DNA of 52,098 nucleotides from Basidiobolus meristosporus CBS 931.73 (lineage: Eukaryota; Basidiobolomycota; Basidiobolomycetes; Basidiobolales; Basidiobolaceae): positions 1 through 52,098 of the forward strand of contig MCFE01000621.1 in NCBI GenBank assembly GCA_002104905.1. The letters run 5' to 3'. Below are positions 1 to 52,098 of this stretch, one piece after another. Under the pieces are notes generated by a model. That model saw nothing but the letters and a program-made list of their open reading frames with translations. It was not told where the DNA came from and searched no databases. Numbering within the stretch: the first letter of the stretch is position 1; each line of letters begins with the position of its first letter. Both the position numbers and the translations under genes were made by a program.

Positions 1-1835
1 CTTCTATTTTTAAGGTATACTGCAGTGGTGAGTGATCCACCCAAAAATCATTGGATAATTTTGATCATGGATCATCAATCTTGCAATATCAATTATTGAT
101 CTGCTTGCATGTTCTGCTACTCCATTTTTGCTGTGGAGGAGTATGGTACAGTACTCACTTGCTTTATCCCATGAGTTTGCAGAAGTGAATGAAAGAGTGT
201 TGATGTATATTCTCCACCATTGTTGGAGCATATTTTCATGATTTTTTCACCAGTTTCTCTCTCCACCATGACTTTAAGCTCCATGATCTTAGACAGAGCT
301 TCTTCCATTCTCTCCATGAAGTAGACCCACTTGTGTCTTGTATATAAATAAATAAACATGATTAAATACTTCTTCCCACCTTAGGATATATATTGCATAG
401 GTCCACACAGATCTGAGTGAGTTAGATTTACTTTTTTTATGGTTTCTATTAACCCAGGGCTCTTGAATGGTTGTCTGGCTTGTTTCCCATATTTGCAGGC
501 TTCACAGTGATCCAAATTAGCTGGGGGATTAGTTTTTACTCTGGAAATTAGTTGATCTTTGATCATCTTGATCAAATAATCAAAGTTGATGTGCCCAAAT
601 CTCCTATGCCAAAGCATTGGTGTTTCTTCATTCCAGTTACTTATATTGGCTTCCAGATATGTTGGAATATATGTCAGCTTGTATAGATTATGATTCCTGA
701 TACCCAAAGTAATATGGGCACCATTCTGATCGGTGATCCTGCATCCAGAATTGTCAAAGCTGAAACTATTTCTGGTACATGAAGAACTTCTTTAAAGGTT
801 AGTGTATGGCTTCCTTCACTGCTTCTATGGTTTAGTTGGATGGCTCCTTCTGCCACTGCAACAAGTGTTCTATTGTCACCCATCAAAACCTTCTTATTTG
901 GAATTTCTTGGTATTGGGTAAAAAGTTGTTCTTGATGTGTAAAGTGTTAAGATGCTCCAGAGTCAATATACCACATCTGAGAGTCCTTTTTTGTGATCAT
1001 ATTTTGTATAGTTATGAATAGTCTATCTTCAGTTGTTGCAGCATCTCAATATTCAGGCTTCTTTTGCTGATTATCTCTCTTATTGAGACACCAGTCTGAA
1101 GTGTATCCTTTCCTTTTGCAGTAGTTGCAAAACAGGTTGTTGTTGCCTTTGTAGGGTCTTGGGTATGTCCTTTGTTGGTTAGCATTGCTTATTAAAGCAT
1201 TTTCTTTCTCCTTGTTATTGGCGCTTGATTTTCTTAATTCTTCACCCAGGAGCCTTCCTTATATGTAATTTAAGGTCAATTCTTTTGTTCTGGACTATTG
1301 GGCTGATACAAGGCCCTAAAACCTGTCTTCCAGGCAATTCAGCATGGTAACTATTACATCCTGATCAGTAGTTTGTACACCCACAGATTCCATCTCATCT
1401 AACAGCAGGATTATTCTGTTGATTAGATTTTTCATTTCTTCTCCTGGCTGCATGTTTGTAGTAAAGAGTTTTCATCCCAGATACACTTTCTTAGCAGCTG
1501 AACATGACAGGTAGGTGTCTTCTAGTGCTTTCCAGGCATTCTTTGCTGTTTTTGCTCTTGAGCATTGAACTAGCAACTTGTCTTTGACATTAAGGCAAAT
1601 ACAATTAGAGGCACTTTGTTCTTTCTTCTGGTACTTTAAGGCTTCCTCTCCCATGCTCTTGGGAGGACATTCTTCTCCCATGACAATATCCCAAAGGCCT
1701 CTATCTTGTAGCAGTATTTTCATCTTTGCCTTCAACACTTGGTAGTTAGATCTATCCAACTTTTCAGCACAGGGAAAAGTTCTAGGAATAGCAGTAGTAA
1801 ACATTGCAGAGAGTGACAGCTTGGAGCTCATAACT
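1..1835 (-). pseudogene. Copia element A1, 5' half of gag-pol (cut by window edge)
   Basis: This is the front half of a Ty1/copia polyprotein read leftwards. Gag starts at 1831 (MSSKLSLSAM, then the copia gag motif YQVLKAKMKILLQDRGLWDIV). A CCHC-knuckle remnant lies near 1060-1130, the GAG-pre-integrase domain (LWHRRFGHINFDYL, then CEACKYGKQARQPF) at about 450-650, and the integrase core begins at 120-360 with SNNGGEYTS. The reading frame is broken several times: the gag frame ends at 1472 and the GAG-pre domain is split between two frames at about 700. The element runs out of the window at base 1, so integrase end, RT and RNase H are not seen. The 5' LTR is the adjacent 1836-2184 block. Family assignment is secure; this copy cannot be functional. 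Confidence 0.85.
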
Positions 1836-2184
1836 TGTTGTCAGAGTCTTGGAGTTACTGGAAGTGATTGGGAAGACAAGTAGATTATGTGGTTTTTGCT
1901 TAATGATTTATAGAATGCAAAAGTAGTATTTACACTTTTACATGGTCTTGGCATAACAAACACATAGAATTGGTTAAGGAAGGTCCCAAGAACCTGTGCA
2001 CCTAGTTTGAGGCTGCTTGTACAACTTTGAGAATTCTCATGTTCAGGGTAGCTGGTATTTTGGTGAAAATCTTTTAAGTAAATTCCAACTAGGATATTGC
2101 TCAGTATTCCCTAGGATTTGTGGGTAAAGATCTAAGTGACTAAGCTAGGTGAATATCTAGGTGGAATTACAAATTTTTACAACA
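1836..2184 (-). repeat. Family-A copia LTR shared by two tandem copies
   Basis: A 349-bp LTR bounded by TGTTGTCAG on the left and TTACAACA on the right. It is closely similar to the LTR at 47164-47495. On the minus strand it is followed by a primer-binding site and gag of A1, and preceded by the polypurine tract (GAGTGGGAA, complement of 2185-2193) and the RNase H end of a second copia body. One LTR therefore serves as 5' LTR of A1 and 3' LTR of the next copy. Confidence 0.8.
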
Positions 2185-3603
2185 TTCCCACTCAGCTAAA
2201 TGCTTGTACTGATTAGTCCTAATTATGACCTATAATATTCAAACTTGTCTCTATCTAATGGTTTGGTAAATATGTCTGTAATCATTTAATCTGATGGACA
2301 GTAAACTAAGCTAACTAAGTTATTCTCTATGGCTTAACATATGAAGTGATGTCTAATATCTATGTGCTTAGTTCTGGCAAGAAAAGTTGGGTTTCTACAT
2401 GATTGTTTACACCCTTGATTATCTTGAAATAAAGTAATAGGCATTTTTTGACATAAGCCTAAGTCATTAAAAAGCTTCCTTGATCACACTGCCTCTTTTG
2501 TATCTCACAGGCTGCCATATACTCTGCCTCTGTGGTGGAAAGTGCTACAGTTGGTTGTTTTCTTGAATTTCATGAAATTGCTCCTTTACAGTGAAGAAAG
2601 GGGTATCTTGTGGTAAAGCTTCTGTCTTCCAAGTTTTGTCCCCAAGCAGCATCAGAGTATCCCACCAGATCCTGCTCTGAATCCCTATAGGTGTATCTTA
2701 TGCCAACATTAGCAGTTCCTTTTAGATATCTAAAAATCTGCTTAACTGCTGCAATATGATCAGATCCATAGTTCTGTATATGCTGGCTGGTAACTCCCAC
2801 CAATTACAAGATACCTGGATGTGCTCCAGGCATAATATACTTCAGACTGCTGCAAATAGATTGACAAGGAAAGTCAGGGCTTTTAGATGTCATAAAGCTC
2901 TCTTGATTTGGTGGAGTTTTGACCAAGTTAGGGTTTGTCTCCATTAGGGTAGCTGCCAGTTTATAGTCTTCCGTTTGATACTTCTTTAGTATGTCTTGAA
3001 TATACTTGGATTGGCTTAGGGTGAAAATCTGGGTACTTCTGTCTATGGAGAACTTTATCCCTAAGTAGTAACTGAGTACTCCTAGATTGAGCATCTTGAA
3101 CTCTCTAGATAGGCTGGTTTTAGTCTCTTCCAATGTTGCTAGGCTATTGGTGGCTATAATAAGATCATCCACGTATAGAGCTAATGGAACTGGATTAGCT
3201 GTATCTGGCTTATAGTAGATACTATACACAGCATTGCTCCTTTTGAAACTCAAAGATTCCAAATAAGAATCTGTCTTGCAATTCAAGGCTCTGGTGATTG
3301 CTTTGGACCTTATAGAGATTATTTAAGCTTGCAGACCAAGTGGGGGACATCTAGGTCAACAAAACTATCAGGCTGCTCCATATACATATCCTCATCAAAT
3401 TTCCCATTACAAAATGCAGCTTTTACATCCATTTGATATATAAAATTCTTACATTTGACTGCAATGGCCAATATTATTCTGATGGAGTTGAAATTGGCTA
3501 CCGGCACCAAGGTCTTATTGGAGTCAAGTCCTTTTGCTTGATAGTATCCTTTGGCCACAAGTCTTGCTTTGTATCTGCAGCTGTGGCAACTAATTCTGCC
3601 CAA
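2185..3603 (-). pseudogene. Copia A1b: RNase H and reverse transcriptase remnant
   Basis: Read leftwards, this holds the Ty1/copia RT palm and RNase H. RT motifs include YQMDVKAAFCNGKFDEDMYM near 3370-3440 and an intact catalytic box LYVDDLIIATN near 3170. The RNase H segment runs through HIQNYGSDHIAAVKQIFRYL (2700-2780) and a degenerate HARTKHIDIRHH-type motif near 2340-2400. The RT segment is open over 160 codons (2804-3286), but the whole is broken by frameshifts at about 2800 and 3300. Unlike copies B and C, the YVDD aspartates are intact here. The 3' end reaches the polypurine tract next to the LTR at 1836-2184. Confidence 0.8.
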
Positions 3604-4344
3604 AGATTATAAGATAACTTTTGATCATAGATCTTGCTATATCACTTATTGCTCTGCTTGCATGTTCTACTACTCCATTTTGCTGTGGGGAGTATAGTAC
3701 AGTAGTGTCTTGCTTTATTCCATGAATTTTGTCAAAGTGGATGAAGAGTTTTGTGGTATATACCCCACCATTGTCAGAGTGTGTTTTCTTGATTTTTTCA
3801 CCTGTTTCTCTCTCCACAATGGCTTTAAACTCTCTGCACTTAGACAGAGCCTTTCCTCTCTCTGCATAAGTTAGACCCACTTGCCAAGCATTGATGTTTC
3901 TTCATTACAATCACTTGTATTGGCTTCAAGATATGATGGAATATAAGTCAACTTGTATATACTCTGATACCTGATACCCAAAGCAATATGGGAACCATTT
4001 TGATCAGTGTGCCTGCATCCAGAGTTGTCAAAGCTGAATCATGTCCTTTTGCTGTGGCCTTGCCTACAGAAAATGGGTTCTTGGCTATTTGTGATACATA
4101 AAGTACTTCTTTAAAGGTCAGTGTATAACTTCCTCACGGCTTCTATCTTCAGTTTTTGCAGCATTTCCATATTCAGGCTTCTTTTGCTGATTATTTCTCT
4201 TTTTGAGAAATCAGTCAGATGTGTGTCCTTTCCTTTTGCAGTAGTTGCAAAACAGGTTGCTGTTGCCTTTGTAGGGTCTAGGGTACCTTCTTTGTTGGAT
4301 GTCATTGCTAATTCAAGCATTTACTTCTTCCTTGTTAATGGTGC
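3590..4344 (-). pseudogene. Copia A1b: integrase core, GAG-pre and zinc-knuckle remnant
   Basis: The integrase core is recognised at 3590-3880 by HSDNGGVYTTKLF and the downstream QQNGVVEHASRAI (the catalytic Asp and Glu region). Part of integrase downstream of the E motif is missing, so integrase runs almost directly into RT. A short GAG-pre remnant lies at 3880-4100. The gag zinc-knuckle region at 4140-4330 is broken. The body stops at 4344 where LTR element E1 is inserted, and resumes at 5949. Confidence 0.7.
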
Positions 4345-4973
4345 TGTGGTGGTGTATAAGTCCAAGGGAGAGATACGTCCAACACTTCTCAAGTGTTTTG
4401 TGTGTGGGGTGTTCACTGGGTGCAATAGCCTCTGGAAAAAGCTTGCTAGGAATACTGGGTTCTGTCTCTATTCCAATGTGATGGGGAAGAAAGCCGCAAG
4501 CTTGTCAAGGGAAAACTATTGAGCCACAATCCCCAACTTAGTTGGTGTCTTAACAAAAGTATGTGCTGGGTTCAGCATCCTTTGAGATGACAATGTACTA
4601 AAGCTTCCAAAGTCAAAACAACTGTAAACTCCTCCAGCAGGGACTTGATAAGAATGCAGCTGTGGTCAATAGCTACAAAGACAGAAAAGTATCCTTGCCT
4701 GTACAGGAACAAATTTAGGAAAGAATTAAATAGAATAAAAGATACCTACTCTGAGTATTCCTCACAAGTAGTGCCTCCAAGGTCAGTTGGCTGTCAGCAC
4801 AGTTTCCTGGGAGTTTCCTGTGGTCTGCAGTTGGAAGTTCAGGTAGCAGCAGGTAGCAGTGATCACACCAATCAACAAGTTGGTATATTGATAAAAGGGA
4901 TGATAATTTATTGTTGAGGGATAGCCTCCCTTACATACTTTTCTTACTGGCTACGTGATTACTAATCATGGTG

Positions 4974-5131
4974 TTCCAGAAGGTTCTGGATATCAATAGA
5001 AATCTTAATGACATTAGAATGACCTAAAAATGCTCCAAGTAGGTGCTGGAAGGTTCTAAGAGGCACAGCACATCCAACCAATCAGGAATCAGTTCTCTGA
5101 AACCAGTGAAACATAGGGATACCATATATGG
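4974..5131 (-). promoter_or_regulatory. Heat-shock element and CArG box in E1 (inner unit)
   Basis: TTCCAGAAGGTTC at 4974-4986 is a perfect three-unit heat-shock element (TTCnnGAAnnTTC), followed by TGGAT as a weak fourth unit. A perfect CArG box, CCATATATGG, lies at 5122-5131 inside a longer palindrome. Both lie upstream of the decayed TATA (TATGTAAGG on the minus strand, near 4930), in the order CArG, HSE, TATA. Binding by Hsf1 or a MADS-box factor is inferred from the motifs only. Confidence 0.55.
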
Positions 5132-5507
5132 TATGGAAATGGTAGGGATGGTGACATAGGTTGATCATGTGTCATAGGTACTGGCACAGGTACTTGCCTA
5201 ATATAGAAGCACTTACTGCTAGTAATCTTACATAAAGTGGGGGATAACTTATGCAATAGGTAAGCAGGTGTGATAGTCAACCAGCTGATGAGATAGTACT
5301 GATCAGGTAAGACAAATGGGATAAAACTGAATTAAGGGTAGTAGAGAAATAGGGAAGTAGAAAATTTGGGAATGAGCACATCTGTCAGCAGGTGTCCCTG
5401 TCACCCCACTATACTGGTGTGTTGATAAAAGGGATGATGATTTATTGTCAAGGGATAGCCTCCCTTATATACTTTTCTTACTGGTCAAGTGATTACTAAT
5501 CATGGTG

Positions 5508-5665
5508 TTCCAGAAGGTTCCAGATATCAATAGAAATCTTAATGACATCAGAATGACCTAAGAATGTTCTAAGTAGGTGCTGGAAGGTTCTAAGAGGCAC
5601 AGCACATCCTACCAATCATGAATCAGTACTATGAAACCTGTGTAACATAGGGATACCATATATGG
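5508..5665 (-). promoter_or_regulatory. Heat-shock element and CArG box in E1 (outer unit)
   Basis: The tandem U3 copy repeats the same pair: TTCCAGAAGGTTC at 5508-5520 (perfect TTCnnGAAnnTTC) and CCATATATGG at 5656-5665. Here the downstream TATA (TATATAAGG on the minus strand, near 5463-5471) is intact. Confidence 0.55.
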
Positions 5666-5948
5666 TATGGAAATGCAAGGGATGGTGACACAGGTTGATC
5701 ATGTATCAAAGGTACTGGCATGGGTACTTGCCTAATATTGAAGCACTTACTGCTAGTAATCTTACATAAAGTGGAGGATAGCGTATGCAATAAGGTAAGC
5801 AGGTGTGATAGTCTACTGGCTTATGGGATAGTACTGATCAGGTAATACAAATGTGACAAAACTAAAACAAGGGTAGTAGAGAAATAGAGAAGTAGGAAAT
5901 ATAGGAATGAGCACATCTGTCAGTGGGCGTCACTGCAACCCCACTACA

Positions 5949-6205
5949 GAGCTTGATTTTCTTAATTCTTCATCCAGGAGTCTTCCTTATATGTAATTTA
6001 AGGTCAAATCTTCAGTTCCCGGCTCTAGGGCTGATACAAGGCCCTGAGACCTGTATGTCAGGCTACTCAGGATGTTTACTATCAAATCCTCATCAATACT
6101 TGGTACACCCACAGATTCCATCTCATCCACCAGCAGGGCAGCTCTGTTAACTAGATTTCTCATTTCTTTGCCTGGCAGTGTCTTGGTAGTGACAAATATT
6201 CATCC
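5949..6205 (-). pseudogene. Copia A1b gag remnant, right of E1
   Basis: The sequence continues copia A1b gag after E1 and aligns by eye with 1225-1475 in A1 and 46555-46800 in A2. It covers the middle of gag, read leftwards. It stops at about 6205, before the 5' end of gag and the 5' LTR, where repeat R2 begins. No long frame survives. Confidence 0.7.
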
Positions 6206-6334
6206 ATGAAACCATATTGGAAACCAGAGATACTTAAGGTAGTGGGTACTTGTTTGAGCAATAGCTTTCCACTGGGAGCAATGCATTTGCTTTTCAGCAA
6301 TATCCTTGTACTAATGACCAAGTTGTACATAGAG
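6206..6334 (-). repeat. Repeat R2, copy 1 (fragment)
   Basis: A fragment of a repeat also found at 13405-14337 (opposite orientation) and about 44100-44900. The minus-strand reading contains MYNLVISTRILLKSKCIAP, which recurs near 44620-44690 in the same strand sense; the matching strand of the 13.98-kb copy reads MYNLVISKGVC. The conserved reading suggests a real coding sequence, but I do not recognise the protein. Confidence 0.55.
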
Positions 6335-6820
6335 CATTTCAAGCTAGGCAAGGAAGGACCAGGAAAGGACTTAGGTGTGGAACAACAAGGCAAGGCTGTT
6401 TATTCAAGACCTGTGTTTATCAGACTGAGAAATATGTAGGGGGGATGGAACTAGATATACTTTTTAGTAATATGGCTGCCAAGAGATATTGACTTGTACT
6501 GATGGGGTTCTGAGGTGAGGTACAGTAAGTGTGCCAAGATAAAAATATACTGAAGAATAGACTAGAGCATCACATGGGATAAGCCAAGAGTGAGCCAAAA
6601 ATGCAACTAGGACATGCTACATGCAATTACCATATATGGTATGAAGCTACATAAGCTCCAAAGGGAGCTTTGATAGAATGTTCCAATGTGTAACATTGAT
6701 TTTGAGCATTTCAGCAGTTGCTAGAACATAGTAGAACTTTCTAGAAGGAACTGGGAATTCTGCACCAATTTGACTTGGCTGAATTATAAAAGGTCAAGGT
6801 TGTCATGTAGAACTCTGTTG
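6335..6820 (-). repeat. LTR of family X, copy 1 (degenerate)
   Basis: It aligns in reverse orientation with the complete solo LTR X3 at 29191-29695: the blocks around 6350-6440 (AGGACCAGGAAAGGACTTAG, then TGTTTATCAGACTGAG), the TATACTTTTT block near 6455, and GGTTGTCATG near 6795. Both ends are eroded, so the coordinates are approximate. No target duplication is evident. It lies inside or beside an R2 copy. Confidence 0.6.
6630..6746 (-). promoter_or_regulatory. CArG box and heat-shock element in X1
   Basis: CCATATATGG at 6630-6639 is a perfect CArG palindrome. GAACTTTCTAGAA at 6734-6746 is a perfect three-unit heat-shock element (GAAnnTTCnnGAA), with AACTGGGAATTC following as partial further units. 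Confidence 0.5.
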
Positions 6821-8330
6821 TTACTGTATCCATTTGTTATTCCATCTTGCTTGGTGTATTACTAAGAAGCTCATTGTGAATATTCAGGAGGTATTCAAGG
6901 CAAAAGTGGTGGTAACCCAGCATATGATTGCAAGATGTGTATGTTACCAGCAACATAAGGTATATAGCAACTTTGCAAGCATCACAATAGAAAGCCACAA
7001 AGTTATGGTGATAGAAGTATTCCAATTGCAGCAGGTATGCACATATGAAGAGGTTAGCAATTAGGAGACCATAGCTTTTTGATTCAAAATCTATGTGGAA
7101 TACCCAAGGCAGTGGTGGGTCAGCAAATAAAGAGGGGTGATTCCACAGTGGAATATATGAGTGGCCTAAGGGCAGGTAGAAAAAGCAAATACCACTTGGT
7201 AAATTGGTATGATATTATTAAACAGAACTGGCTGTATGTTGATGTGCTGCCATTTCAATGCCAGCAAAGGTTTGCAATAAGGCTGTCAGAGCTTCATAAA
7301 ATCTCTTTCCACATAAGCCACTTGGATGTAATGGTTGGTTAGGTTGGCCCAAATAAGTGAAGTGCGCATTAAGACCTTTAGAATGCCATGCAATTGTTGT
7401 CAAAAGACTGATTAAACACCATCAGGTTATTTACTTCATTTGGCAGTAAAATCCACAAAATGCTGTCACAATTGTATCATAGAATTTTGTAGCCAGTCAG
7501 TAATTCCACACTGCTGGCATCATGATGGACTTATTGCTGGATCCTGACAGCTGATCTGGCTCAGATACACACACAAGTCCATATTACTTTTCATAGGAAT
7601 ATTGTGACTAGAGAAGTGACATGTTGCCACTAGTTTCAGTAGTGGGAGTACTGTACATAAGTATAGACAAGGCAAGAAGCATGTACCACCATATCCCAAT
7701 CTTATTGGCTAATACTGATGGGAATTGTTGTATCCAAGAGAAAAGTGTAATAGTACTCTTGAGTGGTTTAAAGGCAACAAAGTTAGTTTGCTATGCAGGC
7801 TAGACTTGGTGTTCTTGGGAGTACTAGATATGCTAAGCCTGGGTAGAAGCTTGAATAGAATTGTTAAATTCTTAATTTTGTTGAGATCAACTTTCAGCCA
7901 AAAGGCTTAGCAGGTTTTTTATATTTTTCTGTTCAAGTTAGGCTAGTAAGTACCAGGAGAATGAACAAATGAAGTCAATCATTGTATAAATAGGTGCATA
8001 AGATAAATGCAATTGCATCATCAATCAGCTGATATCTTGGCAACTGCTCAGTGGTTGGATGGACCTCAGAGGACTAATCACTCTGGAAGACTTAGCAGAG
8101 AAGTTGATAACACAATGACCACATGATAACTGATCTGGTGTAGCAGCAAAAAATAGATTCAGAAGCGGGATAAATAAACCTTAACTGGCATTAGGTGTGT
8201 TTGGGTTATGGAAAATCAGTTAGGGCACTATATTTTCTAATGCAGTAGAACTGGCTAAGTTACCAAGTATTGATGCACCACATCACTTTCCACCAGAAGA
8301 GGAGTTTTCTGATAACTTTTGTTTTCCCCT
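6821..8330. other. Unassigned repeat-like sequence
   Basis: I find no supported gene in these 1.5 kb. Several frames of 60-90 codons occur on both strands without recognisable motifs. A block near 7595-7650 (GTGACTAGAGAAGTG onward) resembles 43275-43320 in the same orientation, so part of this is a diverged repeat. The segment next to 8340 may include the 3' end and LTR of chromovirus G0, but no LTR boundary could be fixed. Confidence 0.4.
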
Positions 8331-8379
8331 GCAGCTCCAATACTAACCAATTATGGCAACATCATCAAAGCTGGTGTAA

Positions 8380-9462
8380 GGATCCAGGTGATGTATTTGG
8401 CATCACAACCTTTCCACTTGACTAAATAAAGACAGTTTCATTCTTCCCCATTATGGTCCACAATAGCTTCAGCTTCACAGGATTCTGAAGTTACTAGGTC
8501 TTGAGATAAAAGCTTGAGTAAAGAAGGTAGAATGCTTTTTGGTGAGAGTGCTGCAATGTTGTCTTGAAGTATAAAAGATCCTCCAGCAGTGTGTCCAACA
8601 ACCTAGAATGGGCCTTCATATTTGGGATCAAGTTTAGATTGTTGCATCTATTCCAGGGTCATGGAATATTTCCTATTTGGGAAGCTGCTGTGCATTTGCC
8701 TTCAGGCATATGTTGAAGTCATCTTTTGTTGTGAGGCTTTACTTCCGCCACTGATAGCAAGGTAGAGAATGCTGGTAAGGTACTCTGGTTGGTTCATTGG
8801 CTTTTTTGTATTCAAATTTGCTAACTCTGAGTTCTGGTATTCTCCAAAGTGGTGAATTTTTGTCTCAACAGCAAAGAAATGGTGTTGATCCATATAGAGC
8901 AACAACTTTGATCTTGATTGCATACAGTGTAGTGGGAATATACATGTCCCAGTTCTTCTTGATACCTTTGATGGAGTTCCAGACAATGCTCACTAAGGTC
9001 TGAGCATGTCTTTCAGCACATCCAGCAGCTTTGGGATGATAGGCAGTGACCAGATGGTGATTAATTGCACTTTGCTGCCAAGAGCTTTGATCAAGCAATT
9101 CATAAGCTCTGTACCATTATCCAATTTGATGACCTTTGGAAATTCAAAAAGGCAGAAGAGCTTGAGGAGTGCATGGGCAATAGTGACAGCATACTTGACT
9201 GGGATAGCTTTGAGGATGATAAAACATATGCAGTCACTCATAAGTACACAGTGGTAATGATTACCTTCATCACTAGTGTTAAAAGATCAGCTAGTCCAAT
9301 TGCAATTTGACTCATAGGAAGGCTTGCATAAATGGGACTCAAAGGGTGAAATCCATGGTGGCTGATGTTGTTCAGTTGAAATTCTCTGCAAAACTTGACA
9401 AGTTCTAGGCAGTCAGCTTTGATAGTTGGCCAGTGATATACATCCAAGTATAGCTTCTTCAA
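8380..9462 (-). pseudogene. G0 integrase and C-terminal chromodomain remnant
   Basis: The N-terminal integrase zinc region is represented by YHWPTIKADCLELVKFC (9340-9430). The core follows with FPKVIKLDNGTELMNCLIKA near 9090-9150 (second catalytic Asp in LDNGTE) and TAYHPKAAGCAERHAQTL near 8990-9050 (catalytic Glu in AER). At 8380-8450 the minus strand encodes LVKWKGCDAKYITWI, the diagnostic core of a retroelement chromodomain (aromatic and W-K-G residues). Frameshifts separate these parts. In intact chromoviruses this domain directs integration towards methylated histone H3. Confidence 0.75.
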
Positions 9463-9779
9463 CTAGAGTCAGCTTCAAGATGGCAAAGTATATGGCTCAT
9501 CTGTATCAATGTTCTCCTTTCATCTGCAGGTTGGATTTTCCTAGTTGCTGAATCCAGTTAAGAAACTATTTTGGATGTGGTCTTGTGATTACTGGTTATA
9601 TCAGTAAGCGCATGTCCCTACCTATGTAAAGTTGGAAAAAGTTTTGAAAGGCAATCAGGCAGGATGTTGAGAATTTCTGGGCAATGAATAACTGTATATT
9701 CATAATGAACTAGAGCATCAAGTCCGTTGGTAAGCATGGGAGTTGGAGTTTCTTGAGTTTGGATATAGACACAGGCTTG

Positions 9780-11650
9780 GTGATCTAGGTACAGAGTTAG
9801 TGGGTTACCCTATAAATACTGATGAAACTTTGTCAAAGCAAAGAATATGACAAGTACCTCCTTCTTGGTGGCGGAGTAGCTTCTCTTAGCAGGTTGTGGG
9901 ATCTGGCTTGGAAAGAGATCCAGTTAGGTAGATTTTTGTCTTCATCCTGATAGATGATTGCTCTGATGTGTTGTAATATGATTAGTTTAGGGCTTGTTCT
10001 AGGATGTAGAGGCTAAGCAACAGTATACAACAACTTCCAGTATGCTAATACTGAAATAGTTTATTGGGAGTCTGAAATACCAATAGAAGATATTACTTTC
10101 ACCAATATCCTCAATCTTAGACGCAAAATATACTGTAGACAGTGTTTCTCACTTGTACAGCAGTGTTCTGACCTTCTGTTGACTATTAGGCTTATTGACT
10201 TTTGTAGTAATATTTCCTTATCTGAGAGTCACTATCCTTTTTGAGATAATATTGCCTAGTTTGAAGATTCTGAGTTCTCCTTTAACCTTTAGATTTGTCA
10301 TTGTAGTGTGGTGATTCTGGAAAGAGAGGATCTCCTTTTTTTCAGGAGGGGAAGTCATAGATATGAAAATGCTGAAGGATCAAAGTTTTAGAACAATGCA
10401 CAAGCAATACACATGATACAAGACCAAATTTTGCAGTGCTGCAAATCAGACATAGGTGCAGCACCTGTTAGAGTATTACATGATTTGATTGGCTGCTTCA
10501 AAAGTTATATGCAACTGAAGTTACCATAATAATCTTAGCAATACCGGCCAGGTACATATGGTAATTGGACTCTTGTGCTCATAACTCCTTAAGTACTGCT
10601 TCAAATGAGCTGTAATTTGAAAAATGTGTTGGCGGTTACGTCTTTTGCATGCCATGATATTCTTGAGTAGATTGCTAGTCCAGGTCTTGAGCTTTTGTCC
10701 TTCAAACCTGTATTTTCTTGATCTTTCATTTGTGAACTACAATAGCAAAAGCAAAATAAAGAAATGAGTACTATATCTGTTTTGAGATATTGCAGTAATG
10801 GAATACTCTCCATTGCCACATCTCCTAACACAACATTAGATACATCTGTTGCAACTACAAAGGGCTTGGTAAAGACTTGGAAGGATAAGGTGGGTACCTG
10901 TGGAGGCAGTTTGCCAAGCAACTCAAAGGCCTTGTCATGAGTCTTGTTCTAGTCTGCAGGAATATCAGGGCTATGGTGTAATGCATTCAAAGGAACACTC
11001 AATGAGGACATGAGTACTATGTGTTCCCTACATATTGACCAGTTTGAAAGGGTTTGGTAGGTGGCCAGCTGATGGGACAATCAGTCCAAGGAGACAAATT
11101 TTGTGGCAGACAAGACTTCACTTTTCAGCATCTACAATCAGACCAGTAGTGGCCTGTTTGCTGATTACATCAGTGACATGAGCTGCATGATGATCATGGT
11201 TTGTGGAAAATATCTTAACATCATCAATAAATATTAAGGTATATAGTACATTCTGAGTACTATAGTCAGGACTCCCTGGAGCTTGCAGGTAAGTGTCTTC
11301 AGGCCAAAGGGAGCTCCCTGAAACATCTATTGTGTATTATACAAAGTAAAGGTAGTTGGTTGCTGATAGTCAGGATGGTTCTAGAATTGGTGATATGCAT
11401 CCTTCAAGTCCAACATGAAAAATACTTTTGCTCCTAATAGTGAGGAAAAGATATTCTGGATCCTTGGAGTCAGAAATCTGTCATCTTGGAGAAGTTGATC
11501 AGATATCTGGGGTCTAAGCAAGGTTTCTTTGGGTTAGATTTTCTTTACCATCCTTCTTTGTACAAATTCCAAGGCGCTGTTTAATGTTGTATTGACAAGG
11601 GCTTGTGTGATAATCCTATTATTAGTACCTTTTGGAACTATATCATCAGC
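9780..11650 (-). pseudogene. G0 reverse transcriptase and split RNase H remnant
   Basis: RT is recognised by QGAPFGLKT near 11300 (counterpart of LPFGLKNAP) and TLIFIDDVKIFSTNHDHH near 11170-11250, the YIDD box with Tyr replaced by Phe. RNase H begins at about 10810-10870 with FVVATDVSNVVLG, but its second motif (YSATKKEVLVIFFALTKF) lies at about 9830-9890. Roughly 0.8 kb of unrelated sequence (about 10000-10790) lies between them, so RNase H is probably split by an inserted element I cannot classify. Confidence 0.7.
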
Positions 11651-11770
11651 TAAGTGCTGATGGGAAGGCAGAGCTTTGTATTACTTCCTCCATGTTGACT
11701 CACCAGGTTGGGTTTCTACTACATTTGATTCTGCAACAGTACTGGAACTGCTCCCTGGAATGCCTTGGTT

Positions 11771-12242
11771 TCATTCTATGGCTTGCTGAATGTCTGGTTT
11801 GACTGATTGAGAGTATATCTGAAAAGTTGGGGATGACTGTTCATCTTCTGATAAGGGTGAGATAATTTCTGGAATCTTGTGCATCAGGGATAGTGGCAAT
11901 TCAGTGATTCCAGGATATGAAACTGGTAGTCTGCCTACATGAAAGCCAAGATTGGTGAAGGTGTCAAGACCAACAACTACCTGATGTCCATCTGGAATAT
12001 CCATAACCTCCATTTGATGTATTGCAGTTAATGAGCAACTGCGTGTGCTGATTAGGTTAGTGACACCAATTCTTGGGGCTGAGAGGTCTTTAGTTCTAAG
12101 TATTGTATTTCTTGATTATTTTTCAATTGCTAAGTTGGGTTCTTTGACTATGTTAGGTGATGCATACAGTTGGATAATCCACTATCCAGTAGTAGTACAT
12201 ACAATTGGCCATCAAGGGAAGTGGCACCTCTATGGCTTTTAG
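11771..12242 (-). pseudogene. G0 retropepsin remnant
   Basis: The minus strand near 12165-12210 reads GQLYVLLLDSGLSN, with the D-S-G active-site triad of retroviral-type aspartic proteases. A second open segment (11771-12013) carries MEVMDIPDGHQVVVGLDTF, the usual region downstream of the active site. The two lie in different frames. Confidence 0.65.
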
Positions 12243-12485
12243 CTGCATTATAGGTTGTTTCTTTTTGGGAGTAGTTACAGTTTTAGCTGGTAACTCAAAG
12301 AAGTTCCAATAATCTTGGGATGTAAGGCCTTCAATGCTTCCACATACCCTCTCATATCATTGGTTGAATGGTCATCTGGGATCTGAGTAATTTTTGTCAA
12401 TGCTGTAGAATTCTGCTTAGGACAGAGATGTGATCTATGTCCCATCTTTCTACATCTAAGGCATTGATCATTAGCCTATGGATTA

Positions 12486-12998
12486 TCAGTTTGATGCATT
12501 ACTGCTTCTCTCAAGTGTTTCCCAGCTTGTCTGACTCCTTGGCAATGCCTTTGCACTCACTGGCAGAAGGACAGCATTTTCTGTGAAGCTCACAGTGCTT
12601 AGTAGTTGTTCAATTCTCCTTGGCAATATTACTGGTCTCTTGTTTGGTTGCAGCTGGATCTTGAGTAAAGCTGCCTGAGTCTGGCTAACAGTGGTGGACA
12701 TGGTGATAGCAAATGTATATACCTCTGAGATCTTGTCATAAGAACATGCTAGGTTGCATGCTTTGACAATAAAATTATTACTATGTAGCTGGTGTGGAAA
12801 GTTTGAAAGAAAATGAGAATTAAGCAATATATGCTCATCATAAACTCCAGATAGTCTCATTTGTCTTTGGAATCTGTCACAGGAATGCCGCAAAGATTCA
12901 ACATTTTGCATTTTAGTTTTCCATAAGTTGCAGTTCAAATGTGCTTTCTTGAGGGGATCTTCAAAATGGCTACAGAAGAGGTTTTGGCAATTTTCCAC
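12486..12998 (-). pseudogene. G0 gag-like capsid remnant
   Basis: A 170-codon open frame on the minus strand, just upstream of the protease remnant. It contains SLRHSCDRFQRQMRLSGVYD and ILLNSHFLSNFPHQLHSN, a pattern like the retrotransposon gag (UBN2/Retrotrans_gag) helices, where LxxFxxgLP is typical. No CCHC knuckle is visible in this frame. Position and pattern support gag; family recognition is moderate. Confidence 0.5.
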
Positions 12999-13003
12999 AC
13001 ATT

Positions 13004-13404
13004 AGACTTTTTCCATTGAATAGTGCCACATTGAGCCATGAGTGCCAAATGATGCCATAGTGTGCTAAGGAGGCCAGGTGCACCTATACTTGGCCCCAGA
13101 GTGTGCAGCATAGCTCTGCATCTTCATGCAAAGCAGCCCCTGTGCTTCACCCATTGTGTAGGAGAAAATCCATTTATTGACCTTGTTTTTTAGGTCAATG
13201 ATATACAGGATGTGTAAGTGCACAAAAGGATTGAAGACATGCATCTAGTACCCAATATGCATGGCACTCTGAATCTAGCTCCTGTGCCTTATAACATGTG
13301 ACAAAATTGCATGGCACTATCTTGGTCCACTGGTACCATCTGGCAATATATTTAGATGTTTAGGACTAATATTTGAATATAGAGCCTGATGTATCCAATC
13401 CAGA
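13004..13404. mobile_element. MITE1, foldback MITE lacking its right arm
   Basis: It begins AGACTTTTTCC at 13004 after ATT (13001-13003), matching the terminal repeat and 3-bp target site of the complete MITE at 34916-35649. The left arm and part of the central region align to about 13404, where homology stops and R2 begins. The right arm is absent. Confidence 0.7.
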
Positions 13405-14337
13405 CCAGCCATCAAGATTCCATCAGGAGACTGCAATAGTACCAGCAGCTTTGATTTAATGACCATCTATATGATCTTTTGATGGGATCACAATGGCATT
13501 TTGCTAATTATATAGCCAAATAAACTTGATAAATATGGTGGAGCTTGTATGGTGTATTGCCAAGAGTGGCATGGTATTGGTGTGGTCTTTGTTTACTCTA
13601 CTCATATTTAAGTGGATCTAACTAGCCAGTACATCAAATTGCCTTATACTGCAGAAAACTTGAGGTATTCTGACACCAAACTCTTTGCACAAAAGCTTTA
13701 GATGTTTCAAGTTGGTATTAGTGATCTGCTTCTGGATAAATGTTGCCACAATGTCCACTTATGACTCCCAATACTTCAAATGTACTCTTAATAGAAAAGG
13801 CTTCAAAAGGCCACTAAAATAAACACATGTCCAATTTGTCCCATCCTTGCACTTGCATTGTTGCATATGCATATTAATGCTAATTGGTGCCCATGAAAAG
13901 TACTTAGACTAGTAAATACTTTGCAATATCTTGCCAATTCTTTCACATTTCTCTGGTATTTCAAAGGTTTAGTTTATCTTGAAATGCCCCATGTACAACT
14001 TGGTCATCAGTAAAGGAGTATGTTGAATGCAAATGCATTGCTTGGAGTGAAAAACTTTTGCTCCCACCAATACACTCTATCTTAAGTTTTCCAGTTTGCA
14101 ATTAATTACATATTCTGGCTGATGGTCTATAGCTAGCCAACTTTGCTGCAATTGCATACTGACTTCTGTATGTTCTCTCTGTGGAAAGATGATGCTCTTA
14201 GTGTTAGTGCTTGTGTATATAACAATGTGTATGAGATATTGAGAAGGTCCCCTGGATCTCACACATTTGCCAGAAACACTGTTCCCAGAGAAGCCGGCTA
14301 TTGTGCTGATGGCTGGGGTATCTCCAATGGAGATATT
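13405..14337 (+). repeat. Repeat R2, copy 2
   Basis: This matches 44100-44900 in reverse complement over several blocks. The plus-strand reading contains ADGWGISN near 14310-14335, and SLWKDDALSVSA near 14170-14205; the copy at 44 kb reads ADGWGISNADN and SLWKVDVFNISA. The shared reading strand supports a protein-coding origin. No domain is recognised. Copia B begins at 14338. Confidence 0.55.
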
Positions 14338-14703
14338 GTTGAAATTTAGGGCTATTTGGTATCATTCTGCAGCTAGAAATATACTTAATAATTCTGGACT
14401 AGTCTTGGTTGCTGTGGGACTAACTTATAGCTCTAAATTTGCCACTTTCTTCAGATCTATGATCCTATGATTATTCCCCTATAGTCAGGATCAAATTAGC
14501 ACTAATACTAACCATTATGTACTAACCCTAAAACTATTACAGAATGCTCCTGAGTCATGAGAAACCCTCCTTACTTAGTGTTACAGCTGTATTACTTCTA
14601 CAAAGGAATAAATACTGAGCTTCTTTATTAATAGACACCAATTCAACTATTATCACTATTTCTTGACAAGTTCCTTATATCCAAATCATTTTCAATTGCA
14701 ACA
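14338..14703 (+). repeat. Copia B 5' LTR
   Basis: Begins TGTTGAAAT and ends TTGCAACA. It is closely similar to 18231-18598 and, reversed, to the LTRs of copia C and the solo LTR at 41533-41902. TTTATTAATAGACACCAATTC near 14620-14645 lies in the probable transcription-start region. Confidence 0.85.
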
Positions 14704-14716
14704 GGTTATGCGCCCC
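14704..14716 (+). other. Copia B primer-binding site (half-tRNA type)
   Basis: GGTTATGCGCCCC follows the LTR directly. It is one base from the Drosophila copia-type site GGTTATGGGCCC, which pairs with the anticodon region, not the 3' end, of initiator tRNA-Met. Copia C has GGTTATGGGCCC at the same place. Confidence 0.65.
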
Positions 14717-14739
14717 AATTGTCTTAATCTACTTTAACA

Positions 14740-15310
14740 ATGACTTCTACCAGCAAACACTACAACACAAAAATCTTCCCAGTAAAGGAGAGGATTGATG
14801 GAAAGAACTATAGACTTTGGAGAATCAAGATGCAGATGCACCTTGAGGAAAGGAAGCTTTGGAATATAGTAACAGGAAAAGTAGTTGGGCCTGAAGGAAC
14901 AGCAGAAGAAGTGCAGAAGTTTCAAGAGATGGAGAGAAAGGCCTTTAATGCCATATATATCAATGTGCAAGATTACTTCATTGGACATATTGTCAAATAG
15001 ATGACATTTTGACTTTTGACTATGTCAAAGGAAGACTTCTCCGTGAACAACTCAGACATAATGATTAAGCAGAGAAGATCAAAGACAATGCTTTATTCAG
15101 TTCAGAAAGGCACTCATAAAAGAATGGAAAGCAACAAAACCAAAGAAAACCTGTTTGCTGCAACTATTGTAAAAAAACCAGGACACTGGGCAAGAGAATG
15201 CAAGAAGAAACAAGCAGACAAAAGACAGAAACTAGAGCAGGCAAGCCATACAACTACTGATATACAGTTATTTCTAACCGTACAAGAGAGTGCAAGTAAA
15301 TAAAGTAATG
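14740..15310 (+). pseudogene. Copia B gag remnant
   Basis: It starts at ATG 14740 with MTSTSKHYN, then GKNYRLWRIKMQMHLEERKL typical of copia gag. The frame stops at 15000. Compared with copia C, much of the middle of gag is missing. The zinc-knuckle region resumes at about 15160 with KKPGHWARECKKK, where the first two Cys of the CCHC box are lost. It cannot encode a working nucleocapsid. Confidence 0.75.
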
Positions 15311-16610
15311 AATGGTATATTGACTCTAGAGCCTTGCAGCATATTTGTGGCATAGAGGAGTAGTTCAGCAACTTAAAGACTATTCCGATAAGAAAAGTTT
15401 TTCTGGGAGGTAACTCTGCTCTGGAAGCTACCGCAAGTGAGTCTATACAACTAAACATGAGCAATAGCTCAGAGGTAACAGCAGCAAGACTCACTGATGT
15501 ACTGTACTTAAGTGGAGTTGCTAGGAACCTACTCTCAGTCAGTAAAGCAACTGCTAAGGGACTGAAATTTGTTTTTACTAGGATGAGCTGTTCAATAATG
15601 ATTGAGAATGGACACTAAGTAGTTTTGGGAATCAGAGATTACAATATATACAAGTTACAATGCAAGATCACTGTACCTGAGTATGTCAACATTGCTTAAA
15701 CTGATGAAACCAGCTGGGAGATGTGGCATAGGAGGCTAGGACACATTGGGGAACAGAAAATGAGCCAATTGGTGAAAAATGAGCCTGTTTTGGGTGTAAA
15801 ATATTCAATTCCAATAAAATTTGATGTCTGTAAGAGATGTTCATATGGCAAACAAGCTAGGCAACATTTCAAGAGCTCAGAAGGCATCAATACTACCAAA
15901 ATATGGGCTATTGTACACTCAGACATATGTGGCCCTATGAGAACACTGTCCCTTGGAGTCAAGGTATACTTTATAATATTTATTGATGACAAAACAAGAT
16001 ATACATGAGTGTACTTCCTCAAAACTAAGGATGAAGCTTAAGAGATGTTTAAGCACTTCAAGAGCATGGCAGAAACACAAACTGGGTAAAAATTGAAGGT
16101 GCTACAAAGTGACAGTGAAGGAGGACACTGTTCAAAAGAGTTTGCAAAATACTGCTTGTCTACTGGAATACTTCGACAGACCACAGTTCCTCATACTCCA
16201 CAGCAAAATGGATTAGTAGAACATGCAAATAGAACAATAGTAGAGATGGGAAGATCCATGCTACATCATAAGCAAATGAACTACACATTTTGGGCTGAAT
16301 CTGTTGTTACTGCAGTATACATCAAGAAAAAATGTCCCTTGGTTATTGTCAAGATACTAAAGGGTATAGAGTGTATAAAGACAAAGCTCAGAAGCTGATC
16401 AAGAGCATGGATGTTGTATTTGAGGAGAATTCACATCAGAAAGCCACAGAAATCATTGGCCAGCTGCCCCATGATGCAATCAACATTAATAAAGAACATG
16501 CATACCAAATTCAGCCAGATACGGAAGATGCTTCCACCAGTTCCAGATCAGAACAGATTATCCCAGTTAGAAGATCTACCAGTATAAGAAATGCCCCTAG
16601 ATCCTGGTAG
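15310..16610 (+). pseudogene. Copia B protease, GAG-pre and integrase remnant
   Basis: A protease remnant (IDSRALQHICGIEE, with the active-site Gly of DSGA changed to Arg) lies near 15318-15360. GAG-pre and the integrase zinc region follow at 15721-15900 (MWHRRLGHIGEQKMSQLV, then CKRCSYGKQARQHF), then core motifs FIDDKTRYT near 15980 and PQQNGLVEHANRTIV near 16200. After VYIKKKC (16320-16338) about 150 bp present in copia C are missing, so the integrase tail jumps frame. Several in-frame stops occur. Confidence 0.75.
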
Positions 16611-16739
16611 CAAACATGCAATGATCATGAAGGAGCTTATTATACCTTATGTGCCAAACCTCAGAATCTGGAACAGGCAATGCAAAGTCCAGATGCTACA
16701 TTGTGGCAACAAGCCATGCAGGAGGAGTACCAATCACTG

Positions 16740-17440
16740 ATCAAAGCAAAAAGGTGAGAACTGGTAGACTTACCAAATGGGAGAAAGCCAATAGGATGTA
16801 GATGGGTCTACAAGATCAAGATAACCTCAAATGGTGCCATTGATAAGTAAAAGGCTAGATTTGTGGCTAAAGGCTATTCCCAGATCTAGGGACTAGACTT
16901 AAGGAAATATTTGCTCCAGATGCCAAGTTTAGCTCCATTAGGACAGTTCTAGCCCTGGCAGCTGTACACAGTCTAGATCTACACCAAATGGACATCAAAG
17001 CAGCCTTTTTAAATGGGGATTTGCAAGAAACTATATATTTAGAGCAACCAGAAGGTTTTACCCATCCAAAAGACCCCCATAAGATGTGCAACTTGGAAAA
17101 TTGTTGTAGAGACTTAAGCAGGCACCTAGAGCATGGTATAACAAGATTTACACATATCTGGAGGAAATTGGGTTCTCTTGTAGCACTGTAGATCACACTA
17201 TATATGTGAAATAGCTCAAAAGGGGTGTGATCATCCTAGTTCATTATGTGGACAACCTACTTATAGCTACAAGTGACCAAGAGGCACTTAAACAGATGAC
17301 ATCAGATCTCTTCAGCAAGTTTGAGCAGCAAGATCTTGGAAATTGAGCTATTTTCTTGGAATTGAGATCAAAATTGACATACCTACACAGAAAATTGTGC
17401 TGAGTTAGTCTAAGTACATCAGGAACATTCTTGAATGCTT
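16740..17440 (+). pseudogene. Copia B reverse transcriptase remnant (YVDN)
   Basis: The palm segment MDIKAAFLNGDLQETIYLEQ is at 16988-17047. The catalytic box near 17248-17265 reads HYVDNLLIATS: the second Asp of YVDD is Asn (codon AAC). Upstream, GYSQI is followed by an in-frame TAG (about 16889) and a one-base deletion soon after it. A further one-base deletion lies near 17340, before AGCTATTTTCTTGG. All four lesions are shared with copia C. Confidence 0.8.
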
Positions 17441-17444
17441 CAAA

Positions 17445-18236
17445 TTGGAAAATTGCAGACTTGCAGCTACCCCTATAGACAATAACCTGAAATTGAGCAC
17501 ATCTCAGCCAGTTATAGATGTAAACGGCTCAAATATGGACCAAAACTTTCCCTTTCAATCAGTAGTTGGTAGCCTAATGTACTTGCTGGTGTCTACGCGT
17601 CCAGATATTGCAGTGGCAATTGGAACAGTCATTCAATTCATGCAGAATTATGGATCAGAACATATTATAGTAGCTAAGTGGATTTTCAGATATCTACAAG
17701 GCACCATAAATATGGTACTGGAATTCTCTGGAGCAGCAAATAGGCAAGTATTTGATGGTTATAGTGAGTCAGATTGGGGTAGGGATCTGATTGACAGATG
17801 CGCTACCACAGGCTATGTATTTCTTTATGCTGGTGCAGCTATTACTTGGAATTGCAAGAAACAACCAACTGTGGCCCTATCTACAACTGAAGCAGAATAT
17901 ATGGCTGCATGTCAAGCATCTAAGGAGGTTGTATGGCTACAAAAATTATTTAAAGACTTGGGTTTTAGTTAAAATGAACCAACATGTATTTTCAAGGATA
18001 ATCAAAGTTGTATTTTGTTAGCTAGACATCCTACTAATCATGCCAGAACTAAGCACATTGATATGCAGCATCACTTGGTGAGGGAAGCTGTAGAGAATAA
18101 CTTAGTAGAGTTAGTGTACTACCCAACTAACAAAATGGTGGCAGATATATTGACAAAACCACTTACTAGGCCACAATTTGAGAATCTCAGGGAGGAATTA
18201 GGATTAAGAAATTATTTAGTTGAGGGGGAGGGCTGA
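17445..18236 (+). pseudogene. Copia B RNase H segment (largely open)
   Basis: Two open segments (17445-17972 and 18015-18236) cover the end of RT and copia RNase H: RPDIAVAIGTVIQFMQNYGS, the SDWGRDLIDR motif, ALSTTEAEYMAACQASKEVV with the catalytic Glu region, then HARTKHIDMQHHLVREAVEN and MVADILTKPLTRPQFENL. One stop (TAA, 17970-17972) and a frame change separate the two parts. It ends at the polypurine tract next to the 3' LTR. Confidence 0.8.
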
Positions 18237-18598
18237 AATATTGGACTATTTGGTATCATTCTGCAGCTAAAAATATACTTAATAATTCTGGTCTAGTCTT
18301 GGCCACTGTGGGACTAATTTACAGCTCTAATTTTGCCACTTTCTTCAGATCTATGATCCTATGATTACTCCCCTATAGTCAGGATCAAATTAGCACTAAT
18401 ACTAACTATTATGTACTAACCCTGAAACTGTACAGAATGATCCTGAGTGATGAGAAACCCTCCTTACTTAGTGTTACAGCTGTATTACTTCTACAAAGGT
18501 ACAAATACTGAGCTTCTTTATTAATAAACAACAGTTCAACTATTATCACTATTTCTTAATAAGTTCCTTTTATCCAGATCACTTCTTAAATTGCAACA
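18231..18598 (+). repeat. Copia B 3' LTR with adjacent polypurine tract
   Basis: The polypurine tract GAGGGGGAG ends at 18230. The LTR starts GGCTGAAATATT (terminal TGT mutated relative to TGTTGAAAT) and ends TTGCAACA at 18598. It carries the same blocks as the 5' LTR with scattered differences. Confidence 0.8.
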
Positions 18599-18860
18599 GT
18601 AAATTGGCCTAGTGTTATATGTTAATGTACAATAGAGATCTGGGGTGAAGTACAATTAGTGTGTTAAGATAGAAATATATTCAAGAACAGATTAGTTTAT
18701 TACATGGGGGTAAGCAAGTGGTCAGATTTTCATGTGACTTAATTGTATTACAGACAACTGCCATATATGGTATGAAACTACAAAGGTTCCAATGAGTTGC
18801 TTTGGTAAAGTGTCTGATTGTATAATGTAAGCCTGGAGCTTTCTAAAAACAGCTAGAATT
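18599..18860 (-). repeat. LTR of family X, copy 2 (truncated)
   Basis: This aligns with the second half of X1 (about 6500-6760): GGTGAAGTACAATTAGTGTG, CAAGAACAGATTAG, and a perfect CArG box CCATATATGG at 18761-18770. The heat-shock element position is degraded (TTTCTAAAAACAGCTAGAAT). It is cut on the left by copia B and on the right by an A-type LTR. Confidence 0.55.
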
Positions 18861-19051
18861 TGTTGTAAAAATTGTGAGTCCACCTATGTTCCCCTAAGTT
18901 AGTCACTTAGATCATTACCTACTGGTCATATTGAATACTAACCAAGTTTCTTGTAGGGATTTACTTAGAATACTTTCACCAAAACATCAGGTACCCAAAA
19001 CGTGAAAATTCTCATAATTGTCCAAACACCCCCAAGCTTTTCACACATATT
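18861..19051 (+). repeat. Partial family-A copia LTR
   Basis: It begins TGTTGTAAAAATTGTG and follows the family-A LTR in plus orientation through TTAGTCACTTAGATCATTAC and TTTACTTAGAATA to CTTTTCACACAT, where MITE2 interrupts it. The rest of the LTR is not seen after the MITE. Confidence 0.6.
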
Positions 19052-19659
19052 TGACTTGTTCCATTGGAATGTGCCACATTGAGCCATGAGTGCTGAATGA
19101 TGCCATAGTGTGCCAGAGAGGCCAAGTGAGCCTATACTTGGCCACAGAGTGTGCAGCACAGCTCTGCATCTTTATGCAAAGCAGCCCTTGTATTTCACCT
19201 ATTGTGTTGGAGAAAATCCATTTTTTGACCTTTTTTAGGTAAATGCTGTACAGGATGTGCAAGTGCACAAAAGGATTGAAGATAAGCATCTGCATTTAAT
19301 ACCCATGGAACTCTGAATCTAGCTCCTGTGGCTTGTAAAATGTCACAAAAATGCATGGCACTATCTTGGTCCACTGGTACTCTCTGGCACTATAAGTGCT
19401 TGTATTGTTCTTACTTTAGGGCTAATATTTAAATATAGTGCTGGATAGTACTAGTGCACCAAGATAGTGCCATGCATTTTTGTAACATGTTACAAGCCAC
19501 AGTAGCTAGATTCAGAGTGCCATGGGTATTCAGTACCAGATGTATATCTTCAATCCTTTTATGCACTTGCACATCCTGTACAACATTTACCTAAAAAAAA
19601 AGGTCAAAAAATGGATTTTCTCCAACACAATAGGTGAAACACAGGGGCTTCTTTGCATT
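19052..19659. mobile_element. MITE2, foldback MITE, right end truncated
   Basis: It begins TGACTTGTTCCATTGG after ATT (19049-19051). The left arm (about 19052-19400) and most of an inverted right arm (about 19445-19659) align with each other and with the complete copy at 34916-35649. The last about 120 bp of the right arm and its terminus are missing; U1 sequence follows. Confidence 0.75.
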
Positions 19660-20404
19660 TGACACCATAAAACAACCTTAAACAAAATTGCATCCTAGGT
19701 TTTACAAAAAATTGGTCAACATTCATCTTTAGAGCAACACAGAAGTTGCTATTGGTTGGTTCTCTGCCAATTTTCTCACAGTCTGGTCCTAAATACTTAG
19801 TCACTTCCTGCATTGGTTTATACTGACTAGCAATTGCTCTTTTTCACTCTACATACTTCTTGATTTAAACAATGCTCTCACTTTTCATGCATACAGAATG
19901 ATATATATTCTTTCACTCTTCAGCTGTAACTCATTTCTGAATTGTACAGTCCTATACAAGTTCTTATACCCACACTTATATTAAGCACAGCTTCCCCCTT
20001 GACATGTAACTCTGGTAAAGTCCACCATTCTTCAGTTATTTTTGACAACAGACCCATTTTCTGTGACATTGATAGGCATCCCATAGCTTGATGCTGTTGT
20101 TCATCAACTGGTTCCCATATGTCTTGGTCTTCAGCAGGGACTGCAAGGTCAAGCACCACATCTGCCAGTCTTTGCAGTAAATCCTTGCAATATTCTAGTA
20201 CATTTTCTTGAGTACAACTCTGGAAGAAGTACTGCAACCTTTAGCAATGCCTGTCATTGCCCCAAAGCTTTGCTGTGCACATTGCAATAGTCCTTGCAGT
20301 TTTTGATACTGTTGGTGCATTGGTTAGTGGAATCTTTACTCTGTCTACAATAGAGGGCACAGAGGCAGTTGTAGACTTGTTGTCTTTCTCTGCAATTTCA
20401 TCTA
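19660..20404 (-). repeat. Repeat U1, copy 1, left part, with an unknown conserved ORF
   Basis: This segment aligns by eye with 40506-41125. The minus strand has a long frame with a single stop near 20240: DEIAEKDNKSTTASVPSIV (20350-20404), then from 20237 QSCTQENVLEYCKDLLQRLA and ITEEWWTLPELHVKGEAVL. The copy at 40.6-41.1 kb shows the same reading (NIWEPVSEQ for DIWEPVDEQ) with more breaks. I do not recognise a domain. The other part of this U1 copy lies at 29839-30888, beyond the G2 insertion. Confidence 0.5.
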
Positions 20405-20722
20405 TGTTAGATTCAAATGCAACTGGTTTACCTTTCCCTCATTTTCTTGGCTTAGTGTTCCACCAATTGCATAAGCTGAAGTGTCTGTGCAGAGAGTGAG
20501 CTTGTCTCTGAAGTCAGTCATTCTTGAGCTTGGCCGCTTAGCAAGTTCATTGTTGAGCATTAGAAGTGCAGTCTCACAGGCTAAGTTGCACTCTAAGGTG
20601 TTGTCTATCTTGAGGATATGAGTCAAAGGGGCCGCAATACTTGCAAAGGACTTGACAAGTCTCCAATAATAGGAAACCATTCCAAGAAGTGATTTGAGCT
20701 GTGAGGTGCTATGGGGCTGCTT
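20405..20722 (-). pseudogene. G2 RNase H fragment
   Basis: The minus strand reads MVSYYWRLVKSFASIAAPLT, then LTLCTDTSAYAIGGTLSQEN, the N-terminal RNase H motif with the first catalytic Asp present (TDTS). It is colinear with 24516-24780 in G1. The fragment stops at about 20404 inside RNase H. Confidence 0.75.
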
Positions 20723-20726
20723 CAGA

Positions 20727-21094
20727 TGTTATGATCTGCCGCTTGAATGTGTAAGTTAGATCAGTTTTTAGTCAAATCAATTAGTATATGTTTAGGTTAT
20801 CAGTATATCAGTATTATCTATCAAATCAGTAGCATTAGTCAGCAAATGAATCAGCAGATCCTTATCAGACAGAAATAGATATATTAGGTAGGATTGTATT
20901 GGTTGATGATGATGCAATCAGATGAGTCATCAGCCACAACCTACATTAGGAAATACAATTAGTCAGCAATTGATCTGGCAAAATGTATATAAGGAGCTGC
21001 TGGAACCTCAATAAAAATCAGTTCAAGTTTTAGTGAATACAATACTAGCTAAACTCCCTATTCCTCTACAACTCTTATACCAAGACTTGTAACA
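20727..21094 (+). repeat. G1 5' LTR
   Basis: From TGTTATGATCTGCCGCTTG to GACTTGTAACA. A TATA-like TGTATATAAGGAG lies near 20986. CTCAATAAAAATCAG near 21010 resembles a polyadenylation signal. It is nearly identical to 26371-26737. Confidence 0.9.
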
Positions 21095-21095
21095 T

Positions 21096-21105
21096 TGGTA
21101 GCAGC
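21096..21105 (+). other. G1 primer-binding site
   Basis: TGGTAGCAGC begins one base after the LTR. It ends with the complement of CCA-3', so it should pair with a tRNA ending GCTGCTACCA. An initiator tRNA-Met is plausible, but I cannot confirm the species of tRNA. Confidence 0.55.
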
Positions 21106-21152
21106 AATAACCAGAAACCTCCCTCCTGAAGAAAGAAGAAACCACCCTCAAG

Positions 21153-21870
21153 ATGTTGGACAATCAAGAATGGAAGAATGCCATGCAGCAAATCCTGGCC
21201 CAACAGCAACAGTTACTCCAGATCCTCAGCCAACAGTAACAAGGAATGACTACCATGGCTCAGAACCAGCAATGCCCTGTTAAGAGCAACTTTAGTGTGA
21301 AGGTCAACCGGTACCATGGCAGAGTCAATGAAAACCTGGGGACTTGGCTCTTTCAGATTGAAGAAGCTTTGAAAGCTAAAGGAATTGCTCCAGAAAGCAA
21401 GTTGCATTATGCAGCTTCTTACCTGGCAGATGCAGCTTTACAGTGGTACCACAACAAGATCAGGTCAGCCACTATGATGGGATGCTCTACAATCTCTACA
21501 TGGGATGAGTTTGTGTTGGAAATTCAGGATGCTTTTGAGCCTCCACACCAACAGACACTACTAAGAAGGAAGTTAAAGACACTCAGACAGAAAGGAATGG
21601 TTCAAGAATACATCTATGAGTACAGATGTCTACTTGGACAAATTGAAAGAATGGACCCCCTGGATCAAGTTGAATACTTTATTGATGGGTTAAAAGAAAG
21701 AACTTGCAAGGAAGTGAATTATTGAAGACCTCAGACTATTGAAGAAGCCATCAAGATTGCCATTGACTATGACTCAGCTATGTTTGGAGTTGGGAAGCCT
21801 ACAGTGACTAATTAGAAAGGTTACAATCATTATGAAAGAATACAGTCAGAAGCAGTACCAATGGAAATAG
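21153..21870 (+). pseudogene. G1 gag (capsid part) with three in-frame stops
   Basis: Gag starts at ATG 21153 (MLDNQEWKNAMQQILAQQ). The frame runs on through the typical gag helices: RVNENLGTWLFQIEEALKA, LADAALQWYHNKIRS, EFVLEIQDAFEPPHQQ, LKTLRQKGMVQEYIYEYR and VEYFIDGLKERTCKEV. In-frame stops are TAA at 21237, TGA at 21723 and TAG at 21813. The TAA and TAG could each come from one CAA/CAG C-to-T change. At 21875 the frame is split by E2. The nucleocapsid part resumes at 22950. Confidence 0.85.
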
Positions 21871-21874
21871 ACGC

Positions 21875-22945
21875 TGTAGTGGGGTGACAGTGACACCCAC
21901 TGACAGATGTGCTCATTCCCTTATTTTCTACTTCCCTATATCTCTACTACACTTATTTTAGTTTTATCCCATTTGTCTTACCCAATCAGTACTATCCCAT
22001 AAGCCGGTTGACTATCACACCTGCTTACCTTATTGCATAAGTTACCCCTCACTTTATGTAAGATTACTAGCTATAAGTACTTCTATATTAGGCAAGTACC
22101 TGTACCAGTACCCGTGACACATGATCAGCCCGTGTCACCATCCCTGCTATTTCCATACCATATATGGTGTCCCCATGTTACACAGGTTTCAGAATACTGA
22201 TTCCTGATTGGTTGGATGTGCTGTGCCTCTTAGAACCTTCCGGCACCTACTTAGAACATTCTTAGGTCATTCTGATGTCACTAAGATTTCTATTGATCTT
22301 CGGAACCTTCTGGAACACCATGATTAGTAATCACTTAGCCGGTAAGAAAAGTATATAAGGGAGGCTATCCCTCAACAATAAATCATCATCCCTTTTTATC
22401 AATATACCAACTTGTTGATTAGTGTGATCACTGCTACCTGCTGCTACCTGAACTTCCAACCCCAGACCACAGGACACTCCCAGGAAACCGCGCTGACAGC
22501 CAACTGACCTTGGAGGCACTACTTGTGAGGAATACTCAGAGTAGGTATCTTTTATTATATTTGATTCTTTCCCAAGTTTGTTCTTGTACAGGCAAAGCTA
22601 CTTTTCTGTCTTTGTAACTATTGACCACAGCTGCATTCTTATCAAGTCCCTGCTGGTGGAGTTTACAGTTGTTTTGACTTTGGAAGCTTTAGTACATTGT
22701 CATCTCAAAGGACGCTGATCCCAGCACATACTTTTGTTAAGACGCCAACTAAGTTGGGGATTGTAGCTCAATAGTTTTCCCTTGACAAGCTTGTGGCTTT
22801 ATTCCCCTTCACATTAGATTAGAGACAGAACCCAGTATTCCTGGCAAGCTTTTTCCAGAGGCTATTGCACCCAGTGAACACCCCACACACAAAACACTTG
22901 AGAAGTGTTGGACGTATCTCTCCCTTGGACCTATACACCACCACA
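21875..22945 (+). mobile_element. Solo LTR E2
   Basis: A 1071-bp LTR, TGTAGTGGGG to CACCACCACA, flanked by perfect 4-bp duplications ACGC (21871-21874 and 22946-22949). It contains TATA (AGTATATAAGG, near 22350) and CAATAAATC near 22376. No internal region is present, so it is a solo LTR left by LTR-LTR recombination, or an unusually long LTR-like element. It matches the full unit of E1 in reverse orientation. Its first about 25 bp form an imperfect hairpin. Confidence 0.8.
22158..22357 (+). promoter_or_regulatory. CArG box, heat-shock element and TATA of E2
   Basis: CCATATATGG at 22158-22167, then GAACCTTCTGGAA at 22303-22315 (perfect GAAnnTTCnnGAA), then TATATAAGG near 22352. The heat-shock element lies about 40 bp upstream of TATA, as in heat-shock promoters. 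Function is inferred. Confidence 0.55.
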
Positions 22946-22950
22946 ACGCT

Positions 22951-23649
22951 ATGCAGAAGAATCCTGCCTTGGAAGAATGTAAGAAGAAAGGACTTTGCTT
23001 CAATTGCCACCAGCAAGAACATATTGCAAAGTACTGCCCTCAGAGAAGAAATGGACACCAGCCATCAAGAACCTTTAACCGTGTTGAGGCCATGGAGCAT
23101 ATCAACATGAAGGATGAACTTGAAGAAGACTTAGAACTCACATTCCACATGACAGAAGAATACCTATCCCAGATGACCTCAAACTCAGGAAAGCTATTAT
23201 ACTTGAATGGAGTAATCAATGGAGTAGCTGCCAAGATCATGATTGACTCAGGAGCATTGCATGAATACATGTCAGAGCAATTTGCTCTGAAAGCTGGGAT
23301 CAACTCAGAACCTACCAAATCAACTTCAGTCTCAACAGCTGATGGGAACTCTCACATAATCAACCATATTACTCAGCCAGTAAGAATGAAGATCAATGAC
23401 TATGAAGAAGACCTACAGGCTTATATATTTGGGAACTGCAAGTTTGACCTTGTACTTGGAAAAACCTGGCTATTTTGTTGTAATCCATCAATCAACTGGA
23501 GAACCCATGCTACTCAGATCCAAAAAGACAACAAGACCTATGAGCTATTACCTGCCAGGCTGGATTTTAACTTGGTCAATTCCAGTATGTGTGAGACAAG
23601 TGAACTTAGCAAGACCCAGTTCTGTAGAGCGCTTAGAAAAGGTACTTAG
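22951..23649 (+). CDS. G1 nucleocapsid knuckle and retropepsin segment
   Basis: An open stretch of 232 codons continuing gag-pol after E2. A CCHC knuckle (CFNCHQQEHIAKYC) lies near residues 18-31. The aspartic protease follows at about residues 95-180 with the active-site IMIDSGALHEYMS and a second motif FDLVLGKTWLF. The apparent start is only where the frame reopens, since E2 cut the original frame. It ends in an in-frame TAG at 23647 where the related copy G2 has a sense codon, so protease is separated from RT in this copy. Both active-site motifs look intact. Confidence 0.85.
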   Translation: MQKNPALEECKKKGLCFNCHQQEHIAKYCPQRRNGHQPSRTFNRVEAMEHINMKDELEEDLELTFHMTEEYLSQMTSNSGKLLYLNGVINGVAAKIMIDSGALHEYMSEQFALKAGINSEPTKSTSVSTADGNSHIINHITQPVRMKINDYEEDLQAYIFGNCKFDLVLGKTWLFCCNPSINWRTHATQIQKDNKTYELLPARLDFNLVNSSMCETSELSKTQFCRALRKGT

Positions 23650-24474
23650 ATGTTCCTCATGGTGGTTTTACAGGAGGATTCCTCTACCCCAGCACCCCAG
23701 CAGGTCCAGACTCTGTTGAAGAAATATTCAGACGTGTTTCCAGATGAGCTTGTAAGCCTACCACCAGTCAGAGACAAGGATCATGCCATTTACACAGGTG
23801 ATAGCCCTCCAGTGAGCAAGACACCTTACAGAATGAGTTCATTGGAATTGGAGGAAATGAAGAGACAAATTGATCAGCTTTTGAAGCAAGGATACATCAG
23901 GCCCAGCAAGTCACCCTGGGGAGCACCAGTGCTTTTTGTGAAAAAGAAGGATGGAACACTTAGAATGTGTATTGACTACCAAGCCCTGAACTCAGTTACC
24001 ATCAAGAATAAGTACCCCATACCTCAGATTGATGAGCTTTTGGACCATCTTGATGGAGCCACTATTTTCAGCAAGATTGACCTCATGTCAGGATACAACC
24101 AGATTAGGGTGAAACCAGAAGATATCCCTAAGACAGCATTCAGGGCCAGATATGGACATTATGAGTACTTAGTCATGAGTTTTGGCCTCACTAATGCCCC
24201 TGCAACATTCATGATGCTGATGCAGGTTGTCTTTCAGGAGTACTTAGACAAGTTTGTGATAATCTACCTGGATGACATATTGATATACAGCAAGACAGAA
24301 AAGGATCACATGGTGCACATTGAAAAGGTCTTGAAGAAACTAAGAGAGAACAAGCTATATGGCAAGCTAGCCAAGTGTGAATTCTTCAAGGAACACGTTG
24401 AATACCTGGGACACATAGTGACTAGCACAGGAGTGACCTTAGACCCTAAGAAGTTGAAGTTATCAAGAATTTGA
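23650..24474 (+). CDS. G1 reverse transcriptase segment
   Basis: 274 open codons covering a full Ty3/gypsy RT. Motifs in order: [73 protein letters not shown], then the catalytic [18 protein letters not shown] (YLDD intact). The thumb/connection ends with [17 protein letters not shown]. Near 24447 one base of a G run is missing relative to related copies, giving TGA at 24472. The upstream limit is the TAG at 23647, not a true start. Confidence 0.88.
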
Positions 24475-24515
24475 AGCAGCTCCATAGCATATGAGAACTC
24501 AGATCATTCCTTGGA

Positions 24516-26360
24516 ATGGTTTCCTATTATCAGAGATTTGTCAAGTCTTTTGCAAGTATTGCAGCCCCTTTAACTGATATCCTCAAGAAAGACAATACCT
24601 ATAAGTGGGACATAGCTTGCGAGACTGCCTTCCAGATGCTCAAGAATGAACTTGCTAAGCTGCCAAGCTTAAGAATACCAGACTTCAGAAAAGAGTTCAC
24701 TCTGTGCACAGAGGCTTCAGATTATGCAATTGGTGGAGTGCTGAGCCAAGAACACAAGGGAAAGGACTACCCTGTTGCCTTTGAATCCAAGAAACTGAAC
24801 TCAGCAGAGCAAAACTATCCAGTCCATGAGAAGGAGATGCTTGCTATAGTACACTGTTTGAAGACATGGAGATGCTATATTGAAGGAGTCAAATGCACTG
24901 TGAAGACTGATCATGCCTCCCTCAAGTATATATTTACTCAGAAGGTACCCTCTAGAAGAATGACAAGATGGAGTGAATACATTCAGCAATTTGACCTGGA
25001 GATTGTCAACTGCCCTGGAAAAAACAACACAGTTGCTGACGCCTTATCAAGATTAGATCAAGTTGCACAACTCAACTTGGTGCATGAATCAGATTGGCCT
25101 AGCCTATTTCCAAAGTACTTGGAGGACCAAGCCATTCCTAATGAGGTGGATGAAGATATCAAGAAGATAATCCGTGATGAAGCCAGCAAATTTGTAGTAC
25201 AGGATGAAACACTCTACCAAATTGTTGATGGAAGCCCTATTGCCTATTGCCCTTATGTTTCTTGCCTGGATTTAATACATAAGCTACACAGTGGATATGG
25301 ATATCTTGGGATTGAAGGAACCTATAGCCTTGTGAAAGCCAGAGTATGGTGGCCCAGAATGAAACAAGATATTGAGAAGCTAGTGAAAACGTGCCCAAAC
25401 TGCCAAATCAATCAAGGCCAGCCACAAAGAATTGCCAAACTCTTCCCTTTGGAGCCTGTAAGACCATTTGAGAGATGGGGAATTGACTTTATTGGAAGAC
25501 TGCAAACTACCAGGAAATGCAACCATTGGATCCTAGTAGCAATTGACCATGCCACTAAATGGCCAGTTGCTAAAGCTGTACCAATAGCCAGTGAACAAGA
25601 AGTTGCAAGTTTCATTTACCATGAGATCCTGATGAAGTTTGGATGCCCTGTGGAGATCTTATCTGATAGAGGAGCAAACTTTATGGCAAAGACATTAGAG
25701 GCTTACCTGGAAATGCAGCAGATCAGACACTTGAAAACCTTGGCATATCACCCCAGAACTAATGGAGTCACAGAGCTGTTTAATGGATTATTTGGAACAA
25801 TGCTCACCAAGTATGCAAATGGAGTTGTCAGTAGATGGGATGGGTATATAGACCAAGCACTCTTTGCATGCAGAGTCAGAGTACACAACACCACCCAGCA
25901 ATCACCATTTTACTTAGTGTATGGATGTGAACCAAGGATTCCAGGAGATCTCACACAACCAAAGCTTACAGACACCTTAGAAGATGAACTCAGTCAGCCA
26001 AGTAGACACCAGCAACTGGAACAAAGACGTCAAGAGGCACAGACCAAAGTATATCAAAGTGCAGAAAAGATGAAGCAGAGATTTGATAACACCATAGCAC
26101 CAGAAGCATTGACAGTTGGGAACTTTGTATTGCTAAGAAACAACACTTGGAAGAAGTTTGAGCCACAATGGACAGGACCATTCAAGATCATCAGAGAATG
26201 TCCATTTGCAACTTACCAACTGGTGGACAAACAAGGCAATATCCGGGAAGACTTAGTACATAGGGACAGACTCAAGCTTGCAAGACTTGCTGATAATACT
26301 GAACCATCAAGATATTGGTATCACAAGAAAAGAGATTCAGGAGAACCCTCTCAACTTTAG
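24516..26360 (+). CDS. G1 RNase H and integrase segment
   Basis: 614 open codons after the frameshift; a TGA at 24492 lies just upstream in the same frame. RNase H (residues about 1-180) has motifs YAIGGVLSQEH, HEKEMLAIVHCLKTWRCYIE, VKTDHASL and NTVADALSR. Its first catalytic residue is Glu (LCTEAS) where G2 and G3 have Asp. The integrase zinc domain has HKLHSGYGYLG with Tyr where the second His is expected, then CPNC. The core keeps D, D and E (WGIDFIG, LSDRGANF, NGVTELFNG), with 35 residues between the last two. A GPY/F module follows (WTGPFKII, ATYQLVD). No chromodomain is visible. Confidence 0.9.
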   Translation: MVSYYQRFVKSFASIAAPLTDILKKDNTYKWDIACETAFQMLKNELAKLPSLRIPDFRKEFTLCTEASDYAIGGVLSQEHKGKDYPVAFESKKLNSAEQNYPVHEKEMLAIVHCLKTWRCYIEGVKCTVKTDHASLKYIFTQKVPSRRMTRWSEYIQQFDLEIVNCPGKNNTVADALSRLDQVAQLNLVHESDWPSLFPKYLEDQAIPNEVDEDIKKIIRDEASKFVVQDETLYQIVDGSPIAYCPYVSCLDLIHKLHSGYGYLGIEGTYSLVKARVWWPRMKQDIEKLVKTCPNCQINQGQPQRIAKLFPLEPVRPFERWGIDFIGRLQTTRKCNHWILVAIDHATKWPVAKAVPIASEQEVASFIYHEILMKFGCPVEILSDRGANFMAKTLEAYLEMQQIRHLKTLAYHPRTNGVTELFNGLFGTMLTKYANGVVSRWDGYIDQALFACRVRVHNTTQQSPFYLVYGCEPRIPGDLTQPKLTDTLEDELSQPSRHQQLEQRRQEAQTKVYQSAEKMKQRFDNTIAPEALTVGNFVLLRNNTWKKFEPQWTGPFKIIRECPFATYQLVDKQGNIREDLVHRDRLKLARLADNTEPSRYWYHKKRDSGEPSQL

Positions 26361-26370
26361 TAGGGGAGAA
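26358..26370 (+). other. G1 polypurine tract
   Basis: TAGTAGGGGAGAA lies directly before the 3' LTR (TGTTATG at 26371). The gag-pol stop codon TAG overlaps its first bases. This is the usual plus-strand primer position. Confidence 0.75.
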
Positions 26371-26737
26371 TGTTATGATCTGCCGCTTGAATGTTTAAGT
26401 TAGATCAGTTTTTAGTCAAATCAATTAGTATATGTTTAGGTTATCAGTATATCAGTATTATCTATCAAATCAGTAGCATTAGTCAGCAAATGAATCAGCA
26501 GATCCTTATCAGACAGAAATAGTTATATTAAGTAGGATCTTATTGGGTGATGATGATGCAATCAGATGAGTCATCAGCCACAACCTACATTAGGAAATAC
26601 AATTAGTCAGCAATTGATCTGGCAAAATGTATATAAGGAGCTGCTGGAACCTCAATAAAATCAGTTCAAGTTTTAGTGAATACAATGCTAGCTAAACTCC
26701 CTATTCCTCTACAACTCTGATACCAAGACTTGTAACA
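26371..26737 (+). repeat. G1 3' LTR
   Basis: Starts TGTTATGATCTGCCGC and ends CTTGTAACA. It is followed by CAGA, the right copy of the target duplication. Confidence 0.9.
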
Positions 26738-26741
26738 CAGA

Positions 26742-27610
26742 CTCTTGAAAACTTCCACTTTCTTAGGGTCAAAGGTCACTCCTGTGCTAGTCACTATACA
26801 TCCCAGACACTCAATGTGTTCCTTGAAGAACTCACACTTTGCTGTCTTGGCAAAAAGCTTGCTCTTGCTTGTCTTCTTCCAAACCTTATCAATGTGCACC
26901 AAGTGGACCTCTTCTGTCTTGCGCTATAACAGTATTCCATCTAGGTAGATTACAATAAACTTGCCTAAGTACGCCCAGAAGACTGTTTTCATCAAGGTCA
27001 AGAATGTTGCAGAGGCATTGGTAAGACCAAAACTCATGATCAAGTGCTTGTAATGTTCATATCTTGTCCTGCATGCTGCTCTAGGGATGTCCTCTGGTTT
27101 CACCCTTATCTGGTTGTATCCTGATTTGAGGTCAATCTTGCTGGATATGGTGGCACCATTGGGTTGGTTGAAAAGCTCATTAATCCAAGGTATGGGGTAC
27201 TTGTTCTTCAGAGTCACTGAGTCAGGGGCTCTGTGGTCAATGTGTACCCTAAGCATACCATCCTACATTTTCACAGACAGCATTGGTTCTCCCCAAGGTG
27301 TCTTGCTGGGCATTGTGTCTCCTAGCTCCATTAGTTGATCATTTTGTTTCTACATCTCTTCCAATTTCAATGGACCTATCCTCTAAGGTGCCTAGCTTAC
27401 AAGGGAGTTATCTCCTTTGGCAATGGCATGATTGATATCTCTGACTGGTGGTAGGATTACAAGTTCTTCTTGAGACATGTCTAATACTCCTTCAAAAGAG
27501 TCTGGACTCTCTGGGGTACTGGGGTAGAGGAATCATCCTGCAATACTGCCCTGAGAAACATCCGTGTACTTTTCCTAAGTGCTCTACACTACCTTGTCTT
27601 GCTAACTTCA
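26742..27610 (-). pseudogene. G2 reverse transcriptase remnant
   Basis: The minus strand reads [55 protein letters not shown] and FIVIYLDGILL, where the second Asp of YLDD is Gly. The thumb region ([18 protein letters not shown]) is at 26770-26850. Frames change at about 26920 and stops precede 27260. It is colinear with 23740-24470 in G1. Confidence 0.8.
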
Positions 27611-27659
27611 CCTATGTCCAACACACTGGAACTGACCAAGTTGTAGTCCAGTCTGGCAG

Positions 27660-28940
27660 AGGGTAGTTCATAGATCTGGTTGTCTTTTTTGATTTGGGTG
27701 GCATGGGTTCTCCAATTATTGATTGATTACCATTGAATAGCCCTGTTTTTTCAAGTACCAGGTCAAATTGCAGTTTCCATTATGTGAGAGTTCCTGCCAA
27801 CTGTTGAAGCTGAAGTTGATATTGTGGGTTCCAAGTTGTTTCCAGCTTTTGAGATAACATTTCTGAAATATACTTACATGATGCTTCTGAGTCAATCACA
27901 ATGATGGCAGGTATTCATCAAGTACTCCATTTGAGCAAAAAAGTTTCCCTGAATCTCAGGTCATTTGGAACAGATACTCTTCTGTCATATGAAAGGTGAG
28001 TTTTGAGTCTTCTTCAAGTATATCTTTGACTTCACTATGTTATTAGGCTTCAATGTGGTTAATGGTTCTTGTCAACTGGTGTTCATCTCTTTGCTGAGCA
28101 CAGTACTTTGAGATGTGCTCATACTGCTGGCAACTAAAACAAAGTCCTTTCTTCTTACATTCTTCTAAGCTAGGATTCTTTTGCATATCATCTGTTTCCA
28201 TTAGCCCTGCTTCTGATTGTCCTCTTTTGTGGTGATTGTAGCTTTTCTGATTGGGTACTCTAGGCTTTCCAACTCCAAGCATAGCTGAGTCATGGCCAGT
28301 AGCAATCTTAATGGCTTCTTCAGTAGTTTGAGGTCTTTGATAATTCACTTTCTTGTAAGTCCTTTCCCTCAACCCATTGATAAAGGATTCTACTTGCTTT
28401 AGGGGACCCATTTGTTCAATTTGTCCAAGTTGACACCTATACTGATAAATCTATTCCTAAACCATTCCTTTGTGTCTGAGTGTCTTTAGCTTCCTTATTA
28501 GCAATGTCTGCTGATGTGGAGTCAGAAAAGCATCCTGAACTGCCAACACAAACTCATCCTAGGTTGAGGTAATAGAGCATCACATTACAGTGACAGGCCT
28601 AATGTTGTTGTAGTACCACTGTAAAGCTGCATCTGCTTAGTAAGAAGCTGCATAATGCTACTTGCATTCTGAGGCAACTCCTTCAGCCTTAAGAGCTTCT
28701 TCAATTTGAAAGAGCCATATTTGCAGGTTTTAATTGAATCTACCATATTATGGATTGACCTTCACATCAAAGTTGCCTTTGACAAAGCTCTGCTGGTTCT
28801 TGGCCATGGTAATCAGTCCTTTTGTTGCTGGCTAAGGATCTGGAGAAACTACTATTGTTGGGCTGGAATTTGCTGCTTAGCATTCTTCTATTCTTGATTT
28901 TTTACATCTTGGGAGGCTTCTTCTTTCTTCAGGAGGGAGG
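27660..28940 (-). pseudogene. G2 protease and gag remnant
   Basis: Gag is read from about 28930 leftwards. The best segment, 28043-28411, carries VESFINGLRERTYKKVNYQR, KPRVPNQKSYNHHKRGQ and the CCHC knuckle CFSCQQYEHISKYC. A degenerate protease follows at about 27660-28000. The knuckle is intact, but stops and frameshifts occur both upstream and downstream. Confidence 0.75.
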
Positions 28941-29190
28941 TTTTTGATTTTTGCTGTTACAATGATATAAGTCTATATATAGGAGTTGTAGAGGAATAGG
29001 GAGTTTAGCTAGTATTGTATTCACAACAACCTGAACTTATCATTGTCAAGGCTCTAGTGGCACTTTATATACATTTTGCCTGATCACCTCCTGACTAATT
29101 GTATTCTCTGATTTTAGTTGTGGCTGATGTTCATTCTATTGCATCATCTTCAATTAATTAGATCTTAACTTACAAATCTATTAATGACTG

Positions 29191-29695
29191 TGTCCTGATC
29201 ACATGACAACCATGAACACCCGTGCCAAGTTTCAGCTTCCGAGCTCAATTTCTAAGAGATTCCTTCTGGAACCTTCTACCACCTTCCAGAAAGTTCCTGA
29301 CCATTCCAAACCATTGTTATACAAGGGAACATTCCATGGAAGCTTCCTATTGTATATTTCATAGTCCAGTACCAAATATGGAAATACCAGCTCACATGAC
29401 TTAGTCACATGATCAGGTGACCCAATCCATTTCCCCATCCTGTCTCAGTGCCTTGCCTTCTATATAATTATCCCCAGCACTGCTGCTGTGCCTCACCCCA
29501 CAACCCCATTAGTATTAGCTAATATCTCTTGGCATCAGTATAGCCAAAAAGTATATATAGTCCTATCCCCCCTTAAGTATTCCTCAGTCTGATAAACACA
29601 GGTCTTGATTAAACAGCCTTGCCTTGGAAATCTGCCTTGCCTTGTTGATCCACACCTAGTCCTTTCTTGGTCCTGCCTTGCGTCTATTCATAACA
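29191..29695 (+). repeat. Solo LTR X3, complete
   Basis: A 505-bp sequence from TGTCCTGATCACATGAC to TTCATAACA, flanked by ACTG on both sides (29187-29190 and 29697-29700 read as direct repeats). It contains TATATAA at 29461 and GATAAACACAGG near 29591. It is related, in reverse orientation, to X1 and X2. No coding region is attached. This is the reference copy for family X. Confidence 0.75.
29264..29381 (+). promoter_or_regulatory. Two heat-shock elements and a CArG box in X3
   Basis: TTCTGGAACCTTC at 29264-29276 and TTCCAGAAAGTTC at 29284-29296 are both perfect three-unit heat-shock elements, 7 bp apart. CCAAATATGG at 29372-29381 fits the CArG consensus. All lie upstream of TATATAA at 29461. 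Confidence 0.6.
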
Positions 29696-29838
29696 CACTG
29701 ATAAGGATTTGATGATTTCTCTGCAGACTAAAACCACTGATTTGAAGGATTATAATTATTCACTGATAGGCTAAGCATAATACTAATTGATTTGATTTAA
29801 AACTAATATAACTTTTACATTCAAGCATCATATCATAA

Positions 29839-30888
29839 CAGTGCTCAACAACTTTGTACATCTTGAATATCTATTGAAATTTGGGCCTTGGTATTGCCAC
29901 CACAGTATCTCTTTTGCATGCTATGATAGATTTTCTGTAGGGTTTATCTTTGAGCACTGCAGTTATTCTTGAAAGAGTTGTTGGCATTCCTCTGCTGTTA
30001 CATTGGGATATGACTTAGTTATTAGCTGTGATATTGAGCTACCCAAGTTCCTTGTGTGCAGCAGAGATATTGCATTCTCTACCGGGGATACTGATTGCTC
30101 TGCACATAGCATTCACTCATCTTGTCTCTGGAATATTTCATGATTTCTCTGGGTCATTACATTTATTCTCTCAGCCATTGCACCTAATTGCCTCATTGAT
30201 GCTTCAGTATGAGCTGACAACATATTTGCTGGTATGAGTGATGGTGATGTCATGACTTCTGCTTGCTAGTCTTGAACAAAAGGTATTGCATTTGCCACAT
30301 TCTCATCTGCCTGAGCATGATGGTCAGCCTGTGGCTTGCAAAGATTCTTATTTGCATACTTGACTGAGAGCCTAAGGTATCCATATTATTACCTTCAGTG
30401 TGCACACTGTTAACATGGCCTTTTTTGGATGCAGCCACGCTTGTGGCACTGAATGTCAATGCAAGCTGTTGTCCAGCCATTCTTCTGCTGATGTCAGCAG
30501 TGCCATTAGGTTGGGGCCCAGAAAGCTTCACATTATTTTTTGGCTGCATAAGTATGGAAGTGAGTCAAGCCAAAGGGGAAATTGTGTTACACATTAGTGT
30601 GTGTATGGTGTCACAACTTCATATATCATGCCTGCTACTGTAGGTCTTTACTGAGTCTTACAATCATGTATTTGCAATGTCACAAATACAAGACTATCCT
30701 GAATTTGTATGAGTAATGACAATGAGGTGTTAAATAGCATTATTCTGTTGAGTGTCAAACTATTTGCCCCTTGGAGAAGACTACTTTGATTCAACACAAT
30801 GAGAGAACAAGAAAATAGACCAGGTGGCTATTGTAGCAAGCCTTTCAGCCCTGAAGCACACAGACAGCATATGAAGTATTACAAGGAT
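29839..30888. repeat. Repeat U1, copy 1, right part
   Basis: This aligns with about 41950-42890 of U1 copy 2 across many blocks, for example GGGATACTGATTGCTCTGCA with GGGATTCTGATTGCTCTACA, and GAGCTGACAACATATTTGCT with AAGCTGACAACATACTTGCT. Open frames occur on both strands (plus 30028-30237, minus 30250-30549) without recognisable domains, so the coding strand is uncertain here. Together with 19660-20404 it formed one U1 copy into which G2 inserted; about 0.4 kb of U1 and the 3' half of G2 have since been lost. Confidence 0.5.
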
Positions 30889-30992
30889 CACCTGTACTGT
30901 AACTTTGCTGGCTTCATCCCAGCTTATCTTCTTGATCCACCTCATTGGGAATGGCTTGGTCCTCCAAGTACTTTGTAATAAGCTAGGCCAAT
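30889..30992 (-). pseudogene. G3 linker/integrase stub left of the DNA transposon
   Basis: On the minus strand this matches G1 25080-25210 (codons for PSLFPKYLEDQAIPNEVDED and onward). It continues across the transposon at 32565, where GATTCATGCACCAAG resumes the same G1 sequence. On its left it joins U1 with no LTR. Confidence 0.75.
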
Positions 30993-31507
30993 AGACTTGT
31001 TCCATAGTATTGTGCCAGGGCATGTGGCATAATCTGTGGTCTTTAAGAACAATCAGGCACAATATTGTAGTAACCAGTAGGCAGGATTGCTCTTGGACAA
31101 TTTTGCACCATGTGGGACAATCTTGCACACTATGGCACAATCTGACACAATGAGGTTGGCACAAATGATTGCACCCACTTGTAATGTTTGAATCATGTGC
31201 GCAATTGGATACTGCTATTTTATATACTAATGTGATTGTTGAATTTTCCATATATTATGCATTATGCATCTTGGATTGCATTGACATGGATCAGATCACG
31301 TCAATTGCAGATTTCCTATTTGATTATAGACTTGTGAGTAGAACATCAATAAAAACACCCAGTCATTGTTTGAAGATGATTTTTGCAACATAATGATGGG
31401 ATACATGGCAATTGATGGAGATTTAATCATAATGCATGGAAAATCAGATAAATAAAGTTGATTGCACCAAATCAAATCATCTCAGCCCAATCTTTTCCAA
31501 TTTTAAT

Positions 31508-32392
31508 ATGACTTACTCATCTGAATGGTCTTTTCTCATCAATCCCATCACTACCACTTAATTTTCTTTTGACACACTAGAGGACATCTATACCAAGTAC
31601 TGTGGTCCATCTACCCCAATCTACTCATGGAGATCCCTGGTTAAGCTTCTTGGCTATTACAAGATCTATTGCCCTACAAGGTTTCTTCCAACCATCCTTG
31701 CCAACAAAAGTCCTAGAAGCTTTCATTCTCAGCTGACAGCAATGGAGAACCACCTTGCAGAGGGTATGAATGACTTTGAGCAAGCTTGGAGTACTAGGTT
31801 TAGAAGCTCCAATAGACTTCCATATCCCAGAGTGTTCAGCAACAGGTTCCATTTAAGGAGTATTTTGGATACCTACCCATTCAGGATTAATAGGCCTTCT
31901 AGAGTGCAGAGGCACTTTTATGCTGGCAAGTACAAGGCACACTGTGTGAAGTGTCAAGCACTGTCTGACACTGAGGGTAACATCTTCTGGTTTAGTGGAC
32001 CATTTGCTGGAAGTAGGCATGACAAAGCACTCTGGGTAGAGAATCATCCAGAATTCAGTAGAGGGGAGAAATGTATGGCAGACTTAGCTTATATAAAAGA
32101 GGATTGTCTGAGATTAGGATGTATTGCAGCTTATAGGAAACCAAGGAATGGTGTGCTTAGCAGGAAGCAGAAGCCCTACAATGAGATATTTAATCATTTC
32201 ACAGTGAGGGTAGAGCATAAATTTAGATATCTGAAGAGATTCAGTATATTGGCAGGTAAATACAGAGGAAAGTCATATATAGGAGAAAACAGCAGAATAG
32301 GTAAAATAGTTAAGATACTTATCAATGCACAGTATATTCATACAAGAAGACCTTCTCTGAGAGAAATGTGTCTGGAGCATTATGAAGAGTAA
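31508..32392 (+). CDS. DDE transposase of the PIF/Harbinger (DDE_Tnp_4, IS5-like) type
   Basis: The enzyme would cut and paste Harb-A and its MITEs. From ATG 31742 there are 216 open codons with conserved blocks ILDTYPFRINRPSR, FYAGKYKAHCVKCQALSD, IFWFSGPFAGSRHDKALW, CMADLAYIKEDCLRLG and VRVEHKFRYLKRFSIL. The likely triad, numbered from 31742, is D43, D114 and E158; D94 sits in the conserved SRHD block. The same frame extends upstream through KLLGYYKIYCPTRFL to an ATG at 31508, with one in-frame TAA at 31559. The shorter start at 31742 may be used, or the N-terminus may be truncated by that stop. About 200-290 residues is shorter than typical HARBI1-like proteins. No second Myb-like gene lies within this copy. 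Confidence 0.85.
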
Positions 32393-32564
32393 ATAAAGCA
32401 AGGAAAGCACAACTCTGAGCAACATAAGTAAGATTGAGTAAAATTGCCAGTAACTATAATCTACCAATGGCATGATGGTAGAATTATAGTGCCAGATGGT
32501 GTCAGATTGATCTGGCACTATAAGCAGGCTGGCACTATGTGGCACTATCCAACAGAACAAGTCT
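32393..32564 (+). repeat. Harb-A right subterminal region and inverted repeat
   Basis: This short 3' region contains TGGCAC-type motifs in both orientations at about 32490, 32514, 32531 and 32541. It ends CCAACAGAACAAGTCT. The segment up to about 32485 also occurs, degenerate, at 40406-40500, where sequence then diverges. Confidence 0.6.
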
Positions 32565-32567
32565 AAT

Positions 32568-33640
32568 AAGATTCATGCACCAAGTTGAGTTGTACAACTT
32601 GTTCTAGTCTTGATAAGGCATCAGCAACCATTTGTTTTTCCAAGAGCAGTAGGCAGTCTGCAAGTCAAATTACAGAATGTATTTGCTCCATCTTGTCATA
32701 CTTCTGGATAGTACCTTCTGACCAAATATATACCTGAGTGAGCCATGATCAGTCATCACTGTGTACTTGACTCCTTCAATGTAACATCTCAAGGTCTTCA
32801 AGCAGTGTATTATGGCAGGCATCTCCTTCTTATGCACTGGATTGTGTTGCTCTGCCAAGTTCAGTTTCTTTGACTCAAAAGCAACCTGGTAGTCCTTTCC
32901 CTCATGTTCTTGGCTCAGTACTCCACTAATTGCATAGTCTGAGGCATCTGTGTGCAGAGTAAACTCTTTTCTGAAGTCTGGCATTCTTAAGCTTGGCAGC
33001 TTAACAAGCTCATTCTTGAGCCTCTGAAAGGCAGTCAAACAGGCTATGTCCCACTTCATGGTGTTGTCTTTCATGGGGATATCTGTTAATGTGGCTGCAA
33101 TACATCCAAAGGACTTGACAAATCTCCTATAATAGACACCATTACAAGGAATGATCTGAGCTCTGATATGCTTTGGGGCTGCTTCACATTCTTAATGACT
33201 TTAAACTTATTGGGGCCTAAGATTACTCTTGTACTAGTCAATATGTGTCCCAGGTATTCAACATGCCCCTTCAAAAATTTGCACTTTGATAGCTTGGCAT
33301 TGACTAAGTGCTAGTAATGTCCATATCTGGTCCTGAATGCTGCATTATGGATGCATTCTGGTCTCATCCTAATCAGGTTGCATCCTGACATAAGTTCAAT
33401 CTTGCTGAATATGGTGGCTCCATTGAGTTGGTCCAGAAGCTCATCAATCCAGCGTATGGGGTACTTATTCTTCACAACAACTGAGTTGATGGCTCTGTAG
33501 CCAATGCACATCCTAAGTGTTCCATCCTTCTTTTTCTCAAAAGGAATGGGTGCTCCCTAAAGTGACTTGCTGGGTCCAATATATCCTTGCTTGAATAACT
33601 GATCTATTGTCTCTTGCAGGTGGCTATTAAAGCAAGGTCT
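32568..33640 (-). pseudogene. G3 RNase H and truncated reverse transcriptase
   Basis: RNase H (32670-33074) reads FTLHTDASDYAISGVLSQEH and NPVHKKEMPAIIHCLKTLRC; the first catalytic Asp is present. RT retains the palm start (33311-33511; [31 protein letters not shown]) and the thumb ([16 protein letters not shown]). The segment with the YLDD box is missing: AFRTRYGHY at 33311 joins almost directly to the thumb. A second deletion at about 33640 joins the gag knuckle region straight to RT, removing protease. This copy cannot reverse-transcribe itself. Confidence 0.8.
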
Positions 33641-33649
33641 GATCTTCTT

Positions 33650-34430
33650 ACATTCTTCTGGTGTGGGATTCTTCTGCATAACATCTATTTCCATTGACAC
33701 TGCATCTTATTGTCTTCTTTTGTAGTGACTGTAGCCTCTCTGATTGGTTGTTGTGGGCTTCCTAACTTCAAACATATCTGAGTCATAGTCAATGACAATC
33801 TCAATAGCTTCTTCAATAGTCTGAGATCTCCAATAATAACTTCCATACAAGCTCTTTCCTTCAACTCATCAGTAAAGTATTCAACTTGATCCAAGGGGTT
33901 CATTTGTTGAATTTGTCAAAGTTGATATCTATACTCATAGATGTATTGTTGAACCATTCCTTTTTGTCTTAATATCTTTAGCTTTCTTCTCAGTAGTGTC
34001 TGCTGGTGTGGGGGTTCAAAAGCATCCTGAATTTCCAACACAAACGTATCCCAGGTAGAGATTGTAGAGCATCCCATCATGGTGGCTGACCTGATCTGGT
34101 TGTGGTACCACTGCAAAGCTGCATCTGCTGAGTAGAAGCTGCATAATGCAACTTGCTTTCTGGAGCAATTCTCTTAGCCATGAAAGCTTCCTCAATGTGG
34201 AAGAGCCAAGTTACCAGGTTTTAATTGACTCTACCATAGTGCCAGTTGACCTTTGCACCAAAGTTGCACTTGACAAGGATTTGCTGATTCTGCACCATGG
34301 TGGTCTTTCCTTTTTGCTGCTGGCTAAGGATCAGCAGTAATTGCCACTGTTGGGCCAGGATTTGCTGCATAGCATTTTTCCATTCTTGTTTTTCTGGCAT
34401 CTTGAGGGGGGATTCTTCTTTCTTCAGGGG
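33650..34430 (-). pseudogene. G3 gag remnant
   Basis: Read leftwards from an ATG near 34400, with ALQWYHNQIRSATMMGCSTI, EIQDAFEPPHQQTLLRRKLK and VEYFTDELKERACMEV. A stop and frame changes break it at about 33905 and 34116. The CCHC knuckle is cut by the deletion at about 33640. Confidence 0.75.
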
Positions 34431-34464
34431 AGGATAACTCTGGATATTGCGGCTGCCAATGTTA

Positions 34465-34832
34465 TGTTGTAACTTAAGAAGGGACTTAGATATAAGGAAC
34501 TTATCAAGATATAGCTATAATAGTTCAACTGGTGTCTATTCATAAAGAGGATCAGTATTTATACCTTTGTAGAAGTAATACAGCTGTAAAACTATGTCAT
34601 GCAGGTCTCTTAACACTTGGGAGCATCCTGTAACAGCTTCAGAGTTAGTACATAGTTATTGGTAAAAAGTGTTAATTTAATCTTCATTACAGCAGAATAA
34701 TCATAGGATTGTAGGTGTGTAGAAACTGGCAAAGTTGGGACAGCAAATAGGTCCTACAGTGACTAAGAATAGTCTAGAATTGTTAAGTAAACTTTTAGCT
34801 GCTGAATGATACCAAATAGTCCAATATTTTGA
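34465..34832 (-). repeat. Copia C 3' LTR
   Basis: On the plus strand it reads TGTTGTAACTTAAG to CAATATTTTGA. The minus-strand polypurine tract GAGGGGGAG lies at about 34837-34845. It differs from the 5' LTR at scattered sites. Confidence 0.85.
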
Positions 34833-34915
34833 AACTCCCCCTCAACTAAATTATTTCTTAATCCTAATTCCGCTCTGAGAATCTCAAATGGTGGTCTAGC
34901 TAGTGGTTTTGTCAG

Positions 34916-35649
34916 TGGACTTGTTCTATTGGATAGTGCCACATTGAGCTGTGAGTGCCAAATGATGCCATAGTGTGCCAGGGAGGCCAAGTGAACTTAT
35001 ACTTGGCCACAGAGTGTAAAACATAGCTCTGCATCTTCATGCAAAGCAGCCCCTGTGTTTCACCTATTGTGTTGGAGAAAATCCATTTTTTGACCTTTTT
35101 TTCTGGATCAATGTTGTGCAGGATGTGTGAGAGCACAGAATGACTGAAGACATGCATCTGGTACTCAATACCCATGGCACTCTGAGTCTAGCTCCTGTGG
35201 CTTGTATCATGTCACAAAAATGAATGGCACTATCTTGGTCCACTGGTACTATTTGGCATCATAAGTGCTTTGTATAGGTCTTACTTTTGGGCTAACATCT
35301 AAATATAGTGCCTGATAGTACCAGTGGACCAAGATAGTGCCATTCATTTATGTGACATGACACAAGCCACAGGAGCTAGACTCAGAATATCATGGGTATT
35401 GAGTACCAGATGCATGTCTTCAGTCCTTCAGTGCTCTCACACATCCTGCACAACATTGATCCAGAAAATAAGGTCAAAAATGGATTTTCTCCAACACAAT
35501 AGGTGAAGCACAGGGGCTGCTTTGCATGAAGATGCAAAGCTATGTTTCACACTCTGTGGCCAAGTATAGGCTCACTTGAGCTCCCTGGCACACTATGGCA
35601 TCATTTGGCACTTATGGTACAATGTGGCACTATCCAACAAAACAAGTCT
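34916..35649. mobile_element. MITE3, complete foldback element related to Harb-A
   Basis: A 734-bp element whose two halves are inverted copies: arms of about 330-350 bp (34916 to about 35265 and 35300-35649) around a short centre. It is flanked by AGT (34913-34915) and AAT (35650-35652). The uninterrupted sequence in copia B (18144 region, complemented) shows a single AAT there, so this is a 3-bp duplication with one change. The terminal about 28 bp match Harb-A. No coding capacity. It splits the RNase H end of copia C. Confidence 0.88.
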
Positions 35650-35652
35650 AAT

Positions 35653-36356
35653 ATATCTGCCACCATTTTGTCAGATGGACAGTAAACTAACTCTACTAAG
35701 TTATTTTCTACAGCTTCCCTCAAAAAGTGATGTAGTATATCTATGTGCTTAGTTCTGGCATGATTAGTAGGATTCCTAGCTAATGAAATACAACTTTGAT
35801 TATCTTGGTAAATACATGTTGGCTCATCTGAATTAAAACCCAAGTCTTTGAAAATTTTCTGTTGCCATATTGCCTCCTTAGTTGCTTGGCAAGCAGCTTT
35901 ATATTTAGCTTCAGTTGTAGATAGGGCCATAGTTTGTTGTTTCTTGCAATTCCAAGTAATATCTGCACCAGCGTAAGGAAATAAATACGCAGTGGTAGAG
36001 CATCTGTCAATCAGATCTCTACCCCAATCTGAATCACTACAACCATCAAATTTTTGCCTATTAGCTGCTCCAGAGTATTCCAGTACCATATTTATGGTAC
36101 CTTGCAGATATCTGAAAATCCACTTAGCTACTGTAATTTGTTCTGATCCATAATTCTGCATGAATTGAATGACTGTTCCAATTGCCACTGCAATATCTGG
36201 ACGTGTAGACACCATCAAGTACATTAGGCTACCAACTACTGATTGATAGGGAAAGTTTTGGTCCATATTTGAGCCATTTACATCTATAACTGGCTGAGAT
36301 TTGCTTAATTCCAGGTTATTGTCCATAGGGGTAGCTGCAAGTCTGCAATTTTCCAA
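35653..36356 (-). pseudogene. Copia C RNase H segment
   Basis: A long open segment with RPDIAVAIGTVIQFMQNYGS, SDSDWGRDLIDRCSTT, ALSTTEAKYKAACQATKEAI, YQDNQSCISLARNPTNHART and HIDILHHFLREAVENNLVEL. It ends at MVADI, where MITE3 interrupts; the missing end (TKPLARPPFEILRAELGLRN) lies on the other side at about 34846-34912. In TEAKY the residue after Ala is Lys where copia B has Glu. Confidence 0.85.
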
Positions 36357-36994
36357 TTTGAAGCGTTCAAGAATGCTCCTGATGTACTTTAACTAACTCA
36401 GCACAGTTTTCTGTGTAGGTATGTCAATTTTTACCTCAATTCCAAGAAAATAGCTCAATTTCCAAGATCTTGCTGCTCTTGTAGCTGTAATTAGGTTGTC
36501 CACATAATGAACTAGGATGATCACACCCCTTTTGAGCTGTTTCACATATATAGTGTGATCTGCAGTGCTACAAGAGAACCCAATTTCCTCTAGATATGTG
36601 TAAATCTTGTTATACCATGCTCTAGGTGCCTGCTTAAGTCTCTACAACAATTTTCTAAGTTTGCACATCTTATGGGGGTCTTGTGGATGGGTAAAACCTT
36701 CTGGTTGCTCTAAATATATAGTTTCTTGCAAATCCCCATTTAAAAAGGCTGCTTTTATGTCCATTTGGTGTAGATCTAGACTATGTACAGCTGCCAGGGC
36801 TAGAATTGTCCTAATGGAGTTAAACTTGGCAACTGGAGCAAATGTTTCCTTAAGTCTAGTCCCTAGATCTGGGAATAGCCTTTAGCCACAAATCTAGCCT
36901 TTTACTTATCAATGGCACCATTTGAGGTTATCTTAATCTTGTAGACCCATCTACATCCTATTGGCTTTCTCCCATTTAGTAAGTCTACCAGTTC
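36357..36994 (-). pseudogene. Copia C reverse transcriptase remnant (YVDN)
   Basis: On the minus strand MDIKAAFLNGDLQETIYLEQ lies at about 36708-36765. The catalytic box near 36495-36520 reads HYVDNLIT, the second Asp replaced by Asn. GYSQI is followed by an in-frame TAG near 36873, then a one-base deletion. Another one-base deletion lies near 36465. All of these also occur in copia B. A further 50-bp deletion just downstream of YVDN is unique to C. Confidence 0.85.
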
Positions 36995-38144
36995 TCACCT
37001 TTTTGCCTTGATCAGTGATTGGTACTCCTCCTGCATGGCTTGTTGCCACATTGTAGCATCTGGACTTTGCATTGCCTGTTCCAGATTCTGAGGTTTGGCA
37101 CATAAGGTATGATAAGCTTCTTCATGATCATTGCATGTCTGCAACCAGGATCTAGGGGCATTTCTTATACTGGTAGATCTTCTAACTGGGATAATCTGTT
37201 CTGATCTGGAACTGGTGGAAGTATCTTCCGTATCTGGCTGAATTTGGTATGCATGTTCTTCATTAATGTTGATTGCATCATTGGGCAGCTGGCCAATGAT
37301 TTCTGTGGCTTTCTGATCTGAATTCTCCTCAAATACAACATCCATGCTCTTGATCAGCTTCTGAGCTTTGCCTTTATACACTTTATACCCTTTAGTCTCT
37401 TGACAATAACCAAGAAAGATCCCTTTCCTACTCTGTGGTTCCATCTTTGAGCGTTTTTTGTCAAGGATGTGATAAAAATTATTACTGCCAAAGATCTTGA
37501 GGTGGTAGAGATCTGGTTTTTTGCCTGTATATGCTTCAAAAAGTGTAGAATCACGTAGTGCTGTTGTTGGACATTTTTTCTTGACGTATACTGCAGTAAC
37601 AACAGATTCAGCCCAAAACTTGTAGTTCATTTGCTTATGATGTAGCATGGATCTTCCCATCTCTACTATTGTACTATTTGCACGTTCTACTAATCCATTT
37701 TGCTGTGGAGTATGAGGAACTGTGGTCTGTTCAAGTATTCCTGTAGACAAGCAGTATTTTGCAAACTCCTTTGAGCGGTATCCCCCCATTGTCACTTTGA
37801 AGTATCTTCAATTTACATCCAGTTTGTGCTTCTGCCATGTTCTTGAAGTGGTTAAACATCTCTAAAGTCCCATTCTTTGTTTTGAGGAAGTATACTTGTG
37901 TATATCTTGTCTTGTCATCAATAAACATCATAAAGTATCTCTTGGCTCCAAAGGACAGTGTTCTCATGGGCCCACATATGTCTGAGTGTACAAAAGCCAA
38001 TATTTTGGTGGTGTTGATGCCTCCTGAGCTCCTGAAGCATTGCCTAGCTTGTTTGCCAAATGAACATCCCTTACAGACTCTCAATATGATTGAAATTGAG
38101 TAATTTGAGCCCAAAACAAGCTCTTTTATCACCAATTGGCTCAT
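36995..38144 (-). pseudogene. Copia C integrase
   Basis: Two overlapping open segments (37731-38144 and 36995-37795) in different frames cover most of integrase: CKGCSFGKQARQCFRSS, FIDDKTRYTQVYFLKT, LKILQSDNGG (catalytic Asp residues), then PHTPQQNGLVERANSTIVEM with the catalytic Glu, FWAESVVTAVYVKKKCPTTA and RKGIFLGYCQETKGYKVYKG. The frame change lies just after SDNGG, near 37790. The catalytic residues are all present. The C-terminal tail before RT is Ser/Thr-rich and variable, as in other copia elements. Confidence 0.85.
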
Positions 38145-38147
38145 TTT

Positions 38148-38447
38148 CTATTCCCCAATGTGTCCTAGCCTTGTATGCCATATCTCCCAGTTAGTTTCAT
38201 CAGTTTCAGCAATGTTGGCATACTGAGGTACAGTGATCTTGCATTGTAACTTGTATATATTGTCATCTCTGATTCCCAAAGCTGATTTTTGTCCATTTTC
38301 ACTCAATATTGAACAGTTTAGCTTAGTAAAAGCAAATTTCTGTCCTTTAGCAGTTCCTTTGCTGACTGAGAGTAGGTTCTTAGCTATTCCAGTTAAGTAC
38401 AGTATGTCAGTCAGTTTTGCTGCTGTAGCCCCTGAGATATCACTCAT
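38148..38447 (-). pseudogene. Copia C GAG-pre-integrase segment
   Basis: 99 open codons: LTDILYLTGIAKNLLSVSKG, then CSILSENGQKSALGIRDDNI, then the integrase zinc-domain start WEIWHTRLGHIGE. It links protease with integrase and is separated from 37731-38144 by a stop. Confidence 0.8.
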
Positions 38448-38540
38448 ATTTAGTAGTATAGACCCACTGGTGGTAGCTTCCAGTGCAGAGTTGTATCCCA
38501 GATGAACCTTTCTTATGGGAATAGTCTTTGAGTTGCTGAA

Positions 38541-39425
38541 TTACTCTTGTATACCACAAATATGCTGTGATGCTCCATAGTCAATTTGCCATTGATTACA
38601 TTGGTTACTTGCACTCTCTTGTACAGTTACAAATAACTGTTCATCAGTAGTTATATGGTTTGCCTGCTCCAGTTTTGGTTTTTTGTCTACTTGTTTCTTC
38701 TTGCATTCTCTTGCCCAGTGTCCTGGCTTCTTACAGTATTTACAGCAACCAGGTTCTCTTTGGTTTTGTTGCTTCCCCCACTTTTCTGTGTGCCTTTCAG
38801 AGCAGAATAAAGCATTGTCTTCAATCTTTTCTGCTTGGTCATTACATCTGAGTTCTTCATGGAGAAGTCTTCCATTGACATAGTCTAAAGTCAAATTGTC
38901 TTCTCTGCTTCCAAAAGATAGTATGAGCAGCTTATTCCTGTCTGGTAGGCTGCAAAGCAGCCAGAGTATCTTTTCTTCCTCATCTACACCAGCATGGATA
39001 CTGTAAAGCTTTTCTTCAAGTGTCTCCATTCTGGTAATGAGTTCAAGCATGTCATCATCTGGCTTTTTCCTCATATGGAAGAACTTTTGTTTTAAATAAA
39101 GCTTGCTTGATACTGACTTTGCTCTAAAGATCTTCCCTAAGGATTTCATGCTGCTTTGACAGTATCTGAAGCATGGATTTGTTCAATGAAGGAATCTTGC
39201 ACATTGATACATATAGCATAAAGGCTGTCTCTCCTTCTCTTGAAATTTCTCCACTTCTTTTGCTGTTCCTTTGGGCTAAACTTCTTTTCCTGTTACTATA
39301 TTCCAAAGCTTTCTTTCCTCAAGGTGGATCTGCTTCTTGATTGTTGAAAGTCTGTGATTCTTCCCATCAAGCCTCTCCTTTACAGGAAAGATATTTGTAT
39401 TGTTCTGTTTGCTGGTAGAAGTCAT
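38541..39425 (-). pseudogene. Copia C gag and protease start
   Basis: Gag begins at ATG 39425 (MTSTSKQNN). The open segment 38541-39149 gives FRAKSVSSKLYLKQKFFHMR, MLELITRMETLEEKLYSIHA, a CCHC knuckle (CKYCKKPGHWAREC) near 38700-38745 and the protease start WQIDYGASQHICGIQE. In that protease the Ser of the usual DSGA motif is Tyr. A stop or frame change lies near 39150, between the N-terminal part and this segment. Confidence 0.82.
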
Positions 39426-39449
39426 CTTTAAAATAGGTTAAAGCAATCA

Positions 39450-39461
39450 GGGCCCATAACC
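39450..39461 (-). other. Copia C primer-binding site (half-tRNA type)
   Basis: GGTTATGGGCCC on the minus strand directly follows the 5' LTR. Drosophila copia uses the same kind of site, primed by a 5' half of initiator tRNA-Met cut in the anticodon loop. Confidence 0.7.
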
Positions 39462-39831
39462 TGTTGCAACTTAAGAAGTGATTTGGATAAAAGGAACTTA
39501 TCAAGATATAGTGATAATAGCTGAACAGCTATTAATTCCTAAAGTGGATCAGTATTTATACTTTTCTAGAAGTAATACAACTGTAACACTAAGTAAGGAG
39601 GGTTTCTTGACAATCAGGAGTATTCTGTAACAGCTTCAGGATTACTACATAGTGTTTGGTAAAAAGTGTCAATTGAATCTTTGCTATATGAGAATAATCA
39701 TAGGTTCATAAATGTGAAGAAACTGGCAAAGTTAGGGCTGCAAATAAGTCCTACAGTGACCAAGATTAGTCCAGAGTTGTTAAGTAAATTTTTTGGTGCT
39801 GCATGATACCAAATGGTCCAATATTTCAACA
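39462..39831 (-). repeat. Copia C 5' LTR
   Basis: On the plus strand it reads TGTTGCAACTTAAG to ATATTTCAACA, 370 bp. Terminal TGTTG and CAACA are perfect inverted repeats. TGTTA follows at 39832. Confidence 0.88.
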
Positions 39832-40200
39832 TGTTACAAGTCTTGATATAAGAGTTGTAGAGTAATAGGGAGTTTGGCTAGTATTGTATTCACTAAAGTG
39901 TGAATTGATCTTTATTGAGGTTCCAGCAGGTCCTTGAATACATTTTGCTAGAGGTATTGCTGACTGATTGTATTTCCTAATATAGGTTGTGGCTGATGAC
40001 TCATATAATTGCATCATCATCACCCATGATACAATACTTAATATATCTATTTCTGTATGATAAGAATCTGCTAACTCATCTTCTTACTAATAATACTGAT
40101 CAGATAGATGACATTGATAAACTGATAGGCTAATCATAGAACTAACTGATTTGACTAAAAACTGAACCAACTTAAACATTCAAGTGGTAGATCATAATAT
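39832..40200 (-). repeat. G3 5' LTR
   Basis: On the minus strand this runs from ATTATGATCTACC near 40200 (first bases altered from TGTTATGATC) to CAAGACTTGTAACA at 39832. It aligns with the G1 LTRs throughout. The target duplication made by copia C overlaps its last bases. Confidence 0.8.
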
Positions 40201-40505
40201 TTAATCATTTCAGAGTGAGAGAAGAGCTTACATTTGCATATCTAATGAGATGCAGCATATTGGCAAGTAAAAACTGACAAATGACATATATGGAGAAAAC
40301 AGCACAATAGGTAAAATAGCCAAGATACTAAATAATCCTTAGTATGTTCAAACAAGAAGACATTCACTGTGAGAAATGTGTATGGGGCATTATTACAAGT
40401 AAATAAAGCAAGAAACACACTTTTCTGAGCAATGTAAATAAAATTGAATAAGATTATCAGTAACTGTATCCTGCCACTGGCATGATGGCAGTAATTATAG
40501 TAAGC
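40201..40505 (+). pseudogene. Harbinger-like transposase 3' remnant
   Basis: This aligns with Harb-A 32188-32490: TTTAATCATTTCAGAGTGAG, GGAGAAAACAGCACAATAGG and GAGAAATGTGTATGGGGCAT each have a close counterpart, followed by ATAAAGCAAG and GGCATGATGGCAG. It covers the last about 65 codons of the transposase plus 3' sequence, with several stops. The N-terminal part is absent because G3's LTR abuts it. At about 40500 it runs on into U1 instead of the TIR region seen in Harb-A. Confidence 0.8.
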
Positions 40506-41532
40506 AACACTCAATCATCTTCTGCATTTGTGTACCTTGATTGACTATTACCCTGTTTCCCACACTCCTTACTTCCTGACTCTACCAAAGCTCTTACTTC
40601 TCATACATACAAGATGGTTTTTATATTAAAGCTTCAGTTATAACTCAATTGATAGTTTTGCTGACCTACAGATGTCTCTATAGCCAATACTAATATTAAG
40701 CACAACCCCATACTTAACAAGTAACTTCATTAAGATCCACCACTTATAAACATTTCTGTTGTAAAGTCCTTTTTCCATGACTTTGGCATGTGCCCTACAG
40801 CTCTATGTCATTGTTCACTCACTGGTTCCCATATATTCAGGCTTCAGCAGGAATTGGGAGGTCTGGTACTTTATCTGCCGGCTTTGCAATAAGTCCTTGC
40901 AATACTCAGGTATGCTTTTTTGCACACTGTGCCTAATGAAGTGCTGTAACCTCTTGGTGTGTATATTAGTGTTCAAAAATTCTACTATAGGCACTGTGAT
41001 AATCTTTTGACTACTTGATTTGCTAACTTGTCTGTTAGCAATATCTCCACTCTCTCTACAATAAAGGGCACAAAGGCAGTGGTAGACAAATTACATTTCT
41101 CTGCAAGCTCATTTACCTCATTGGAGTGTAGCTCATCTCTCTAGGCTTCCAACTCTTGTGAAAACAGCTGTTGTCTTGTTTGAGATTGTTGTTACTTAAT
41201 ACAGGACTCAGCCTGTTCTGGGCCAATAGTGTTAGTTGGAAAGTACTACAGCTTTTTCTCATGGTTCCCTGTCTTTGGATTGGGTAGACTTCTTTCTCTT
41301 TACCTTGCCTTTGTTAGAGTCCTAATTTTTACTGCTACTTTGGCTAAGTGCTTCTTGTATTGTGATACTTTTGCTCCATGATAGATGTTGCACAGGCACA
41401 TCTGTTTCTGCCTGCCTGTCCCTTACCACCATTCTGATGGCAACCAAACTATCTTTGCTTCTTGTTTTGTGCTCTCAGCCTTGCTTGATACCCGGTCCTG
41501 CAAGAGTCATGAGCATTTATCACTGACAGGAC
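40506..41532 (-). repeat. Repeat U1, copy 2, left part
   Basis: It matches U1 copy 1 at 19900-20404 (GGTTCCCATAT, AAGTCCTTGCAATA and AGAGGGCACAGAGGCAG-type blocks). The minus-strand reading shares the ADEIAEK/NELAEKC and DIWEPVDEQ/NIWEPVSEQ motifs but has many stops. Upstream on the minus strand (about 41200-41500) it contains KQEAKIVWLPSEWW in a broken frame. No domain is recognised. Confidence 0.5.
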
Positions 41533-41902
41533 TGTTGCAACTTAAGCAGTTATTTGGATATAAGGAACTTATCAAGATATAGTGATAATAGTTGAACTAT
41601 TGTTTATTTGCAAAGAGGATCAGAATTTATACCTTTGTAGAAGTACTACAGCTACAACACTAAGTAAGGAGGCTTTCTTAACATTCAGGAGTATTCTGTA
41701 ACAGTTTCAGGGTTAGTACATAGTGTTTGGTAAAAAGTGTTATTTTGATCTTCACTATAGGGGAATAATCATAGAATCATAGATGTGAAGAAACTGGCAA
41801 AGTTGGGGCAGCAAATAAGCCCCACAGTGACCCAGACTAGTCTAGAATTGCTAAGTAAATTTTTAGCTGCTGAATGATACCAAATAGTCCAATATTTCAA
41901 CA
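41533..41902 (-). repeat. Solo copia LTR (B/C family)
   Basis: TGTTGCAACTTAAG to ATATTTCAACA, 370 bp, flanked by AGGAC (41528-41532) and TGGAC (41903-41907), a 5-bp target duplication with one mismatch. It is very similar to the copia C LTRs. U1 homology continues on both sides. Confidence 0.88.
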
Positions 41903-42900
41903 TGGACCTTGAATGCTACTTTGACAGCATGATTCTTGCATTGAGCTACGTATTTATCTTGATAAATGCTGAGCTGATGCATCTGTCATTGCTTGCTTGT
42001 CCCTTGCTGGCACTCTCCTGGCTGCCTGGAACCTCTTGCTGTGACATTGAGCTACTGAGTATCTTCTTTGCAGCCAAGATACTCTGTGTTCTACTTGGGA
42101 TTCTGATTGCTCTACACCAATTATTCAACCTCTCTGTCTCTGGATTATATCTTAATTGCTCTGGGCCATCTCATCTATCCTGTAAATCATTGCACCTATC
42201 TGCCTCAGTCATACTTTGGCATAAGCTGACAACATACTTGCTAATATTGGTTGTGGTATTTTATGATAGTCATTGGCTAGCCTTCTACTAGAGGAACTAC
42301 TTTTGCTACATTCACATCTGCATGAACTTGTGATCAGCTTGTGGTTCTGCTTAGTTTCTCACTTGCCTTCATTACTGAGAGCCTGAGAAGTTTGCATACT
42401 TACCTTCAGTCAGCACACTGTTGACATGTCTTTTTAGAATATAGCACTGCTGGGTTCACTGAATGTTAGAGCAAGCTGTTGTCCAACTGCTCTTCTGCTA
42501 AGGTTGGCAATGCAGCTTGGCTGGGAATCAGACGCCTTTACTATATCTTTTTAAAGCATATATATGGAAGTAAGTCATACCAAATGGGAAATTGTGTTAC
42601 ATATACATGTTGTATGTGATGCCTCAGCTTTATTGCAAATGCTTATTATGCTGGGTCATTGTTGAATCTTCCATTCATGCAAGTTCAATATCTCAGATAA
42701 AAGACTCTCTTCAAATAACATGGGTATTGACAAAAAAGTGATTAAATAGTGGTACATTGCTGAGTGTCAAGCTGTTTGCTCCATGGAGAAGATGACTTTG
42801 TTTCAACACCACAAGAGAGGGAAATACCATCTAGTGGTTATTATAACAAGCTTTGCAGCCATGAAGCATGCCAATGGCATGCAAAGTATCAAAAGCATCA
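41903..42900. repeat. Repeat U1, copy 2, right part
   Basis: It aligns with 29950-30888. A plus-strand frame is open from 41902 to 42291 and shares a hydrophobic pattern with 30028-30237 (GILIALH, then LTTYLLI/LTTYLLV). Because the whole block is repeated DNA this may be chance; the coding strand remains open. Confidence 0.45.
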
Positions 42901-44099
42901 CAGCCATTGCTTTTCCATACAAGTCATCCTTGAGCAATCATCAGTCACTACTGTATCAATAATATCTTGCTGGCCACTTGAAACTTCTGCACCAGCACCA
43001 AGCTGTACTCATCAACTTGCACAAGCTGATTTAGGTGGGTTTGGGCTACCTTTTGGCTCACATCAGCCTTCTGAATATGGCTTTTGGAGTGATAACTATG
43101 AAGCAGAAGGCTTGCTGATGAATTAGGAGCCTATTTCCTCTCACAATAATGCCCACCATGAGCCTGGCACATTCCCAAGATCCAATGAGACAACACCCAC
43201 AGAAAAAATGTCAAGGATACTTATGCAGTCAAGTGAGTCCAGTAACCCATTTACTGGTGAATGATTTGTTGTTGTGACTAGAAAAGTGGCTTACTTCCAC
43301 CAATAGCAGTGATGGGAGCTTCAAGGATTTGCTGCTACCTTGTGCCAAAATCATTGCTCAATGCAACATACTATGTGCTTAGTACAAATGGGAAACTATC
43401 ATGCAGCAGGCAATACATGACCCAGACACTGTTCTGTTACTGGCATGTGTTAACAGTTGTATCACATTCACATCACAAAATGTCACCAGCGCAAGGTTTC
43501 CAACATGTCAATAATCCACCACTGCAGGAGGACAAAAATTTTCATTCTGTGTGTATAAGCCAGTAATACTCAGTCTGAAGATGCTCATGTAGGCAAACAT
43601 ATAGTGTGATGCCAGAAAGTATTGCCCTTAGTATCAATTAAGTGCAATCCATTGAGATACTAGATAGATATACTGGAAGTGAAATGGAGAATTAGAAAAT
43701 CCACATGATATTCACTTGTTGTTTTACTAAGTTGCAACACAAGATTGGTACTGATTGCAGAACTACATAAATCTGACTATTTGGTCATTATTAAGCAAGT
43801 CTTAGGAGTAAAGGTGCCAAGCTTACACACATTTAGGTAAGCTTCAGATTTTCCTAAAATCCCAAACTTCACTAATCCCTAATAATTAACAGATTTCATA
43901 CAAACTAATTTTCAAGTAAATATTGAGAAACATATCACTTAATCAAGTGCTGTTCAAAATACGTCAATAATATGGTGGACCTCTAATTATTTCAAAACAA
44001 GCATATCACTCATACTTGATAGCAAACTTTACATCCAATAAAGTAGCAACAGTTACTTTGAGGGTGTATATGATAATGCCTTTACCTTGGCACTTGATG
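42901..44099. other. Unassigned sequence right of U1
   Basis: A plus-strand frame at 42764-43126 ends with GGFGLPFGSHQPSEYGFW and looks protein-like, but it has no homologue in the window and no motif I recognise. A block near 43275-43320 resembles 7600-7650. Nothing else is supported. Confidence 0.35.
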
Positions 44100-44900
44100 G
44101 ATTCTCATTAAACAAATACTCTGGCAGCAAATCCTGCAGGCCACTTATTCTCATCAATCTCTATCTGCCACCTATTATATGGTATCAGAGCCAAAATCTG
44201 ATGGTAGTCTCACTGGTATTTGGGCCTAATTCACTGCCAAGCCTGGATAGCTGCCTGTATCCATTGGTGGATGAATTTTGTATGCCATCCCAAAGGATAC
44301 AAGTAAATGACTGTTATGTTAAATTGCATATTATTATCTGCATTGGAGATACCCCAGCCATCAGCTAAACAGACCACTTTTCTGGGCACAATGGAGAGTA
44401 TTGCTGTCAAACATGTGAGATCCAGGGGTTGTGCTCCATAACTCACAAACATTACTATTTTCCAAGCACTAATATTGAAGACATCAACTTTCCATAATGA
44501 GATTGTATCAAAGTCTGCATACAATTGCAGCTAAGCTGGTAAGCTGCAAGTCATTGACAGAATATAGAATTAATCAAAACCAGAGCTACTAAAGGTATAG
44601 GGAGTCTATTAGTGCAAAAGCTTTCCACTGGGAGCAATGCATTTGCTCTTCAACAATATCCCATTGCTAGTGACTAAGTAGTACATGGGGCAATTCAAGC
44701 TCAGTGAGTCACTTGAAATACCAGCAAAATTTGAAAGAATTGCCAAGATATTTACAAACATCCACTACCTGGAGTATTTTCCCCAAGCCCAAATCATTAT
44801 ACATATATATAAGCAAATATACTAATACAAGTACCTGATAAATCAGATATGTACTTATGCAAGTGGCCTTCTGAGGCAATTTCCAATCAGAGTACATTGA
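44100..44900 (-). repeat. Repeat R2, copy 3
   Basis: Reverse-complement match to 13405-14337 and match to 6206-6334. The minus-strand frame 44231-44524 is open for 97 codons (TISLWKVDVFNISAWKIVMF, SIVPRKVVCLADGWGISNAD). Upstream near 44620-44690 the same strand gives GILLKSKCIAPSGKLL. The protein is unknown. A TGGTATCAGAGCC sequence on the plus strand at about 44179 resembles an LTR-retrotransposon primer site but is not backed by an LTR. Confidence 0.5.
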
Positions 44901-45299
44901 AAGCATAGGTAGTTACATGTTGACATTATTGTAATATTTATATCAGAAGCAGATTACCAATGCCAACTTGAATCATCTATAGCTTTTATGCAAGGAGTTT
45001 AGTGTTGAGATTTGAGTAGCTATAGTACAAGCATAAAGCTGGGTACATGGATCTCTGCAGCTACTGCACCCATCTTTACTCCATCTTGGTTAGTGTGTGG
45101 AAAATGTAGCACCTTGCTTCACCTTATCAGAGTTTCCTTTAGAGCACATGTGTGAGGACATATAAAGGGGAGTCAAGTTGCAGGTACTACCATATCCCAA
45201 TCTCTTCAAGACTATCATCCTGTATTTGGTTTATATCCACACCATGCTTCAGATGGAGTAGTATCACAAAGTATTCTGTAATAACTCTTATTTTGAAGT
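44901..45299. other. No gene seen
   Basis: A+T-rich sequence between R2 and copia A2. I see no coding, RNA or repeat feature I can support. Confidence 0.4.
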
Positions 45300-47163
45300 T
45301 ATGTAGCTGTGTTAACTGATTCTACCCAAAAATCACAGGATAATTTCTGATCATAGATCAAAGTTCTTGTCATATCAATTATTGTGCTGTTTGCATGTTC
45401 TGCTGATCCATTTTGCTGTGGGGAGTATGGTACAGTAGTCTCTTGCTTTATCCCATGAATTTTGCAGAAGTGGATGAAGAGCTTGAGGTATACTCTCCAC
45501 CTTGGTCAGAGCGTATTTTCATGATTTTTTCACCATTTTCTCTCTCCACCATGGCTTTGAACTCCCTGAGCTTAGACAGAGCTTCTTCCTTTCTCTCCAT
45601 GAAGTAAACCTATGTGAATTCTGTATAATCATCAATAAAAGTGATTAAATACTTCATCCCACCTAAGGATAAATTTTGCATAGGTCCACACAGATCTGAG
45701 TGAATTAGATCTAATTTTTTCTTAGTTTTGATTAACCCAGAGCTCTTGAACAGTTGTCTGGCTTGTTTCCCATATATGCAGGCCTCACAGTGCTCCAAAT
45801 TAGCTGGGGGATCAATTTTTACTCCGGAAATTAGCTGATCTTTGATCATTTTGCACAAATAATCAAAATTTATGTGTCCAAATCTCCTGTGCCAAAGCAT
45901 TGGTGTTTCTTCATTTTAGCTACTTATATTGGCTTCCAAATATGATTGAATATAAGTCAACTTGTATAGATTCTGATCTCTGATACCCAAAGCAATATGG
46001 GCACCATTTTGATCAGTGACCCTGCATCCAGAATTGTCAAAGCTGAAACTGAGTCCTTCTGCAGTGGCCTTGCTTACAGATAGTAGGTTCTTGGCTATTT
46101 CTGGTACATGGAGTACTTCTTTAAAGGTCAGTGTATGGCTTCCTTCACTGATTCTAAGGTTTACTAGGATAGTTCCTTCTCCCACTGCATCAGGTGTTCT
46201 ATAGTCACCCATGAAAACCTTCTTAATTGGAATTTCTTGAAATTGGGTAAAAGTTCTTTTGGGTGTGTAAAGTGTTGAGATGCTCCAGAGTCAATATACC
46301 ACATCTGAGAATCCTTGTTTTTGGTCATATTTAGTGCAGATATGAATAGTCTATCTTCAGTTGTTGCAGCATTTCCATGTTCAGGCTTCTTTGGATGATT
46401 ATCTCTCTTTTTGAGACACCAGTCTGATGTGTGTCCTTTCCTTTTATATTGGTTGCAAAACAGGTTTCTGTTGCCTTTGTAGGGTCTTGGGTACCTCCTT
46501 TGCTGGTTATCATTGCTTATTAAAGCATCTTCTTCTTCCATCTTATTGGCGCTTGATTTTTTTGATTCTTCATCCAGTCACCTTCCATATAAGTAATTTA
46601 AGGTCAAATCTTTAGTTCTGGACTCTAGGGCTGATATAAGGCCCTGAAACTTGTCTGTCAGGCTATTCAGGATGGTAACTACCACATCCTCATCAGTAGG
46701 TGGTACACCCACAGATTCCATCTCATCTTCCATCAGGGTAATTCTGTTAATTAGGTTTTTCATTTCTTCTCTTGGCAGCATCTTTATAGTGAAGAATTTT
46801 TGTCTCAGATACATCTTCTTAGCAGCTGCACATGACTGGTAGGTGTCTTCTAATGCCTTCCAGGCATTCTTTGCCATTTTTGCTCTTGAGCATTGAATTA
46901 GCAATTTATCCTAAACATTGAGGCCAATGCAGTTAAAGGCACTTTGTTCTTTCTTCTGGTACTTTAAGGCTTCCTCTCCCACATTTTTAGGAGGGCATTC
47001 TTCTCCCATAACAATATCCCAAAGGCCTCTTTCTTGTAGCAGCATCTTCATCTTCACCTTCCACACTTGGTAGTTAGATCTATCCAACTTTTCAGCAGAG
47101 GGAAAAATTCCAGTAATAGCAGTAGTAGACATTGCAGAGAGTGACAGCTTGGGGCTCATAACC
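45300..47163 (-). pseudogene. Copia A2 gag to integrase, truncated
   Basis: The third family-A copy, read leftwards. Gag starts in the primer-binding site at 47160 (MSPKLSLSAMSTTAITGIFP) and continues through YQVWKVKMKMLLQERGLWDI and NAWKALEDTYQSCAAAKKMY. A zinc knuckle remnant, protease start (MWYIDSGASQHFTHPKE, DSGAS intact), GAG-pre (45916-46212) and integrase start (45610-45900: MLWHRRFGHINFDYLCKMIK, LSLGGMKYLITFIDDYTEFT) follow. Integrase continues degenerate to about 45300, where the element is cut. RT and RNase H are absent. There are several stops, but individual domains are well preserved. Confidence 0.85.
47151..47163 (-). other. Copia A2 primer-binding site overlapping the gag start codon
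   Basis: GGTTATGAGCCCC follows the LTR directly on the minus strand. It is complementary to the anticodon stem-loop of initiator tRNA-Met (GGGCTCATAACC). The ATG inside it is the start of gag (MSPKLSL); the corresponding ATG in A1 is at 1831. Confidence 0.65.
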
Positions 47164-47495
47164 TGTTGTAAGAGTCTTGGAGATATTGGAAGTGATTGGG
47201 AGGACAAGTAGATTATGTGGTTTTCACTTAATGATTTATTGAATGTAAAAGTAGTATTTATACTTTTACATGATCTTGGCATAACAAGCACATATAATAG
47301 GTTAAGGAAGGTCCCAAGAGCATGTGTGCAAAGTTTGGGGCTGTTTGGACAACTTATCCAATTTTCATGATCTGGGTAAATATTCTAAGTAAATTCCGAC
47401 AAGGAATTTGGTCAGTATTCTCTAGGATTTGAAGGTAATGATCTAAGTGACTAAGTTAGGTGAATATTTAGGTGGAATTACAAGTTTTTACAACA
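47164..47495 (-). repeat. Copia A2 5' LTR
   Basis: 332 bp, TGTTGTAAGAGTC to TTTACAACA; the terminal 8 bp (TGTTGTAA and TTACAACA) are inverted repeats. It is highly similar to 1836-2184. Confidence 0.85.
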
Positions 47496-47772
47496 ATAGG
47501 CTTATATCCAAAACCCCTAGTACACTATATTAAGACAATCAATGATGAATACTACTAGGTAAATATCCAGCTTTTCATGCTAGAACAAAGGACATTAATA
47601 TCAGACACCACTTTGTATGGGATGCTTTAGGGAATAACCTAACTAACTTATCTTACTGTCCTACAAAAGAAAGGACAGCCAACATGTTCATCAATTCATT
47701 AGTTAGAGACAAATTTGAATAACTTGGATCACTGTTGGACATAACATAAATAGATATCTAGCTGAGTGAGAG
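47496..47772 (+). pseudogene. Copia A3: RNase H C-terminal remnant
   Basis: The plus strand at about 47577-47725 reads HARTKDINIRHHFVWDALGN, LTNLSYCPTKERTANMFINS and LVRDKFE, the final RNase H segment of a copia element. The polypurine-like GAGTGAGAG precedes the LTR at 47773. The rest of the element is replaced on the left by the A2 LTR. Confidence 0.75.
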
Positions 47773-48086
47773 TGTTGCAAACTCATGGTAACACCAAATA
47801 TTCACCTTACTCAGTTGCTTTCATGATTGTATTAAATCTTAGAGAATTCTGGCCAAACACCTTGTTGGGATTACCCAAACATGAGATTTCTCAAAGCTGT
47901 CTCAACAGCCCTAAACATTGCATGCCTGAAATTGGGATCTTTCTAAGCATATACTATGTATTGGTTTTTCCAAGATTATGTGAAAGTATAAATACTACAT
48001 TCACATCCAATTAATCATCATATGAAAATCATATATTGGCTTGTCCTCCCAATCACTTCCAATATCCCCAAAACTCTTACAGCACA
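47773..48086 (+). repeat. Copia A3 3' LTR
   Basis: It begins TGTTGCAAACTCATGG and ends ACTCTTACAGCACA. It follows the family-A LTR in plus orientation, including GTGAAAGTATAAATACTACA near 47980 (TATA region) and CCTCCCAATCACTTCCAATA. Confidence 0.75.
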
Positions 48087-48480
48087 ATGTGCTTATGTTG
48101 TCAAGAACATGTAAAAGTATAAGCATCACCTTTACATCCAATAACGCATTCAGTGAAAACCGCATAATCTACTTGTTGTCCCAATCACTTCTGGTATCTC
48201 CAAAACTCTCACAATACTTCCCAATGCAGAAGTGATACTCACTGATTTACAAGAACCTGTGAAAACCAACATGTACAGTACGCTTATGAAAGCTCCAAGA
48301 TCTTGTGTATAATGTTTAGGGGCTTTAAGATAACTGGAGAACCACACACCTTGTAAAGCAGATTTTATATTAGGATCTTGCCAAGACCTTGGATTTTTAC
48401 ATTCAATAAATTATCTTGATGAATCTACATATCACCAAGTAATCTAAGACACTCCTAAGCTCCTGCTGCTACTTTGAGCA
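48087..48480. repeat. Fragmented family-A LTR pieces at the edge of the repeat block
   Basis: 48087-48210 repeats the second half of the family-A LTR in plus orientation (CATGTAAAAGTATAAGCATC, CCCAATCACTTCTGGTATC). About 48225-48480 looks like a diverged inverted LTR fragment (ACATGTACAGTA, TGTTTAGGGGCTTTAAGAT). After this the sequence becomes unique. Confidence 0.5.
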
Positions 48481-49525
48481 AATCCGACAACAGAACATGT
48501 TGCGAAGGCTTTTTGGTAACTGGCAAATTTGCTTGCTAATACTCAATTGAAAAGTCATAGCGGCACTTTAAAAATACCAGTATTGCAACTATAAATATCA
48601 ACCAGGATTCAGTCAAAATTACAAAATTCATTTACTTTTGGTAACTCTGTCCTGCTGTCGTGATTGGAGTAAGGAGATATTCGCGCATTATTTGAGGCCA
48701 GTAAAATGGAAATATATGTGAGAGATCAGTAAAGCAAACCACCGATGAAGCCTCAATTTATGTGGGTATATGGCGATAATTTCAAGGCAGAGGCTTGATT
48801 GTCGGCTATCAGTTTGCTACTGTGTCAGGAGGAATAGTCGTAAACGTCCCACACTCTCAAAGTGGAGCCATTTCATGAAAACGGCTGTATAAGAAGTACG
48901 GTATCATGGCATATTTCAAAAGAACATAAGAACGATATAGGCTAGTAGATTCAACACTGTTACCTGACATGCGCCAAAACATGGGGAGCATCGTACTATG
49001 CTTGAGTCTGGTGGTAATCGCCATGCATCCAACTTTGCATATGAAGGAACACTTTAGGGGTACGCCATCTTCGCATTGGATTCATTCATCAATGTGAATC
49101 TAGCCTGCCTGTTCTTATAGTTACCCGCACACATGCTCAGCTCTTACCACCTTGCCTTAGCCTGCACCGACTCCCCATATTACCCCTGATCTCGCGCACT
49201 TGCTTCCTTAGATTACATATGCCGGAGATTATTGGAGGCCTATAATAAAGCACACGCACCCTAGTTCTTTGATTTTTTTTCTCGTAACTACTGTTAGGAG
49301 TGGATTTTTACAACGTGGAACTACTCGGTCTCCCCACCAACACCAACTTCATGGCTTCTGGCCAGACGAATCAATGATCGATTCTTATTTAGACTAAATC
49401 GAAGACACCATCACATTCTCCAGAACAATCAGGTTAGTCCCGGTCAAGAACCATACCAAGCCCACCTCTGACCCCCGTTCAACTAATTTTGTAGTGTTGC
49501 CCGCTATTTAAGTAATTCCCTCTCA
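48481..49525. other. Unique sequence upstream of the host gene
   Basis: No repeat family of this window recurs here, and G+C content rises visibly. No coding frame is supported. TATTTAAG at 49504-49511, about 20 bp upstream of the ATG at 49526, could be a TATA-like promoter element. Confidence 0.5.
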
Positions 49526-50981
49526 ATGAAACCTTCATACGTGGCCTGGACAATTTGCAGAGCATCTCTACCTTTGATCCTTTCACTTAAATCTTTCCTG
49601 CCAACGTCTTCTGCATCCGCCACAACCACCACCACCACTTCTTGGCAAACATCTACGACTGCTGGATCAACATCGTTTACTTCCCAGTCGACTATAGCTT
49701 GGGATACAGAGAATATTTCCCAGACCATATCGGTGATACCACGAGATGGTATGTACTTTTACTGCCCGTCATATGGAAACCAAGTACAGGCCTAAACTTG
49801 CATTTTCTGAGCAGTGCTGGAGGAGAACTGTGGGCCGGATATCTACTGTCTACCGAAGGCTGATGATACATGGGTCATGGGGAAACTCCCCAGTGGTATG
49901 ATTCGATGGAACCATAACCACCCACTGTTCAAGGTGCAGGGCTATGTGGATGTTCGCCTTTTCGAGATGACCGACACCCGTAAGCCTGTCAAGGAGTGGA
50001 TCAACATACACAACAACGACGGTTTGCTGACCGTCAGCCTAACCAAGGATACGGACTGGTTTGCACTGACCCATGGCAACCGTGAGAACACCAGCATCAT
50101 GAGACAGTTTCGATTCTTGATCACTCCGCATGGCGACTGGGCAGAACATCAACCTTGGGGACCAATTTTCAACATAGAAGGTATGCACACTTGCTTTGCG
50201 ACCATACTCTGCGCTTGTTGATAACCTGATCCTCCGTTAGAGCCCCCATCATTCGCCATCCAACCATCCAATACCCATGCTACCGAGTCGGGGAAGCTAG
50301 CAAGAGATGCGCTTACCCCTTATGGCGCCAAGCCTACGTCTACGAATATCGAGGTAATGATCAGTAATGCTGATCCCTCACCCAATCAGGATAGGATACC
50401 CCCTTGGGTAGTTGTCGGTATTGGTGCCAGCTGCCTAGTTACAGTGCTTGTTAGTGCCATATATCCTTTTGAAATCTTTACGGTAGATGGTGTGAGCCGA
50501 GAGTTTCATTTGATTGATTATCTATTCCTTAATTCGAGGGCATACATTGATCTTTGTAGTACGTCGTCGCCACCCCCCAAAAACCATCAGCCTAACGTTT
50601 GATGATGTCGGTACATTACCAACCCATGGCCCAGACTCGTCAGATGAGAAGAAAAATCTAGAGGCCGATGGCGGATCCCATCAATTAATCGGAACTGATT
50701 CCGATCAGACTCCCAATTCGTTGCGGCTAACCGTGAAAGACGCCCGAATGATCGCCGATACCTATAGGCAGCTACTAAGAAAACCTAGCTGGAGTGGCAG
50801 GGACATCGAGACCCCCCAACGAACAAAATCGTATTACAGCGATGAACTGATGAAGCGGGAGTTAGCAGCCGAAGGAACTGGTGTGAAGCACGTTACGTGG
50901 ACAACATTGTCGGCGCCGGAAACAGTTCCCGAAGACCAGGAATGGTCCAGAAACAGTATATTCGTTGAGTCATCTGCTTAG
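49526..50981 (+). CDS. Predicted single-pass secreted/membrane protein, four exons
   Basis: Proposed exons are 49526-49748, 49815-50180, 50241-50489 and 50560-50981, about 419 residues. Phases agree at all three junctions. The start MKPSYVAWTICRASLPLIL is a plausible signal peptide, followed by a Ser/Thr-rich stretch (TTTTTTSWQTSTTAGSTSF), typical of O-glycosylated fungal surface proteins. A compact extracellular part follows (ENCGPDIYCLPKADDTWVMG, WNHNHPLFKVQGYVDVRLFE, SIMRQFRFLITPHGDWAEHQ). The membrane segment is PWVVVGIGASCLVTVLV, then basic RRRHPP and a hydrophilic, likely cytosolic tail ending SIFVESSA. I do not recognise the family. Exon 1 has a competing open frame, and the third intron could instead start at 50454 (ATA joined), which would shorten the region after the membrane helix. 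Confidence 0.7.
49749..49814 (+). other. Intron 1 of the host gene
   Basis: 66 nt, GTATGT to GAGCAG. Phase 1; the joined codon is GTG (Val), giving IPRD-VLEENC. Confidence 0.65.
50181..50240 (+). other. Intron 2 of the host gene
   Basis: 60 nt, GTATGC to CGTTAG, phase 1. The joined codon GAG links FNIE with PPSFAIQPSN. Confidence 0.7.
50490..50559 (+). other. Intron 3 of the host gene
   Basis: 70 nt, GTGTGA to TTGTAG, phase 1. An alternative donor at 50454 (GTGCCA) with the same acceptor is also in phase. Confidence 0.55.
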
Positions 50982-51215
50982 CGGAAATGTGTCGGCCTCT
51001 GCGCTATTCCCTCGTTTTCTTCTAAACCGGCTTTATTTAAGAAAATGATCATATACAATGATTAAAGATAGATTGCTTGTATCCCGCTGTAAATAGTCGA
51101 CTTGATAAAAAGATTTTGGGAACCTCAGTAGGAAGGCAGACAATGGTTAAATCATCATTATATGATTTCTGTCAATGACACATCCATTGGGTTTCTTCAT
51201 AGGTTCCAATGTTGT

Positions 51216-51287
51216 TCGCGCCTCGGGAATCGAACCCCTGACCCAGAGCATTGCTCCGAAATCACTGACCACTCAGCTAGCACGCTT
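51216..51287 (-). tRNA. tRNA-like pol III unit (tRNA relic or SINE head)
   Basis: On the minus strand TAGCTGAGTGG (51269-51279) fits the pol III A box and GGTTCGATTCC (51226-51236) fits the B box exactly, at about tRNA spacing. The acceptor stem pairs only in its first four positions (GCGT with GCGC), the D, anticodon and T stems pair poorly, and no T-run terminator follows. I cannot assign an anticodon. It is more likely a tRNA pseudogene or the head of a SINE than a working tRNA gene. Confidence 0.4.
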
Positions 51288-51289
51288 TT

Positions 51290-52098
51290 ACGATTTAAGA
51301 TGGATATCATGTAATTTTATCTATTTACACTTTACATCTCGAATACCAATAGGTATCAATTTTGAAAAAAAAAAATGAACGTTTTGAACCGTGATTGTGT
51401 ACTACACACTCTCTCCACATGATTGACACTTGACAGTGTAACAGAACCTGTAGGATGTTCCTTGCCTACTCCAATGTTATCTGTGTAGATTGGACTGCCA
51501 ATACTGATAACACAATCAAAGTTTCGGAAATTTCTCGGCCTATGGATAGGATGCGTGTAGTGGTGGGTGTTTAGATATCTGGAAACAGACCAGTCGATCG
51601 AGGGTGATCCATACACTCTGACTCACAACTCTATCTACGGTGTAAACTTCCAATGACAGATTAGCCAAATTCTGGCATGCGGTCATAGATCGGCTTATCG
51701 TTTACCAGACAGCTACGGATACTCTGATATCTTATCATCGTGTCTCGCTTGCACTTGACTTTGACAGGAACCGTGCCTAGAATTTGATACCTTCCCCGCT
51801 AAACATAGAGTGTACACACTGAATACTGCAGGTGGATACTCGCCTCGATGACCGGAATACTGCGGTATGTTAGGAATTACGGCCATTGGATTGAAGGAAA
51901 TTAATATCAACTATAACCATATACAAATTCTTTATCATTCTATGGGTGTCGACTTTAATTGAGCCTAATCCTTTATTCTAAGTAACATCAATCTTTCCTA
52001 TTTTGGAGATAAACGATGAATTTTTCCACGGTCAGATAACAATATTGCAAGGTGAGAGAGAAAGAGCTCTGATTGGTGAAGCCAAGATCAGGTTTCAA
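51290..52098. other. Unique sequence, no gene supported
   Basis: Short minus-strand frames (51356-51616 and 51713-51910) have no recognisable motifs, and I do not call them genes. A run of A residues lies at about 51365. The right edge of the window cuts the interval. Confidence 0.4.

Follow-up and report, generated by a model that had tools for sequence, protein, structure and literature searches.

The window, by which we mean the whole 52,098-nt stretch of DNA analysed here, from Basidiobolus meristosporus CBS 931.73 (phylum Basidiobolomycota according to NCBI), contains LTRs of two families, E and X, that carry heat-shock elements (HSEs) of three contiguous units (Table 1). An exact-pattern scan of the whole window for the forms TTCnnGAAnnTTC and GAAnnTTCnnGAA confirmed all six three-unit HSEs that an earlier note on this DNA had placed in these LTRs. 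A seventh match, at 17423-17435, falls within an open frame (17409-17972) that is copia-like by eye, and it is probably a coding coincidence. Since the scan returned these seven sites only, the absence of HSEs from the G1 and copia LTRs, which had also been noted, was borne out. Simulated windows contained a mean of 0.57 three-unit HSEs under a first-order Markov model and 0.63 under a second-order model (maxima of 4 and 3, respectively; 200 runs each), so that the six noted sites stand against ~0.6 expected. Because the three E sites are homologous copies, as are the X1 site and X3 site 1, we counted the six as three independent sites, namely the E site, X site 1 and X site 2. Elsewhere in the window, the G1 LTR, which is without an HSE, carries TGAGTCA at 20923-20929 and 26567-26573, 63 bp upstream of TATA at 20986, a word that we take to be Gcn4/AP-1-like, and a DDE_Tnp_4 transposase domain lies in a reading frame at 31562-32392.

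Table 1. LTRs of families E and X in the window and the promoter features within them.
Feature	Position	Strand	Remarks
E1, E LTR with internal tandem duplication	4345..5949	-	inserted in an element recurring at 5-2184 and 45289-47495
HSE of E1, first copy	4974..4986	-	exact-pattern scan
HSE of E1, second copy	5508..5520	-	exact-pattern scan
X1, LTR of X' lineage	6348..6825	-	70% to X3 over 435 bp; outer end approximate
HSE of X1	6734..6746	-	homologous to X3 site 1
E2, solo LTR of family E	21875..22945	+	TGTAGT...ACCACA ends, 1071 bp; inside the element called gypsy G1; flanked by a 4-bp target duplication, ACGC
CArG box of E2, CCATATATGG	22158..22167	+	145 bp upstream of HSE; 10 positions with 0 internal and 17 terminal changes (70 rows)
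13-mer with strongest constraint in E alignment	22181..22193	+	0 internal and 24 terminal changes; p=0.00034, uncorrected
HSE of E2, GAAnnTTCnnGAA	22303..22315	+	start 49 bp upstream of TATA; core without internal-branch changes
TATATAA box of E2	22352..22358	+	index 478 of E LTR, counted from 21874
X3, LTR of family X	29189..29692	+	inserted in a G1-like LTR; 3' end approximate; sense from full-length copy in contig C1144
X3 HSE site 1	29264..29276	+	common to X' (X1-like) lineage; core 0 internal and 11 terminal changes
X3 HSE site 2	29284..29296	+	X only; core 1 internal and 9 terminal changes
CArG box of X3, CCAAATATGG	29372..29381	+	downstream of HSEs; no internal changes in outer CC/GG and 2 in A/T core (44 rows)

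When E2 was used as a genome query, 40 of the 44 matches listed (the best 40 of 2390 candidates scored) covered more than 80% of it, and three pairs of copies among the matches listed lay ~6.1 kb apart. The E LTR is 1071-1072 bp long, with TG...CA ends and 4-bp target duplications, and the two LTRs of the one pair compared, in contig C839, are 99.6% identical. The inner frames match RVT_1, RNase H, H2C2 and rve in Ty3 order, with rve below the Pfam cut-off, and the reading frames of the full-length copy supplied the strand sense used for E. With paired TG...CA LTRs, a short target duplication and the RT-RNase H-integrase order all present, E is a Ty3-type LTR retrotransposon. E1 is a single LTR in which an internal tandem duplication of ~532 bp has made the HSE present twice, which corrects the earlier note; its positions 4345-5411 match 22945-21877 of E2 at 93%, and 4881-5411 are repeated as 5415-5946 at 90%. 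Five solo E LTRs with matching flanks, out of nine LTR loci, have the target duplications ACGC, GCGC, GCGC, TCGG and GCGG, all of the form NCGN, and the pair examined in the sister lineage E' has CCGC; these duplications point to a possible CpG-centred insertion preference.

The X LTR is ~0.5 kb long, and certain copies are paired 5.4-5.9 kb apart. A full-length copy matched Ty3_capsid, RVT_1, RNase H, H2C2, rve and Chromo, each over the cut-off; having gag, the RT-RNase H-integrase order and a chromodomain at the integrase end, X is a Ty3-type chromovirus. The LTRs of E and X, in which the earlier note had seen no overall similarity beyond the HSE and the CArG box, belong to two distant Ty3-type retrotransposons, and the RT regions of the two share 23% identity across 266 residues. 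LTRs of both families contain a CArG box, and the one in E suggests a MADS-box partner. Since the elements are arranged as CArG, HSE and TATA in E but as HSE and CArG in X, the two promoters do not look like a single inherited unit. In contig C358, X-type four-unit HSEs occur at 86861 and 92250, and their separation of 5,389 bp, which is that of an X LTR pair, suggests a single X copy whose two LTRs both have the strong form.

Sister lineages of both families carry the HSE as well. The E' LTR is 804 bp long, the LTRs of one pair (contig C773) are 99.9% identical, and the inner part of ~2.0 kb contains a frame resembling gag and a match to aspartyl protease that falls below the cut-off; two frames scanned there, together covering nearly the whole inner part, gave no RT match. 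The gag sequences of E' and E share 33% identity, as against ~70-78% for the LTR parts compared. E' looks like a young gag-and-protease-only element, perhaps moved by the proteins of E or of a third lineage, E3, whose places lie ~6.1 kb apart and whose HSE has four units. Between E and E', at ~70% overall identity, two of the four linker bases of the HSE differ and none of the nine core bases; between X and X', at 67-75% identity, three of the four linker bases differ and again none of the nine in the core. The distance from HSE to TATA is 49 bp in E, 49 bp in E' and 48 bp in E3, although the intervening 35 bp of E and E3 can be aligned only weakly (shuffle p ~0.02). E3 and E' were first spotted by an HSE search, and their copies were then gathered by other anchors. 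With flanking anchors and 20 bases left free, 134 E3 places were found; among the 100 listed, 85 had all four units and 89 had at least three, and mean variation per position for every 100 copies listed was 1.3 in the core and 8 in the linkers. Most of this linker variation falls on one CpG linker (CG to TG/CA decay), and we rejected neutral CpG decay as the whole explanation, since it fits that one E3 linker but not the E/E' and X/X' linker differences overall. A further E lineage, with copy L006 as the query, was also rejected: apart from L006 itself, the matches listed share the query only from ~67 on, the 20 examined out of 39 had neither an HSE nor a TATAAG-type box, and we read them as a separate repeat beside L006.

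The 89.0-Mb genome (1,311 contigs) was searched with anchors lying outside the HSE, which at up to 3 mismatches found 1,587 E-type and 544 X-type places, compared with 0 and 0 for the reversed patterns. Forty copies of each type were sampled from 100 places listed, with nearly all exact E' types left out of the E sample; since the places listed all match the anchor without mismatch, old copies are under-sampled. The core was intact in 33 of 40 E-type copies gathered via the TATA anchor and in 19 of 19 E' copies. X copies gathered via a downstream anchor had an intact core in 27 of 40 cases at site 1 and 23 of 40 at site 2, and 4 of the 13 site-1 failures are truncated or deleted there. The nine X' rows were all without site 2, and the site-1 core was intact in four of them, with the losses falling on tips.

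Three-unit HSEs number 3,383 genome-wide (1727+1656), compared with 1,822 (951+871) for the pattern read backwards, and at least 981 of the 3,383 lie in E and E' copies, counting those in which the downstream anchor is exact. The four-unit pattern, which is its own reverse complement so that both strands count the same sites, occurs at 200 genome sites compared with 14 in the control, a 14-fold excess that belongs mostly to one lineage. Among the first 50 four-unit sites listed, 45 had the E3-type string by eye; two of the others are in contig C358 (one of them inside an X LTR), one is in E' (contig C26), one is E-like by its string and one lies outside these assignments. HSE density outside the families was judged from the pattern counts plus 20 sites picked from 100 listed, mostly for unusual linkers, of which 11 were E- or X-like and 9 were neither.

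Since conservation among young copies mostly reflects descent, we excluded it as evidence and instead assigned changes to the branches of trees, where changes on tips are mostly post-insertion and neutral and internal changes mostly arose in lineages that kept multiplying. In E plus E' (70 rows), no internal change fell on the nine core positions of the HSE, which had 8 terminal ones; the four linkers had 4 internal and 2 terminal changes, and the remaining 487 columns 298 internal and 753 terminal. For X site 1, in 44 rows, the core had 0 internal and 11 terminal changes, the linkers 4 of each kind, and the other sites 203 internal and 546 terminal. Summed over both families, the cores had 0 internal and 19 terminal changes and the linkers 8 internal changes, and the combined one-sided tests gave p=0.002 for core versus other sites and p=0.0002 for core versus linkers. 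In single families, the two-sided comparison of core with other sites gave p=0.11 for E, which is not significant, and p=0.04 for X site 1, and the argument for HSE constraint needs both families or the linker contrast. When frames of nine plus four positions were slid along the alignments, the observed values were reached by 2 of the 466 E frames and by 1 of the 409 X frames, the HSE itself included, although a core lacking internal changes is by itself not unusual (4% of E frames and 13% of X frames). No special constraint was detected at X site 2, where 21 of 409 slid frames were equally good. Conservation of the spacing across copies, which the earlier note had put forward as a check, therefore held when the E site and X site 1 were considered jointly, at the combined p=0.002, and failed for X site 2.

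The absence of internal core changes did not depend on the choice of rows: the internal count for the core was still 0 with all 73 E rows and all 48 X rows, and core and linker counts were unchanged when three retained rows that had been found by the HSE pattern were dropped. The rows left out of E were E1b, L001 and L056, whose ends lie outside the homologous LTR stretch, and those left out of X were L099, L107 and L119, which are truncated, and L102, which is deleted over site 1; L024 and L002, being without an exact anchor, were left unaligned. In E, the CArG box and the 13-mer at 22181..22193 are more constrained than the HSE, and the HSE is therefore not the sole control.

The host HSP70 genes provide a comparison for the layout of these promoters. 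HSP70 had 28 genome matches, 19 of them nearly full-length, and a five-gene HSP70 cluster occupies 1828-15285 of contig C416. Seventeen HSP70 upstream regions were examined, ten with TATA at -80 to -125, and nine of these were distinct over the 55 bp examined. In six of the nine distinct promoters, an HSE with at most one mismatch (exact in one) starts 45-58 bp before TATA, whereas shuffles predict 0.12 such promoters for the search zone used (20-75 bp upstream of TATA). The proximity of the E2 HSE to TATA, which the earlier note had pointed out, thus has a host parallel, but this HSP70-like geometry is confined to E-type LTRs, the X HSEs lying 177-197 bp from the nearer TATA candidate. Exact three-unit HSEs were present in 2 of the 17 HSP70 regions, and the LTR sites are therefore nearer to the ideal motif than most host sites.

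As would be expected of HSF-driven elements, the LTRs have at least three contiguous alternating GAA/TTC units upstream of TATA, and multiplying lineages have kept the core when the E site is taken with X site 1, though not at X site 2. We consider it likely that the E and X LTR promoters carry genuine sites for the host heat-shock factor and respond to heat via Hsf1, and heating probably leads both families to make new copies of themselves; Hsf1 binding, heat induction and extra transposition are what we infer from these sequence patterns. In response to heat or protein stress, the LTR HSE would be bound by an Hsf1 trimer, or by two trimers in the four-unit form, and bound Hsf1 would recruit the transcription machinery, raising full-length transcripts and with them retrotransposition. 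In E-type LTRs, transcription would start from the TATA ~49 bp downstream of the HSE, in a layout close to that of host HSP70 promoters, while the HSEs of X LTRs would work from a more distant upstream position. Once a lineage lost the HSE core, its multiplication would cease. E3 would be expected to respond most, since four-unit sites went with the largest heat response in Brassicaceae (PMC5059998).

The main rival partner is Skn7: the sites could be real and selected but serve Skn7 or another HSF-domain protein, giving an oxidative, osmotic or constitutive response rather than one to heat. The genome has 25 HSF-domain matches at ~19 places, which is many for a fungus, and yeast Skn7 binds HSE-like sites. 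Among the matches read, Hsf1-type domains with FVRQLNMYGFHK occur at three loci, one of them similar to solved HSF1/HSF2, and Skn7-like domains with FVRQLNKYDFHK at four. One Hsf1-type frame is identical to K493DRAFT_209285 of B. meristosporus CBS 931.73 across 96% of the query. We nevertheless regard this alternative as unlikely, since a near-identical motif stands at almost equal spacing in the HSP70 promoters, and since contiguous three- and four-unit forms are what plant HSF trimers bind, with moderate and strong responses, respectively (PMC5059998).

It is less probable still that the HSEs are chance words hitch-hiking from founder copies and common only because the families are common. 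Copies in one young lineage do share sites by descent, the E core on its own does not differ significantly from other sites, and no constraint was detected at X site 2. However, the core was kept while linkers changed in two independent lineage pairs, E/E' and X/X', the TATA distance of E3 is conserved though the DNA between barely aligns, and the four-unit form is in 14-fold excess, albeit mostly through one lineage. Finally, other words in the same LTRs are equally or more constrained, and constraint does not name a factor, but the idea that the element merely resembles an HSE and is bound by some other host or element factor is very improbable given that E and X, although unrelated, share the 9-of-13 pattern, which HSP70 promoters also show, mostly with one mismatch.

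The Hsf1 reading places E and X beside several known systems. The suggestion that they are fungal counterparts of ONSEN stands as a likeness of mechanism but not as membership, ONSEN being a copia element and E and X having the Ty3 domain order. For ONSEN/ATCOPIA78 of Arabidopsis, HSFA2 binding and heat induction have been shown (PMC3907296, PMC5059998). Like E and X, the Brassicaceae elements ONSEN, COPIA37, TERESTRA and ROMANIAT5 carry HSEs in the LTR promoter, with three or four contiguous units in the strong cases (PMC3907296, PMC5059998); predicted three-unit sites there went with an up to hundredfold and four-unit sites with an up to thousandfold heat response (PMC5059998), and HSEs were likewise gained recurrently across several families. 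In contrast with ONSEN, a plant copia element, E and X are of Ty3 type and reside in an early-branching fungus, and their heat response is a prediction from sequence.

Closer in host are TCN12 and TCN3 of Cryptococcus, which like E and X are fungal LTR elements with putative HSEs; their mobility is greater at 37 C, and the authors propose Hsf1 (PMC12810828). Unlike in E and X, one and two putative HSEs are reported for them, and no constraint test was found in the parts of that article on which we drew (PMC12810828). The same article, in 2026, called heat shock-induced activation of transposable elements via host machinery 'undescribed' in fungi. Other fungal LTR elements, MAGGY and Pyret of Magnaporthe oryzae, have been tied to genome instability under heat shock in a paper (PMC3978060) that cites earlier work on stress-induced activation of the MAGGY promoter; 'heat shock element' and words starting with 'HSE' were not found in its main text. 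Among animals, Caenorhabditis Helitrons resemble E in that a transposon supplies a large share of genome HSEs, 61.4% in that case, but differ from E and X in being DNA transposons (PMC6927752). A literature search, mainly of titles and abstract openings and with few subscription papers, found no report of HSEs in Basidiobolus elements. The kind of element described here is thus already known, from ONSEN and from Cryptococcus TCN12 and TCN3; what is added is a fungal phylum for which no report was found, two unrelated Ty3 families and a constraint test.

Plants and animals are known to have transposons driven by heat. In this genome there are two unrelated families, four lineages, young copies and a sequence signature of selection. 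A wider interpretation, which we advance tentatively and at somewhat less than even confidence, is that heat-shock control is a shared growth strategy of abundant LTR retrotransposons here: unrelated Ty3 families may each have gained HSEs, one lineage may have built the four-unit form at the HSP70 distance, E' would have kept its HSE while having gag and protease only, and the LTRs, as suppliers of a large share of genome HSEs, could make nearby genes part of the heat-shock response. This would make them the first well-supported fungal transposon case of heat activation by host Hsf1. Members of the genus Basidiobolus dwell in the amphibian gut (PMC10386755). If heat-shock control is real, temperature shifts, which are natural for such a fungus, could have helped to build its 89-Mb genome and could have scattered HSEs beside host genes.
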